From Armatimonadota bacterium (GTDB lineage Bacteria > Armatimonadota > Zipacnadia > Zipacnadales > UBA11051): DNA of 51,984 nt. The stretch spans positions 1 to 51,984 of the forward strand of contig JABLXH010000032.1 of assembly GCA_013178155.1 (NCBI GenBank), read 5' to 3'. Shown in pieces: positions 1 through 51,984 of the stretch. Each line of letters begins with the position of its first letter. Positions within the stretch are counted from its first letter, which is position 1. The notes beneath the pieces are model-generated. The model was not told the origin of the DNA, ran no database searches, and worked only from the letters and a program-made list of their open reading frames with translations. The translations under genes were made by a program, and so were the position numbers.

Positions 1-2
1 TG

Positions 3-794
3 CTGGTCAAGGCCATCTCCCTGAGCCTGGGCCGCACCTTCAAGCGGGTGCAGATGACGGCTGACCTGATGCAATCGGACATCACAGGCACCAGTGTCTT
101 TGACCTGACCAGCAACGAGTTTCATCTCCGCCGGGGTCCCATCTTCACCTCGGTCCTGCTGGCCGATGAGATCAACCGCGCCCCCGCCAAGACGCAGGCA
201 GCCCTCCTGGAGGGGATGCAGGAGCGCCAGGTCACCATTGATGGTGTTACCCATCCCCTCGACCCCGACTTCACCGTCTTTGCCACCCAGAACCCCATTG
301 AGTACGAGGGCACCTACCCGCTGCCCGAGGCTCAGCTTGACCGCTTCCTGCTGAAGATCGTGGTAGACTACCCGTCCGAGGCCGAGGAACTGGATATCCT
401 GAAGCGTCGGCATGCGGGCTTCCGCGACGATGACCTGGCTGCGGTGGGCATCACCCCTGTGGAGGTGGACCTGGCCTTGTGTCGGCAGGGCGTGCAGGCC
501 GTGCAGATCCACGACGCCGTCTTGCGCTACATTGCCCAGATCACGCGCCTGACGCGGGAAAACACGAACCTGATCCTGGGCTGCAGCCCCCGGGCGTCAG
601 TGATGCTGCTGGACGCGGCCAAGGTGCTGGCGGCCCTTCGCGGACGGGAGTTCGTCACCCCGGACGACGTGAAGGACATCGCCCCGGCCACCTTGCGTCA
701 CCGCGTCATCCTGCGTCCCGAGGCCGACATCGAGGGTCTCACCGCTGATGACGTCATTGCCGGAGTACTGGCCAGTGTGCCGGTTCCGCGCTAG
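3..794 (+). CDS. MoxR-family AAA+ ATPase (5' end outside window)
   Basis: This is the C-terminal 263 residues of a MoxR-type AAA+ ATPase, a chaperone-like ATPase that usually works with VWA-domain or DUF58 partners in maturation of complexes or cell-envelope functions. The frame is open from base 3, so the start codon and the Walker A loop lie upstream of the window. Visible family hallmarks are the [20 protein letters not shown] stretch, the Walker [11 protein letters not shown], sensor-1 VFATQNP and the [10 protein letters not shown] arginine-finger region, followed by the usual helical lid. About 55-60 residues are missing compared with typical members. No VWA or DUF58 partner lies downstream here. 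A strong hairpin follows the stop codon. Confidence 0.93.
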
Positions 795-814
795 CCGCAT
801 GTCGCCAACACCCA

Positions 815-836
815 CGGGCGCATGGCCGTGCGCCCG
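815..836 (+). terminator. Hairpin after the MoxR gene
   Basis: A perfect 8-bp inverted repeat (CGGGCGCA / TGCGCCCG) with a 6-base loop sits 20 bases after the MoxR stop and 23 bases before the next start. There is no T-run, so it is a terminator-like or processing hairpin rather than a classic intrinsic terminator. Confidence 0.45.
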
Positions 837-859
837 CCCAGAACCCAGGGAGTGCCCAA

Positions 860-2023
860 ATGCTGCCACGTGAACGTGTTGAGACGACTCTCGCTTTCGA
901 GGAACCGGACCTTGTGCCCTGGGGCGAACACTCCATTGACTACACGGTCTACGAAATGGTCCTGGGCCGCGAGAGCCTCGTCCAGGCGAAGATGAAGGAG
1001 ACGCGGGCGCTGTGGGAGGGGCGCCGCGACGAGATCGTGGAGTCCTACAAGCGCGATGTGCCCGACCTGGTGGAGGCCCTGGGCATGGACATCATCACCA
1101 TCGGCCAGCAACCCGCCAGGGGGAGCGTCCATACGCCGCTGGAGCAGGTGGACGAGGAGACCTTTCGCGACACCGCCGGCAACCTCTACCGCGTGTCCAA
1201 GACGACCCATGACCTGATGCCCTACAAGATCGCCGTCGAGGACTACCAAGTGCCCACGGTCGAGGAGCTGCAGCGGCAGATTGACCACCTCGATGCCAAC
1301 GGCGTGCCGCGTCCAGATGATTCCGTCTGGGAGGCCGCGCGTTACGTTATTGACAACTACAAGTCCGACTACTGGATCAACACCTGCGTCGGTGACATCG
1401 GCTTTCCTTGGCTGGGCCGCACCGACGAACAGGCCCTGCTCAACCTCGCCCTGCACCCGGAGCTGCACGCCAAGGCCGTCGAGCTGCAAGCCAAGTGGGC
1501 CATCGGTATGGTCCCCTACTACGCCGAGCAGGGCTTTGACAGCATCATGCCCTGCGGCGACCTGGGCAGCTCCACCGGCCTGCTGGCTAGCCCCAAGATA
1601 CTGTGGGAGCATGTGGTGCCTTGGTGGAAGCAGTACACCGATACCGCCAAGGCCCACGGCTTGCGGGTCATCAAGCACTGCTGTGGCTGCATCTGGGAGG
1701 CCATCGAGTGCATCATCGCCGGGGGCTACGAGGGCTACGAGGCCATCCAGCAGAGCGGGGGCATGGACATCAAGCGCCTCAAGGAGCAGTGCGGGAAGCG
1801 TCTGGTCCTGTGGGGCGGGGTCACCAATGAGAGCCTCATCCTCGGCACTCCCGAGGACATCCGCCGCGAGGCGAGATACGCCTTCACCTACGGCGCCCCT
1901 GGTGGCGGCTTCATCTACGGCGCCAGCCACTCACTGGCTGTGGGCACGCAGTACGACAACCTGATGATGATGAAGCGGTGCCGCGACGAATGGGGCCGCT
2001 ACCCCATCAGCATCCCCGACTGA
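860..2023 (+). CDS. Uroporphyrinogen decarboxylase-family protein (MtaA/CmuA-like), copy 1
   Basis: The 387-residue protein belongs to the URO-D superfamily, a TIM barrel that includes haem-pathway HemE and the corrinoid-dependent methyltransferases MtaA, MtbA and CmuA. It begins MLPRERVETTLAFEEPDLVPWG, the usual start of the methyltransferase-like branch (RERV followed by a P-D-x-VP turn), and ends with LVLWGGV and a GGGFIYGASHSL C-terminal block. HCCG at residues 273-276 fits the H-x-C zinc site that activates methyl-carrying thiols in MtaA-type enzymes. No corrinoid protein gene is adjacent, so the substrate is unknown; a role in demethylating methoxylated compounds is inference. A GGGAG ribosome-binding site precedes the ATG. 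It is one of three such paralogues in the window. Confidence 0.88.
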   Translation: MLPRERVETTLAFEEPDLVPWGEHSIDYTVYEMVLGRESLVQAKMKETRALWEGRRDEIVESYKRDVPDLVEALGMDIITIGQQPARGSVHTPLEQVDEETFRDTAGNLYRVSKTTHDLMPYKIAVEDYQVPTVEELQRQIDHLDANGVPRPDDSVWEAARYVIDNYKSDYWINTCVGDIGFPWLGRTDEQALLNLALHPELHAKAVELQAKWAIGMVPYYAEQGFDSIMPCGDLGSSTGLLASPKILWEHVVPWWKQYTDTAKAHGLRVIKHCCGCIWEAIECIIAGGYEGYEAIQQSGGMDIKRLKEQCGKRLVLWGGVTNESLILGTPEDIRREARYAFTYGAPGGGFIYGASHSLAVGTQYDNLMMMKRCRDEWGRYPISIPD

Positions 2024-2037
2024 GACTGCGGAGAAGG

Positions 2038-2068
2038 GTGCCACGGCCAGGCCTCCTGGCCGTGGCAC
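2038..2068. terminator. Strong bidirectional terminator-like hairpin
   Basis: A perfect 14-bp stem (GTGCCACGGCCAGG / CCTGGCCGTGGCAC) with a 3-base loop lies between the convergent URO-D gene (stop 2023) and FKBP gene (stop 2084). The position and symmetry suit termination from both sides, though there is no clear T-tract. Confidence 0.7.
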
Positions 2069-2083
2069 TCCTCGCCACGTTGC

Positions 2084-2461
2084 TCAGCCCCTGATCTCCA
2101 CCAGCTCCACCTCGAAGATCAGCGTGGCGTTGGGCGGGATGACGCCACCGGCCCCGCGGCTGCCATAGGCCAGGTGCGGGGGCAGGGTCAGCTTCCGCCG
2201 CTCGCCGACGCGCATGTCCAGCAGCGCCTCGTCCCAGCCCTTGATGACCTGCCCCGTCCCGACGGCGAACTCGAAGGGCTTCCCTCGGTCCTTAGAGCTG
2301 TCAAACTTCCTGCCATCGGTCAGCCAGCCGGTGTAGTGGGCGGCGATGCGCGCGCCCCTGGTCGGCCGATCGCCCTCCCCTTCCGCAAGCACCACATACT
2401 CCAGCCCTGATGCGCTCTTGATGACTTCCTTGCCCTCTTCGCCGGGTACGGTGAAGGCCAT
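2084..2461 (-). CDS. FKBP-type peptidyl-prolyl cis-trans isomerase
   Basis: This is a single-domain FKBP of about 125 residues that catalyses cis-trans isomerisation of prolyl bonds during folding. The FKBP core is complete: ASGLEYVVLAEGEG, VAHYTGWL-type AAHYTGWLTDGRKFDSS, FAVGTGQVIKGWDEALLDM, RKLTLPPHLAYGSRGAGG and IPPNATLIFEVELVEI. The ATG at 2461 is chosen because a good AAAGGAG ribosome-binding site stands 8-9 bases upstream; the open frame continues further upstream without family similarity. No export signal is visible, so it is probably cytoplasmic. It is divergent from the nucleotidyltransferase gene. Confidence 0.93.
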   Translation of the reverse strand: MAFTVPGEEGKEVIKSASGLEYVVLAEGEGDRPTRGARIAAHYTGWLTDGRKFDSSKDRGKPFEFAVGTGQVIKGWDEALLDMRVGERRKLTLPPHLAYGSRGAGGVIPPNATLIFEVELVEIRG

Positions 2462-2569
2462 GAATGCGGCTCCTTTCGGTATCACCAACTGGCAGGGACC
2501 GCCCTGCCGTGCTGCAATGTACAGGCGAAGGGGCGAGGGCGGCAAGTCTCACTCGCTGGGAGCGCAGCC

Positions 2570-2887
2570 ATTGGAGACCGCGAGGAGCAACTGAGAAGCC
2601 TGATCGCGCAGATTGCTGCGGCGGTTCAGCCGCTGCAGATCATCCTCTTCGGCTCTGCTGCCAGGGGGATGGCGAATGCCGACAGTGACTTCGACCTGCT
2701 GGTCGTGATGCCGGAGGGCACCCACCGGCGCCACGCCGCCGAACAGCTATACCGCACCATCACAGAGATCACCATCCCCTTCGACCTGCTGGTTGCCACC
2801 CCCGGCGACCTGGAAAGGCACCGCGACAACCCTGGACTCATTTACCGTACCGTGCTCCAGCAGGGGCAGACGCTCTATGCCGCCTGA
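2570..2887 (+). CDS. MNT-type nucleotidyltransferase-domain protein (start uncertain)
   Basis: This is a small minimal nucleotidyltransferase, the MntA-like partner of HEPN proteins. In HepT/MntA systems this partner AMPylates and silences the HEPN toxin. The motif GSAARG followed by a DSDFD triad (GS-x10-D-x-D) is intact, and PFDLLVATP follows. The only ATG in frame (2669) falls inside the motif, after GSAARG, so it cannot be the true start. The frame stays open upstream through EEQLRSLIAQIAAAVQPLQI with no ATG, GTG or TTG; ATT 2570 or CTG 2591 are candidates, and 2570 is given as a working value. The stop overlaps the HEPN start by 11 bases. Confidence 0.75.
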   Translation: MGDREEQLRSLIAQIAAAVQPLQIILFGSAARGMANADSDFDLLVVMPEGTHRRHAAEQLYRTITEITIPFDLLVATPGDLERHRDNPGLIYRTVLQQGQTLYAA

Positions 2888-3272
2888 AACTGGGTCACCG
2901 GAGGATTGGATGCTGCACGCCCGTAGCGACCTGGGCATCGTGCGTGGCCCGGTCGCTCCCGAGGTTTTGACGCAGACGCGTTGTTTCCATGCTCAGCAAG
3001 TGGCAGAGAAATGCTTCAAAGCAGTGCTGCTAGCGTATGGGACAGAGTTCCCGCGAACGCACAACCTCCATGCGCTCCTGACGTTTCTGCCCCGTGAGCT
3101 TCCCAGACTGCCTGAGATCGAGGCGGCGACGGCGCTCTCGGTGTACGCCGTGGCTGCGCCCTACCCTAGTGAGTTCGAGCCCCTCAGCGAGGAAGAGTTC
3201 GGCGAAGTACAGCGGATAGCTGAGGCAGTCTTGCTCCGGGCGGAGGGTGTGGTGGCTCAAAGGGGTGGTTGA
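2877..3272 (+). CDS. HEPN-domain protein
   Basis: The 131-residue HEPN-domain protein (PF05168-like) is the usual partner of MNT nucleotidyltransferases; such pairs are toxin-antitoxin or nucleotide-signalling modules. Recognisable features are the HARSDL helix, CFHAQQVAEKCFKAVLLAYG, the PRTHNLHALL stretch and the SVYAVAAPYPSEF block. In relatives this last block normally reads RYP; here it is PYP. The start ATG at 2877 overlaps the MNT reading frame, so the pair is probably translationally coupled. The frame is open further upstream inside the MNT gene but has no family similarity there. Confidence 0.82.
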   Translation: MPPETGSPEDWMLHARSDLGIVRGPVAPEVLTQTRCFHAQQVAEKCFKAVLLAYGTEFPRTHNLHALLTFLPRELPRLPEIEAATALSVYAVAAPYPSEFEPLSEEEFGEVQRIAEAVLLRAEGVVAQRGG

Positions 3273-3388
3273 GCCACTTGCCGCCAGGTTGGGCAGCACG
3301 GATTCCCCGACTCGCCCGTAGTCCACTTCCGACCGAGCGGCGTCGCGCTCTGGTGAGCGCTCCTACCGACGGCAGAGGCCACGGCCCC

Positions 3389-4488
3389 TCACCACTCCCG
3401 CGAGTCCGGCACCTCCAGCCAGACGCTGCCTTGCGCGATGGATTGTTGGCTGACCAGGCCTGGCAACGTCATGTCCATGGCCTCGTGGATGCCGATGGGT
3501 GGAGGCGTGCCGTCCAGGATGGCGCGGACGAAGTCCTGGACTTCCAGGTAGTCGCCGCCGCCATGGCCGGCCTGAAGCTGCTCCTCTGACGGGCGCAGCC
3601 ACTCCTCGGGCAGGAACTCCTCGGCCAGATCCTCCAGGGGCATCCACTCCAGTCCCTCACAGCGGTCCTGCAGCCAGATCTTGGGCTGATCGCCCAGGCC
3701 GCGCGGCGCCTCGTAGCAGCCCGTGGTGCCCTGCAGTGAGTAGTACGTCATGTTGTGGGGGCGGTTGGACAACATGTCCAGGCGCAGCTCAATCAGCCCG
3801 CCGCGGTCGGTGCGACACAGGGTGGTCGTGCTGTCCTCCTGCTCGTAATCATCCCCGCGCGGATCGCGGTAATGGTGGCCGGTGCCCACACACATCACGC
3901 TGACCACCCGCTGGTTCATCCACTGCAGCACGGGCCCGAGGCTGTGGGTCGGGTAGGTGTTGCCATTGATGCCGGTCTGCCACTTGCGCCGCCATCTGGT
4001 GATCTCGTTGAGCTCCTTCAGTTCGTGCAGGTACTCGCCCTCGGCGAAGTACATCTCGCCGAACAGCCCCGCTCGGGCGATGGCCTTGACCAGCACGTTG
4101 GACCGCATATAGCAGTAGTTCTCGGCCATCATGTACTGGGCGCTGCCGGCCTTGACCGTCAGCACCAGCTCCCGCGCCTCCTCCACCGACACCGCCGCCG
4201 GTACCTCGGACATGACGTGGATACCGCGCTGCAGAGCGGCGATGGCCATCGGCGCATGGAGTGGCATCGGCGTGCCGATGATGACCGCGTCAATACCGGC
4301 CTCGCCAGCATCTGCTCGTAGTCGGCGTAAGTCTTCGTGACGCCGACCTGCGCCGCGGTCGCCGCCAGAGCTTCCGTGTTGAGGTCGCAGAGCGCCTCCA
4401 GGCGTGCCCGGGGATTGCAGGTGATGGCGGTGAAGAACCCCGCCCCCCGTCCCGCCGCGCCGACAACGCCGAACTTCAGTTGGTCCAT
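3389..4488 (-). pseudogene. Gfo/Idh/MocA-family oxidoreductase, interrupted by a frameshift
   Basis: This NAD(P)-dependent sugar-type dehydrogenase is split over two frames. The first part (from ATG 4488) has the Rossmann segment FGVVGAAGRGAGFF and reads to YADYEQMLA. The second frame continues EAGIDAVIIGTPMPLH, SEVPAAVSVEEARELV (the usual EKP region) and the C-terminal alpha/beta domain to 3389. The join falls near 4302-4304, where one C on the plus strand appears missing; restoring it gives a continuous protein of about 366 residues, the normal family length. It is the last gene of a four-gene minus-strand run. Whether this is real decay or an assembly error cannot be decided from sequence alone. 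Confidence 0.85.
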
Positions 4489-4507
4489 GGGGATCGCTCC
4501 TGTGGTC

Positions 4508-5503
4508 TTATTGCCAGCGCTTCAGAACAGCCGCCGGCGTCTCGCGCGTCAGGCCGAAGATGACAGCCTGTCCGGGCGCATAGGCTTCCCGGAGTTCGGT
4601 GTTCTCGAAGGCCACGCCGCCGGGGATGACCAGCGGCTCCCAGCCGTAGTACTCGGCCCGTCCGTTGGCGGCGAAGCGCAGGTCCTGGCCGAAGCTGCCA
4701 GGCGTCTTGCGCCAGTACTGCGTCAGTTTGGCCCATGGCCAGCGCCACCAGTTGCCGGGGTCATGGGGCCAGTTCGCTGCCGGGTCAGCCTCGTTGTTGC
4801 TCATGGGCACGATGACCCCGCCATCGCCGGTTCGGACAAGGCGCGACAGCGGGAGATCGGTGAAGGGGGTGAAGTCGTGGCCGGTGTGGTCCGGCCAGAC
4901 GACGAGCGATGAGAGCACCTCGCCGCCGGCCAGATGCACCTGGCGCAGCCGGGCGTAGTTGCCCATGGTGGCCGTCAGCACGCACATGGTCATCGGCCTG
5001 CTGTCGGGCTCGTGGAAGGTCTGCAGCATGATCTCATCCGGCTGGTCGCTGCGGAGGGTCAGTACAAGATAGGGGTGGGCGCCGTTGCGGAAGCGCTCCA
5101 TCCGGATCACGACCTGCAGCCGCTCGGCTTCCGGAGCATCCGGCGGGCGGCCCAGCGTACCGGCCAGGGTCTCGGCGGAGAAGACCCGCCCCGGCTGGCC
5201 ATCGGTGTCGCTGGTCTCCAGCTCAGACTGCCCGCGCCACTGGCCGTCACCCACATTGGGCTCGACAGCGATGAAGTTGACCAGTTGGTGCTGTCCGCCG
5301 GGGCCCACCGGATAGCCGATGCGGAGCAGGCCGCGGGGGCCTCCAGGCGTGTCGCCGGACACCCCCGCCGGCCACAGGCTCACGACGACGCCATCGCGCA
5401 GGCCCCAGCGCGGCAGGTCACTGTCGCCCCCGGGCCGAATCCATGGCCCAACGTCAGCCTGGGCGCTACCCATCAACACCACCCCCAGCAACAGGGCCGC
5501 CAC
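4508..5503 (-). CDS. Secreted protein of unknown function
   Basis: I do not recognise the family. The 331-residue protein begins with a clear signal peptide (MAALLLGVVLMGSAQA, then DVGPWI). GTG 5503 is chosen as start because GGGGGAG stands 10 bases upstream and the leader begins exactly there; the open frame continues to 5722 but overlaps the sialidase end. The mature part is rich in Trp, Asp and Pro and is likely an all-beta domain, with conserved-looking stretches such as LVVWPDHTGHDFTPFTDLPL and PGNWWRWPW. It lies between the sialidase and the Gfo/Idh gene, so a role in extracytoplasmic carbohydrate handling is plausible but unproven. Confidence 0.75.
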   Translation of the reverse strand: MAALLLGVVLMGSAQADVGPWIRPGGDSDLPRWGLRDGVVVSLWPAGVSGDTPGGPRGLLRIGYPVGPGGQHQLVNFIAVEPNVGDGQWRGQSELETSDTDGQPGRVFSAETLAGTLGRPPDAPEAERLQVVIRMERFRNGAHPYLVLTLRSDQPDEIMLQTFHEPDSRPMTMCVLTATMGNYARLRQVHLAGGEVLSSLVVWPDHTGHDFTPFTDLPLSRLVRTGDGGVIVPMSNNEADPAANWPHDPGNWWRWPWAKLTQYWRKTPGSFGQDLRFAANGRAEYYGWEPLVIPGGVAFENTELREAYAPGQAVIFGLTRETPAAVLKRWQ

Positions 5504-5544
5504 GCTGCAGTTGCTCCCCCTTCCTCGTTGCCCACTCCCTGCCT

Positions 5545-7128
5545 CTACCACTCCAGCACCTCGATGCCCTCCGGCTTGAGCCGAAACCGCAGGGCGCGGA
5601 TAGCGCTGCCCGCGCCTTCCTCGTAGTAGATCGCCAGGACTGACCCGTTCTTCAACTGCACCGTGGCCGGGTAAGCTCCGCCCACCGTGTCCAGCACGAA
5701 GGGGCCCTGCCAGGTGCGGCACTCATCGCGGCTGACATGCAGCGATGTTGCCGGCACGCGATGGGTCAGCAAAATCTCGCCCGTGCGCAGACGGGTGAAG
5801 TGGGGGGCATGTCCCTTGAAGCCGATATCGCGGACCGGCGTCCAAGTCAGGCCCAAGTCGGCGCTGGTGGCGTAGTGCATGTTGATGCTGCTGCTGCGCA
5901 GGGCGGCGTAAAGCGTCCCGTCCCGCAGCAGGATCACGTCGGTTTCGGCGTCCAGGGGCAGCTTGGCCTCCTGCCCGATGGGGATGGGGGCACTCCACGT
6001 GCGGCCGTGGTCGGTGGAGCGTATGACGCCACCATAGGACCCTTCAGCGCCTTCTCGGTAGACGCCCAGGATGAGGGTGCCGTCGGGCATCTCGCGCACC
6101 GGGGCCGAACAGGCTCAGCCGACCGGTGTGACCTGCTGCCCCTGCTCCTCCCAGGTCTGGCCGCCGTCGGTGGACCGGGTTACGGCGCAATAATACCGGG
6201 TAGTGCCGCCCTCCTGCCAGTAGTCGAAGTAACTGCAGATGAGGGTGCCGTCGCTGAGTTGGGCAATGTGCGGGTCGCGGTTGTCGCGCTCGCTGTCAAA
6301 GATGACCACCGGCTCGGTCCAGGTGCGCCCCTCGTCACGGGAGCGCACCATGCAGATGCGGCCGCCCCTGGGCCATTCCTTGTTGGGCAGTGACACGTGC
6401 CCATAGCCCGCGTAGAAGACCACCGCGATATCACCGTTCTGCAGGCGGCAGGCATCAGGGAAGGCCTGGTACGGACCGGATGCGGCACCGCGCGAGATCA
6501 CGCGGAAGGGGGGCTGTTCCTGCTTCAGTGGGGGTGCCGTACCGTCTACCTCGCCTTCGATCCTGAGGTTACGGAAGGTCACGTGCCCCTGGCTGGTGCC
6601 AAAGCCCACGCGCCCGGAGACAAGGTTGGTGTCGGTAGCTGTCAGCACCTCCCGCCCATTCAGGCTGCAGGCAATCCGGGGGCCAGTGACGCTCACCCGT
6701 GCGGTATGCCAGACGCCGTCGGTCAGCTCCGGCCAGCGCGTCCGCGCGATCTCGATCCAGCTATTGCCCGGCTCGCTCCGCACGAGGATGAACTGATGGT
6801 TCTTGCTGTCCATGTGGAGCCAATAATATGTGTGTGTGCCGGTGGCACGGAAGATGATGGCGGCCGCGCGCACTCCCGGCCCCTCGGCCGCGATGTGGAA
6901 ATCCACCGTCAAGGACAGATCGCCGAAGGCGGGCTCCCTGAGCAGGGCTGCCGAAGTCCGCTGGATCTCCGTCTGAGTCAGCGTCCCGTCGCCAAACCGC
7001 CAGTCACCCTGCACGAACTGCCACTGGTTGGCAGCAGCGTCGCGCAGCCCCGGCGTGAACGTCTGGGAAGCCTGGCCCAGGACCAGCGACGCGCAGGTAA
7101 GGGCCGTAACAGTAGACATAAGCCGCAT
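5545..7128 (-). pseudogene. Secreted sialidase/BNR-repeat protein with an in-frame TGA
   Basis: This is a secreted exo-sialidase-like protein: signal peptide MRLMSTVTALTCASLVLGQA, a concanavalin-like beta-sandwich at roughly residues 25-195 (YWLHMDSKNHQF, VSGRVGFGTSQGHVTFRNLRI), then a six-bladed propeller. Five Asp-boxes are visible: SRDEGRTW, STDGGQTW, STDHGRTW, SADLGLTW and a degenerate SRDECRTW. The reading frame is interrupted by TGA at 6117-6115, between QQVTPVG and ACSAPVREMPDG. Both sides are in the same frame and homology continues across it, so one substitution separates it from a 527-residue intact protein. It lies 15 bases after the heparinase-like gene, as in an operon. Confidence 0.85.
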
Positions 7129-7143
7129 GCGAATCTACCTCTC

Positions 7144-10100
7144 TCAACGTTCTGGTAGTGCCAACTGCACTTCCGTCGTGGTCTGCAGGTTCAGCAGCCG
7201 CGCCTGGGTGTCCGCTCCGGGCACGCCAGCGAGCTCGAAGCACACGACATGAGGCATCTCGAAGCGGTCGCCGACCCCGTAGTCGTAGATGCGGAAGCCC
7301 GCCAGGCCGTCGCCGTCGGCGTCTCGCAGAGCGCCACGCAGCGCGTCGGCGGTTGCTCCCGGGGCCAGGGCGCGATCCACGTAGACATCCCCCGCTGAGC
7401 CCCAGTACCCGCCGCCGGTGATGCCCTCCACGGGGAAGGTGGCGCTTCCGTCCTCGTTCTCGAGGGTGGCGCCGGAGTAGAGCCGATACGTTGGCCGACG
7501 AGTCCCGTCGGCGTCCACGTCCAGCCCGCCGTAGAAGAAGGCCGCCGAGTTGTGGATGACGTAATCGTCCGCACCCGTCATGGCGCCCTCACCCACCAGT
7601 GACGAGGTGTTCAGCGTCACGCGTGTGCCGGCGCCGATGGGCGTGGCCGCCGTGACCATGTAGGCACAGGTGTGACGGTCGTTGTAGAAACGCACCGTTC
7701 GCCCCACGAGCGCCTGGGGCTCGGGGCAAGCCCAGTCCACGTCAACCGTCTGCCGGACGCGGTCCACGGCCGTGATCGCGCCGGTCGCCATGGCTTCTGT
7801 GGGGTCCAGCCTGAGCTGGGCGTCCTGATAGCCGCTGGCCCCGACCATGGCTACTGCCCGGACCTGGCCATCGCGCAGGCGTAGCACCAGCAGACGGCCC
7901 GCGAACCGTCCGCCCCCTGGCAACTGGACCTGCCGCGTCGGGTCGTCACTGAGAATGATGAGATCGCTCCCGGCATCAGTGGTGACCCGCAGAGCAACGG
8001 CCCCTGTCTCGCCCGGGAGGGCAAGCCGTTCGGCGCGTTGCACGAAGGGCCGTCCTTCGTAGGGTTCCAGCACGGCAAGGAAGCGGCTGTGGAGTGGCGC
8101 GGTGCCCTGGCGGTGAGTGAGTACGAACTTGACGGTGTAGGCCTCGGGATGGGTGGCTCCCCGTCCATCGGCCAGGATGACCTCATCACCTGCTTCCGGA
8201 AGGCCATGCAGGCGGAGGTGCACGTCGCGCTCGTCGCCGCAGGCATAGTCCACTGCCCAGGGCGATGTCGGGCGGGCCCGCTGTACACCTGTGAGCTGGC
8301 AGAAGGGGTCGCGGCGCTGGCGTCCGGCGGCATCGGTGTAGGTCTGACTGAACTCCACCTCCGGGCCCGCCAGTGTACCGCCTTCCTGGGTCTGCAGGTC
8401 CAGGCCCACGGTCGTCACCACTGCCTGCGGTCCATGGTAGCTCAGGTGGTGCTCCCCACCCCCTCGCACCTCGAACAGGTCCACCGCATAGCCGTCGGTA
8501 CCGTCTACCTTCACCGTCACCAGCGTACGCCGGTAGCGGCCTACCCCTGGCGCCACGCCAGCCTTCTGTAACTGCATCCACTGAGCCACCGGTGTGGTGG
8601 TGAAGCCCAGCATGTCGCCCTCATAGCCCGCGCTGCCTCCCTGGTCCACACACACCGTGTTGGCAGTCAGAATGTGGCTCTCCCAGACACCGGCGTCCTT
8701 CCAGGATTGCGGGTACCCGATGCCCGGCAGCAGGTCCAGGCCCTTGGCGAACAGCCCGATGGTCAGTGGGTCATTGTGGCCATGGGTCAACGGGCTGCCA
8801 TAGAAGCTCCACAAGGTGCGCTGGTTGTCCCCGGTGCCCTCCCGGAGGAAGGCCAGCTTGTAGCCATCCATCACCTGACTCTGTCGCGCGATGTGGGGTC
8901 CGGCTGCGACCGCCGCCTCCTTCGCTCGCGCCACCAGGGCCTCGTCCACGTCGAATCCCGGTCCGGCGGGGAGGCTGCGGCCGTAGTAGGCCACCTGGGC
9001 GAACTTCGGGTCGCCGGTGAGCGCGAAGGCCTCCAGGGCGGTGCTGCCAAGGTAACCGTAGTTCAGGGCACTGGTCTGCACCGGCTTGTTGGGAGTTCCC
9101 CCGCCCATGTCGCCGATGACCGGCAGGTGCTTCTCGATGCAGACCATGTCGGTGAAGTAGTGGAACATGGCGCGGAACTTGGGGTCCTGAAACAGCGACG
9201 GGTAGAGGCTGGCTGGAACCTCTTCAGGATGGAGGGCACGCAGACGTTCCACCAGTCTGAGCAGCGGGATGAAGGCAAGCCTCGCCGTGTTGTAGCTGGG
9301 GCTCTCCGTGGTGCCGCCATCCTTGAGCAGCAGGTTGGCGGCCAGGTATCGCACTTGCCCGGGCGCCGTGTAGTAGACCCAATGCAGCATGTCCTTGCTG
9401 TTGGGGTGCTGGTCACTGTAGTCGTCCAGCACCAGCGCGGCCCGCGTCATGGCCAGCTCCGCAGCGCCGTGGTTGCCCAGGATAACGCGGTCCATGCAGG
9501 CTTGGGCTCCCGCCCGTATCAACTCGTTTTCCACATAGTTGTGCACATCTGTGGAAACCTGAAACTCCGGGTGCACGGTTCGCAGGAAAGCCAGGCACTG
9601 CGGATCATCAAAGGCGGTGTAGAGCCGGTCATAGGCGGCAACCAGGCCGTCGAAGTCGCCGGGTGACCAGTCGCAGTCCGTGATCATCCCGCTGCCTTCG
9701 CCATACCCGGGGTGATAGGTGCGGTCGCGCTTGGTGGTGCTGTTGGGCCACTCCTGGGCGATCTTGCACAGCAGAATGGCTCCGCGCCTGCCGAGCTCAG
9801 GGTCACCGGTCAGCTCGTAGGCGTGGGCCAGGTTGTTGAGCGCCGGGCGGATCAGCCCCAAGTACAGATAGTGCGCGTAGACTTGGATGAAGTAGTAGCG
9901 CTGGCCGTCATGCTCCCAGCCCGAGCCATCGTCCGGGTAGTCGCCGGAGGTCATGTCGCCGCTGGCAAAGTCGTTGGAAGGGTAGAACTCACCACCGACC
10001 GGACACTGCAGCTTCCATGGGTGGTGATCGTGATCGAACTTCCACGCCCCGAGCTGGCCCCCGCCCGAAAAGATGGCCGTCCCGTGGACCGGGCAGCCGC

Positions 10101-10395
10101 GGGCCTCCTGCCAGCGGTCATGGACGTAGTACTCACGCTCGATGGTCGTCGAGTACATCAGGTCCCAAAAGAAGCGTTCCGGCTTCTCTCGGCAGCCAGC
10201 TACGGTCAGGCTCGTATAGGAGCCGATGGTACGGTTGAGGGCACTGGCAACCTCGCGCTGGCCCCAGTCAGTCATACGGGCCTGCTCGCGCAGCCGGGCG
10301 ATCTCCCCCTGGCTGCGGAGAGTCGGGCCGGTCTTGGCGAGAGCCGGCAGGCACAGGGCGAGGGCTATCAGCGCAAAGCAGGTCTCTTTGGGCAT
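7144..10395 (-). CDS. Secreted heparinase II/III-like polysaccharide lyase
   Basis: The 1083-residue exported protein has the plan of heparinase II/III or alginate lyases: signal peptide MPKETCFALIALALCLPALA, an alpha/alpha-toroid (about 150-460) with LGNHG at 306-310 and an ESPSYNT tyrosine motif near 364-370, then a beta-sandwich starting with HGHNDPLTIGLF at 538-549 and LLPGIGYP. These His, Asn and Tyr positions correspond to residues used for beta-elimination of uronic-acid polymers. ATG 10395 has AAGGAG 9 bases upstream; the longer frame to 11241 is antisense to the neighbouring URO-D gene and is rejected. It heads the minus run that contains the sialidase and Gfo/Idh genes. Substrate unknown. 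Confidence 0.82.
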   Translation of the reverse strand: MPKETCFALIALALCLPALAKTGPTLRSQGEIARLREQARMTDWGQREVASALNRTIGSYTSLTVAGCREKPERFFWDLMYSTTIEREYYVHDRWQEARGCPVHGTAIFSGGGQLGAWKFDHDHHPWKLQCPVGGEFYPSNDFASGDMTSGDYPDDGSGWEHDGQRYYFIQVYAHYLYLGLIRPALNNLAHAYELTGDPELGRRGAILLCKIAQEWPNSTTKRDRTYHPGYGEGSGMITDCDWSPGDFDGLVAAYDRLYTAFDDPQCLAFLRTVHPEFQVSTDVHNYVENELIRAGAQACMDRVILGNHGAAELAMTRAALVLDDYSDQHPNSKDMLHWVYYTAPGQVRYLAANLLLKDGGTTESPSYNTARLAFIPLLRLVERLRALHPEEVPASLYPSLFQDPKFRAMFHYFTDMVCIEKHLPVIGDMGGGTPNKPVQTSALNYGYLGSTALEAFALTGDPKFAQVAYYGRSLPAGPGFDVDEALVARAKEAAVAAGPHIARQSQVMDGYKLAFLREGTGDNQRTLWSFYGSPLTHGHNDPLTIGLFAKGLDLLPGIGYPQSWKDAGVWESHILTANTVCVDQGGSAGYEGDMLGFTTTPVAQWMQLQKAGVAPGVGRYRRTLVTVKVDGTDGYAVDLFEVRGGGEHHLSYHGPQAVVTTVGLDLQTQEGGTLAGPEVEFSQTYTDAAGRQRRDPFCQLTGVQRARPTSPWAVDYACGDERDVHLRLHGLPEAGDEVILADGRGATHPEAYTVKFVLTHRQGTAPLHSRFLAVLEPYEGRPFVQRAERLALPGETGAVALRVTTDAGSDLIILSDDPTRQVQLPGGGRFAGRLLVLRLRDGQVRAVAMVGASGYQDAQLRLDPTEAMATGAITAVDRVRQTVDVDWACPEPQALVGRTVRFYNDRHTCAYMVTAATPIGAGTRVTLNTSSLVGEGAMTGADDYVIHNSAAFFYGGLDVDADGTRRPTYRLYSGATLENEDGSATFPVEGITGGGYWGSAGDVYVDRALAPGATADALRGALRDADGDGLAGFRIYDYGVGDRFEMPHVVCFELAGVPGADTQARLLNLQTTTEVQLALPER

Positions 10396-10548
10396 CCGAT
10401 AGAGCTCCTTGAAACGGCTGGCCGCGGCACAGAGCCGATGAGTTCGCCCGGCAAGGGCCGAGGCCCTGCCGCCCTTTGCGGGGTAGGTCCATACCGCGGC
10501 CGTGGCGAATCCCTCTGCCGTCGCTACTGCACGAACTGGAGGCCTCCC
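10396..10548. promoter_or_regulatory. Divergent promoter region with a GC hairpin
   Basis: This 153-bp gap separates the divergent heparinase-like and URO-D genes and must hold both promoters. I see no convincing -35/-10 pair. It contains a near-perfect hairpin, GGCAAGGGCC-GA-GGCCCTGCC, at about 10451-10471, with one bulged A. Confidence 0.4.
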
Positions 10549-11556
10549 ATGACCCACCAGGAACGCGTGATTGCCGCCTTGCGGCATGAGCAGCCCGACC
10601 GCTGCCCCTATGCCATGGGTTTGACCCAGAAGGCCCATGCTGCCATGGTTGCCCACTATGGCAACGACGACTACCTCAAGCTCATTGACAACTCCATCCA
10701 CGGTGTCGCCGCCAATCCCGGTCCCAGGGACATGTGGCTCTCTGCAGACATCTGGCAGGATGAGTTCGGTGTGCAGTGGGACCGCTCCATTGACCGCGAC
10801 ATCGGCAACGTCTGCAACTGCGTCATTCCCGAGCGCAATCTCGACCGTCTGGACCTGCCTGACCCCCTTGCTCCGGAGAAGTTCGCAGGCTTCGCGGAAC
10901 AGGTGGCCGCCGGACGGGCCGCCGGCAAGTTCATCCAGTTCGGGATCGGCTTTTCGCTCTTCGAGCGAGCGTGGACCATGAGGGGCATGGAGAACCTGTT
11001 TCTGGACATGGTCGAGGCCCCCAGTTTCGTGGACGAGCTCCTGGACGCCATCTGCGACTACAACGTCACCCTCGTCAACCAGGCGGTTACCTACGACATT
11101 GACGAGGTGCACTTCGGCGACGACTGGGGCTCCCAGCGCGGCCTGCTCATGGGTCCGAAGCTCTGGGAGCGCTTCCTCAAGCCGCGGCTGGCCCGCATGT
11201 ACGGGGCAGCCAAAGCGGCCGGCAAGTTCGTCAGCATCCACTCGTGCGGCAAGGTCCAGGAGTTATTCCCGCAGCTCATCGAGATCGGGCTGGATTGCTT
11301 CAACCCCTTCCAGCCGGAAGTCATGGACCCGTACGAGATGAAGAAGCTGCACGGCGACCGCCTCAGCTTCTGGGGTGGTGTCAGCACCCAGAAGCTCCTG
11401 CCTTACGGAACGCCCGACGAAGTGCGGGCGGAGGTCAGACGCCTGATCGCCGAGGTGGGCAAGTCTGGTGGCTACATTCTGGCCCCGGCCCACGCCATCC
11501 CCGGCGACGCCAGGCCCGAGAACATCATGGCGCTGATCGAAGCGGCGAACGAGTAG
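10549..11556 (+). CDS. Uroporphyrinogen decarboxylase-family protein (MtaA/CmuA-like), copy 2
   Basis: This is a 335-residue URO-D-superfamily TIM barrel. It starts MTHQERVIAALRHEQPDRCPY, the standard N-terminus of the methyltransferase-like branch, and carries HSCGKVQELFPQLIEIG at 231-247, where H231 and C233 form the expected H-x-C metal site, then the LSFWGGVSTQ and GGYILAPAHAIPGDARPENI blocks. GGAGG precedes ATG 10549; the open frame extends much further upstream but only through the promoter region and antisense of the lyase. It is followed by a GH42-like enzyme and a TIM-barrel isomerase, so it probably belongs to a carbohydrate or methylated-sugar unit. Confidence 0.88.
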   Translation: MTHQERVIAALRHEQPDRCPYAMGLTQKAHAAMVAHYGNDDYLKLIDNSIHGVAANPGPRDMWLSADIWQDEFGVQWDRSIDRDIGNVCNCVIPERNLDRLDLPDPLAPEKFAGFAEQVAAGRAAGKFIQFGIGFSLFERAWTMRGMENLFLDMVEAPSFVDELLDAICDYNVTLVNQAVTYDIDEVHFGDDWGSQRGLLMGPKLWERFLKPRLARMYGAAKAAGKFVSIHSCGKVQELFPQLIEIGLDCFNPFQPEVMDPYEMKKLHGDRLSFWGGVSTQKLLPYGTPDEVRAEVRRLIAEVGKSGGYILAPAHAIPGDARPENIMALIEAANE

Positions 11557-11611
11557 GGATGGGAGGGATGGGGGAACGGGCATCAGGCAATGGGGAAGTC
11601 GGAAAGGCGCC

Positions 11612-11638
11612 GGGGTCGGAGACCCCTCCCACCAAGGC
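11612..11638 (+). repeat. Short hairpin repeat, copy 1
   Basis: GGGGTC-GGA-GACCCC is a perfect 6-bp hairpin followed by TCCCACCAAGG. Related copies occur at 13627-13656 and, on the other strand, at 45074-45098. The shared core is G(3-4)TCGGAGACCCCTCCCAC. Confidence 0.6.
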
Positions 11639-11662
11639 CAAAGAGGCATACGGAGGCGTGAC

Positions 11663-13621
11663 ATGGAGACACTCATGGTTGCACTCATCATTGGCCTCAC
11701 GCTATGCCTGGCGGTGGGGGCCGATGCCGCGGGGGTGACAGAGGCGCGGGTGGAGGCGAGCAATGGGGTGCCGCGGCTGCTGCTGGATGGGCAGGTGACC
11801 GTGCCCTTCATCTTCTTTTACAACACCGATATCGGCGGGCCGGAGCGGGAGTATCTCCTGCGGGGGCAGATGGAGGTAGCCATGGCCGGGCGTTGCCACA
11901 TCTACTCCCTGCCCCTGCGCGTACCGCGCCTGCCGGGCACGAACGACCCCAACTTCGCCTGGCCCGAGGGGCTCCTGGACCGCTTCATTGCCATCGACCC
12001 CGAGGCGCTGTTTCTGGTGCGCATCTATCCGGGGCCGGACCGGGGCTGGAAGCTGTGGGCGGATGTCTCGCCTGGGGAACTGGCCACCTACGCCGACGGT
12101 TCCACCGGCAACATGTCCCTGGCCTCGACGGTGTACCTGCACCACTTCGAGGCCGACCTGCGGGCCATCGTGCGACACTTCGAGAGCAGCCCCTACGGCC
12201 CGCGCATCATCGCCTATCAGCCCGGCGGGCCCGAGCATGAGATGTTTGGCGACCAGTACCGTGAGAAGGGCCCGGACGTCAGCCCGGCCAACACCGCGCG
12301 CTTCCGTCGCTGGCTGGCGGCGCGGTACGGCAGCGACGCCGCGCTGCAGGCGGCCTGGCACCAGCCGGCGGTGACGCTGGCGACGGCGGAGATTCCCCGG
12401 CCCGAGCCGGGGCGGTTCCCCATGCGCGGCGACGACCGGCCCATGCAGGTCTTCTACGACCTGCCGGGCCAGCGCAACTGGGTGGACTTCTCGGACTACA
12501 GCAACGACCTGGCGGCGGAGTGCATCATGGACTGGGCGCGGGCCATCAAGGAGGAAAGCGGGCGGCGCAAGCTGTCGGCGTTCTTCTACGGCTACACCAT
12601 GGAACTGCCCGGGAGCTTCAGCGGGCACTACGCGGTGCAGCGGGTGCTGGACTGCCCGGACGTGGACATTCTGGCCGGACCATGGTCGTACATGGACCGG
12701 CGGGGCGAGAGTCCGACCAGCTTCATGTCGCTGGTAGACACCATCGCCGCCCACGGTAAGCTGTGGTTCAGCGAGGATGACAGCCGCACGAACCTGCTGG
12801 AGCGCCAGTACCTGGGTGAGGGCTGGGAGACCGGGTTCAATGGGCCCATCACCACGGCGGACCTGGACGAGACGCTGACGGTCATCCAGCGCAACTGGAC
12901 GGCCATCCAGACCCACCGCGCGGGGACCTGGTGGATGGACCTGCTGGCCGCCGGGGCCTTCAACCACCCGGCGCTGGGCGAGCTGCTGAAACGCAATGTG
13001 GAGAGCTACGCCGCGGAGCTGGCCCAGCCCACGCCCTTCCGGCCCGAAGTCGCGGTCATCGTGGATGAGCGGTCGAAGGAGTACGTGCGCAGTGACTGGG
13101 AGGTCCATTCCTGGACCATGATGCTGATGCGCCACCACATGGGCAAGCTCGGCCGCAGCGTGGGCTGGTATTCGCTGGCCGACTTCGTGACGGGCGTCGT
13201 GCCGCCGTGTGGGACGTACCTCTTCGCCAATGCCTTCGTGGTGGACGATGACCAGCGGGAAGCCATCCTGCAGCGACTGCGCGGTGAGCAGGCGCAGGCG
13301 GTGTGGGTCTACGCCCCTGGCTACCTGGGGCTCGAGGGTGCGAATGCGCGCCGCGTTGGTACGCTGACCGGTATCGCTGTGGAGGAGAGTCCCGGTGCGC
13401 AGGGAAGCACCGGGGAGGGCCTGCTGGCGGGGCTGAGCTGGGGCGCGGAGGCGGAGGTGCGACCACGGCTGGTGGTACGCGACGGCCAGGCCGAGGTGCT
13501 GGGGCGCTTCCGGGACGGCGAGGTGTCCACGGCGCGCACGCGGGCGGCGGGCTATGACAGCATCTACCTGGGGGACATGCTGCTGTCGCAAGGGGTGCTG
13601 GCGCGGGTGTGCGGGCGGTAG
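11663..13621 (+). CDS. Secreted GH42-like beta-galactosidase-fold glycosidase
   Basis: The 652-residue protein has a signal peptide (METLMVALIIGLTLCLAVGADA) and a GH42-like TIM barrel. Likely catalytic residues are the acid/base Glu in PGGPEHEMFGD (E191 or E193) and the nucleophile Glu in LWFSEDDSRTN (E371). The C-terminal 240 residues resemble the beta-galactosidase trimerisation (class I GATase-like) domain: FRPEVAVIVDERSKEY, then LFANAFVVDDDQREAIL. GGAGG lies 6 bases before the ATG. It is followed by an isomerase-like TIM barrel. The natural substrate cannot be read from sequence; export suggests action on an extracellular oligosaccharide. Confidence 0.8.
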   Translation: METLMVALIIGLTLCLAVGADAAGVTEARVEASNGVPRLLLDGQVTVPFIFFYNTDIGGPEREYLLRGQMEVAMAGRCHIYSLPLRVPRLPGTNDPNFAWPEGLLDRFIAIDPEALFLVRIYPGPDRGWKLWADVSPGELATYADGSTGNMSLASTVYLHHFEADLRAIVRHFESSPYGPRIIAYQPGGPEHEMFGDQYREKGPDVSPANTARFRRWLAARYGSDAALQAAWHQPAVTLATAEIPRPEPGRFPMRGDDRPMQVFYDLPGQRNWVDFSDYSNDLAAECIMDWARAIKEESGRRKLSAFFYGYTMELPGSFSGHYAVQRVLDCPDVDILAGPWSYMDRRGESPTSFMSLVDTIAAHGKLWFSEDDSRTNLLERQYLGEGWETGFNGPITTADLDETLTVIQRNWTAIQTHRAGTWWMDLLAAGAFNHPALGELLKRNVESYAAELAQPTPFRPEVAVIVDERSKEYVRSDWEVHSWTMMLMRHHMGKLGRSVGWYSLADFVTGVVPPCGTYLFANAFVVDDDQREAILQRLRGEQAQAVWVYAPGYLGLEGANARRVGTLTGIAVEESPGAQGSTGEGLLAGLSWGAEAEVRPRLVVRDGQAEVLGRFRDGEVSTARTRAAGYDSIYLGDMLLSQGVLARVCGR

Positions 13622-13626
13622 AGAGA

Positions 13627-13656
13627 GGCAGTCGGGGCCAAAGACCCCTGCCACGG
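13627..13656 (+). repeat. Short hairpin repeat, copy 2
   Basis: GGCAGTCGGGGCCAAAGACCCCTGCC can fold with paired GGCA/TGCC and GGGG/CCCC arms. It is a diverged copy of the 11612 element, again in the short gap between two plus-strand genes and just before the ribosome-binding site of the next gene. Confidence 0.5.
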
Positions 13657-13669
13657 AAAGGAGCCGACC

Positions 13670-14464
13670 ATGAAGGTCTCGATCGCGTCGTATTCGTTTC
13701 ACGGACTGACCGCCGCGGGGATGATGGATGTTTTCGGGTATCTGGAGACCGTGCAGTATCGCTATCGCCTGCAGACCGCCGACCTGTGGAACGGGACGCT
13801 GGGGCCCATCGAGCCCGAGCACCTGGCGAAGGTCAAGCAGCAACTAGTCGAGCGCGAGATGACCCTGGTCAACTACCACGTGGACGGCGTGCATGTCTGG
13901 GAGGATGACCCGGAGGCGCGGGAGCGTAACTACCGCGCGGCCCTGCAGCACCTCGAGGCGGCCACCTATCTCGGCGCCAAGACCGTCCGCATTGACATGG
14001 GCGGCTTGGGTGACACCTTCACCGATGAACAGCTCGAGTTTGTGGCCGACCGCTACCGCGAGTATGCCTGCATCGCCGCGACCAGCGGCTTCAAGGTGGG
14101 ACCCGAGACGCACTGGGGGCCGTCGCTGAACCCGGCGGTGCAGAAGGCCGTGTACGAGGCCGTCTGCCATCCCGCCTACGGTATCCTCCTGCATATCGGC
14201 CACTGGACCGCGGGGCACGAGGAGGAGGGCGATGCCATGGCCGCGCCCTGGGCCATCCACACCCACCTCCCGGCGGCCATCGTCAGCACCTGCCTGGAGG
14301 AGAAGCTGCGGCTGCTGCTGGACGCGGGCTACACGGGTTACTGGGGCGTGGAGCACCATTCGGCCCGCAACGAGTATGCCGAGGTGGAGTGGCAACTGGC
14401 CGAAGTCAAGCGCACGCTGAACCGGCTGGCGGCCGAGTACCCGAGCCTGCGGGGCACCTGCTGA
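13670..14464 (+). CDS. Xylose isomerase-like TIM-barrel protein (sugar phosphate isomerase/epimerase type)
   Basis: This 264-residue AP-endonuclease-2/xylose-isomerase-like TIM barrel covers keto-sugar epimerases and inosose-type enzymes. Features are MKVSIASYSFHG at the start, a QTADLWNG strand, RNYRAALQHLEAATYLGAKTVRI, the GPETHWGPSLNP metal-site strand, HIGHWTAG and GYTGYWGVEHH near the end. Glu and His residues in these strands could bind a divalent metal. AAGGAG stands 7 bases before the ATG. No signal peptide is present, so it is cytoplasmic and probably processes the sugar released by the upstream exported enzyme; that link is inference. Confidence 0.85.
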   Translation: MKVSIASYSFHGLTAAGMMDVFGYLETVQYRYRLQTADLWNGTLGPIEPEHLAKVKQQLVEREMTLVNYHVDGVHVWEDDPEARERNYRAALQHLEAATYLGAKTVRIDMGGLGDTFTDEQLEFVADRYREYACIAATSGFKVGPETHWGPSLNPAVQKAVYEAVCHPAYGILLHIGHWTAGHEEEGDAMAAPWAIHTHLPAAIVSTCLEEKLRLLLDAGYTGYWGVEHHSARNEYAEVEWQLAEVKRTLNRLAAEYPSLRGTC

Positions 14465-14486
14465 ACCCAAAGCGAGGCGAGATCCC

Positions 14487-15467
14487 ATGCAGATTGACCG
14501 CGGGGCTGTGACCCTGAAGTCGGGCGAGGAAGCCCGTATCTATCAGATCGTGGGGCCCGAGCCGGCCTGGCGGGACCGCATCCTGCCCTTCCTGGCGCAC
14601 AAGGGCCCGGCCTTCGGCTACGCCATGGAGACGGCCCTTGACGCCGGCATTGCTGGTCTGCGCACCAACTTCTTCGAGCTCGTGCTGGGCGACACCATTG
14701 TGGGTAACATCACCACCGTGGAGAGCCTCGACCCGCCGGTGGGCATCCTGCAGCACGTGTTCACGCTCCCCGACCAGCGCCGTAAGGGCATCTGTCAGGC
14801 GTTGATGCGGGTGCTATGCGAGGATTTCAGGGCCCGGGGCGGCCGCGCGCTGTACCTGGGAACCGGCTATGACACGCCGCCCTACTGGATCTACCACAGC
14901 TTCGGGTTCAGAGGGCTGGGAGAGACCGGCTACATGCGCTGGGTGCTTGAGGAGGACTTTGACGCCCGCTACTTCGCCTCCGGCGAGGTGACCGTGCGAG
15001 ACAGCGACTGGCCGGACTGGCCGCTGCTGGAGGCGCTATACCTGACGGAGGAGGGCTGGTACCTGCGGAGCCTGCGGTTCGGCGGCTACGGCTTCTGCTC
15101 CTATGAGGGGCCCTACGTGGCTCTGGCGGCCCTGCAACGCGAAGGCGTCGTGCCGCAAAGCAAGGTTCTGGTGAACGCCGGGGGAGCCGTGGTCGGTCAC
15201 GCCATGCTCTCCCCGCAGGACCAGTGGCGGGGCAAGCCCTGGCTGCTGGACTGCTTCGTGCACCCCGCCTGCGAGGACCGCACGGCGGCACTCCTGGGCG
15301 CCATCGAATACCCGGCCGACCGCAAGACACAGTGCTACTGTGACGCCGAGGCGACCGCGCGCATGGCGGCGCTGGATGCGGCCGGTTTCACGCGCGAAGC
15401 GGTGCTGCCGCGCCAGATCGCCCGCGGCGACGAATGGCTGGACGTCATCGTCTACAGCCGGGGTTAG
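14487..15467 (+). CDS. GNAT-fold acetyltransferase-like protein
   Basis: The 326-residue protein has an N-terminal GNAT domain: GDTIVGNITTVESL, then the acetyl-CoA-binding motif A region FTLPDQRRKGICQALMRVL and YLGTGYDTPPYWIYHSFGF. The C-terminal half has a second, more degenerate GNAT-like segment (GGAVVGHAMLSPQ, LLDCFVHPACEDRTAALLGAI, AALDAAGFTREAVLPRQI). The acceptor substrate is unknown. It sits 22 bases behind the TIM-barrel gene and overlaps the end of the convergent GH9 gene by 4 bases, leaving no room for a separate terminator. Confidence 0.8.
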   Translation: MQIDRGAVTLKSGEEARIYQIVGPEPAWRDRILPFLAHKGPAFGYAMETALDAGIAGLRTNFFELVLGDTIVGNITTVESLDPPVGILQHVFTLPDQRRKGICQALMRVLCEDFRARGGRALYLGTGYDTPPYWIYHSFGFRGLGETGYMRWVLEEDFDARYFASGEVTVRDSDWPDWPLLEALYLTEEGWYLRSLRFGGYGFCSYEGPYVALAALQREGVVPQSKVLVNAGGAVVGHAMLSPQDQWRGKPWLLDCFVHPACEDRTAALLGAIEYPADRKTQCYCDAEATARMAALDAAGFTREAVLPRQIARGDEWLDVIVYSRG

Positions 15468-17821
15468 CTGCCTTCGCGGGCGGCCAGGTACCCCCAAACG
15501 TAGCTGTTGGGGCCGAGGTTGGACATCACGGTGAACTCGCAGACCTCCGGATGCAGGAAGATGTCGTAGTAGGCCTCGGTGGTCGGCCAAGCGGTGGGCT
15601 CGGGCGTGCATACCGGCCTGATCAGATCGTTGACCCACTCGACGCCCGGCCGTAACACGTCGCGCGGGCCGAACACGGTGATCCCTGCCGGCGGCGCCTG
15701 ATGACTGATGCGGGCGTCAACGCACAGCGGATGCTGCGGGCTCTCCTGCCCCAGACCGGTGGTGTAGCACAGATTGGCGGGGTTGGCCCCCGCTCCGAAC
15801 TGGCAGGCCTGCAGGATGCCCCGAAGGTATCTCTCCTCGCTGGTCAGGAAGTGCATGCGTACCAGCGCTACGGCCTGGGGAACGGTAAGGCAGCCCCAGC
15901 CGACAGGCACCCACGAGTTGCGCTTCATCCAACCGAAAGCGGTGGCGGTGCCGGTGGCGAGCACGGTGTCTGCCTCCCGCCGCAGTGCCGCCAGGCAGTT
16001 GGCACGCACGTCGGGCCGCGTCATGTTCTCGGACAGCCGCAGGTACACGAAGGGCGCATCCGGCTGATCGTGATGTTCATAGACGAAGAGGTCCACGCCT
16101 GGCTCCTTCAGCGCTGTCGTGGCCAGGAAGAGGTCGTGCCACTTGCTGTCGCCGGTCAGGCGGTACAGCTCCACCGCCGCCAGGTTGCGGGCGTCGTCGA
16201 CAGCATGGGGCAGCTTCTCATAGCCGGTGAGACGGGGAAGCTCTGCCTCAGCCCAGGCCATCGCTCTCAGTGCGCTCTCGCCATACACGGCAGACAGCTC
16301 CGGCTTGCGTTCCTGCAGCCAGGTGGCGGCCCGGGCTGCGACTCCGGCGTAGATGTAGCTGCTCCATGGATCCGGGGCGTAAGCCAGCACCAGCAGTGAC
16401 TCCTGCCAGCTACCCTCGCCAAAGCGCGGGTGCTCGGCCGACTCGATGCCGCCGCGGATGCCGCCCTCGGGCAGTTGCATGCGACGGTAGCAGTCCAGGT
16501 TCCACAGTGCCTCGTTCACCAGGTCGGGCAGGTCATCCCCGCTTTCCGGGATGTTGAGGTCCGCTGCGGCCACGAACTGCGGGAACATGTCGGCCAGCTC
16601 CAACTGCAGCCGCGTGGCCTCCAGGTGCTGGATGCGGCGGTCCCAATCACCGGCGTCGAAGTAGCCTCCCCAGGCGTTGTCCACCACCTCTTTGGTCCGC
16701 CCGGCTACGAGGTTGCCGAAGTTGTCCTTGTCGGTCCCCCGAGCGTTGAGACCGTTGCCGCTATCCATGAGGCTGCAGGTGGAGGCGTAGACCTTCACGC
16801 CGTCGTCAGGGTGGAAACACCGGGGACGACGGTAGGGTGAGTAGGGTGGGCCGATCTCGATGCCACTGCGCTGGGTATAGAAGCTCTTGGCGGAGACCAG
16901 GAAGGCGTCGCGCCAGACGGTGTCCGCGATGGCAAACGGATAGGAGCAGCCGACCTCGGGAAGGCAAAGGCGGTACGTGCCAGGCGTCCGCAGCTCCGAG
17001 AAGTCGGCCCGGTATACGTCTACCAGGTTATAGTTCCGTCTGTAAACGTCCTCGCTTCCATCCGCACCCGCCTTGCTCAGTGCCAGCTCGCCCCGGAAGA
17101 CCTCCTCGCCGGTGCGGTCGTCGAGTACCAGGAAGGGAGCGCCAGCGGCGTACTGGACGCCTCCACCGGTCCCCATCCAGCAGGAGACAAAGCCCTGTTT
17201 TAGGGGGTCATCGGGACGAAAGCCGATGTGGCTGACATGCACCGCTTCGCTGCGAACGCGCCGCGGCTCGTGGGTATATTCGACCGGCGGCAGCAGGTCG
17301 TCGGGGAAGGCTACGGTGTACCGCTTGCCAACCTGCAGGGGAGCCGGCAGCAGCAGATACATCACATGCCGCACGGTGAAGCCGAAGGTCCACACGTCGG
17401 TGCGTACCATATCGGTGGGCTTGCTCTTGCGGTGCACCGCCCTCGGCGTCTGGCCATCGGCATAGGCCGGGTCATCGCCTGAGGAGACGCGGTACCCCGG
17501 CCGGTCCAGTGCCGCGCCATCCAGCGGCGGGCTGACGACGCGGTCAAAGAGCTGTAGCAGCCTGCCGTCGCGCCCCACGCGGGCGCCAATGGCGCGACCG
17601 TCGCGGAGCGTCCAGCTCCAGCCAGTCAGCTCACTGAACTCGCCGCCGGCATCGCCCGCCTGGGCCTCGTAAGGTACCTGGTCGCCAAGCGCCACCTGCC
17701 CCGTGTCTATGGTGATGGCCAGGGTGTCGGGGGCCACCGGCCCCACATGGGTCACCCGGGTCGCGGTGTCGGCGGCGTAGGCGGTGGAGATCACGAGCCC
17801 CGCCACCAGAGCCAGTCGCAT
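15464..17821 (-). CDS. Secreted GH9-like glycosidase with N-terminal Ig-like domain
   Basis: The 785-residue exported protein resembles family 9 cellulase-type enzymes. It has a signal peptide (MRLALVAGLVISTAYAA), an N-terminal region, an Ig-like CelD-N domain at about 192-300 (VHVSHIGFRPDDPLKQGFVS, GTYRLCLPEVG), then an alpha/alpha-barrel. GGYFDAGDWDRR at about 385-396 matches the GH9 catalytic-base motif, and EVCEFTVMSNLGPN near the end matches the catalytic-acid region. Of two in-frame ATGs, 17821 is preferred because AGGAGG is 8 bases away; it is only 2 bases from the ATG at 17827. It follows the DUF4091 gene by 24 bases, so the two form an operon. Exact substrate unknown. Confidence 0.85.
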   Translation of the reverse strand: MRLALVAGLVISTAYAADTATRVTHVGPVAPDTLAITIDTGQVALGDQVPYEAQAGDAGGEFSELTGWSWTLRDGRAIGARVGRDGRLLQLFDRVVSPPLDGAALDRPGYRVSSGDDPAYADGQTPRAVHRKSKPTDMVRTDVWTFGFTVRHVMYLLLPAPLQVGKRYTVAFPDDLLPPVEYTHEPRRVRSEAVHVSHIGFRPDDPLKQGFVSCWMGTGGGVQYAAGAPFLVLDDRTGEEVFRGELALSKAGADGSEDVYRRNYNLVDVYRADFSELRTPGTYRLCLPEVGCSYPFAIADTVWRDAFLVSAKSFYTQRSGIEIGPPYSPYRRPRCFHPDDGVKVYASTCSLMDSGNGLNARGTDKDNFGNLVAGRTKEVVDNAWGGYFDAGDWDRRIQHLEATRLQLELADMFPQFVAAADLNIPESGDDLPDLVNEALWNLDCYRRMQLPEGGIRGGIESAEHPRFGEGSWQESLLVLAYAPDPWSSYIYAGVAARAATWLQERKPELSAVYGESALRAMAWAEAELPRLTGYEKLPHAVDDARNLAAVELYRLTGDSKWHDLFLATTALKEPGVDLFVYEHHDQPDAPFVYLRLSENMTRPDVRANCLAALRREADTVLATGTATAFGWMKRNSWVPVGWGCLTVPQAVALVRMHFLTSEERYLRGILQACQFGAGANPANLCYTTGLGQESPQHPLCVDARISHQAPPAGITVFGPRDVLRPGVEWVNDLIRPVCTPEPTAWPTTEAYYDIFLHPEVCEFTVMSNLGPNSYVWGYLAAREGS

Positions 17822-17845
17822 GTCCATGTCCTCCTGTGGGTCGTG

Positions 17846-20689
17846 TCAGCCCTCCGTCAGTGCTACGGCCACGGCATGTCTCAGGGCGGCGAAGTCCTCC
17901 GGTCTGAGCCGGTCGAAACGCAGGTTCCCGGCGTCTTCGGCCGACGCCTGGACCTGGCGGCCTGTCAGACCCAGCGTCTGAGCCACCAGCGCGGCGATCT
18001 GGTCACGGTCGTACCCGCGCTGCTGGCACAGCAGGTTCAGGTACTCCACGTCCTGCTGCCCACGGCAGAGCGCCAGCAGGCGCAGGCTTACCACCGGACC
18101 TGTCAACCCGAAACGGGTCCCCGGGATCAACAGCGCTGTCGGTGTGGGCTGCGTGTAGGCGGACTCGCCACCGATGACCTGCCAGGGCAGGATGCCGTCC
18201 GCGCCCCCGCAGTAGGCCTGCAGCGCCCACGCCACGCCGTTGAGATTGCTCGCAGCCACAGGATTTGCCTCGCCGTAGTGCCAGAGCCGGACCCCCTGGG
18301 CCCGGAAGGCGCGGCACTGCTCGGGGTGCTCGAAGAGCGCGCCGCTGACGCACATGACGTCAATGAGGCTATCCAGCCAGTCGCGCTGCAGATGTGGCCG
18401 TGAAATGTCACCTCGGTACTCGAAACAGGCTTGCTCGGGCAGCAAAGGCGAGCGGTAGGACAGGCCCTCGTGGAACAGCCGCGAGAAGAAGGCCAGGGCG
18501 AGCCAATCGTCCCGGTGGGATGGCTCATCCAGCAGCCACCAGGAGGTGCCGCGGAAGTCGGATTCCTCACTCTTATAGTAGTACTTGTTGTTCTGGTAGC
18601 ACTGCATGCTGGTCTGGTTCCATCCGCGGTCGTGGAAGTGCTCCACGAACTGCCGGGTGATGGTCCGGAAGGCCTCCTTATAGGCCTCATCGAAGGCCTG
18701 CTCGATGGGCGGGGCGGTCAGGGCGTGCAGGGCGATGTTATCGGGGTACTTGCGGAGGTCATTGCCGGCTGAGTAGTGCCCGGCCATGGGCGAGGGCCAG
18801 GCCTCGTGCAAGGGCAGGTACATGTGCGTGACCGGGATGCCGGCGCGGACGCCCGTGAAGGCGCTGCCATCGAGGTATGGCCCGAAGTGCTCATCCCATT
18901 CGCTCCAGTCCGCCACCCGCATGGCGGCCCCCTCGCCCTCGACGGGAGGCGCGTAGCCGCGGCTCATCCGCCCGGAGTGCGAATACCCCAGGGAGTTGAG
19001 CGTTCCTCGCAGCCGGTGGGCCCACGCGTAGTACTGCCGCTCCACTTGCAGGTACTCGGCCCAGTCATTCACGCTCTGGACTTCGCCATAGCAGTTGAGG
19101 TCCAGCTCGAAGGTGGTGTGGGGCGGGATGGTGAGAGGCAGTATCTCCAGCTCGAGAGGGAGTGTCAGCGTCGCGTCGGGTTCCCCGGCCGTGACGCGGA
19201 GACTGGCGCTCCTGGAGCCCGGCGTGGCGTCCAGCGGCACCTCCCACAGCAGCGTCAGACCCTGGTTCCGCTGCCCGGCCACGGCATTGTCCTCAGCGGG
19301 CAGCGACAGGGTGTCGCCCTCGCCCAGCGGCGCCAGGTACTCGGCGTACCACTGGCCGCCATCCCGCACATACCAGTTCCGGTATATGCCCAGGGGGGCG
19401 GGGAACGCTTCGGAGTCATTGGCCTCCAGACGGACGGCGACCTGGCGCGGCGTCGGCGTCTCGGATTCCACGATGACCTGCAGCGCGATGAGTTCGCCTC
19501 TGGCCGCTCGCACGAGGGCCCGCCCCCCATCCCAGACCGGATTCCCGCGCCGGTATTGCCCAGTGGGTTCACCCTCGTAGGCCTCCGCCCCCACTTCCTC
19601 CAGCACGTTCCCTGTAACCGGGCTGACCTTGCACTCGGCCGGGCAGGCCCAGACGCGGAGGCCCCCGGCGAGCACCGGCTCGGACCCCGAGGGCGCCACC
19701 GCCGTGATTCCCGGCAGCGGCTCGGGCCGCCGTTTGACAGAGGAGGAGCGTACGCTGACCGCCTGGGAGTTCGTGCGGCGACCGAACGCGTCTACGCCGC
19801 TGATGGTGATCTGGTAGTCGGCGTCAGGCCGCAGACCTGTGACTGGCACGGACTGTTCGCGGCCCGCCTCAACCGGTCTCGGCACCTGGTACAAGGGTAG
19901 CTGCAACTCCGCCTCCCCGACCGGACGGCAGGCGATGGCGTAACGGAAGGTGCCCGGCGAGTGCAGCCGCAGTCGCACCGCCCCGGTCTCAAAGCTGGCG
20001 CCGGCGGGCCACGGCTCAGCCACCACGGGACCCAGCTCCGGCAGCGGCCCCAACTCGCCCGCCGGGCCGCCCTCGACCTCCAGATAGGGCGCGAAGCTGG
20101 ACTGCTCGCGGGAGTGAACATCGTTGTTGTGCCGGGTCTGCCCCTTCTCATCGGAGACGCACAGCCCATGGCTGGCTCCGGACAACATGGCATGGATCAG
20201 CACCGGGTCTACTTCGACACTGAACCAGCCGTCCGCTCCGGGCTGAATGTCGGCATAGCGCACGATGGTGTTGCCCCCGGTGAGGGCCACGTCGAGAAAG
20301 TCGCTGCCCGGCCAGGCCCACAGGCCATCGGGCCAGTTGGCGCGGGTGAAGGTGCAGCCATCCTGCGCCGGCCCGCCGTCGCCGGTGCCTTCTGTCCAAT
20401 CCGCCGCCACGGTTGACAGCCCCAGGGTCCGCAGCATGTTCGGGTGGGAGTCATGCAGGTAGAGCCTCGCCCGCCGGACTTGCCAGCCGGTGATGGCTGC
20501 CAGGTCGAACTTCAGCAACAGGTAGTGCTCGTTGCCCTTGATACGGAGGTTTGCCACCGCACCGCTGTTACAGTTCACCTCCTCAGCGTAGGCCTGCAGC
20601 GAGGTGTCGGCGATGACGGGCAGACGGACGGCGTTGTTCTGGCCCATGAGGCCCGGGAAGAACAAGGCGGCCAGCGAGATGAGACCCAC
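17846..20689 (-). CDS. Secreted DNRLRE plus DUF4091 (GH123-like) protein
   Basis: The 947-residue protein has three parts. A DNRLRE-type beta-sandwich comes first (VIADTSLQAYAEEVNCNSG, NEHYLLLKFDL, VRRARLYLHD). Fibronectin-like or unassigned beta regions follow. The C-terminal TIM-barrel ends in a DUF4091 domain (WWLLDEPSHRDDW, GVRLWHYGEANP, GADGILPWQVIGG), related to GH123 enzymes. GTG 20689 is chosen because AGGAGG lies 10 bases upstream and the short leader VGLISLAALFFPGLMG begins there; the ATG at 20764 would add a Pro/Arg-rich stretch and overlap the divergent gene. It is transcribed before, and probably with, the GH9 gene. Confidence 0.82.
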   Translation of the reverse strand: MGLISLAALFFPGLMGQNNAVRLPVIADTSLQAYAEEVNCNSGAVANLRIKGNEHYLLLKFDLAAITGWQVRRARLYLHDSHPNMLRTLGLSTVAADWTEGTGDGGPAQDGCTFTRANWPDGLWAWPGSDFLDVALTGGNTIVRYADIQPGADGWFSVEVDPVLIHAMLSGASHGLCVSDEKGQTRHNNDVHSREQSSFAPYLEVEGGPAGELGPLPELGPVVAEPWPAGASFETGAVRLRLHSPGTFRYAIACRPVGEAELQLPLYQVPRPVEAGREQSVPVTGLRPDADYQITISGVDAFGRRTNSQAVSVRSSSVKRRPEPLPGITAVAPSGSEPVLAGGLRVWACPAECKVSPVTGNVLEEVGAEAYEGEPTGQYRRGNPVWDGGRALVRAARGELIALQVIVESETPTPRQVAVRLEANDSEAFPAPLGIYRNWYVRDGGQWYAEYLAPLGEGDTLSLPAEDNAVAGQRNQGLTLLWEVPLDATPGSRSASLRVTAGEPDATLTLPLELEILPLTIPPHTTFELDLNCYGEVQSVNDWAEYLQVERQYYAWAHRLRGTLNSLGYSHSGRMSRGYAPPVEGEGAAMRVADWSEWDEHFGPYLDGSAFTGVRAGIPVTHMYLPLHEAWPSPMAGHYSAGNDLRKYPDNIALHALTAPPIEQAFDEAYKEAFRTITRQFVEHFHDRGWNQTSMQCYQNNKYYYKSEESDFRGTSWWLLDEPSHRDDWLALAFFSRLFHEGLSYRSPLLPEQACFEYRGDISRPHLQRDWLDSLIDVMCVSGALFEHPEQCRAFRAQGVRLWHYGEANPVAASNLNGVAWALQAYCGGADGILPWQVIGGESAYTQPTPTALLIPGTRFGLTGPVVSLRLLALCRGQQDVEYLNLLCQQRGYDRDQIAALVAQTLGLTGRQVQASAEDAGNLRFDRLRPEDFAALRHAVAVALTEG

Positions 20690-20762
20690 GAGAGGAACAC
20701 CTCCTGGTGATCTGGCCACAGAGGGGGCGAGGACTTCGGCGCGCCGGGGTGAATGACTCCGC

Positions 20763-21947
20763 ATGAGCGTTTTCGCACCCGACCTCAGGCCTGAGACTTT
20801 GGTTCGGCATGCCCGGACGGGCTTCCTGCTGCTGGGAGTGATCGCCATGGCTGTCGGTGCCGGGGGCACGGATGCCGCCACGGAAGTGTTCCCGGGAGCC
20901 ACCTGGGCCCAGAGCACCCCTCGCGCCCAGGGCCTCAACGCGACGCGGCTGCGGTCCGCCGTAGACTACCTGCGGGACCACTCCGGGCGCGACGGCGTCC
21001 GCGAGCTGGTCGTCGTCAGGCACGGGTACGTGGTGTGGCATGGCGACAACTGGGAGCATGTCCATGGCATCTGGTCGGCCACCAAGTCCTTCACCAGCAC
21101 GGTGCTGGGCCTGCTGATTGACGAAGGAAAGGCCACCCTCGACACTCGCGCCTGCCAGTACGTGCCGGAGCTGGCGGCCGTCTACCCGGACCTGACCCTG
21201 CGGCACTTTGCCACCATGACCTCCGGCTACCGGGCCGTGGGCGATGAGCCGATGGGCCACTATACCCATGGCCCCAGCGCGACGCCGCTGGTGCCGAGCG
21301 CCGACCCCCTGTTCACTCCTCCGGGGTCCCAGTATGCCTACTGGGACTCTGCCATGAATCAGTTCGGCCATGTCCTGACGCGCATCGCCGGCGAGCCTAT
21401 CGCCGAATACTTCTGGCGGAAGCTCGGCGGTCCCATCGGCATGGACCGCAGACAGTGGACCTGGGGGGTGCTCGACACGGTGAATGGCCTGGCGGTGAAC
21501 GGCGGCTCCGGCAACGCCGACTGCCATGTGAAGACCAGTGCCCGGGAGTTGGCGCGGCTGGGGCTGCTCTTCCTGAACGAAGGGCGCTGGAATGGCCGTC
21601 AGCTTCTCAGCAAGCGGTGGGTGCAGGCTGCCACGTCGGTGCAGGTGCCGGCGACCATGCCCCTCGGCCATGCCGAGAGCGGGATTGATGGTCGGGGAGT
21701 CTATGGCTTCAACTGGTGGCGCAACGGCCTCAAGCCCGACGGGAGCCGCCTGTGGCCGGGGGCTTCGGAAGATGCCTTCGCGGCCTCGGGCTTCAACAAC
21801 AACGACCTGTTCGTGCTGCCCTCGTGGCGGATGGTCATCGTGCGTCTGGGCCTGGACGAGGCTCCCGACGGTCCCATCACCGATGAGGTCTACGGAGAGT
21901 TCCTGGCCCGCGTCGGTCAGGCCATCACAGACCGGGCAGCCGACTGA
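20763..21947 (+). CDS. Secreted serine hydrolase of the beta-lactamase family (class C fold)
   Basis: The 394-residue PF00144-type serine hydrolase has an N-terminal leader (FLLLGVIAMAVGAGGTDAA) and the catalytic S-x-x-K as SATK at 105-108, inside HGIWSATKSFTS. The tyrosine motif is likely in YAYWDSAMNQ (191-200). The DTVNGLAVNGGSGN and GFNWWRNG blocks near the active site follow. Members hydrolyse esters or peptides as often as lactams, so this should not be read as antibiotic resistance. It heads a plus-strand run with an apiosidase-like and a GH42-like enzyme, where deacylation of polysaccharide side groups would make sense (inference). It diverges from the DUF4091 gene. Confidence 0.87.
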   Translation: MSVFAPDLRPETLVRHARTGFLLLGVIAMAVGAGGTDAATEVFPGATWAQSTPRAQGLNATRLRSAVDYLRDHSGRDGVRELVVVRHGYVVWHGDNWEHVHGIWSATKSFTSTVLGLLIDEGKATLDTRACQYVPELAAVYPDLTLRHFATMTSGYRAVGDEPMGHYTHGPSATPLVPSADPLFTPPGSQYAYWDSAMNQFGHVLTRIAGEPIAEYFWRKLGGPIGMDRRQWTWGVLDTVNGLAVNGGSGNADCHVKTSARELARLGLLFLNEGRWNGRQLLSKRWVQAATSVQVPATMPLGHAESGIDGRGVYGFNWWRNGLKPDGSRLWPGASEDAFAASGFNNNDLFVLPSWRMVIVRLGLDEAPDGPITDEVYGEFLARVGQAITDRAAD

Positions 21948-21960
21948 GGAGGCTTCAGCG

Positions 21961-23406
21961 ATGGGGCGTCGTCCGGCATCTGCCCTTGTTGTCATTCTTG
22001 CCTGGAGTGTGACCGCGATGAGTGCCGCCTGTGCCGCGCCTGCCACTGGTCCGCTGCGGGTCAGCCCCGACAACCCGCGCTACTTCGCCGACGCGGAGGG
22101 TAAGATCGTCTACCTCACCGGCTCCCATACCTGGAGCAACCTCAAGGACATGGGAGCCACCGATCCGCCGCCGCCATTTGACTACCTCGGCTACCTGCAG
22201 ATGCTGCGGGAATACCACCACAACTTCATCCGCCTGTGGCACTGGGAGCTGACCCGCTACGCCTACGACGGCAAGACCACCTACTGTCAGCCCTTCCCGT
22301 GGCCGCGTACCGGACCCGGTGAGGCCTTGGACGGCAAACCCAGGTTCGATCTGAGCAAGCTGGATCAGGCGTACTTCGACCGCCTGCGCGAGCGGGTCGT
22401 GCAGGCCGGCGAGCAGGGGATCTACGTCTCCATCATGCTCTTTGAGGGGCACGGCCTGCACGCCTCGGACGCGCCGTGGTGCTGGGACGGGCATCCCATG
22501 AACGCGGCGAACAACATCAACGGCATCAACGGCGACCCCGATGGCCACGGGCGCGGCATCGAGACCCAGAGCCTCGTGATCCCGGCAGTTACGGCCATCC
22601 AGGAGGCCTACGTCCGCAAGGTCGTGGATACGGTCAACGACCTGGACAATGTGCTCTACGAGATCGCCAACGAAAGCGGCACGTACTCGACGCCGTGGCA
22701 GTACCACTTCATCAATCTCATCCACGAGTACGAGGCCGGCAAACCCAAACAACACCCGGTGGGGATGACATTTCAGTACCACCGCGACGCGGCCTACAGA
22801 GGCACCAACCAGACGCTGTTTGACAGCCCCGCGGACTGGATCTCGCCCAATCCTGAGGGCGGCTACAACGATGACCCGCCCGCCGCTGATGGCTCCAAGG
22901 TCATCCTGAGCGACACCGACCATCTGTGGGGCATCGGCGGCAACGCGCCGTGGGTGTGGAAAAGCTTCTGCCGGGGCATGAACCCGCTGTTCATGGACCC
23001 GTGTAGCCCGCCCATCGAGGCCGAGGGGACGGCAGGGGGGACGTGGACCGACCACCTGACCGGCCTCTCGCGCCTGGACCCGAAGTGGGACCCGGTACGT
23101 CAGGCCATGGGCCAGACACTGCGGCTGGCCGAGCGGCTGGACCTGCGCCGGACGGTGCCGCAGGGCGCACTGGCCTCCAGCGGTTACTGCCTGGCCGACC
23201 CGGGCCGCGAGTATGTGGTCTATCTACCCGAGGGCGGCCAGGTGACCGTGGACCTGACCGCGGTGACGGGCGATGTGCAGGTGGAGTGGCTGCCACCGCT
23301 GCAGGGCGACGCCGTTGCGGGCCCGGCGGTGACGGGCGGGGACAAGCGCACGCTGCAAGCGCCCTTCGGGGGCGATGCGGTGCTCTACCTGCGGGTAGCG
23401 GGGTAG
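21961..23406 (+). CDS. Secreted apiosidase-like (DUF4038/GH140-type) glycosidase
   Basis: The 481-residue protein has the plan of DUF4038 enzymes followed by the putative collagen-binding domain PF12904. A signal peptide (MGRRPASALVVILAWSVTAMSAACA) leads to NPRYFADAEGKIVYLTGSHT, a barrel with LREYHHNFIRLWHWEL, and the catalytic-type YEIANES at 233-239, whose E238 is the likely acid/base. The C-terminal beta-domain has GREYVVYLPEGGQVTVDL. The ATG at 21961 follows the upstream stop by 13 bases and has GAGG nearby. GH140 enzymes remove apiose from pectin RG-II; that exact specificity is not demonstrated here. Confidence 0.87.
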   Translation: MGRRPASALVVILAWSVTAMSAACAAPATGPLRVSPDNPRYFADAEGKIVYLTGSHTWSNLKDMGATDPPPPFDYLGYLQMLREYHHNFIRLWHWELTRYAYDGKTTYCQPFPWPRTGPGEALDGKPRFDLSKLDQAYFDRLRERVVQAGEQGIYVSIMLFEGHGLHASDAPWCWDGHPMNAANNINGINGDPDGHGRGIETQSLVIPAVTAIQEAYVRKVVDTVNDLDNVLYEIANESGTYSTPWQYHFINLIHEYEAGKPKQHPVGMTFQYHRDAAYRGTNQTLFDSPADWISPNPEGGYNDDPPAADGSKVILSDTDHLWGIGGNAPWVWKSFCRGMNPLFMDPCSPPIEAEGTAGGTWTDHLTGLSRLDPKWDPVRQAMGQTLRLAERLDLRRTVPQGALASSGYCLADPGREYVVYLPEGGQVTVDLTAVTGDVQVEWLPPLQGDAVAGPAVTGGDKRTLQAPFGGDAVLYLRVAG

Positions 23407-23430
23407 ACGGCGCCGGAGAGAGGTGTCGCC

Positions 23431-25602
23431 TTGCGCGCGCTACTCACACTCGTGCCGGCCACGGTCGCGGTCCTGGGCGTCGCGTGGGCCGCCGACCGCC
23501 TGGTGATCAGCGACTTCCGCACGATGTCGGGGATCGTGGCCGCGCCGTGGCCGGACGAGGACGGCGCCGCTCCCACCAGCACGATCACCATTGCGACAGC
23601 CGACGGCGGACCGCAGCACCCGTCGGCCCTCAGACTCGACTACGAGTTCCCGTCCGCACGCAGTACCCAGGTCCGCCTCGACCTCCCCGTGCCTTACTGC
23701 GGGAACTACGCCCAACTGAGCCTTGCGGTCCGCGGGGACGGCAGTGGCAACGTTCTGGAGGTGTGGACCAGCGAGCAGGCGCGAGGCTGGCATGGTGTGG
23801 GCTCGCTGCCGCTGGACTTCACCGAGTGGCGTGAGGTGACCATGCGCCTCGACGACAGCTTTACGATGCTGGCAACCACCTTGCGCGTTATCGTGCGTCG
23901 GGCCGGAGCACTCGGGGCGCACACCGTCACGCTGGACGACATCACGCTGACAGGCCCGGTGGACAAGCCGCTCCCCGCCGACTTCGCCTACGGCCCGCGC
24001 GTGCCCGGCCCGCCACCCTTCCAGCGCGAGTGCGGGTTCCGTCTGGAGAAGCAACGCGCCGGGGACAAGACGGTGGCCCTGTTGGACGGGGAGCCGCTGG
24101 CCTGCGTACTGGACGCCCTGCCCACGCCCGAGTATCTGGAGCTGGCGCGGCGCGCAGGGGTGAACAGCTTCGCCCTGGACCTGTACTGGCGAGACCTGGA
24201 GCCCGAGCCGGGCTTTGACCGCTGGCAGCCGCTACAGGAGTTCGTGGACTGGCTCGGCCAGGCGGGCTTCGGGGTCGTCATGCTGGTGAACATCCACCAG
24301 CCCCGGTGGCTGCTGGCGCAGTGTCCGGAAGAGCCCGTGGTGGGTGACGCGATATACCCTGGCAACCCGCTGGTCCGCAGTGAGTTCACGCGGTTCCTGC
24401 GCCGCTTCCTGCCCACCTTCCGCGACGCGCGGAACCTGGTCGTGGTCGGGGTCAGCACGGGCGGCGAGGCCGCGGCCAGTTACCCGGAGGTGCCCGGCGA
24501 GCCCAGCCGCTGGCGTGAGTCGCCCACGCTCCTGGCCGACTTCCGGGCCTTTCTGCGCCAACGGTATGCCACCGACGCGGCCTGGCGCGAAGCCTGGGAG
24601 GTCCCAGAGCCGGAGGCGAGCATCGCCGCCGCTGTTCCGCCCCAGCCCCTGGGCGACGGTCTCGGGCCCTGGAAAGACTTCCGCCCGTCGTGGCATGACT
24701 GGCGCGAGTTCACCGATGGCTTCTGGGTGCCGCAGACAGCCTGGCAGGCGAAGCTGGTGAAGGAGCTGCTGCCGGGCCGCCTGGTCATGGTCCGCTTCGG
24801 CTGGCCGGTGTTCCAGTGCGAGAACGTCTTCCTGGCCCGGCAGGCGCCGGATGTGGACCTGTTGCAGTGCATGGACGCCGTGCCAACCTGGGAGGCAGCC
24901 ACGCCCTGGTTCATCGTCTCACGCGCGGCCCTCTACCACGGCGCCCTGCGCGGTACCGATAAGGTGGTCTTCACCGAGGCTGACATCGGGCATAACCGGG
25001 GACGTCCGACCGATGCCGATATGACCACGTACCTGCCACCTCTGGCGCCCTTCATCGGGGCGCTGTGGTACTACCGGGGCCTGCACGAGAGCTTCGTCAG
25101 TGGGCTGGGCGAGGCCCTGGGGTCGCTCCGGTCGGCGATCCCGCAGGCGACCAGCCCTCGCGTCGGGGTGTTCTACGGACAGAAATACGCCAACTGGACC
25201 CAGCACCACGCGAACTATGCCAACGAGGCCATGCTGGCGGGCGCGGCACGGGTGCTGGGGGAGGCAGGCATTCCCTGGACCGTCCTCAGCGAGTACACCC
25301 TGGACTCGTTGCGCGACCTGGAGGTCCTGATCGTTGCCGACAACCCGGTCCTGCCGGAAGAGGCGGCCACGGCCATCACGGCCTTCGCTGCCGCCGGTGG
25401 CAGTGTCGCGGTGGAAGAGACGCCCAGAACCGACCTCCGAGGCCAGCGAAGCAGCTTCGCCGTGCCGGCCGCGGCGCATCGGCTACCGGGCGGCTTCCTG
25501 GCCTCGGTGCAGCCTCGCGGCGAGGGTTTGCAGTTCACGGCCCGGCAGGCGGTGACGCGGAACCGGCTGGTCGAGTGGATCGAGTCGCGCCTGGCGCAGT
25601 AG
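23431..25602 (+). CDS. Secreted GH42-like glycosidase with N-terminal beta-sandwich
   Basis: This 723-residue protein starts at TTG, with AGGTG upstream and a signal peptide MRALLTLVPATVAVLGVAWA. Residues 25-175 form a carbohydrate-binding-like beta-sandwich (FRTMSGIVAAPW, LRVIVRRAG, VTLDDITLTG). A GH42-like TIM barrel then spans about 210-560, with the probable acid/base E346 in VSTGGEAAASYPE and the probable nucleophile E516 in VVFTEADIG. A Rossmann/GATase-like domain follows (LIVADNPVLPEEAATAITAF). It is the last gene of the 20763-25602 run and converges on the DUF5714 gene. Confidence 0.8.
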   Translation: MRALLTLVPATVAVLGVAWAADRLVISDFRTMSGIVAAPWPDEDGAAPTSTITIATADGGPQHPSALRLDYEFPSARSTQVRLDLPVPYCGNYAQLSLAVRGDGSGNVLEVWTSEQARGWHGVGSLPLDFTEWREVTMRLDDSFTMLATTLRVIVRRAGALGAHTVTLDDITLTGPVDKPLPADFAYGPRVPGPPPFQRECGFRLEKQRAGDKTVALLDGEPLACVLDALPTPEYLELARRAGVNSFALDLYWRDLEPEPGFDRWQPLQEFVDWLGQAGFGVVMLVNIHQPRWLLAQCPEEPVVGDAIYPGNPLVRSEFTRFLRRFLPTFRDARNLVVVGVSTGGEAAASYPEVPGEPSRWRESPTLLADFRAFLRQRYATDAAWREAWEVPEPEASIAAAVPPQPLGDGLGPWKDFRPSWHDWREFTDGFWVPQTAWQAKLVKELLPGRLVMVRFGWPVFQCENVFLARQAPDVDLLQCMDAVPTWEAATPWFIVSRAALYHGALRGTDKVVFTEADIGHNRGRPTDADMTTYLPPLAPFIGALWYYRGLHESFVSGLGEALGSLRSAIPQATSPRVGVFYGQKYANWTQHHANYANEAMLAGAARVLGEAGIPWTVLSEYTLDSLRDLEVLIVADNPVLPEEAATAITAFAAAGGSVAVEETPRTDLRGQRSSFAVPAAAHRLPGGFLASVQPRGEGLQFTARQAVTRNRLVEWIESRLAQ

Positions 25603-25675
25603 CGCCGTGCTGCCTATGCCGCAGCGCAGGCTGCATGGGGTCTTGGCTGCGACTTCGGCTACTACACGCGGCGGC

Positions 25676-26371
25676 TCAGAAGAACGGGCATGCCTCGCGG
25701 ATGCACTCCTCATTCTCGTCGGCCTGTTCACAGGCGACCTTGTGAGTGGTAGATAAGGGCTGGGGCAGCAGCGTTGCCGACAACTCGCAGGCCACCTGCA
25801 GCGCGACGAGACATTCCCGGCGGCAACAGCGCGGGGCGCGGACCTCGCCGATACGGCGGGTGATCTCGGCCACAACCTGGTGGGCCGCCGCTCGCTCCGG
25901 CCCCGAAGTGGGGGCGCTGTCCAGGATGGCGCAGTAGGCCATCCCGATCCCCAGGCCCGCCGCGCAGCAGCCCCAGAACCCGCAAGTGCCGCCTGGAAGC
26001 TGGTCCGAGGCGGTCTGCAGCACATCCACGATGGCGCTCCACGACGGCTCACCGTGACGGTGATGGTAGGCCAGCAGGAAGGCCGCCACCACCAGGGCAT
26101 GGTGGCAGGGGCCGTGCATGGGGTTGTCCCCGGCGGCCCGCAGGCGCAGGAACAGCTCAATGGGATCGTCTGACAGGGGCTGGCGCAGCAATTCGTGCAA
26201 CAGGGCCATGGTCTCACTGGCCGCGCACGGGCCGCAGACGAAGTGCCCATTGGTGCACCAGGTACGGGCCCGGCCGCGCTCGCCACAGATCATGCAGCGG
26301 GCGCTGATGGCCCTGTCCAGCAGTTGCAGCGGCGTGCCGCAGAAGGGGCACCCGGCAATGGCATCGTTCAT
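25676..26371 (-). CDS. DUF5714 domain-containing cysteine-rich protein
   Basis: The 231-residue protein matches the DUF5714 pattern. An N-terminal cysteine-rich region (CPFCGTPL, CMICGERG, then WCTNGHFVCGPC) likely binds a metal or FeS centre. A conserved MHGPCHHALVVAAFLLA stretch, TCGFWGCCAAGLGIGMAYCAIL, and a C-terminal RCCRREC and EECIREACPFF tail follow. ATG 26371 is the natural start because the family N-terminus begins there. The biochemical role is not established; relatives often neighbour radical SAM or metal-dependent enzymes, and a flavodoxin/radical SAM pair lies 1.8 kb away. Confidence 0.85.
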   Translation of the reverse strand: MNDAIAGCPFCGTPLQLLDRAISARCMICGERGRARTWCTNGHFVCGPCAASETMALLHELLRQPLSDDPIELFLRLRAAGDNPMHGPCHHALVVAAFLLAYHHRHGEPSWSAIVDVLQTASDQLPGGTCGFWGCCAAGLGIGMAYCAILDSAPTSGPERAAAHQVVAEITRRIGEVRAPRCCRRECLVALQVACELSATLLPQPLSTTHKVACEQADENEECIREACPFF

Positions 26372-26589
26372 CGCTTCTCTCCGCGGCGCAGTTGCGCCCT
26401 GCATACATAACGCTTGCGCACCGGCGAGGAGTTCACGCCGACGACGTGAAGCGGGCCCTGGAAGCGGCCGAGGCCGCCGCTGACTGCTCACAGCCCCTGC
26501 GCCGGGTCCGCCGCCTGGGTCGGAGCAGGAACCGCGCTGCCGGCGACGAATAGACGGAGACTAGCCGCTTGCAGGCAAGGGGGCTGTCC
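26372..26589. promoter_or_regulatory. Divergent intergenic region
   Basis: This 218-bp gap between divergent genes carries no recognisable promoter pair. A short plus-strand stretch reads like protein (HADDVKRALEAAEAAADC, ending at the TAG at about 26550) but has no start codon or ribosome-binding site; it may be a remnant or chance. Confidence 0.35.
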
Positions 26590-28071
26590 ATGAAGGGGCA
26601 AGCTCGGCGACGCTGGGCTGCCTGCGTATTGCTGGGTCTGACCGTGTGGTCCGGGCCAGCCGCCGCCCTCGACGATCTGGTCGTTGGCCAGGTGGTCATG
26701 GTGGACCAGGCGGAACTACCGCGCCTGGTCGTGGACCGTGCCCAGTGGCTGCCTGACAACAGGCATATCCTGCTGGGCGGCTGGCTGGAATGGCCGGCAG
26801 TGCCTGTGGTGATGGTGGCCCCCAATGATCTGCCGGCCCTGCAAAGCCCCGGTCAGGTTGCCTCGCCTCATTTTGCCCTCTCCCCGGACGGCCGTTCGCT
26901 GGCGCTCTGGCGCAAGGTCAGCATCGGCGGCAAGGACATGGCCGAGCTGAACCTGGTCCGCCTGGACCACGAGATGACCTCAACGCTTGGTGAACCCGTC
27001 ACCATTACCCCGGCCTTGCACCTGCTTTGGCTCGAGGGCGGCCTCATCTGCTACGCGACGGAGGATGACACACAGGGCGCCGCGTTGTGGACCGCCGACC
27101 TGGGCGGGGGGAAGGCCCGCCAGGTCTTCGCGGCCAGGGATGCGGTCTGGCAGAACCTGGTGCCCAGTATTGAATCGGGGCAGGTTGTCTGCCACCTGGG
27201 CGGGGCGAACGAGGCGTCCTATGCCGTCAACCCCCAGACGGGCCAGTACATCCCGCTGGCCCGGTCCGCACGCGCGGAACGGGCGCCCGACGGTTCGGGC
27301 CGCTCGCTGGAGATAGACGCGGACCGGAACCTGATCCTGACGGTCTCGGAGACCGAAGCGGCCATCGTTGACCGGGGCGTGCGGGCTGCGCACTGGCGTC
27401 CTGATGGCCAGGCCGTGCTCTACGTGAGGGACCATGAGGTGGTACTGGCCAGCGCGAACGGAGCGGTCCGCCGCACGCTCGTGACACTGCGGGACGCCGA
27501 CGCCGGTACCTACCTGCGGGGATGCGCCTGGGCCGGTGATGGAGTCGGGATCTGTTACTGGGGCGCCTACGGGGCCAGCGGCCGGGCCTGGAGGGGCGCC
27601 CTGGGGACCGAGCGGGTGACCGCGCGGTTCAGCTTTCCCAACGAGGCCCCGGTCAAGGTCGGTAGCCGCCTGTGGGTGGTGTCGAAATTCCAGACAGACA
27701 GCCTGGGGCGCATCGTCGAGCCGGTCTGGAGTACCCTCAAGGCTCAGTTCACAGTGACGCGTATCCTGCGCACGCCGGAGGGCATCGTGGCCGAGGCTGC
27801 CAGCACCGGAACGGAGCCAGGAGTGGTGGAGCGCGTGGGGGGCGAGCAGGTGACCACGACGGACGACAGTGGCCACATTCGCATCGGCGTCGAAGGGCAG
27901 ATGGCCACGGCGTGGACGCGCACCCGCACTCTCCGATTCCGTCCGGGCCTGCGGGGCTGGCTGGAGAAGACTCAGTTCGATGGCGAGCCGCTCTCCCTCA
28001 ACGTGGAACGCAGTCTCCTGCCGAGCATCGGACAGGAGGCCAGGGGCGCGGCCACGCTCACCCGTGAGTGA
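26590..28071 (+). CDS. Secreted beta-propeller-like protein of unknown function
   Basis: The 493-residue protein begins with a signal peptide (MKGQARRRWAACVLLGLTVWSGPAAA). Its body is made of TolB/WD-like repeats: WLPDNRHILLGGW, FALSPDGRSLALWRK, AHWRPDGQAVLYVRDHEV and GCAWAGDGVGICYWG. ATG 26590 is preferred over the TTG at 26569 because an AAGGGGG ribosome-binding site lies 7 bases upstream and the leader begins there. No catalytic motif is visible, so it may bind a ligand or partner on the cell surface. The flavodoxin gene follows after 53 bases. Confidence 0.72.
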   Translation: MKGQARRRWAACVLLGLTVWSGPAAALDDLVVGQVVMVDQAELPRLVVDRAQWLPDNRHILLGGWLEWPAVPVVMVAPNDLPALQSPGQVASPHFALSPDGRSLALWRKVSIGGKDMAELNLVRLDHEMTSTLGEPVTITPALHLLWLEGGLICYATEDDTQGAALWTADLGGGKARQVFAARDAVWQNLVPSIESGQVVCHLGGANEASYAVNPQTGQYIPLARSARAERAPDGSGRSLEIDADRNLILTVSETEAAIVDRGVRAAHWRPDGQAVLYVRDHEVVLASANGAVRRTLVTLRDADAGTYLRGCAWAGDGVGICYWGAYGASGRAWRGALGTERVTARFSFPNEAPVKVGSRLWVVSKFQTDSLGRIVEPVWSTLKAQFTVTRILRTPEGIVAEAASTGTEPGVVERVGGEQVTTTDDSGHIRIGVEGQMATAWTRTRTLRFRPGLRGWLEKTQFDGEPLSLNVERSLLPSIGQEARGAATLTRE

Positions 28072-28124
28072 GCAAGGGGCCTTATCCGGGCGTCTGACAG
28101 ACATACCGCTTCGGAGGTGCTATG

Positions 28125-28571
28125 ATGGCGCGCATCGCGGTGGTCTACTACTCGAAGTCCGGCAACACGCAGAAAATGGCCGAGCTGGTGGCAGAGGGCT
28201 TGAGGGAGGTGGACGGCGTCGAGGTCCAGATGTGTGCGCTGCCAGGCTGTGAGCCCGGTGACGTGGCCGACGTCGACGGCTTTGCCATCGGCTCGCCGGA
28301 CTACTTCAGCTATGTCGCGGGGCACGTGAAGGTGTTCTTTGATGAAGCACTGGCCCACAAGAACCAGATCAGCGGGAAGCCCTATGTGGCCTTCGGCACT
28401 CACGGCGGTGGCGCCAAGGTGCTCGATAGCCTGGAGCGGCTGGCCCAGGCCATTGGGTTGCGCCAGGTGCAGCCCGGCATGATGTGCATGGGCGCTCCCG
28501 GCGATAACGAGGTCAGTGCCGTCCGGGCTCTGGGACGAGCTCTCGCCGAAGCGGTGACTGGCGCTTGGTAG
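28125..28571 (+). CDS. Flavodoxin
   Basis: This is a 148-residue flavodoxin, a small FMN-binding electron carrier. The phosphate loop SKSGNT comes after RIAVVYY at the N-terminus. DVDGFAIGSPDYFSYVAG, with Y and F for the FMN isoalloxazine stack, and YVAFGTHGGGAKVLDSL complete the fold. GGAGG precedes; the second of two tandem ATGs (28125) has the better 7-base spacing. Its stop overlaps the TTG start of the radical SAM gene by 7 bases, so co-translation and a reductant role for that enzyme are likely inferences. Confidence 0.9.
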   Translation: MARIAVVYYSKSGNTQKMAELVAEGLREVDGVEVQMCALPGCEPGDVADVDGFAIGSPDYFSYVAGHVKVFFDEALAHKNQISGKPYVAFGTHGGGAKVLDSLERLAQAIGLRQVQPGMMCMGAPGDNEVSAVRALGRALAEAVTGAW

Positions 28572-29407
28572 CATCCCGCGCGGGCGCACCCGTCGTTCGC
28601 GAGACTCCCTGCAAGTCGATCCTCAACCGCTCGGGTATCGGTGATTACTCGCTGAACTGCTATACCGGGTGCACCCATGCCTGCGTCTACTGCTACGCCC
28701 GCTTCATGCAGCGCTTCCATCCCCACGAGGAATCCTGGGGCGACTTTGTGGATGTCAAGAGCAACGCCGTGGAGGTCCTGGCGCGACAGCTTCGCCGCGC
28801 CCAGCCCGGCAGTGTCTTCGTCAGCAGCGCTTGCGATGGTTGGCAGCCGGAGGAGGCCAAGCGGCAGCTCACACGCGAGTGTTGTCGGCTGCTGGTGGCG
28901 CACAACTTCCAGGTCAACATCCTGACCAAGAGCGCGCTCGTGCTGCGCGATCTGGACATCCTGGCCGATAGCCCGGCCCGGGTAGGGGTTACGGTCACGA
29001 CCCCTGATCCGCACCTGCAGCGGCTCTGGGAGCCACGGTGCGCCACCGTAGAGCAGCGCTGGCAGGTGCTGGCTGAGGCCAAGGCGACGGACCTGCGGAC
29101 CTCCGTCATGTTCGGCCCGTTGCTGCCCTTCCTGTCTGACAGCCTCGAGGTCTTGCTGGAGATGATGACACGCGCCGGCGACCTGGGCGTGGACAGCATC
29201 TGGGTAGATCAACTCAACCCGCGTCCAAGGGTCTGGCCGGCCGTGCAGGAGCTGCTGCGCAGGGAGTTCCCCGACCTGCTGTGGCCGTACCGAAAGGTCC
29301 TGTTTGACAAGAGCTCACGCCAGGCCTACATCGCCCAACTGCGTCGCCGGGTCCGGGCTGCATCTGAGAAGCTGAAGCTCACTGACCGCGTCTCCGGATG
29401 CACGTGA
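28565..29407 (+). CDS. SplB-like radical SAM protein
   Basis: The 280-residue protein is a radical SAM enzyme of the spore-photoproduct-lyase-like branch. The CTHACVYC motif supplies C36, C40 and C43 (C-x3-C-x2-C) for the [4Fe-4S]-SAM cluster, with an extra C32 just before. SVFVSSACDGWQPEEAKRQLTR, LTKSALVLRDLDIL and VGVTVTTPDPHLQRLWEPR follow, which are typical of the Rv2578c/SplB-like family. It starts at TTG 28565 inside the flavodoxin end, with no separate ribosome-binding site visible. Its substrate is unknown; DNA lesion repair should not be assumed, because many members are uncharacterised. Confidence 0.88.
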   Translation: MVASRAGAPVVRETPCKSILNRSGIGDYSLNCYTGCTHACVYCYARFMQRFHPHEESWGDFVDVKSNAVEVLARQLRRAQPGSVFVSSACDGWQPEEAKRQLTRECCRLLVAHNFQVNILTKSALVLRDLDILADSPARVGVTVTTPDPHLQRLWEPRCATVEQRWQVLAEAKATDLRTSVMFGPLLPFLSDSLEVLLEMMTRAGDLGVDSIWVDQLNPRPRVWPAVQELLRREFPDLLWPYRKVLFDKSSRQAYIAQLRRRVRAASEKLKLTDRVSGCT

Positions 29408-29437
29408 GGCCGGACGGTGCCAAGCCGCCGGCCTCAC
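29404..29437. terminator. Bidirectional terminator-like hairpin
   Basis: A perfect 10-bp stem (GTGAGGCCGG / CCGGCCTCAC) with a 14-base loop includes the TGA stop of the radical SAM gene and lies 23 bases from the convergent prepilin stop. The position fits termination of both genes. Confidence 0.65.
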
Positions 29438-29459
29438 ATGCCTCGGTGGGAGGTGAGAC

Positions 29460-30116
29460 TTACTTGAAGTTGTTTACCGCCTGGCGCGGCCAGAACTTGG
29501 CATGACCGTCGAGATACAGAATGTTCATGCCGCCCTTGACGTCGTGCACCGGCTGGTCGTTGAGCTTGCAGAACCAGTCACTGGCCAGCCAGTAGTCCGT
29601 GTCCCACTGCAGAGTCATAATCCGCGTCCGGTTGCCCCATCCCGTTGAGACCATAATGAACGAGCGGTCCACCCAACCCAGGTACCCATTGGAGGGACTG
29701 GACGGTGGAGCCGTGCTGGGCAGCCCGTCGAAGGACCAGTAGTAGTACCCGATGTAGCCGGCCTGGAAGTTCTCCGGGCTGGCGATCAGGTAGCTAACTC
29801 CGGTCTTCGGGTTGGACGGGCAGTAGAGAATCTGGCTGTTTTTCATGTACGGCATGACCTGGTTGATGAACCGGTAGTGCGGGTTGCACACATGGTCGTC
29901 TACCGGCAGTAACTCATCATAGTCCTGGGCGTACATGTGGCAGGCCAGACCGATCTGTCTCAGGTTGGAAAGACAGACCGTCTTCCGCGCAGCCTCTCGG
30001 GCCCGGGCGAACACTGGGAACAGGATAGCTGCGAGGATGGCGATGATGGCGATGACGACCAGTAGCTCGATGAGCGTGAAGCCACGGCGTCGGGGCAACC
30101 GTGTCAGCGATTTCAT
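29460..30116 (-). CDS. Type II/IV prepilin-like protein (H-X9-DG family)
   Basis: The 218-residue pseudopilin-like protein has a processing site [13 protein letters not shown] with the conserved Glu at +5 and a hydrophobic helix ([19 protein letters not shown]). Then come [28 protein letters not shown] and a C-terminal H-rich motif [19 protein letters not shown], a variant of H-X9-DG. ATG 30116 has GGAGGTGA upstream. Such proteins are numerous in Armatimonadota and Planctomycetes, and this N-terminus is close to the former. It lies 64 bases downstream of the ModA-like lipoprotein gene and may be co-transcribed with it. No pilus-assembly gene is in the window. Confidence 0.9.
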
Positions 30117-30180
30117 CTTCCTCACCTCCGTCGGAATGGCCCCCACCGCCCTACCGAGAGGGGAAGTGGAGGGTGGCCTG

Positions 30181-31047
30181 TTACTGCTGCACTCTCCCAT
30201 AGCCGCGCAGTGCCAGTGCTTCCTGCATGGTCGGCGTCTGCAGGAAGCTGATGAACTCCTCACTCAGCTCAGGGGATGGCGCCGACTTCAGTACCACCGC
30301 GACGACCACGAGCGGCCCGGCCTCGGTCTCGGGAACCGTCAGGACGGTGTCAACCTTCCCCTCCGCGCTGCGTACCGGATCGGCCGTTCCACCTCCTGGC
30401 CGCCGGGCCGCACTATAGACGAGAGCCGCGTCCGCCTTAGCAGCGGCGACCAGTCTCTTGGCTTCCAGGGGCTGGCTGACCCGGCGAAGCTTGCCGGCTT
30501 GTGTAAGCTTGTCTAGCACCCCAGCCTTGCTCAGTGCCTGCTCGGAGGCCTGCCCCAGGCTGGTCTCCGGCGTTGCCACGACCACCTCGCGTACCTCGTC
30601 TCGCGCCAGGTCAGCCAGCGACTTCAGGCCCCGGGGGTTACCACGGGGCACGATCAGCTCCATGCTGCGCGAGAAGATCGGGGTACCAGGGCCCTCGACC
30701 AGACCCGCATCCAGCAGCGGCTTCAGCTCCAGCTCGCCCTGTGCCAAGATGATGTCCAACACCAGCTTGCCGCTCTTCACGTCACGAACCAGCCCCTCCA
30801 CCTCCCGCTCGTGGAACTCCAGCTTGGTCTGAGGGTGGTCGGCGGCAAACCGGTCCTGCAGGTCCTTCAGCGCAACTTGCAGGCCGATGGGCAGACCGAT
30901 GGCCAGGATCGATGGACCCGCGGCGGAGCGGTCAGAAGGCAGGGGACCGGGCGAGGGCGCAACGTCAGCTTCCGGCCGAGGCGCACAACCTGCCACAGCG
31001 GAGATCAGGACACCTAACAGCAGTGCATTGGTAGCCTGTGACATCAT
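30181..31047 (-). CDS. ModA-like solute-binding lipoprotein
   Basis: The 288-residue extracytoplasmic binding protein resembles molybdate/tungstate ModA. A lipoprotein leader ([21 protein letters not shown], with the lipobox AVAGC) is followed by a Pro/Ser linker and a two-lobe domain with [18 protein letters not shown], a [13 protein letters not shown] lobe switch, [23 protein letters not shown] and [15 protein letters not shown]. The classic AAASL binding segment is replaced by LPIGLQ, so the ligand may differ from molybdate. ATG 31047 (with a tandem ATG) has GGAGAG upstream. No ModB or ModC gene is adjacent. Two inverted repeats lie 66-118 bp upstream. Confidence 0.78.
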
Positions 31048-31112
31048 TCCGCTCTCCCTCCCCCATGTCTGCACCGATGCCTTGGAGTTGCGCGTCGCCT
31101 GTGATTGTAGTC

Positions 31113-31133
31113 CTATATGCTAAGTGCATATAG
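31113..31133. promoter_or_regulatory. Palindromic operator-like site upstream of the ModA-like gene
   Basis: CTATATGC-taagt-GCATATAG is a perfect 8-bp inverted repeat with a 5-base spacer. The TATA-rich dyad resembles the architecture of ModE-type operators, and it lies 66-86 bp upstream of a ModA-like gene. An alternative nested dyad TGCTA-N8-TAGCA overlaps it at 31118-31135. Regulation by ModE is inference; no regulator gene is in the window. Confidence 0.55.
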
Positions 31134-31144
31134 CACAAAATGAG

Positions 31145-31165
31145 CAAGGAAGCAGTAATTCCTTG
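31145..31165. promoter_or_regulatory. Second operator-like inverted repeat
   Basis: CAAGGAA-gcagtaa-TTCCTTG is a perfect 7-bp dyad with a 7-base spacer, about 11 bp from the first. The two dyads are about 32 bp apart centre to centre, that is about three helical turns, so they could be bound by the same or cooperating proteins. Confidence 0.45.
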
Positions 31166-31181
31166 TTTAGCTCTATGCTAT

Positions 31182-31214
31182 GACTGACGCCCAACTGCAG
31201 CGCAGCCGTCAGTC
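31182..31214 (+). promoter_or_regulatory. Inverted repeat in the leader of the PA14-GH gene
   Basis: GACTGACG and CGTCAGTC form a perfect 8-bp stem around a 17-base loop that itself contains CTGCAG. It lies about 170 bp before the plus-strand start at 31387 and could fold in that gene's untranslated leader or serve as an operator. No known riboswitch fold is recognised. Confidence 0.4.
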
Positions 31215-31386
31215 GCAGGATGTCGCCCCACTGGCAGCGAACCTCCAGACGCCGGGCCGTGTCCGCCCGTGTGTCGGTGGTTTGCGGTGCGCGCGCGGCC
31301 ACAGTCTGGACTCATGTCCGAAAAACCCCAAACGCCCGCGGTGTGCTGGGCCAGCCACTCACCCGACGGGATGGACGAGGAAGAGC

Positions 31387-33276
31387 ATGAGACGCCGAAG
31401 CCTGATGCCAGGCCTAGGTTTGGCTCTGGGGCTGGGACTGGGAACTGTCCGGGCCGAGACGATCCGCCCGGGCCTGGCGTGGGTGCGGTACCACGACACG
31501 GCCTTCCAGCGCCCGGCGCTGACCGGCACCGACCCGCTGGTCAACCTCGCGCTGACGGGCTACAACGACTGCTCCCAGGTGTGGCGGGGGCGCATCCGCT
31601 TCCCGGTGGCCGGCTCTGTCACGTTGGCGTTGGAGGCTCAGCAAGGAGTGCGGCTGTACATTGGAGACCAGTTGGTCATTGATGGCTGGTCGCCGGAGGG
31701 GGCGCGGGGAGGGAGCTGTAACGTGCGTGCACGGCAGGCACTGCCCTTCCGACTGGAGTACTACCATCTGGGTGGCGAGGCCTATTGCCGACTCTACTGG
31801 CAGTGGGAGGGCCACGCGCGGGAGCTTGTCCCGCCCAGCGCCTTCAGCCACACGGAGACGGACACAAGCCCGTTGACGACCAGCATCTCGGCGCCTACAG
31901 GAGACGAACCCATGTGCAGCAGCATCTACAAGCCGAGAACACCGGCTCGGACCGGGTCTGTCCGGCTGCGGCTGGGGCCCGGCCCGCACCTGTTTGTGGA
32001 CGATGCCTTGATCGCGGAGAGCACGGGCGTCACGCGCCGCGTCAACTGCCCCCAGCGCGACCCAGCCCTGCCCAACCCGATCGTGACCGGCAAGGGGGAC
32101 CGCTGCTTCCAGCCGTACATGACCGTCCTGCGCGACCCCGAGACCGGGAGGTTCCGCCTGTGGTACGGCATCTACGGCCCCAACCCCGATGCAGTCACCT
32201 CCCATGTGGGCTACATGGAGTCCGATGACGGCATCCACTGGGAGCGGCCCTTCCGCCAGTTGGCCGACCCCGGCGCCATCCAGTTCGGCGTCAGTGTCGT
32301 GGATGACGGACCTGACACACCCGACCCGGCGCGGCGCTATAAGCTGGCCTGGTGGAAGGATGGGGGCCTGAAGATTGCCACCTCGCGCGACGGCCTCGAG
32401 TGGCGAGCCCTCGTGCCCCAGCCGGTCCTGCTGCATAACCATGACATCAACAACCTGTGGTGGGACGCCCCGCGCGGACGTTACGTGGCAACCATCTCGG
32501 TCTACACCACCGGGCCGACATGGACCGGCGACCGCCGCGTAACGTTGCACAGCAGCAGCACCGACCTGCTGCACTGGGAGAAGCCCTGGTACGTCCTGAC
32601 TCCGGTAGACGGTGATGACCAGGGCGAGACGCAGTTCTACGCCATGTGCGGCTACATCCAGCGCGGCGACCTGTGGCTTGGCATGGTGAAGGTCTTGCGG
32701 GATGACCTGGTGGCAGAGGGCACGCCCGAGGGCTCCTACGGTATCGGCTATACCACGCTGGCCTGGAGTCGTGATGGGCGCCACTGGGTGCGTGACCAGG
32801 AGCCTTTCTTCGAGCCTGACCCGACCCCTGGCGCCTGGGACCATGCCCATGCCTGGATAGACTGCCAGTTGCCGGTGGGTGACGAGGTCTATCTGTACTA
32901 CGGGGGGTACAGGAACGGCCACAAGGTGAACCGCTACGAGGAGCGTCAGATTGGCCTGCTGCGCATGCCCCGCGACCGGTACGTGGCGCGTGCCGCCGGA
33001 GCGGAAGGTGGCACGTTGCGCACGCCGCCGGCGGTGCTGGAAGGGAGCAGGCTCACGGTCAACGCCGACGTGCGCGGTGAGCTGCGGGTAGCCGTCCTGG
33101 GTCCCTCCGGCGAACCCCTCCCCGGCTTCCGATTCGCTGACTGCCACCCGGTGCACGGTGACAGTCTTGCTCACCGTGTGCGGTGGGAGGGCCTGCCGAC
33201 TCTTCCGCGGGGCCAGGAGGTGCAACTGGAGTTCCAGTGGCGGGATGGCGAGTTGTTCGGGTTCGACCTGCAGTAG
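31387..33276 (+). CDS. Secreted PA14 plus GH43/GH32-like five-bladed propeller protein
   Basis: The 629-residue exported protein has a signal peptide (MRRRSLMPGLGLALGLGLGTVRA). Residues 25-160 form a PA14-like beta-sandwich, with the sugar-type pattern RLYIGDQLVIDGWSPEG and FRLEYYHLGGEAYCRLYW. A glycosidase-type five-bladed propeller follows, with LGPGPHLFVDDALIAES, GRFRLWYGIYG, YMESDDGIHWERP, ATSRDGLEWR and LAWSRDGRHWVRDQEPF repeats. ATG 31387 has GGAAGAG upstream. It leads the plus-strand block of DUF6259, sulfatase, URO-D and sugar-transporter genes. Substrate unknown. Confidence 0.78.
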   Translation: MRRRSLMPGLGLALGLGLGTVRAETIRPGLAWVRYHDTAFQRPALTGTDPLVNLALTGYNDCSQVWRGRIRFPVAGSVTLALEAQQGVRLYIGDQLVIDGWSPEGARGGSCNVRARQALPFRLEYYHLGGEAYCRLYWQWEGHARELVPPSAFSHTETDTSPLTTSISAPTGDEPMCSSIYKPRTPARTGSVRLRLGPGPHLFVDDALIAESTGVTRRVNCPQRDPALPNPIVTGKGDRCFQPYMTVLRDPETGRFRLWYGIYGPNPDAVTSHVGYMESDDGIHWERPFRQLADPGAIQFGVSVVDDGPDTPDPARRYKLAWWKDGGLKIATSRDGLEWRALVPQPVLLHNHDINNLWWDAPRGRYVATISVYTTGPTWTGDRRVTLHSSSTDLLHWEKPWYVLTPVDGDDQGETQFYAMCGYIQRGDLWLGMVKVLRDDLVAEGTPEGSYGIGYTTLAWSRDGRHWVRDQEPFFEPDPTPGAWDHAHAWIDCQLPVGDEVYLYYGGYRNGHKVNRYEERQIGLLRMPRDRYVARAAGAEGGTLRTPPAVLEGSRLTVNADVRGELRVAVLGPSGEPLPGFRFADCHPVHGDSLAHRVRWEGLPTLPRGQEVQLEFQWRDGELFGFDLQ

Positions 33277-33309
33277 CCGATCACCACGCTCAGGAGGGCG
33301 TCTGGCCCC

Positions 33310-36300
33310 ATGGAGACCGAGACGTTGGGCCGCATCCTGTTGGCCATGGCTGCGATGTGGCTGGCGGCTGGGGCGCTGGGTCAGGGGGAGGGCCGACAGG
33401 TCTGGCGTCCAGACCTCGGCGATGAGTGGCAGGCGGTCCCAGGCCAGGTGCGAGCCGACGAACTGCCCCGGCACCTGACTGTGTACGATGGGCCCCGCCC
33501 TGCTCACACGCCGGAGTCCCCGCCGTACTCCGCGACCGTAGCAGACGGCACGGCGAGCTTCGAGCTTACGGGCTGCGTGCCGGCGCCGCGGACGATGGAC
33601 TGGGTCCTGCCGGTGCCTGCCGCTGACCTGCGCGTCTTCCGGTACTACGCCTTCCGTTACCGGGCGCGGGGCCTTGCTCGAAGCCATGCTTCGGCACCGG
33701 TAGTCGCAGTTGCCGGGCCGGGCGCGGAAGGCCAGCCGGTTACTGTGGGCCTCATCAGCACCGCCCAGGTGTGGAACGATGGTCTCTGGCACCAGGTAGT
33801 CGGCACGGCCGAGTTTCCTCTGACTGCGGAGAACCTGCGCGTGCACGTCAGCACCAGAGACTCGCTGGCGCGCCTTGAGATTGCCGACTTGACGCTGTAC
33901 CAGGAGCTGCCGGAGCTGCCGGCGGACCTGCACGGCGAGGCCCCACTCAGGGCGGCCAACAGCGTCCGGTGGCAGACCGTCGACCTGGGCGGCCAGACCA
34001 ACGATACCTGCGCCGGGGCCTTCGGGCGGGTGTTGGAGCGTGAGGGCCTGGTCACCGACGGCGGGACTGCGCTGCCTGGCGAGACCCGGGGACCTGTCCC
34101 CTTCCGTTTCGCCGCCGACAGCGCCCTTATCCGCCCGTCTGAGAATCGCTCGGCGGATTCGGTCCCAGTGGATTTCCTGGGACACCAGACCACCCGACAC
34201 TACTACAAGCCCCCGGGCCGCGATGACACCATCACCGTGCCGGTGGGCCAGGCGGTCAGCGAGATAGCCTTCGTCATGGTCGCCGAGCTACCACAAGGCG
34301 GACCCCACTATGCTATCGCGCCGCGTCCCTATGACTTCAGCGACCTGGGCGCGCTGGCCGTCGAGCTGTGCTACGAGCATGGGGAGACGGAATGGGCCTT
34401 CCCCTACTCACTGGCCGATGGCGGCTTTGCGGTACGGCGTATGGTTGGCTCTTACGTTGTCCCGGCCGACCATACGCGGGTGCTGAAGACCTTTGTGCTG
34501 CACAACCGGCTGGTGGGCAAGACCTTCAGCCTGGCCGCGCTGAGCATCAACACGGGCTCGGCCCGCGCCTTCCCGCAGGTCGCTGCGACCCCGCCAGCAG
34601 TCCAGCCGGTTCATCACTCCGCGCCCCCGGCACGCGAGCCCTACGTCCGGCGCGAGGGCGATCTCATCCGCCTCGGCAACGGCTACTACGAGCTTGTGGC
34701 CGACTGCCGCCAGGGCTTCGCGCTGGCCGCCACCACCAACCGCTGGTCAGAGGTGGAGGTCTCGCTGGCCCCCTCCTCCGGGCTGGAGGTCACCTGGGGC
34801 GACACTTTCCTCACCGGCCGAGCCTTTCAGACAGAGTCCATCCAAAGCGACGCCCGGAGCGCCACGGTGCGGCTTCGCAGCAGCCTGCCACAGATGCCGC
34901 TGGCCCTGACCCTGCGGATGACGGTGGACGACACGCCGCAACTCAGGCTGAACCTGAGTGCGGTGAACACCGGGAGCGAGCCGCACCTGGCCGAGGTGCG
35001 GTTCCCGGCGCTGCGCGGGTTACAGATCGGCTCGCTGCGAGACACCTGGCTGTTCTTCCCCCAGTACCGTAACGTCCTGACCGACCAGCCGGGGCACTGG
35101 CGAGTGCCCAATGACCGCAGCTTCCCGCTGCAGCTCATGGACGTGTTCAACCCCCGCTCCGGAGCCGGCATCGGTCTGCTGACACACAACCGCAGCGATG
35201 CCCGCCTGGACTACTCCATCGCCAAGAGCGAAACAGGCGTCGCAGCCTACGTGGCCGCCGTCCCCGAGTTTCACCGCTTGCTTCCAGGGCAGCCCGTCGA
35301 GTTCGCCGAGGCCAGTCTGCTCTTCCACACCGGCGACTGGCACGCGGCCTTCTCGGCCTACCAGGACTGGCTGGCCTCATGGGGTGCCTCAACCCCGGCG
35401 CCACAGCGGGAGTGGTTCCGTCGCGCCTCCTTCCTCAAGACCTACCTGACAACGAACCGGACCTACACCTTTGCTTTTCCTCTGTACGACGAAGCGCGAC
35501 GGACCTACCGCGTGGACGAGTTTGTGGAAGCAGAGAAGCAGTACATGGGCCTGCCGCCGGACATCGCTCACCTCGGCGGCTGGTGCGACTTCGACAAGGA
35601 GTACCGGGGAGATTTCCTAGGCGGCGACTATGCCGTCGAGGACTACACCGGCGGCCCCGAGGCTCTGCGCGAGGCGGTGCGGAGGTTCCAGGACAGGCAC
35701 GGCGTGGCGGTCTCGCTGTACATGATCCCCGACCGTTGCAGCAAGCAGTCCGAGATAGGCCGCCGGATGGGTGAACGGATTGCCTGTCGGCTGGCCGATG
35801 GGTCACTGAGCCAGGACGAGCGCATGTGGTATATCTGTCCGGCCGTCAAGGTCTGGCAGGACCACTATGTGGAGGCGGTGCGGCGCACCCAACGCGAGAC
35901 CGGCGCCCGGGCCATCTATGTAGATGTCTTTGGGTACTATGCCACCCACCTCTGCTACGCCACCGACCACGGCCACGAGGTGCCAGCCAACACCAACAGG
36001 GCCACAACCGAGCTCATCCGCCGCCTGAGAGAGGTCCTGCCATCGGAGGTAGCGCTATGGAGCGAGTACCCGCTGCCTGACCAGAGCGCGCGGTACATTG
36101 ATGGCAACATCCATTACTACCCCCTGAACTGGCACGAGTTCTTCTCCGAAACAGGGGACCAACTGCAGTCCGCACCACAGGTCACTCCCACGCCACAGAA
36201 CGCCTACCGCTTCGCCTTCCCGGGTGTGCGCCAGTTCATCTTCCCCTGCGGCAGCGAGCACTGGTCCACCGAGTCCCTCTTTGCCTTCTTCAATGGTGAG

Positions 36301-36696
36301 GCGCTCTATGACATGGGCTGGTCGCTGTACGCCGGTCCAGTGCTGACCCAGATGCAGCGCGGTCTGGCCCTGCAACATGAATACGCTGACTGTTTCGGCA
36401 CCGACCGGCCACTGATGGCGGTGCCCACGCAGCAGTGGCAGGTCCACGCCAATGCTTTCCCTGGCGAGGGTCGGACGGTCTGGACCCTGTTCAACGCCCG
36501 CTTCACCGTGGTTCGAGGGCCTGTCCTGGCACTCGACCATGTGCCTGGCGCTACTTACCGCGACGCGTGGCACGACCGGCCGTTGCAGCCCAACATCCGC
36601 CAGGGCAAGGCCACCATTGCGCTGACCTTGCAGCCGCAGGAGTTTGGGTGCGTGGTACAGACCCTGCCGCAGCGACCCACCAGCAGGGACAGGTGA
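33310..36696 (+). CDS. Secreted DUF6259-like large glycosidase
   Basis: The 1128-residue protein starts with a signal peptide (RILLAMAAMWLAAGALG) and a beta-sandwich region with an expected lectin-like fold (FRYYAFRYRARG). After a large beta-domain comes a TIM barrel with PPDIAHLGGWCDFDKEYRGD, GPEALREAVRRFQDRHGVAVSLYMIPDR, RAIYVDVFGYYATHLCYA and ALWSEYPLPDQSARYIDG. This resembles the DUF6259 group of GH36/31-like enzymes; the Asp in IYVDVFG is a likely catalytic residue. It follows the PA14 gene by 33 bases with GGAGGG before the ATG. The substrate is probably a complex glycan; that is inference. Confidence 0.78.
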   Translation: METETLGRILLAMAAMWLAAGALGQGEGRQVWRPDLGDEWQAVPGQVRADELPRHLTVYDGPRPAHTPESPPYSATVADGTASFELTGCVPAPRTMDWVLPVPAADLRVFRYYAFRYRARGLARSHASAPVVAVAGPGAEGQPVTVGLISTAQVWNDGLWHQVVGTAEFPLTAENLRVHVSTRDSLARLEIADLTLYQELPELPADLHGEAPLRAANSVRWQTVDLGGQTNDTCAGAFGRVLEREGLVTDGGTALPGETRGPVPFRFAADSALIRPSENRSADSVPVDFLGHQTTRHYYKPPGRDDTITVPVGQAVSEIAFVMVAELPQGGPHYAIAPRPYDFSDLGALAVELCYEHGETEWAFPYSLADGGFAVRRMVGSYVVPADHTRVLKTFVLHNRLVGKTFSLAALSINTGSARAFPQVAATPPAVQPVHHSAPPAREPYVRREGDLIRLGNGYYELVADCRQGFALAATTNRWSEVEVSLAPSSGLEVTWGDTFLTGRAFQTESIQSDARSATVRLRSSLPQMPLALTLRMTVDDTPQLRLNLSAVNTGSEPHLAEVRFPALRGLQIGSLRDTWLFFPQYRNVLTDQPGHWRVPNDRSFPLQLMDVFNPRSGAGIGLLTHNRSDARLDYSIAKSETGVAAYVAAVPEFHRLLPGQPVEFAEASLLFHTGDWHAAFSAYQDWLASWGASTPAPQREWFRRASFLKTYLTTNRTYTFAFPLYDEARRTYRVDEFVEAEKQYMGLPPDIAHLGGWCDFDKEYRGDFLGGDYAVEDYTGGPEALREAVRRFQDRHGVAVSLYMIPDRCSKQSEIGRRMGERIACRLADGSLSQDERMWYICPAVKVWQDHYVEAVRRTQRETGARAIYVDVFGYYATHLCYATDHGHEVPANTNRATTELIRRLREVLPSEVALWSEYPLPDQSARYIDGNIHYYPLNWHEFFSETGDQLQSAPQVTPTPQNAYRFAFPGVRQFIFPCGSEHWSTESLFAFFNGEALYDMGWSLYAGPVLTQMQRGLALQHEYADCFGTDRPLMAVPTQQWQVHANAFPGEGRTVWTLFNARFTVVRGPVLALDHVPGATYRDAWHDRPLQPNIRQGKATIALTLQPQEFGCVVQTLPQRPTSRDR

Positions 36697-36705
36697 CCGA
36701 CACCG

Positions 36706-38157
36706 ATGGTGACACCAAACCTCCTCATTCTCATGACCGACCACCAGCGGGGCGACACCGTGCTGCCGGAGCATCCGGCGCTCACGCCGAACCTCACCCG
36801 CTTCGCCGAGGAGGGTGTCACCTTCACCAACGCCTTCTGCCCCTCGCCGCACTGCTGCCCGGCCCGGGCCACGTTCTGGACGGGCCTGTACCCTTCGCGT
36901 CATGGGGTCTGGAACAACTGCGACAACCGCATGCGCCTGTCCTACGGACTGCCCGAGGGCATGCGGTTGTGGAGCGATGACCTCTACGAGGCGGGGTATG
37001 ACCTGCACTTCGCGGGCAAGTGGCACATCGGCGTCAATCACGGGCCAGCCGACCACGGCTTCCGCCCGTACCATGTCGTCTGCGACCGCGCCGATGACTG
37101 CGATATGCCATGGGTGCGGTACCGTGACCTGGCCGCCCAACCGGAGGACCTGGTGCGGGGCGAGGGCGAGATCCTGCGGCCCGGCTGGGGCAAGTACCGG
37201 ACCTACGGCACACGGCCCGATGACTCCCGCCCGCTGGACGTGGTGGTGACCGAGCGGGCCATCGAGCTGCTGCCGCAACTCGCCCAGAGCAAGCGGCCCT
37301 GGATCCTGTTCGTAGGCTGCACCGCGCCCCACGACCCCTACTTCGCGCTGCAGCGGCACCTCAGCCTGTACGACCTCGACGACGTGCCACTGCCGCCCAG
37401 CTATGCCGACGACCTCAGCGACAAGCCGCGCATCTACCAGCGCATGCGCCGGCAGCTCTGGGGGCAACTGACCGAGCGCGAAGTGCGCGAGGCAATCCGG
37501 CACTTCTGGGCCCAGTGCACTTACCTCGACGAGCTGTTCGGACAGCTCCTGCAGGCCCTGGACGCCAGCGGCCAGCGCGACAACACGGCCGTCCTGTACT
37601 GCTCAGACCACGGCGACTACTGTGGCGACCACGGCCTCTTCGCGAAAGGCGTCCCGGCCTTCCGGGGGGCCTACCACGTCCCGGCGATACTGCGCTGGCC
37701 GGCGGGCGTAGCCGACCCGGGCCGACGGGTGGAGGAGTTCGTGTCACTGGCCGACTTCGCTCCGACCTTCCAGGAGCTGGGCGGCGTCACGCCTGACCCG
37801 CGCCTGACGGGACGCAGCCTGGCGCCCTTCCTGCGGGGCGAGGTCCCGGCCGACTGGCGGGATGACATCCATACCCAGTGCAATGGCGTGGAGTTGTACT
37901 ACACGCAACGGTCGGTGACTACCCGTGAGTACAAGTACGTCTACAATGGCTTCGACGAGGACGAGCTGTATGACCTGCGCACCGACCCGCACGAACTGCG
38001 CAACGTGGCTGCCGACCCGGCCTACGCTGAAGTCCTGCGCCAGATGGCGGGGCGGATGTGGCGCTTCGCGCGTCAGGAGAACGACGCCGCCATCAACTCC
38101 TACATCACCGTCGGCCTGGCGCCCTATGGCCCGGCGGAGGCTTTTAGAGAGGACTGA
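36706..38157 (+). CDS. Formylglycine-dependent sulfatase
   Basis: This 483-residue type I sulfatase hydrolyses sulfate esters and is active only after an FGE or anaerobic maturase oxidises its key cysteine. NLLILMTDHQRGD supplies the N-terminal metal Asp (D12), CCPAR at 50-54 (C-x-P-x-R, with Cys as the x) is the maturation motif, AGKWHIG follows the usual metal and substrate site, and YCSDHGDYCGDHGLFAKG carries the second metal Asp-His. No signal peptide is visible, so it may act in the cytoplasm. No maturase gene is in the window. It starts 9 bases after the DUF6259 stop and is followed by the third URO-D gene after 3 bases. The context suggests sulfated glycan use. Confidence 0.92.
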   Translation: MVTPNLLILMTDHQRGDTVLPEHPALTPNLTRFAEEGVTFTNAFCPSPHCCPARATFWTGLYPSRHGVWNNCDNRMRLSYGLPEGMRLWSDDLYEAGYDLHFAGKWHIGVNHGPADHGFRPYHVVCDRADDCDMPWVRYRDLAAQPEDLVRGEGEILRPGWGKYRTYGTRPDDSRPLDVVVTERAIELLPQLAQSKRPWILFVGCTAPHDPYFALQRHLSLYDLDDVPLPPSYADDLSDKPRIYQRMRRQLWGQLTEREVREAIRHFWAQCTYLDELFGQLLQALDASGQRDNTAVLYCSDHGDYCGDHGLFAKGVPAFRGAYHVPAILRWPAGVADPGRRVEEFVSLADFAPTFQELGGVTPDPRLTGRSLAPFLRGEVPADWRDDIHTQCNGVELYYTQRSVTTREYKYVYNGFDEDELYDLRTDPHELRNVAADPAYAEVLRQMAGRMWRFARQENDAAINSYITVGLAPYGPAEAFRED

Positions 38158-38160
38158 GAC

Positions 38161-39246
38161 ATGACTTCCCGCGAGCGCTTCCTCAATGTGATGAACTACC
38201 AGCCGGTGGACCGCAACCTGTACGGGATGTGGATAGGCTGGTGGCCGGAGACCCAGCAGCGCTGGGAGACCGAGGGCTATGACCCGGCGGTTGGGCATGG
38301 TTTTGCCATTGACCCGGTGCTGTGGTATGGTGGCTGGTTCTTCCCCAACCCGCCCTTTGCGTATGAGGTGGTCGAGGAGACCGACACCACCATCACCTAC
38401 ATCAATCACGAAGGCATACTCATGCGGGAGCGTAAGGACAACCGCTACTCCTCGATGCCGCAGTTCCTGCGCTTCCCCGTCGAGACCCGCGAGGACTTCC
38501 ACCAGTTCTGGGCCACGCGCATGCAGCCCGACCTCGCGGCGCGCATCGGCGCCGACTACGTGCAGCAGCTTACAGCCTTGCGCGACCGCCAGGCCCCGCT
38601 CATCGTGGTCGCGGACCGCTGGGGAGGCTTCTTCGGCGGCCTGCGCAACATGACCGGCGTAGAGCGGCTCTGCACCCTCTTCTATGACGATCCGGCCTTT
38701 GTCGAGGAGATGATGGACGCCACGGCCGACTTCCTCATCGCGGTGATGGACCAGATCCTGGACTACACCGATGTGGATGTGTTCGGCTTCTGGGAGGACA
38801 TGGGGTTCAAGACCGGGCCGCTGCTGGGGCCGGAGATGGCGCGCAAGTACATGCTGCCACGGTACAAACGCGTCGTGGATCACCTCATGGCCAGGGGCGT
38901 GAAGCTCTTCTCCCTGGACAGCGACGGCGACATCACCAAGCTGCTGCCGGTGTGGGTGGACGCGGGGATCAACATCCTGTATCCCTTCGAGGTGCAGTGC
39001 GGGATGGATGTCAACGCGGTGCGCCGCGAGTTCGGGCGGGACCTGCGGATGTGGTGCGGCATAGATAAGCGCGCGCTGGCCATCGGCCCCGAGGCCATAG
39101 ACGTCGAGCTGCGGCGCGTGCAGCCCCTGGTGCAGGAGGGGGGCTATATCCCCGGCCTTGACCACAGCATGCCGCCGGACATCCCGTATGCCAACTTCCG
39201 TTACTTCATGGAGCGCCTCTGGGAGCTGGTCAATGGAAGGCTGTAG
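38161..39246 (+). CDS. Uroporphyrinogen decarboxylase-family protein, copy 3 (DSDG variant)
   Basis: This is a 361-residue URO-D-superfamily barrel, with MTSRERFLNVMNYQPVDRN at the start, RWGGFFGGLRNMTGVERLC in the middle and GGYIPGLDHSMPPDIPYANF near the end. Unlike the other two copies, the strand where H-x-C-G sits reads LDSDGD (252-257), so the usual zinc Cys and His are absent. It therefore probably differs in metal binding and chemistry. It is tightly linked to the sulfatase and to a sugar transporter permease and binding protein. Confidence 0.86.
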   Translation: MTSRERFLNVMNYQPVDRNLYGMWIGWWPETQQRWETEGYDPAVGHGFAIDPVLWYGGWFFPNPPFAYEVVEETDTTITYINHEGILMRERKDNRYSSMPQFLRFPVETREDFHQFWATRMQPDLAARIGADYVQQLTALRDRQAPLIVVADRWGGFFGGLRNMTGVERLCTLFYDDPAFVEEMMDATADFLIAVMDQILDYTDVDVFGFWEDMGFKTGPLLGPEMARKYMLPRYKRVVDHLMARGVKLFSLDSDGDITKLLPVWVDAGINILYPFEVQCGMDVNAVRREFGRDLRMWCGIDKRALAIGPEAIDVELRRVQPLVQEGGYIPGLDHSMPPDIPYANFRYFMERLWELVNGRL

Positions 39247-39351
39247 GGCCCGCATCCTGGCTTGACAGTGGACCCGGGCGCCGACCTGTGCGGAGATTCT
39301 GGAGGGGACGAACCGCTTACTGGCGAACCGTCTGTCCGGAGCCTCCCTCAC

Positions 39352-40443
39352 ATGGACAGGTCTGGTCCCCTCAACCGCATCTTGCGTCAGGCTGGTCGCG
39401 CACTGCAGGTGCAGCAGGCGGGCCTGCTGGCGGTCATCCTGGTCCTGGGGACGGTGCTGACCCTGTTCGCCGGCAGCCACCAGGACCCGCTGACCGGACT
39501 CACGGTCAACAACTTCCTCAACGCCAACACCCTGCTGCAGACCGCTACCGATGCCTCCTTCTTCGCCATCATGGCCGTCGGCGCCACCATGGTGATCATC
39601 TCCGGCGGCATTGACCTCTCCGTCGGTTCTGTCTTCGCCCTCGCCGGTGTCACGATGGGGCTTGTGCTGCGGACCTGGCAGCCCGAGAACGGGCTCCTGG
39701 CGATCCTGGCGGGCTTGGCCCTCAGCGTAGGCATGGGGGTGCTTTGTGGCCTCGTCAATGGCTGCCTGATGGTGGGACTGCGAGTGCATCCGTTCATCAT
39801 CACCCTGGGCACGATGTGGATCTTCCGCGGGATCGCCTTCGTGGCCAGCCGGGCCGAGAGCATCCTGGTGCCCGACGCACTGACGGACTCGGTGAAGGCC
39901 TCGCTGGGCCTGGGTGGCCAACTGGCGCCGATTCCGCTGCTGGCCATGGTGGCGGTAGCGGCACTGGGGTCTGTCTTTCTGAGCCGGACTGTTCTGGGGC
40001 GGCACATCTTTGCCGTCGGGGGCAACGCCGAGGCCAGCCGCTACGCCGGGCTTTCCCTGGGGCGGGTCTACATCTCCGTGTTTGCTGTGGCCGGCCTAAC
40101 GGCGGGCATCGCCGCCTACCTGGGCGGGGCCTTCTACGGCTCCACCTCCTGCGCCGACGCCACCGGCTACGAGCTCTACGTCATCGCCTCGGCCGTCGTC
40201 GGGGGCGCCAGCCTGCAGGGGGGGAAGGGCAGCGTCATCAGCGCCATGCTGGGAGCGCTGCTGATCACCCTCATCCGCCAGTCCATTCGCACTCTGCATC
40301 TCGACCAGAACTACGAGTGGATCATCATCGGCTGTGCTATCATTGTCGCGGTGGTGTTGGACCGGGCCAGCGCCGTCGTGGCCGAGAAGCGCCTGACCCG
40401 CATCGCCCCGGACACCGTCTCTCCTGAGGAGGGAACCCCATGA
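39352..40443 (+). CDS. Ribose/galactose-type ABC transporter permease (RbsC-like)
   Basis: The 363-residue inner-membrane permease of the RbsC/XylH/MglC family has about ten hydrophobic segments and the hallmark ATMVIISGGIDLSVGSVFALAG block, VHPFIITLGTMWIFRGIAF, the EAA-like coupling region HIFAVGGNAEASRYAGLSL, and VVGGASLQGGKGSVISAMLGALLI. ATG 39352 is chosen because GGAG stands upstream; the frame also starts at TTG 39262 with an unrelated hydrophilic leader. It overlaps the binding-protein gene (ATGA). No RbsA-type ATPase gene is next to it or elsewhere in the window, which is unusual for this family. Confidence 0.9.
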   Translation: MDRSGPLNRILRQAGRALQVQQAGLLAVILVLGTVLTLFAGSHQDPLTGLTVNNFLNANTLLQTATDASFFAIMAVGATMVIISGGIDLSVGSVFALAGVTMGLVLRTWQPENGLLAILAGLALSVGMGVLCGLVNGCLMVGLRVHPFIITLGTMWIFRGIAFVASRAESILVPDALTDSVKASLGLGGQLAPIPLLAMVAVAALGSVFLSRTVLGRHIFAVGGNAEASRYAGLSLGRVYISVFAVAGLTAGIAAYLGGAFYGSTSCADATGYELYVIASAVVGGASLQGGKGSVISAMLGALLITLIRQSIRTLHLDQNYEWIIIGCAIIVAVVLDRASAVVAEKRLTRIAPDTVSPEEGTP

Positions 40444-41498
40444 AGCCGCTGTCTTACGCCGCCGTTGTGTTGCTCTGTCTGGTTGCCGTTGCCCTGACGG
40501 GGTGCGGCAAGCCGGCGCCACCGGAGGCCACGACCGCCCAGCAGCCCCTTGTCGAGGGCCAGACCGGATCGGCCGAGCCGAAGGCGAAGGCTCTGAAGAT
40601 CGCGATGATCGCCAAGAGCTCCACGAACCCGGTCTTCCTGTCAGCCCGCACGGGCGCCGAGGCCGCTGCAAAGGAGCTCTCGGCCAAGCACGGCTGCGAG
40701 ATCACCATTGACTGGCGAACACCGCCCACCGAGGACGGGACTGTTCAGGCCCAGCGTATCGCCCAGGCCGTGAATGAGGGCGCTAACTGCGTGCTCATCT
40801 CCTGTTCAGATGCGGCCAAGGTGACCGGGGCCATTGACGATGCGGTCAGTCGCGGCGTGCCGGTCATGACTTTCGACAGCGATGCCCCGGGGTCCAAGCG
40901 CTTCGCATTCTATGGGGTGGATGACATCAAGACCGGGGCCATGGTGATGGACGAGCTGGCGCCGCTCATCGGGCAGAAGGGCAAAGTAGCCATCCTGGCC
41001 GGAAACCAAAACGCCCCGAACCTCCAGAAGCGTGTGCAGGGAGCCAAGGAGGCGGCCAAGAAGTACCCAGGCATTGAGATCGTGGGCACCTTCTACCATG
41101 TGGAGACGCCCCAGGACGCCGCGGCCGAGGTGACCCGCGTCATGAACGCCTATCCCGGCATCCGCGGCTGGGCCATGATCGGCGGCTGGCCGCTGTTCAC
41201 CAAGTCGCTGCTGACGACGCTGGATCCCAAGAAGGTCACCGTGGTGTCGGTGGATGCCCTACCCGCCGAACTGCCCTATGTCGAGAAGGGCATCGCCCCG
41301 GTGTTGCTGGCGCAACCGACCTACAACTGGGGCTATGTGTCGGTGCAGAAGATTGTTGACAAGCTCCTGCTCAACCTGGAAGTGCCGGTGGTGAACGAGA
41401 TGGAGCTGATCCGGGTCACCAAGGACAACCTCGGCGAATGGGCCCGGCAGCTCAAAGACTGGGGCTTTGAGGACGTTCCCGAAGAGTACCTGAAGTAG
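40440..41498 (+). CDS. Sugar-binding lipoprotein of an ABC transporter (RbsB-like)
   Basis: The 352-residue periplasmic-binding-protein fold has a lipoprotein signal (VVLLCLVAVALTGC, lipobox ALTGC) and a Pro/Ala-rich linker. Two Rossmann lobes follow: KIAMIAKSSTNPVFLSARTGAEAA, NCVLISCSDAAKVTGAIDDAVSRG, PVMTFDSDAP, AILAGNQNAPNLQKRVQG and RGWAMIGGWPLF. These features are those of RbsB/XylF-type pentose or hexose binding proteins; ligand specificity is not readable. The start overlaps the permease stop by 4 bases. A GC hairpin follows its stop. Confidence 0.92.
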   Translation: MKPLSYAAVVLLCLVAVALTGCGKPAPPEATTAQQPLVEGQTGSAEPKAKALKIAMIAKSSTNPVFLSARTGAEAAAKELSAKHGCEITIDWRTPPTEDGTVQAQRIAQAVNEGANCVLISCSDAAKVTGAIDDAVSRGVPVMTFDSDAPGSKRFAFYGVDDIKTGAMVMDELAPLIGQKGKVAILAGNQNAPNLQKRVQGAKEAAKKYPGIEIVGTFYHVETPQDAAAEVTRVMNAYPGIRGWAMIGGWPLFTKSLLTTLDPKKVTVVSVDALPAELPYVEKGIAPVLLAQPTYNWGYVSVQKIVDKLLLNLEVPVVNEMELIRVTKDNLGEWARQLKDWGFEDVPEEYLK

Positions 41499-41519
41499 GG
41501 GCGTCTGGACATGCGCCCC
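41498..41519. terminator. GC-rich hairpin between convergent genes
   Basis: GGGGCG-N10-CGCCCC is a perfect 6-bp stem starting at the last base of the binding-protein stop and ending 9 bp before the convergent M24 stop. It is terminator-like, without a T-run. Confidence 0.55.
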
Positions 41520-41527
41520 GGCACCCG

Positions 41528-42628
41528 CTAACGGACCAGGATGTCGGGGCGCACCATCGTTCTGCCCTCGTATTCCACCTGAATCGTGGGCCAGTCTCGA
41601 ACCGGGCTGAGAATTTCCGGCCCGTCCAGCGTCGCCAGGATGGTGTCCTCGGACTTGGTGCCGGTGATAGAGGGGTTCCAGGCAAAGGCCTGGTTAGCCA
41701 GCACGCGGTGCGGGGTAGAGTGAGTGGCCTTGTAGGAGCGGCCCTGATAGCCCGTGGCGCCGCCCTGGTGGTGCAGCCGCCACTCCTCCGGGTAGCCGGT
41801 CTCCGCGTATATCCGCGCCGCCCGTGCGAAGACCTCGCCCACCGTTGCCCCGGGGCGCGACTCCAGGTTCAGACAGGTGTCCACCTGCACACAGGCGTAG
41901 TGGCGGTGCCGCAGATCCTCCGGCAGTTCCCCGAAGTGTACGAGCCGCGTGGCGGAGAGATGCAGTCCGTGGCGGCGCACCGAGGCCACCAGCATGGCAT
42001 ACTGGCGTAGCGTCGTTGCCGTGGGGATGGGATGGCGGAAGTTCCGGATGCGGTCATCCACCGCGATGAGGATGACCAGGGGCTGAATGCCTGCGCGCAT
42101 GAGCTTGCCGGTCAGCACCGCCGCGATCTCGTGCTCAGACTGGCCCGGCTCGATCTCCCGCGCCGACTGCTCCAACGCCTCCGACACGTCTGCCCCCAGC
42201 GCCCGGTATCGTTCGACCTCGGGAGGCAGGAGCTGCCAAGTGAGCTGCCCAATGGTGTCGCCCAGGTCCATGGCCCCCGGGAGCCAGTTGCCGTCAGCCG
42301 CGACGTCGCCCGTAACCAGGCGGCCGATGACTTCCGTCATGTTGTTGAGGTGCCATTCATCGGCGACGACCTCAAACTCCAGGCCGGCCACCTCTTCGGC
42401 GGCGATACGTCCCGCCTCGATGTTGTCGGTGACCACATACTGCCGGTCTGCAGTGATCAGGGCCGACGCCACGCCCTGCTCCGTACCCATGACCACATGG
42501 CTGTCGCCGCCGCCGGTGACCCAGGCGAAGTTGGTCTGCGCACACAGGATGACGGCATCCAGTTCCTCCGCGGCCATCATGGCACGGATACGCTCCAGTT
42601 TGGCCTGGACTTCCTCGAGACGGGTCAT
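41528..42628 (-). CDS. M24-fold (creatinase/aminopeptidase P-like) protein lacking metal ligands
   Basis: The 366-residue pita-bread-fold protein has a creatinase-type N-terminal domain (AVILCAQTNFAWVTGG) and the M24 catalytic domain. Aligned by eye, four of the five canonical metal ligands appear missing. The Asp-bearing strand pair reads AMLVASVRRHG and LSATRLVHFG instead of a D-x10-D pattern, the GHG-type histidine region reads HHQGGATGY, and the EPG glutamate region reads AWNPSITG; only the last SEDT glutamate remains. It is therefore probably a metal-free hydrolase (creatinase-like) or a binding protein, not a peptidase. ATG 42628 has GAGGTGA 7 bases upstream. It follows the HydBC-like gene by 54 bases. 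Confidence 0.8.
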   Translation of the reverse strand: MTRLEEVQAKLERIRAMMAAEELDAVILCAQTNFAWVTGGGDSHVVMGTEQGVASALITADRQYVVTDNIEAGRIAAEEVAGLEFEVVADEWHLNNMTEVIGRLVTGDVAADGNWLPGAMDLGDTIGQLTWQLLPPEVERYRALGADVSEALEQSAREIEPGQSEHEIAAVLTGKLMRAGIQPLVILIAVDDRIRNFRHPIPTATTLRQYAMLVASVRRHGLHLSATRLVHFGELPEDLRHRHYACVQVDTCLNLESRPGATVGEVFARAARIYAETGYPEEWRLHHQGGATGYQGRSYKATHSTPHRVLANQAFAWNPSITGTKSEDTILATLDGPEILSPVRDWPTIQVEYEGRTMVRPDILVR

Positions 42629-42682
42629 CGGGGTCACCTCAACGGAATCCGGATGTGATGGCACGTGGGGGGCCTGCGGCAG

Positions 42683-45136
42683 CTAGCTCACCTGCACGGC
42701 GCCCACGGGGCAGACCTGTTGGCATGTGCCGCACTTGATGCACTTGCGAATGTCAATGATGTGTCGCTCATAGGGCTTCATGGCGATGGCGTCGGCAGGG
42801 CACATCTGGGCGCAGCGCGTGCAGCCGATGCACTTGTCGGTGATGCTGTAGGTCAGCAGCGCCTTACAGCGCCCCGCCGGGCACCTGCCCTTGAGATGCG
42901 CCTCGTACTCGTCGCGGAAGTACTTCAGGGTCGTCAATACCGGGTTGGGCGCCGTCTGCCCCAGGCCGCAGAGGCTGCCGCGCTTGACGGTGCGGCACAG
43001 GTCCTCCAGTTCCTCCAGGTCCGCCGGCTTGCCGTGGCCCGTACAGATGGCCTCCAGGATGTCCAGGAGCCGCCGGGTTCCGATGCGACAGAACGTGCAC
43101 TTGCCACAGGACTCCCGCTGGGTGAACTCCAGGAAGTACCGCGCCACGTCCACCATGCAGTCCTGGTCGTCCATCACCACCAGGCCGCCTGACCCCATGA
43201 TGGCGCCCACGCCGGTCAGAGCCTCGTAGTCTACCGGGGTATCGGCCAGTGCCGCCGGGATGCAGCCTCCGGAAGGCCCGCCGACCTGCACCGCCTTGAA
43301 GGTGCGTCCCTCGGCCACTCCCCCACCGATCTCCTCCACGATCTGACGGATCGTGATGCCCATCGGCACCTCAATGAGCCCACCCCGCTGGGTCTTTCCG
43401 GTCAGGGAAAAGACCTTCGTGCCGGGACTGTGAGGGGTGCCGTGCTCCCGGAATGCCTCTGGCCCATTTCTGATGATCCAGGGCACCAGCGCCAGTGTCT
43501 CGACATTGTTCACGCAAGTGGGGCGGCCCAGGTAACCCTTCTCGGCCGGATAGGGGGGGCGCAGGTGCGGCATGCCCCGCCGACCCTCCAGCGAGGCCAG
43601 CAGACCGGTCTCCTCGCCGCAGACGAAGGCCCCGGCCCCCTCCAGAAGACTCACGTCGAGGCAGAAGTCCGTGCCGAAGAGGTGGTCGCCGAGCAGGCCG
43701 CGCTCCTTACACTCCGCAATGGCCTGACGGATCCGGCGGACGGCCAGCGGGTACTCATGTCGGATGTAGAAGATGGCGTGGCGGGCCCCAACGGCGCGAG
43801 CGGCGATGGCGATCCCTTCCAGGATGCGGTACGGGTAGCTCTCCAGGAGCATCCGGTCCATGAAGGCTCCCGGGTCGCCCTCGTCGCCGTTTCCTACCAC
43901 ATACTTGCGGTCCGCGGGGGTATTGCGGACCAGGCGCCACTTGCGGCCCGTGGGGAATCCCGCGCCCCCACGGCCCCGGAGGCCCGAACGCTCCACCACC
44001 TCGATGATGGCATCAGGCGTCATGGTGGTGACGGCCTTTTCCAGGGCACCAAAGCCACCGTGAGACAGGTACTCATCCAGGTCCAGCGGGTCCAGCGCGC
44101 CGCAGAACTCGGTCGCCAGGTGTTCCTGTGGACCCAGGAAGGTGCACACGGGGGCATCCCGCACGTCCAGGGCATACCGTGTCACGGGTTCCCAGGTCTC
44201 ATCCGTGAGCAGGTGTTCCAGCGTCTCGGTGACCTTGGCTCGGACCTTGCGCAGCACCCCGCGAGGCGCGAAGTGCCGCCGCACAATGGCCGGTGCATCG
44301 GCCGCCTGCACCCGCGCATAGACCACCGGCTCCCGTCCAGGCTCATGAACCTCGACCAGGGGCGTCTGGTGGCACATGCCCACGCAGCCGACGGGCTTTA
44401 CCGTGACCAGTGCTCCCAGGTCCCGGGCCGTCTCCTCCAGGGCCGTGCGCACGTCCAGACTCCCACCCGCCACGCAGCAGGACCCGACGCCGACCCGGAT
44501 TTCGGCAAAGCCCTCCTGACCATCGCCCGCACCTCCCGTGGGTGGTCGGAGCGCACCGCGGCGCTGCAGCTCCAGGAAGTCCCGCAGCATGCGGTCCACG
44601 CTGTCAGGTGTGAGATGCCCGTAGGTGATGCCGTCTATCTGCACCACGGGCGCCAGGGTGCAGCAGCCGAGGCATTCCACGCGCTGCAGCGTCCAAAGCC
44701 CGTCGTCTGTGGTATCGTGCTCCTCGGTCAGACCCAGGTTGCGCCGCAATGCCTCGCTGACCAGATTGGCGCCCTTGACGTGACAGGCGGTGCCATGGCA
44801 GACGCTGATCACGTGCTGCCCGACTGGCCGGTGACGGAACTTGGCGTAGAAGGTCGAGACCCCAGCGATCTGCGCCGGCGTGATGTCCGTCAGCTCACAG
44901 ACGCGCCGCAAGGCCTCCGCCGGCAGGTACCGGTAGTGCTCCTGGATGGCGTGGAGAAGAGGGATGACCTGCCCGGCGTCGCGGCCGTGCTCGGCCACCA
45001 GCGCATCCACGAAAGTGAGGTCCACTCCGAGACCTGGCAATCCTGCCGGGTCGGGAGTGGTCGGAACCAATCCCTTCGTGGGAGGGGTCTCCGACCCTGA
45101 CGCCTCCGTAGTCGTCACCTGCTCCGTCACATCCAC
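42683..45136 (-). CDS. HydC-HydB (NuoE-NuoF)-like NAD(H)/FMN iron-sulfur fusion protein
   Basis: This 817-residue multi-domain flavoprotein resembles a fusion of HydC and HydB of bifurcating hydrogenases. Residues 40-190 are NuoE-like, with [2Fe-2S] ligands C113, C118, C155, C159. About 212-295 is a second thioredoxin-like [2Fe-2S] segment (C220/C221, C251, C255). About 320-745 is the NuoF core, with GRGGAGFPTGRKW, GNGDEGDPGAFMDR, VCGEETGLLASLEG and N3-type cluster ligands C677, C680, C683, C723. The tail has two ferredoxin motifs (CIGCTRCAQMCP, CIKCGTCQQVCP). The start is GTG 45136, after the upstream stop. No HydA or NuoG gene is in the window; a NosR/NapH-like membrane ferredoxin lies upstream in the same run. 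Confidence 0.93.
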   Translation of the reverse strand: MDVTEQVTTTEASGSETPPTKGLVPTTPDPAGLPGLGVDLTFVDALVAEHGRDAGQVIPLLHAIQEHYRYLPAEALRRVCELTDITPAQIAGVSTFYAKFRHRPVGQHVISVCHGTACHVKGANLVSEALRRNLGLTEEHDTTDDGLWTLQRVECLGCCTLAPVVQIDGITYGHLTPDSVDRMLRDFLELQRRGALRPPTGGAGDGQEGFAEIRVGVGSCCVAGGSLDVRTALEETARDLGALVTVKPVGCVGMCHQTPLVEVHEPGREPVVYARVQAADAPAIVRRHFAPRGVLRKVRAKVTETLEHLLTDETWEPVTRYALDVRDAPVCTFLGPQEHLATEFCGALDPLDLDEYLSHGGFGALEKAVTTMTPDAIIEVVERSGLRGRGGAGFPTGRKWRLVRNTPADRKYVVGNGDEGDPGAFMDRMLLESYPYRILEGIAIAARAVGARHAIFYIRHEYPLAVRRIRQAIAECKERGLLGDHLFGTDFCLDVSLLEGAGAFVCGEETGLLASLEGRRGMPHLRPPYPAEKGYLGRPTCVNNVETLALVPWIIRNGPEAFREHGTPHSPGTKVFSLTGKTQRGGLIEVPMGITIRQIVEEIGGGVAEGRTFKAVQVGGPSGGCIPAALADTPVDYEALTGVGAIMGSGGLVVMDDQDCMVDVARYFLEFTQRESCGKCTFCRIGTRRLLDILEAICTGHGKPADLEELEDLCRTVKRGSLCGLGQTAPNPVLTTLKYFRDEYEAHLKGRCPAGRCKALLTYSITDKCIGCTRCAQMCPADAIAMKPYERHIIDIRKCIKCGTCQQVCPVGAVQVS
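45074..45098 (-). repeat. Short hairpin repeat, copy 3, inside the HydBC-like coding sequence
   Basis: Read on the minus strand this is AGGGTCGGAGACCCCTCCC followed by ACGAAG, matching the 11612 element. It encodes part of the unstructured GSETPPTK stretch at about residues 14-21, before the NuoE domain. Confidence 0.55.
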
Positions 45137-45138
45137 GT

Positions 45139-47193
45139 CTACTGCCCTGCGTTCCCGATCGCGAAAAGGCTCTTGGCCCCGCGCATGTAGATGTGTCCGT
45201 TGGCGAAGGCCGGGGTAGCCCCGACCTCCTCGCCAAGCTTCCCGGTGCCGATAGCCTTGAACTGCCGCGCTGCCTCAAAGATGTGAGTGATGCCCTCGGT
45301 GTCGGTCACATGGACGAGGTCGCCCACGATAATGGGCGAGGCTGTGACCGGGTTATCCATGGACTCCTGCCACAATCGGGCGCCGGTCTTGGCGTCATAG
45401 CATGTCACGTAACCGCTTCCGGAGACCACGAAAAGCAGCTCACCGTTGCAGGCAGGGCTGCAGGTATCCGGCAAGCCGTCGGTGCCCTTCCAGACGATCT
45501 TGGGCTGCGGCTCCTGGGCGTCGGGGGGTTTGATGGCCACCAGGCCCACGCCATCCTGCGCCGCATAGATCAGACCGCCGGCGTAGCAGGGGCTGGGCGC
45601 GATCTCCCCACCCATGCACTCCAGGCGCCAGAGCTCCTTGCCTGTGGCTGGGTCGTAGGAGATGACATGCGGGTTGCCGACGGTGATAATCTCGGCGCGT
45701 TGCCCGGTGTTGATGACAATCGGGCTCGTCCAGGTGTTGGGCGTGGGGCGATCGGTGCGCCACACGTTCTTGCCCGTTTCCACGTCCAGGGCCAGGAGGT
45801 AGGACTGGTTCTGGTCAGCACTGGAGCCCTGGTCCATCTGCACAATGACAATGTTGCGGTAGGTCGCCAGCGACGCTGCGTGTCCATATACATTCTCGGG
45901 TCTGCCGAGGGCCTTGCTCCACAGCAGCTTGCCATCCAGGTCCAACCCGACGATGTCGCCGTTGGCGAAGGCGGCAAAGACTCGCTTGCCGTCGCAGGCC
46001 ATCGTGGGAGCCGCATAGCCCGTATCTGGACTGACTTCGGGCGGCTCGTCCTTCGCGCTGAGCTCCACTACCACCGGCGTCGTCCACAGGAGCTTCCCGG
46101 TGGCAGCGTCCACGCCATAGACGGCCCGCTCCCGCTCATTGGCCCCGGTCAGGAACAGACGTCCATTCCAATAGATCGGCGAGCTCTTGCCCGGCAAGGG
46201 GATGGCGGTCTGCCAGAGCACCCCCTGCTTGTTGGGCGCGTCCCACTTCGTCGGATACGAGCCACCCGCCACGAATCCGCTGCCGGCGCCGCGAAAGACG
46301 GGCCAGTTGCGGGCCAGCTCCTCGGCCGAGGGGTACTGCCCGTTTTGGGGTGTCGTTGGCCCCGACGTCCCTGCTCCACCACCCCGTGGACCGCCACCGG
46401 GCATTCCGGGCGGACCCGGAGGGCCGGGAGGACCAGCGGGTCCGGCGGGACCGGGAGCTCCCTTCTCACCCCTGGGACCACGAGCCCCAGCCGGGCCGGG
46501 TGGCCCCATGGGTCCGGCCGGGCCGGGCGGTCCAGCCGCGCCTGGCGCTCCCGGAGGGCCGGGAGGACCGGGCACGGGGCGCACGTCGGGAAGACCCGGC
46601 ACATAGCCCGCGGGGGCGTTCTGCAGCTTCTGAAGTCCTGTATCCTGCTGGTAGGCCAGGTTCACCTGGCGCACATATTCGCTGGCCGGATCATGTCGGG
46701 CCACGACGCCCAGGGTGGTGAGAAAGCCGGCCAGGAGGACCGCAAAGGCAGCCACTGACCTTCGGCTTGCTGCCACAAGAAGCCAGGGGCGGCCGGCGAG
46801 GCTGCTGTCAGGGCGAGGCAGTCTGGCCCGCAGCTTCAGCGAGACATGCAGCATCACCAGCGTCAGAATGACCCCTGTCGCCAGGACATAGGCCCCATAG
46901 ATGGCGTAAGCTTCGCTCTGGAAGTAGTACCACCGCACCTGGTAGTCCAGAGCGCGAATCTGCATCCGCAGCTCGACGTTGTTGGGGTCCTTGGCAAGCT
47001 CGCCCTTGAGCACCTCGATCTGTGCCGGTTCAACGGGGTCATAGGACCGCGCCCAGACGAGATTGGTGATGAGCAGGCCCAGGACCACCAGGCAGAAGAG
47101 GGCTAGCACGACGGTGGAGATCACGGCAGCGCGGAACCAGGCCAGCTGCATCCGCTCCTGTGGGGTCGGAACGGGTTGTCCCTCAGTGCTCAT
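45139..47193 (-). CDS. Membrane-anchored collagen-like / PQQ-like beta-propeller protein
   Basis: The 684-residue protein has an N-terminal membrane part, a linker and a propeller. Hydrophobic segments lie at about 20-48, 96-121 and 146-166; the Arg-rich 122-145 loop suggests it is inside and the C-terminus outside. A collagen-like Gly-X-Y tract follows at 209-265 (19 triplets). The rest is a BamB/PQQ-like eight-bladed-type propeller, with [58 protein letters not shown] and [13 protein letters not shown]. Binding of PQQ is not implied by this fold. ATG 47193 is chosen because GGAGG is 6 bases upstream. It lies between the NosR/NapH-like gene and the HydBC-like gene. Confidence 0.85.
46399..46569 (-). 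repeat. Collagen-like Gly-X-Y tract
   Basis: Nineteen consecutive Gly-X-Y triplets (such as [12 protein letters not shown], then [15 protein letters not shown]) lie inside the PQQ-like protein. Charged triplets GAR, GPR and GEK are included, as in real triple helices, so it is more than a plain Gly/Pro linker. Confidence 0.8.
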
Positions 47194-47245
47194 GGGCATC
47201 CTCCGCGTAAGGGGCGGTGAAGCGTCGGGGAATCCGGGGCCGGCG

Positions 47246-47262
47246 CCGGGCGGTCAGCCCGG
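47246..47262 (-). terminator. GC hairpin between NosR/NapH-like and PQQ-like genes
   Basis: CCGGGC-ggtca-GCCCGG is a 6-bp stem 30 bases after the NosR/NapH-like stop and 53 bases before the next start. It could be a partial terminator or processing site within the run. Confidence 0.35.
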
Positions 47263-47291
47263 GCTGGTTGCCGATGCCAGGCCACTGCATG

Positions 47292-48566
47292 CTACTCACT
47301 GGTCAACGTCCCCCTGCGCTGTCGTTCCACCGGACACACGTCAAAGCAGCGGCCGCAGGTGACACACGCCGCCTGGTCAATGTCGTACTCAGCGCGGTGA
47401 CGGCGGATCGAGAGCCGGATCATCCGGGCGCCAAAGATAAGGCCCAGCCACACTCCCATCAGAGTGCCGCCCAGCTCGTACTTGCGGTGGATGGCTGCGG
47501 CCTGCTGGTACAACTCCTGCGCGGGCCGACCTTGCCGGGCGAAAGCCTCGGTGGCCAACGTCGGCTCCTGCACCAGGCCCTTCTCCTGCAGAAAGACCAG
47601 GTCCGCCAGCCGCACGGTGGGATCCACCTTGGCCAGCAGAGGACTGCTGAATCGGCCCAGGAATCCGCCCGCAGCCAGAAGCAGCGGGAAGAGCGCAATG
47701 AGCAGGCCCAACCTCCGCCGTCCCTCGCGACGCGACACACTCCCGGGCTCCGCCGTCGGCGGGCTGATTGCTCCAAATGGGCAAGCGTTGGCGCACAGGT
47801 GGCAGTTGATGCATTCCCCGTACGTCAGTTTCACCCGTCGCCAGCTCACCCGCCCACACAGCCCCAGGAGGGCCCCGTAGGGGCAGGCATAACGGCAGTA
47901 GGGTCGGCCCACGAACACCGCCAGCAGTACAACCGCCGTGCCGATGGCCAGCATCAGAGGTGTGCCGCCCAGGCGGTAGAAGAGAATGAACGGATCATAG
48001 CGGCAGATGATGAAGTCACTGCCCATTACCGCAAACAGCACTGCCCCGCCCAGGTAGATCCAGGGCAGCAGGCTCAGGCTGCTGTCCAGCCACTTCGGCA
48101 CCCGCAACGGCCTTAGCAGCACCACGTCCTGCAGGGCGCCCAGGGGGCAGGCGGCGGCGCAGAAGATGCGGCCATAGAAAAGCGCTCCGAGCAGCGGCAG
48201 CAAGAAGAACACGGCCACGGCCAAGCTGACGCCATAGGTCGGGTCGGTGAACGAAAGAGCCACGTTTTGGATCGAGCCTACCGCGCAGACACAGCCCTTG
48301 CGCCAGAAGCCAAAGTAGGCTACGCCAAAGGCTGCCAGCACGAACAGGTGCGACCGCGAGCGCGTGCGGTAGACGGCCCATGCGGCCATGACCAGCATGG
48401 CTGCCAGGACAGCCATGTCAATCCAGGCCAGCAGCGGTGGCCGGGGGCCCGGTACGGGCGTCTGCGGGAACTGATAGTTCCAGGAGAACTCCGGCGGCGG
48501 GAAGTTCTCGGCGGCAATCCCCAGGGCCGGCCACAGCAGTCCTAACACCAGCAAGAGGGCAATCAT
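47292..48566 (-). CDS. NosR/NapH-like polytopic membrane ferredoxin
   Basis: The 424-residue protein has an N-terminal signal-like segment (MIALLLVLGLLWPALGIAA), several membrane helices and FeS motifs. GRIFCAAACPLGALQD (C136, C140) and GRPYCRYACPYGALLG (C224, C228) are the paired C-x3-CP motifs seen in NosR, NapH and CcoG-type membrane proteins. CINCHLCANACPFG (252-262) and CVTCGRCFDVCPVE (401-411) are [4Fe-4S] sites. An unusual RKGCVCAVGSIQ element (89-100) precedes them. The family passes electrons across or within the membrane between quinol or flavin and periplasmic redox proteins. The start overlaps the previous gene (ATGA), consistent with coupling. Confidence 0.87.
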   Translation of the reverse strand: MIALLLVLGLLWPALGIAAENFPPPEFSWNYQFPQTPVPGPRPPLLAWIDMAVLAAMLVMAAWAVYRTRSRSHLFVLAAFGVAYFGFWRKGCVCAVGSIQNVALSFTDPTYGVSLAVAVFFLLPLLGALFYGRIFCAAACPLGALQDVVLLRPLRVPKWLDSSLSLLPWIYLGGAVLFAVMGSDFIICRYDPFILFYRLGGTPLMLAIGTAVVLLAVFVGRPYCRYACPYGALLGLCGRVSWRRVKLTYGECINCHLCANACPFGAISPPTAEPGSVSRREGRRRLGLLIALFPLLLAAGGFLGRFSSPLLAKVDPTVRLADLVFLQEKGLVQEPTLATEAFARQGRPAQELYQQAAAIHRKYELGGTLMGVWLGLIFGARMIRLSIRRHRAEYDIDQAACVTCGRCFDVCPVERQRRGTLTSE

Positions 48567-49183
48567 GCCTGCGCGCCACCGGTAGCCGGAGTCATGTCGG
48601 TGGGCTCTGCTCCCTCTTGGGCCTTCCGTGGCGAACGCAGCAGGTACGGTTCACTGGCGGGAACCCGCCGCCAGGCTTGTGCCGGGCATTGCACGGCGAT
48701 GGAGCACTGGTTGCAGTTCAGACAACGGTCATGGCGCGCCTGCAGAATCAGCGAGCCATTGCCAAAAGCCTGGCAGCCCTTCACGCATAGTCCGCAGCCG
48801 ATGCACTTGGCCTCGTCAATGGTGTACTGATAGTACGGCTCTTCCACGTAGAGCCGCTTGATGGCATCGGTCGGGCACCGCACGTTCTCGGCCGCCTCCT
48901 GGTTGTCCGGCCGCTGATCCAGGTAGTAGCCGAAGCACAGCTCACAATACCCGCAGCGCGAATGCTCATGGACGACCTTGACCGCCGAGGGGTTAAGGAC
49001 GCACGCGGTGGCGCAGTTGCCACACTGCGTGCACTTGTCCGGGTCCAGTTGCCACACCATGCCCGAGGCATCGGTGCGGCCCACCAGGGAGCCAATGGTG
49101 GTGCCGGCCACGAGCAGCCCGGCACCGCGGCAAAACTGGGCAATGAACTCCCGGCGGGTTATGACTTTCGGGGTGTTTTCCAT
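48563..49183 (-). CDS. Tat-exported four-cluster ferredoxin
   Basis: The 206-residue protein has a twin-arginine signal (ITRREFIAQF, then GLLVAGTTIGSLVG) and sixteen cysteines that fit four [4Fe-4S] clusters. These are C51/54/57/61, C77/80/83 with C103, C127/130/133/137 and C154/157/160/166, similar to NapG/DmsB-type electron-transfer subunits. Because it uses Tat it would be exported already folded with its clusters. It overlaps the upstream 85-residue Tat protein and the downstream membrane ferredoxin by a few bases, so the three are coupled. No terminal reductase subunit is seen nearby. Confidence 0.9.
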   Translation of the reverse strand: MENTPKVITRREFIAQFCRGAGLLVAGTTIGSLVGRTDASGMVWQLDPDKCTQCGNCATACVLNPSAVKVVHEHSRCGYCELCFGYYLDQRPDNQEAAENVRCPTDAIKRLYVEEPYYQYTIDEAKCIGCGLCVKGCQAFGNGSLILQARHDRCLNCNQCSIAVQCPAQAWRRVPASEPYLLRSPRKAQEGAEPTDMTPATGGAQA

Positions 49184-49416
49184 GCTCGACCCTTGCCTAG
49201 CTCCTCACGCACGGCCACAGCCCGTTCGTCGCTGCAGTCATGCACCTGAGGGCAAATCCCGCAGGCCCCCTGGTAGCGGCAGTCTACACCGTTGCGTCTC
49301 ATGAGCCAGCCCATGCCACCAGCCAGCAGCCCGCCAGCCAGCCAGCGGCCGACGCTGCGCAGGAACTCCCGGCGGGAGGTGTCAGAGGCGCTGTTCGCCG
49401 TACTCGCGTCATTCAT
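49159..49416 (-). CDS. Small Tat-signal protein with four cysteines
   Basis: This 85-residue protein has a twin-arginine motif (TSRREFLRSVG) and a hydrophobic helix (LAGGLLAGGMGWL), then CRYQGACGICPQVHDC with cysteines at 46, 52, 55 and 61. The cysteine set could bind one FeS cluster or another metal, or form disulfides. I do not recognise a named family. Its stop is 25 bases inside the next gene, so the two are translationally linked; a chaperone or small electron-transfer subunit is a reasonable guess. Confidence 0.75.
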   Translation of the reverse strand: MNDASTANSASDTSRREFLRSVGRWLAGGLLAGGMGWLMRRNGVDCRYQGACGICPQVHDCSDERAVAVREELGKGRAWKTPRKS

Positions 49417-49543
49417 CTTCAGATCGCCCCAAACAGAGAGCCGCAGGCCACGACCACGGCCCGGTGCGCCGTTCGGCGGACCACCCAGACCCGGCAGCCA
49501 ACATCTCGCGACAGCGGTTGCAGCCCCAGGTCAGTGCGGTGGG

Positions 49544-50611
49544 TCAGCCCTTGCTCTTCTCAGCCGGCGCCACCGATGTCTGGAGCGGCGCGAACACGCG
49601 GATCATCTTCGCCGGAGGATCCAGCACCAGCACGCGCCCGGCGCTGTCTACCGCCAGGTCCATCCCGGAAGCAGTCAGGGACAACGCGGCTGGCGGCGCC
49701 ACCACGGACTCAAACGCTCCGGCGGCGCTGTAGACCTTCACCCGCGGTATGCCCTTCTCGGCCGTCACCACCCGGCCGTCGTCCAGCAGCGCCAAGTCGG
49801 TCGGATTGCAGCAACCGGAAAAACCCTGGATGCCGTGGGAGGCTTCGCCCCATGAGGTCTTCAGGTTGCCGTCCCGGTCGTATGTTTCCACGGCCTGCCG
49901 TCCGGGGTTTGTCACCCTGAGCAGCCCGTCGGTTCCCATCACCACATCCAGATGGGGGCTAGGCATGACAATGCCCGGAATGTTGCGGGCCGGGTCCTTC
50001 TGTCCGATGAGGCCCACGACCTGGCCGGAAGCGTCGTAGCGCAGGACGACGCGCTGGCCCGCGTCACCGACAAAGATATCGTCACCGGCGACGATGACAG
50101 ACGTGAAGTAAGACTTCGGTCCGGCAGGCTGCCATTGTGCCAATCGCTGCCCGGCGGCGTCATAGACTTCCACATGGTCCCGCAACCCGACATAGCGCTT
50201 CCCGTCGGGCGCGATGGCCACGCAGTTGGGTTCGGCCCCCAGGTTCACCTCGGCCAGCGGCTGCCCCTGCCAGTCCAGGACCCGCAGCATGCGGTCGCCC
50301 ACGACCACAACCTGCTGGCTGTCGGCCGTCAGGGCGATACCGCGCGGCGCAATCAGGCCCGTAGGCAACTCACCGGCGAGCTGGTAAGTGATGAGCGCCG
50401 GATCCACAGCACGCCAGTTCTTCTCCCGCGCCGCGTCCTGGCCAATGGCGGGCTGCGCCTGGCTCGAGACCCGGCGGCCCCGCTGGACGAACAGGTACAG
50501 CCCGGCGGCGACGGCCAGCACCGCCACCACGACCACGATGGTGAGGCCCAGGTTGGCTGTTCCGCGCCGCCCGCTGTGGCGAGCGGTGCGGCGCATGAGG
50601 CGCTGCGTCAT
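49544..50611 (-). CDS. Membrane-anchored NHL-type beta-propeller protein
   Basis: The 355-residue protein has one N-terminal membrane helix (LGLTIVVVVAVLAVAAGLYLFV) after an Arg-rich cytoplasmic end, so the propeller is predicted outside. Repeats are NHL/SMP-30-like: APRGIALTADSQQVVVVGDRML, PNCVAIAPDGKRYVG, NPTDLALLDDGRVVTAEKG and GMDLAVDSAGRVLVLDP. No catalytic motif is visible. It follows the PQQ-like gene with a 4-base ATGA overlap, and precedes the small Tat protein by 127 bases in which I see no gene. Confidence 0.82.
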   Translation of the reverse strand: MTQRLMRRTARHSGRRGTANLGLTIVVVVAVLAVAAGLYLFVQRGRRVSSQAQPAIGQDAAREKNWRAVDPALITYQLAGELPTGLIAPRGIALTADSQQVVVVGDRMLRVLDWQGQPLAEVNLGAEPNCVAIAPDGKRYVGLRDHVEVYDAAGQRLAQWQPAGPKSYFTSVIVAGDDIFVGDAGQRVVLRYDASGQVVGLIGQKDPARNIPGIVMPSPHLDVVMGTDGLLRVTNPGRQAVETYDRDGNLKTSWGEASHGIQGFSGCCNPTDLALLDDGRVVTAEKGIPRVKVYSAAGAFESVVAPPAALSLTASGMDLAVDSAGRVLVLDPPAKMIRVFAPLQTSVAPAEKSKG

Positions 50612-51984
50612 CGGCCACCCACATCCAGACAGACCATAGTGGTTAGGTCGCGGCAGACCAGTCTGGTCCCGGCCATTGCAATCGGGCCCCAGGCGTCCGG
50701 TCCGGCCAGGACCTTCGCTGTGGCCAGCGCCTTGAAGCCTTCCGGCGACACTTGCGCCAAAGTCATCAGGCCCTGGTCATTGATCAGGTACATGAGGCCG
50801 CCGGCCATGATGTAGGGGCCGAGACCAAAGCGGTGGGTTGGCCCCGACGTCCACTGCACCTGTCCGTCGAGGCTGAGACACGCCAACTGCTTCTCAAGGG
50901 GAATGCCGCCCGGCAAGACGCCATAGAGATAGCCCTTATACAGGATGGGCGTGTGCTGGTCAGAGCCGAACACGCTCGATTTCAGGCGGTAAAGCACCTC
51001 ACTTGTGAAGCCCTCGCCCTGGGCCCTGAGACGGAACATGATAGCCCCGGCGTTGTAGCCACCGCACAGGAAGATGCGACCGTCACCGATCGGTACGGCG
51101 CTGGGTACCGTGGCGGTGCTCACCTTCCAGTCGGTACTCTCCCACAGGAGCTTGCCGGTGGTGGAGACTCCCACCACACCGAGGCTGGCGGGCCAGATGT
51201 AGAGCTTCTTGCCGCCGATGGTCGCCGGGATGATCGAGGCGTGCGTCATCTTCCAACCGCGGGGGTTGGGTGTTTCCCAGATCGTCTTGCCTGTGGCGAT
51301 GTCCACGGCGGCCATGAGTGCCCGCCCGCCCGGAGCCAGGATGACCTGGTTGCCCTGCACCAGCGGACACTGCCCCGCATACCACTGGGGCACGGTAGTA
51401 CCCCACTGCTGGACCATGTCAATCTTCCATAGCATCCTGCCAGTAGTGGCGTCACAGCACATCACATGGCACTTGGGGCCGATGGTGACGACGTAGTTGC
51501 CGCTGACGGTGGGCACAGTGCGGGACATGCCGTGATTGCGCCTGACGTCCACCGGATAAGCGGTGTGCCACAGCTCCCGGCCGTCGGCCAAGGCGAAGCA
51601 GCGCAGCGTGTCGGCCTTGGCTGTCTGGTCATAGTCCAGGACATAGACGCGGCTCTTGGCAATGGCCGCCCCGGCGTAGCCCTCGCCCAGCTTGACCGTC
51701 CAGAGCTTGCGAGGCCCGCCGCTGGGCCAGGCACGCGCCAGTGACACGGCTTCCTTGAATACATTGTCCAGGTCTGGCCCGCGAAAGCGCGGCCAGGAGC
51801 CGGGTAGCGAGGGCACCGGTCCCCCGCCTCCGGAGGTGGTAGCGGCTGCACCCGGCGGTCCTCCGGGTCCTCCCATGACCCCCGTAGGCCCCAAACCGCC
51901 CCCGGGGCCCATGCCCATTCCGGGAGCCCCCGGCATGCCGGGCCCACTGCCGAACCCGGGACCAGCGGGCATCCCGGGTCTGCC
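50608..51984 (-). CDS. PQQ-like beta-propeller protein with Gly/Pro-rich N-terminal tract (5' end outside window)
   Basis: At least 458 residues are present and the frame is open at the window edge, so the true start and any signal or membrane anchor lie outside. The visible N-terminus is Gly/Pro/Met-rich (GFGSGPGMPGAPGMGMGPGG), not regular collagen triplets. Then SLPGSWPRFRGPDLDN, the usual start of PQQ-like propellers, and repeats CFALADGRELWHTAY, CCDATTGRMLWKID, AVDIATGKTIWETP and GVSTTGKLLWEST follow. It resembles the 45139-47193 protein in plan and is probably a paralogue. It heads the visible part of the redox run. Confidence 0.88.
   Translation of the reverse strand, partial: GRPGMPAGPGFGSGPGMPGAPGMGMGPGGGLGPTGVMGGPGGPPGAAATTSGGGGPVPSLPGSWPRFRGPDLDNVFKEAVSLARAWPSGGPRKLWTVKLGEGYAGAAIAKSRVYVLDYDQTAKADTLRCFALADGRELWHTAYPVDVRRNHGMSRTVPTVSGNYVVTIGPKCHVMCCDATTGRMLWKIDMVQQWGTTVPQWYAGQCPLVQGNQVILAPGGRALMAAVDIATGKTIWETPNPRGWKMTHASIIPATIGGKKLYIWPASLGVVGVSTTGKLLWESTDWKVSTATVPSAVPIGDGRIFLCGGYNAGAIMFRLRAQGEGFTSEVLYRLKSSVFGSDQHTPILYKGYLYGVLPGGIPLEKQLACLSLDGQVQWTSGPTHRFGLGPYIMAGGLMYLINDQGLMTLAQVSPEGFKALATAKVLAGPDAWGPIAMAGTRLVCRDLTTMVCLDVGGR

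Follow-up and report, generated by a model that had tools for sequence, protein, structure and literature searches.

The first of two palindromes upstream of a ModA-like gene in the window, that is, in the whole 51,984-nucleotide stretch of DNA that was analyzed, is very probably a genuine operator. Judged from sequence comparison, this palindrome (dyad 1; Table 1) can be assigned with good confidence to a PadR-family regulator that is conserved across the bacterial class, as its 21-bp operator, and the regulon in this genome would include solitary ModA-like lipoproteins. The recurrence of the site, its place before binding-protein genes, and its conservation together with padR across the class were computed directly. 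Because near-identical sites precede padR in most of the relatives tested, dyad 1 would very probably be a docking site of PadR.

Palindromes and genes of the window

Two perfect dyads about 32 bp apart had been described as a pair in the only AT-rich stretch of the window. Both are found in the sequence where they had been placed, their starts being separated by 32 bp. Dyad 1 has the perfect layout CTATATGC-N5-GCATATAG and contains the motif CTATATG-N7-CATATAG. The GC content of positions 31101-31180 is 37.5% versus 66.6% for the whole window, and the 60-bp stretch from 31128 is, at 63% AT, indeed the most AT-rich; to call it the only one overstates slightly, the runner-up at 18564 reaching 55%. 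Neither palindrome is remarkable as a dyad, because the window is rich in perfect dyads of this kind: 80 were counted (arms of at least 7, loops of 3-12) versus 46-86 in 12 Markov simulations, so that palindromes as such cannot carry an argument.

Table 1. Features around dyad 1 in the window, and the exact copies of its core motif in the genome.
Feature	Position	Strand	Remarks
Operator dyad 1, CTATATGC-TAAGT-GCATATAG	31113..31133	.	21 bp, exact; predicted PadR-family binding site
TACAAT, -10-like hexamer	31104..31109	-	Read in the sequence; 3 bp from dyad 1
Dyad 2, CAAGGAA-GCAGTAA-TTCCTTG	31145..31165	.	Layout CAAGGAA-N7-TTCCTTG, perfect
SBP_bac_11 (ModA-like) solute-binding lipoprotein gene	30181..31047	-	PF13531, E 3e-30; likely target
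Pseudopilin-like DUF1559 gene	29460..30116	-	N_methyl and PF07596; start ATG 30116; downstream of the binding-protein gene
PA14-domain protein gene, divergent	31387..33276	+	PF07691, 5e-11; start about 250 bp from dyad 1
Exact copy 1	C138:31113 (window)		Before the SBP_bac_11 gene of the window
Exact copy 2	C110:82		Upstream of an SBP_bac_11 paralogue that shares 41% identity with the window gene
Exact copy 3	C72:1528		Flanked by a divergent SBP_bac_11 gene on one side and by arsR-ArsP-thioredoxin genes on the other

A weight matrix was built from 25 padR-promoter sites of relatives, which themselves score 20.5-38.8. On this scale dyad 1 reaches 32.3, the next non-overlapping position of the window 0.05, and dyad 2 -28.0. 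No second copy of dyad 2 was found genome-wide with 2 or fewer mismatches, its reversed control pattern giving 3 matches; the dyad is unique and lies within control expectation. With dyad 2 unsupported, the idea of paired palindromes fails, and dyad 2 is unrelated to dyad 1 and not part of the operator. Dyad 2 gives a terminator-like match; it is probably due to chance, the preferred reading, or else forms a weak minus-strand hairpin of the terminator type. Adjoining both dyads, a third inverted repeat, GACTGACG...CGTCAGTC, lies at 31182-31214. The fold of the 151-nt region is somewhat better than that of shuffled sequences (z -3.6 and -2.8), and an Rfam search of the same region returned no family at its gathering score; an RNA structure was rejected as a candidate, the fold being accounted for by the two dyads and the third inverted repeat.

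The binding-protein gene starts with ATG at 31047, 66 bp from dyad 1, a GTG start at 31074 being also possible, and its product has a lipobox-like AVAGC, read by eye. The label "ModA-like" given to this gene in the original prediction is fair, because the gene matches PF13531 and the score of 48.6 bits with the NCBIfam modA model (TIGR01256) is below the cut-off of 62.5. The hexamer TACAAT, likewise noted before, is present beside dyad 1 (read from 31109 to 31104) and may be part of the promoter of this gene, though it is a weak candidate without a good -35 element; a scan of 30950-31450 for sigma-70-type promoters returned nothing at threshold. The pseudopilin-like gene is possibly cotranscribed with the binding-protein gene. 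The PA14-domain gene would at best be a possible second target. In alignment A3, several binding-protein paralogues carry PCG or SCG close to ligand loop 1, where the window protein has PIG; the cysteine of these paralogues could point to a thiophilic ligand.

Recurrence of the site in the genome and in the class

The genome that was searched comprises 5.53 Mb in 211 contigs and is 95.6% complete. CTATATG-N7-CATATAG is present in three exact copies; no copy has 1-2 mismatches and 19 copies have 3, and the pattern reversed as a control gives 23 matches at up to 3 mismatches. It is this recurrence that makes dyad 1 remarkable, since about 0.001 exact copies (0.0005-0.001) would be expected by chance. 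All three copies are located upstream of SBP_bac_11 (ModA-like) genes and score 29.8-33.8 with the weight matrix; the paralogue on C110 reaches 69.6 with the modA model, above the cut-off of 62.5. The regulatory role proposed for dyad 1 is supported by this repetition before ModA-like genes. Two side observations concern weaker matches. A dyad-like site with a score of 15.2 is found on C110 (L010:187-207), 105 bp downstream of the exact copy and before the same binding-protein gene, and one of the 3-mismatch sites, on C2, falls inside a long ORF that is dnaA-like by eye.

The genome contains a single match to PF03551 (E 9.2e-16), at C90:19912-20136, which stands apart from the three exact sites on other contigs. 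The encoded PadR is 69-74% identical to the PadR proteins of four relatives (G011, G013, G023, and G028), and in two of these (G013 and G028) padR has an exact site. With this PadR as query, homologues were found in 36 of the 46 class genomes. Thirty padR loci were returned, for each of which the best dyad match within 200 bp upstream was taken: 12 loci have 0 mismatches, seven have 1, six have 2, two have 3, and one each has 4 (the own genome), 6, and 7. Matches with at most 2 mismatches thus precede padR at 25/30 loci; control windows from the padR loci gave 9/308 at this threshold, at least some of these being second sites that flank padR. In many padR promoters, inspection by eye shows TTGAC(A/T) some 17 nt ahead of TATATG. 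The left dyad half would then be the likely -10 element, which is the pattern of an autorepressor. Sites in padR's own promoter are found in the class; in the own genome, this promoter contains a degenerate site, with 4 mismatches and a score of 20.6.

Searched across the phylum, the exact pattern occurs in 15/291 genomes, 13 of which belong to the class (n = 46), and the reversed control in 2/291. Other genomes of the class contain 12 such sites. At each of them a PadR gene is present by homology, PF03551 being found in the 3 proteins scanned, and this gene is often followed by genes for PF02579 proteins and a metallo-beta-lactamase-fold protein. The two exact sites outside the class (G047 and G106; L032 and L033) have no ArsR, ArsP, or SBP homologue within 1.5 kb, PadR is not seen in the ORF listing of either locus, and they are taken as chance occurrences. 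Among the 46 class genomes, 32 have both PadR and site, nine have neither, four have PadR only, and one has the site only (Fisher 5.9e-6, from counts made by hand and uncorrected for relatedness).

The relaxed pattern TATATGYN5RCATATA with at most 1 mismatch is found in 33/46 class genomes, with 56 sites by own tally versus 3 for the reversed control, and the dyad is located upstream of NifX/ORP-type (PF02579) genes, too. Of 55 distinct class sites at the loci examined, 46 have within 900 bp a gene that points away from them and belongs to the PadR, PF02579, ORP-cluster, or SBP group, a figure without background rate and for families chosen after the contexts had been inspected. The nearest gene of these families encodes PadR at 27 sites, a PF02579 protein at 9, a glycine-rich cluster protein at 6, and an SBP at 4, none being found at 9; the 55 sites include overlapping or tandem pairs and leave out G047, G106, the 10-base L052, and the duplicates L136-L142. 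Tandem overlapping operator copies 15 bp apart were observed before padR in G044 (L092) and before a PF02579 operon in G043 (L121).

The four SBP cases are the three sites of the own genome and one on contig C482 of G044 (L124), where a 1-mismatch site is followed by a pseudopilin-like gene and then by the gene for a binding protein orthologous to that of C72 (phmmer 4e-93). Pseudopilin-like genes are thus near site and binding-protein gene in both the window and L124, in different order. The original prediction had named, as findings that would speak against it, a lack of other copies in the genome and a lack of conservation in relatives with the same gene. Other copies exist; but at the six loci of relatives with homologues of the window binding protein (L024-L029), no site is present within 3 mismatches, and for this reason the link between site and binding protein rests on the three copies in one genome and the weaker case of G044.

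The PadR proteins of one subtype carry an N-terminal cysteine motif, C-x2-H-x6-C-S-C, which is invariant in 9/9 sequences of alignment A2, including the own PadR, and is missing from several further PadRs of the class that share the operator. The motif could bind a metal or a cluster. A scan of named genomes with the alignment of cysteine-type PadRs gave seven loci, of which two are from Candidatus Zipacnadia bacterium, one from Candidatus Zipacnadum vermilionense (71% identity), two from Armatimonadota bacterium, one from Armatimonadia bacterium, and one from an uncultured bacterium. The window would accordingly come from Candidatus Zipacnadia (Armatimonadota), the class to which the counts above refer.

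Candidate regulators of the site

The TATAT/ATATA halves upstream of a ModA-like gene had suggested a ModE operator and oxyanion-responsive control, with ModE implying a response to molybdate, and in these halves dyad 1 does resemble the E. coli type of operator, for which the consensus ATCGnTATATA-N6-TATATAnCGAT is given (PMC545781). Beyond the halves the likeness ends: dyad 1 reads TATAT-N9-ATATA and is devoid of CG arms, whereas the consensus has N8 between TATAT and ATATA and is flanked by such arms. A search of the genome with TIGR00637 gave no match at E up to 0.01, 11/14 control genomes being positive, and no site within 3 mismatches is present in the Mo/W-type transporter cluster at C139:26000-38000. 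Besides modA-type binding proteins, this cluster encodes a molybdate-type permease that passes its cut-off (TIGR01581) and a WtpC-like ATPase that falls short of its own. Of the proposed search for further dyads near mod/wtp genes or a ModE homologue, the outcome is therefore mixed, with three exact copies before ModA-like genes on the one hand, and neither a ModE homologue nor a site at the Mo/W-type cluster on the other; a ModE operator is extremely improbable. The same region (L011) was seen to encode an ArsP-type permease as well as several modA-type proteins, including one 549-aa gene with two modA stretches. Equally improbable for dyad 1 is that an AT-rich spacer contains a palindrome or hairpin by chance. 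The frequency of perfect dyads of this size in the window would speak for this reading, which is countered by the recurrence before three binding-protein genes and by the class-wide conservation at padR.

Because one of the three exact sites also faces arsR, a rival regulator is left. The ArsR-family repressor from C72 might bind all three sites as its operators and act as a metal(loid) switch over binding proteins and the ArsP permease. Its gene lies about 230 bp from the exact copy, shares the HTH_5 domain with just one other gene of the genome, and scores above the cut-off for ArsR/SmtB metalloregulators, and the arsenic/thiol theme of the operon is compatible with oxyanion-binding proteins. 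In the copy facing arsR-ArsP, the arrangement is like that of ArsR/SmtB-metalloregulated ars operons; unlike there, the class-wide partner of the dyad is padR. The ArsR reading was demoted because the sites of relatives turned out to be at padR: all 12 class loci with an exact dyad carry this gene, and an ArsR, ArsP, or SBP homologue is found at none of them (up to 1.5 kb on each side), so that arsR adjoins 1/3 own copies and 0/12 of the relatives' loci. Moreover, presence of PadR and site covary across the class, and the arsR start adjoins a separate promoter-like TTGCAA-N17-TATACT. An ArsR operator is, hence, unlikely, if the least unlikely of the rivals. A further candidate is some other regulator using the motif of PadR; in its favor, the three binding-protein sites are exact and the site at the own padR is degenerate. 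Against it stands that the single PadR of the genome is close kin of PadRs whose genes have the exact site, and little probability is given to it.

Some further features were observed at the loci of the two ArsR-family genes. The operon on C72 (L009) has the order arsR-ArsP-thioredoxin-P5CR-like-(thioredoxin + MerB-like)-DGC-thioredoxin-DsbD, and the product of the divergent SBP_bac_11 gene has a long C-terminal tail. On C4 (L031:1756-1776), a dyad TCGTATTTCGGCGAAATACGA, also of 8-5-8 layout, is found just past the ORF of the second ArsR-family gene, the only one found in the genome besides that on C72.

Predicted mode of action and relation to known systems

For the preferred PadR operator, the following scenario can be drawn. 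In the relatives, PadR would probably repress its own gene, since at many padR promoters the site overlaps the -10 region or comes directly after it, and would also control NifX/ORP-type (PF02579), Mrp/MinD-type, and metallo-beta-lactamase-fold genes, with the site recurring before PF02579 operons. In the present genome, the PadR encoded on C90 would act at three remote sites, namely at the window gene, the C110 paralogue, and the binding-protein gene on C72. PadR bound at the dyad would occlude the promoter and thereby repress transcription, and a metal, metalloid, or redox signal would lead to its release. The targets, modA-type proteins here and PF02579 proteins in relatives, would be compatible with a metal or oxyanion signal. 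It is a tentative and rather doubtful extension that the PadR subtype with the cysteine motif senses a metal, a metalloid, or sulfide-bound metal and couples ModA-like oxyanion capture with NifX/ORP metal-sulfur cofactor assembly, the regulon of this lineage having been rewired away from cofactor genes and toward genes for binding proteins.

The described sites of the PadR family are inverted repeats of the type ATGT/ACAT (PMC3506622) with a usual spacing of 8-10 nt, cdPadR1 with TACT-N11-12-AGTA being an exception (PMC3506622, PMC5050560). As described there, the operators of LmrR, bcPadR, and cdPadR1 are like dyad 1 and its family in being AT-rich inverted repeats in the regulator's promoter that overlap promoter elements, and in having halves of the ATGT/ACAT type. 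In the site set, the fourth position of ATGY...RCAT is T in 17/25 and C in 8/25, the window site having ATGC/GCAT. Different from those operators are the half-site spacing, which is 5 in the class sites (ATGY-N5-RCAT) and not 8-10 nt, the near-perfect palindrome of 21 bp, and the targets, which are PF02579/ORP-type operons among the relatives but solute-binding lipoproteins in this genome. The iron-sulfur gene clusters of ORP and MrpORP have been dealt with in Desulfovibrio (PMC6345978), where dinitrogenase-cofactor (PF02579) proteins and Mrp-type ATPases are found together as beside the relatives' sites; unlike here, PadR is not mentioned in the abstract of that report. Among the titles and abstract openings retrieved for PadR with orange protein, NifX, dinitrogenase cofactor, molybdenum, or Armatimonadota, none describes such a regulon, and neither PadR nor molybd occurs in the main text of the class description (PMC10290634).

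By this assignment, an uncultured bacterial class would gain a regulator with a precisely defined binding motif and a small regulon. It also provides a lead that PF02579/ORP-type metal-sulfur proteins and ModA-like proteins, the roles of which are poorly known, may share one signal. Finally, the case illustrates that a palindrome upstream of a ModA-like gene can look like a ModE site and yet serve an entirely different regulator.
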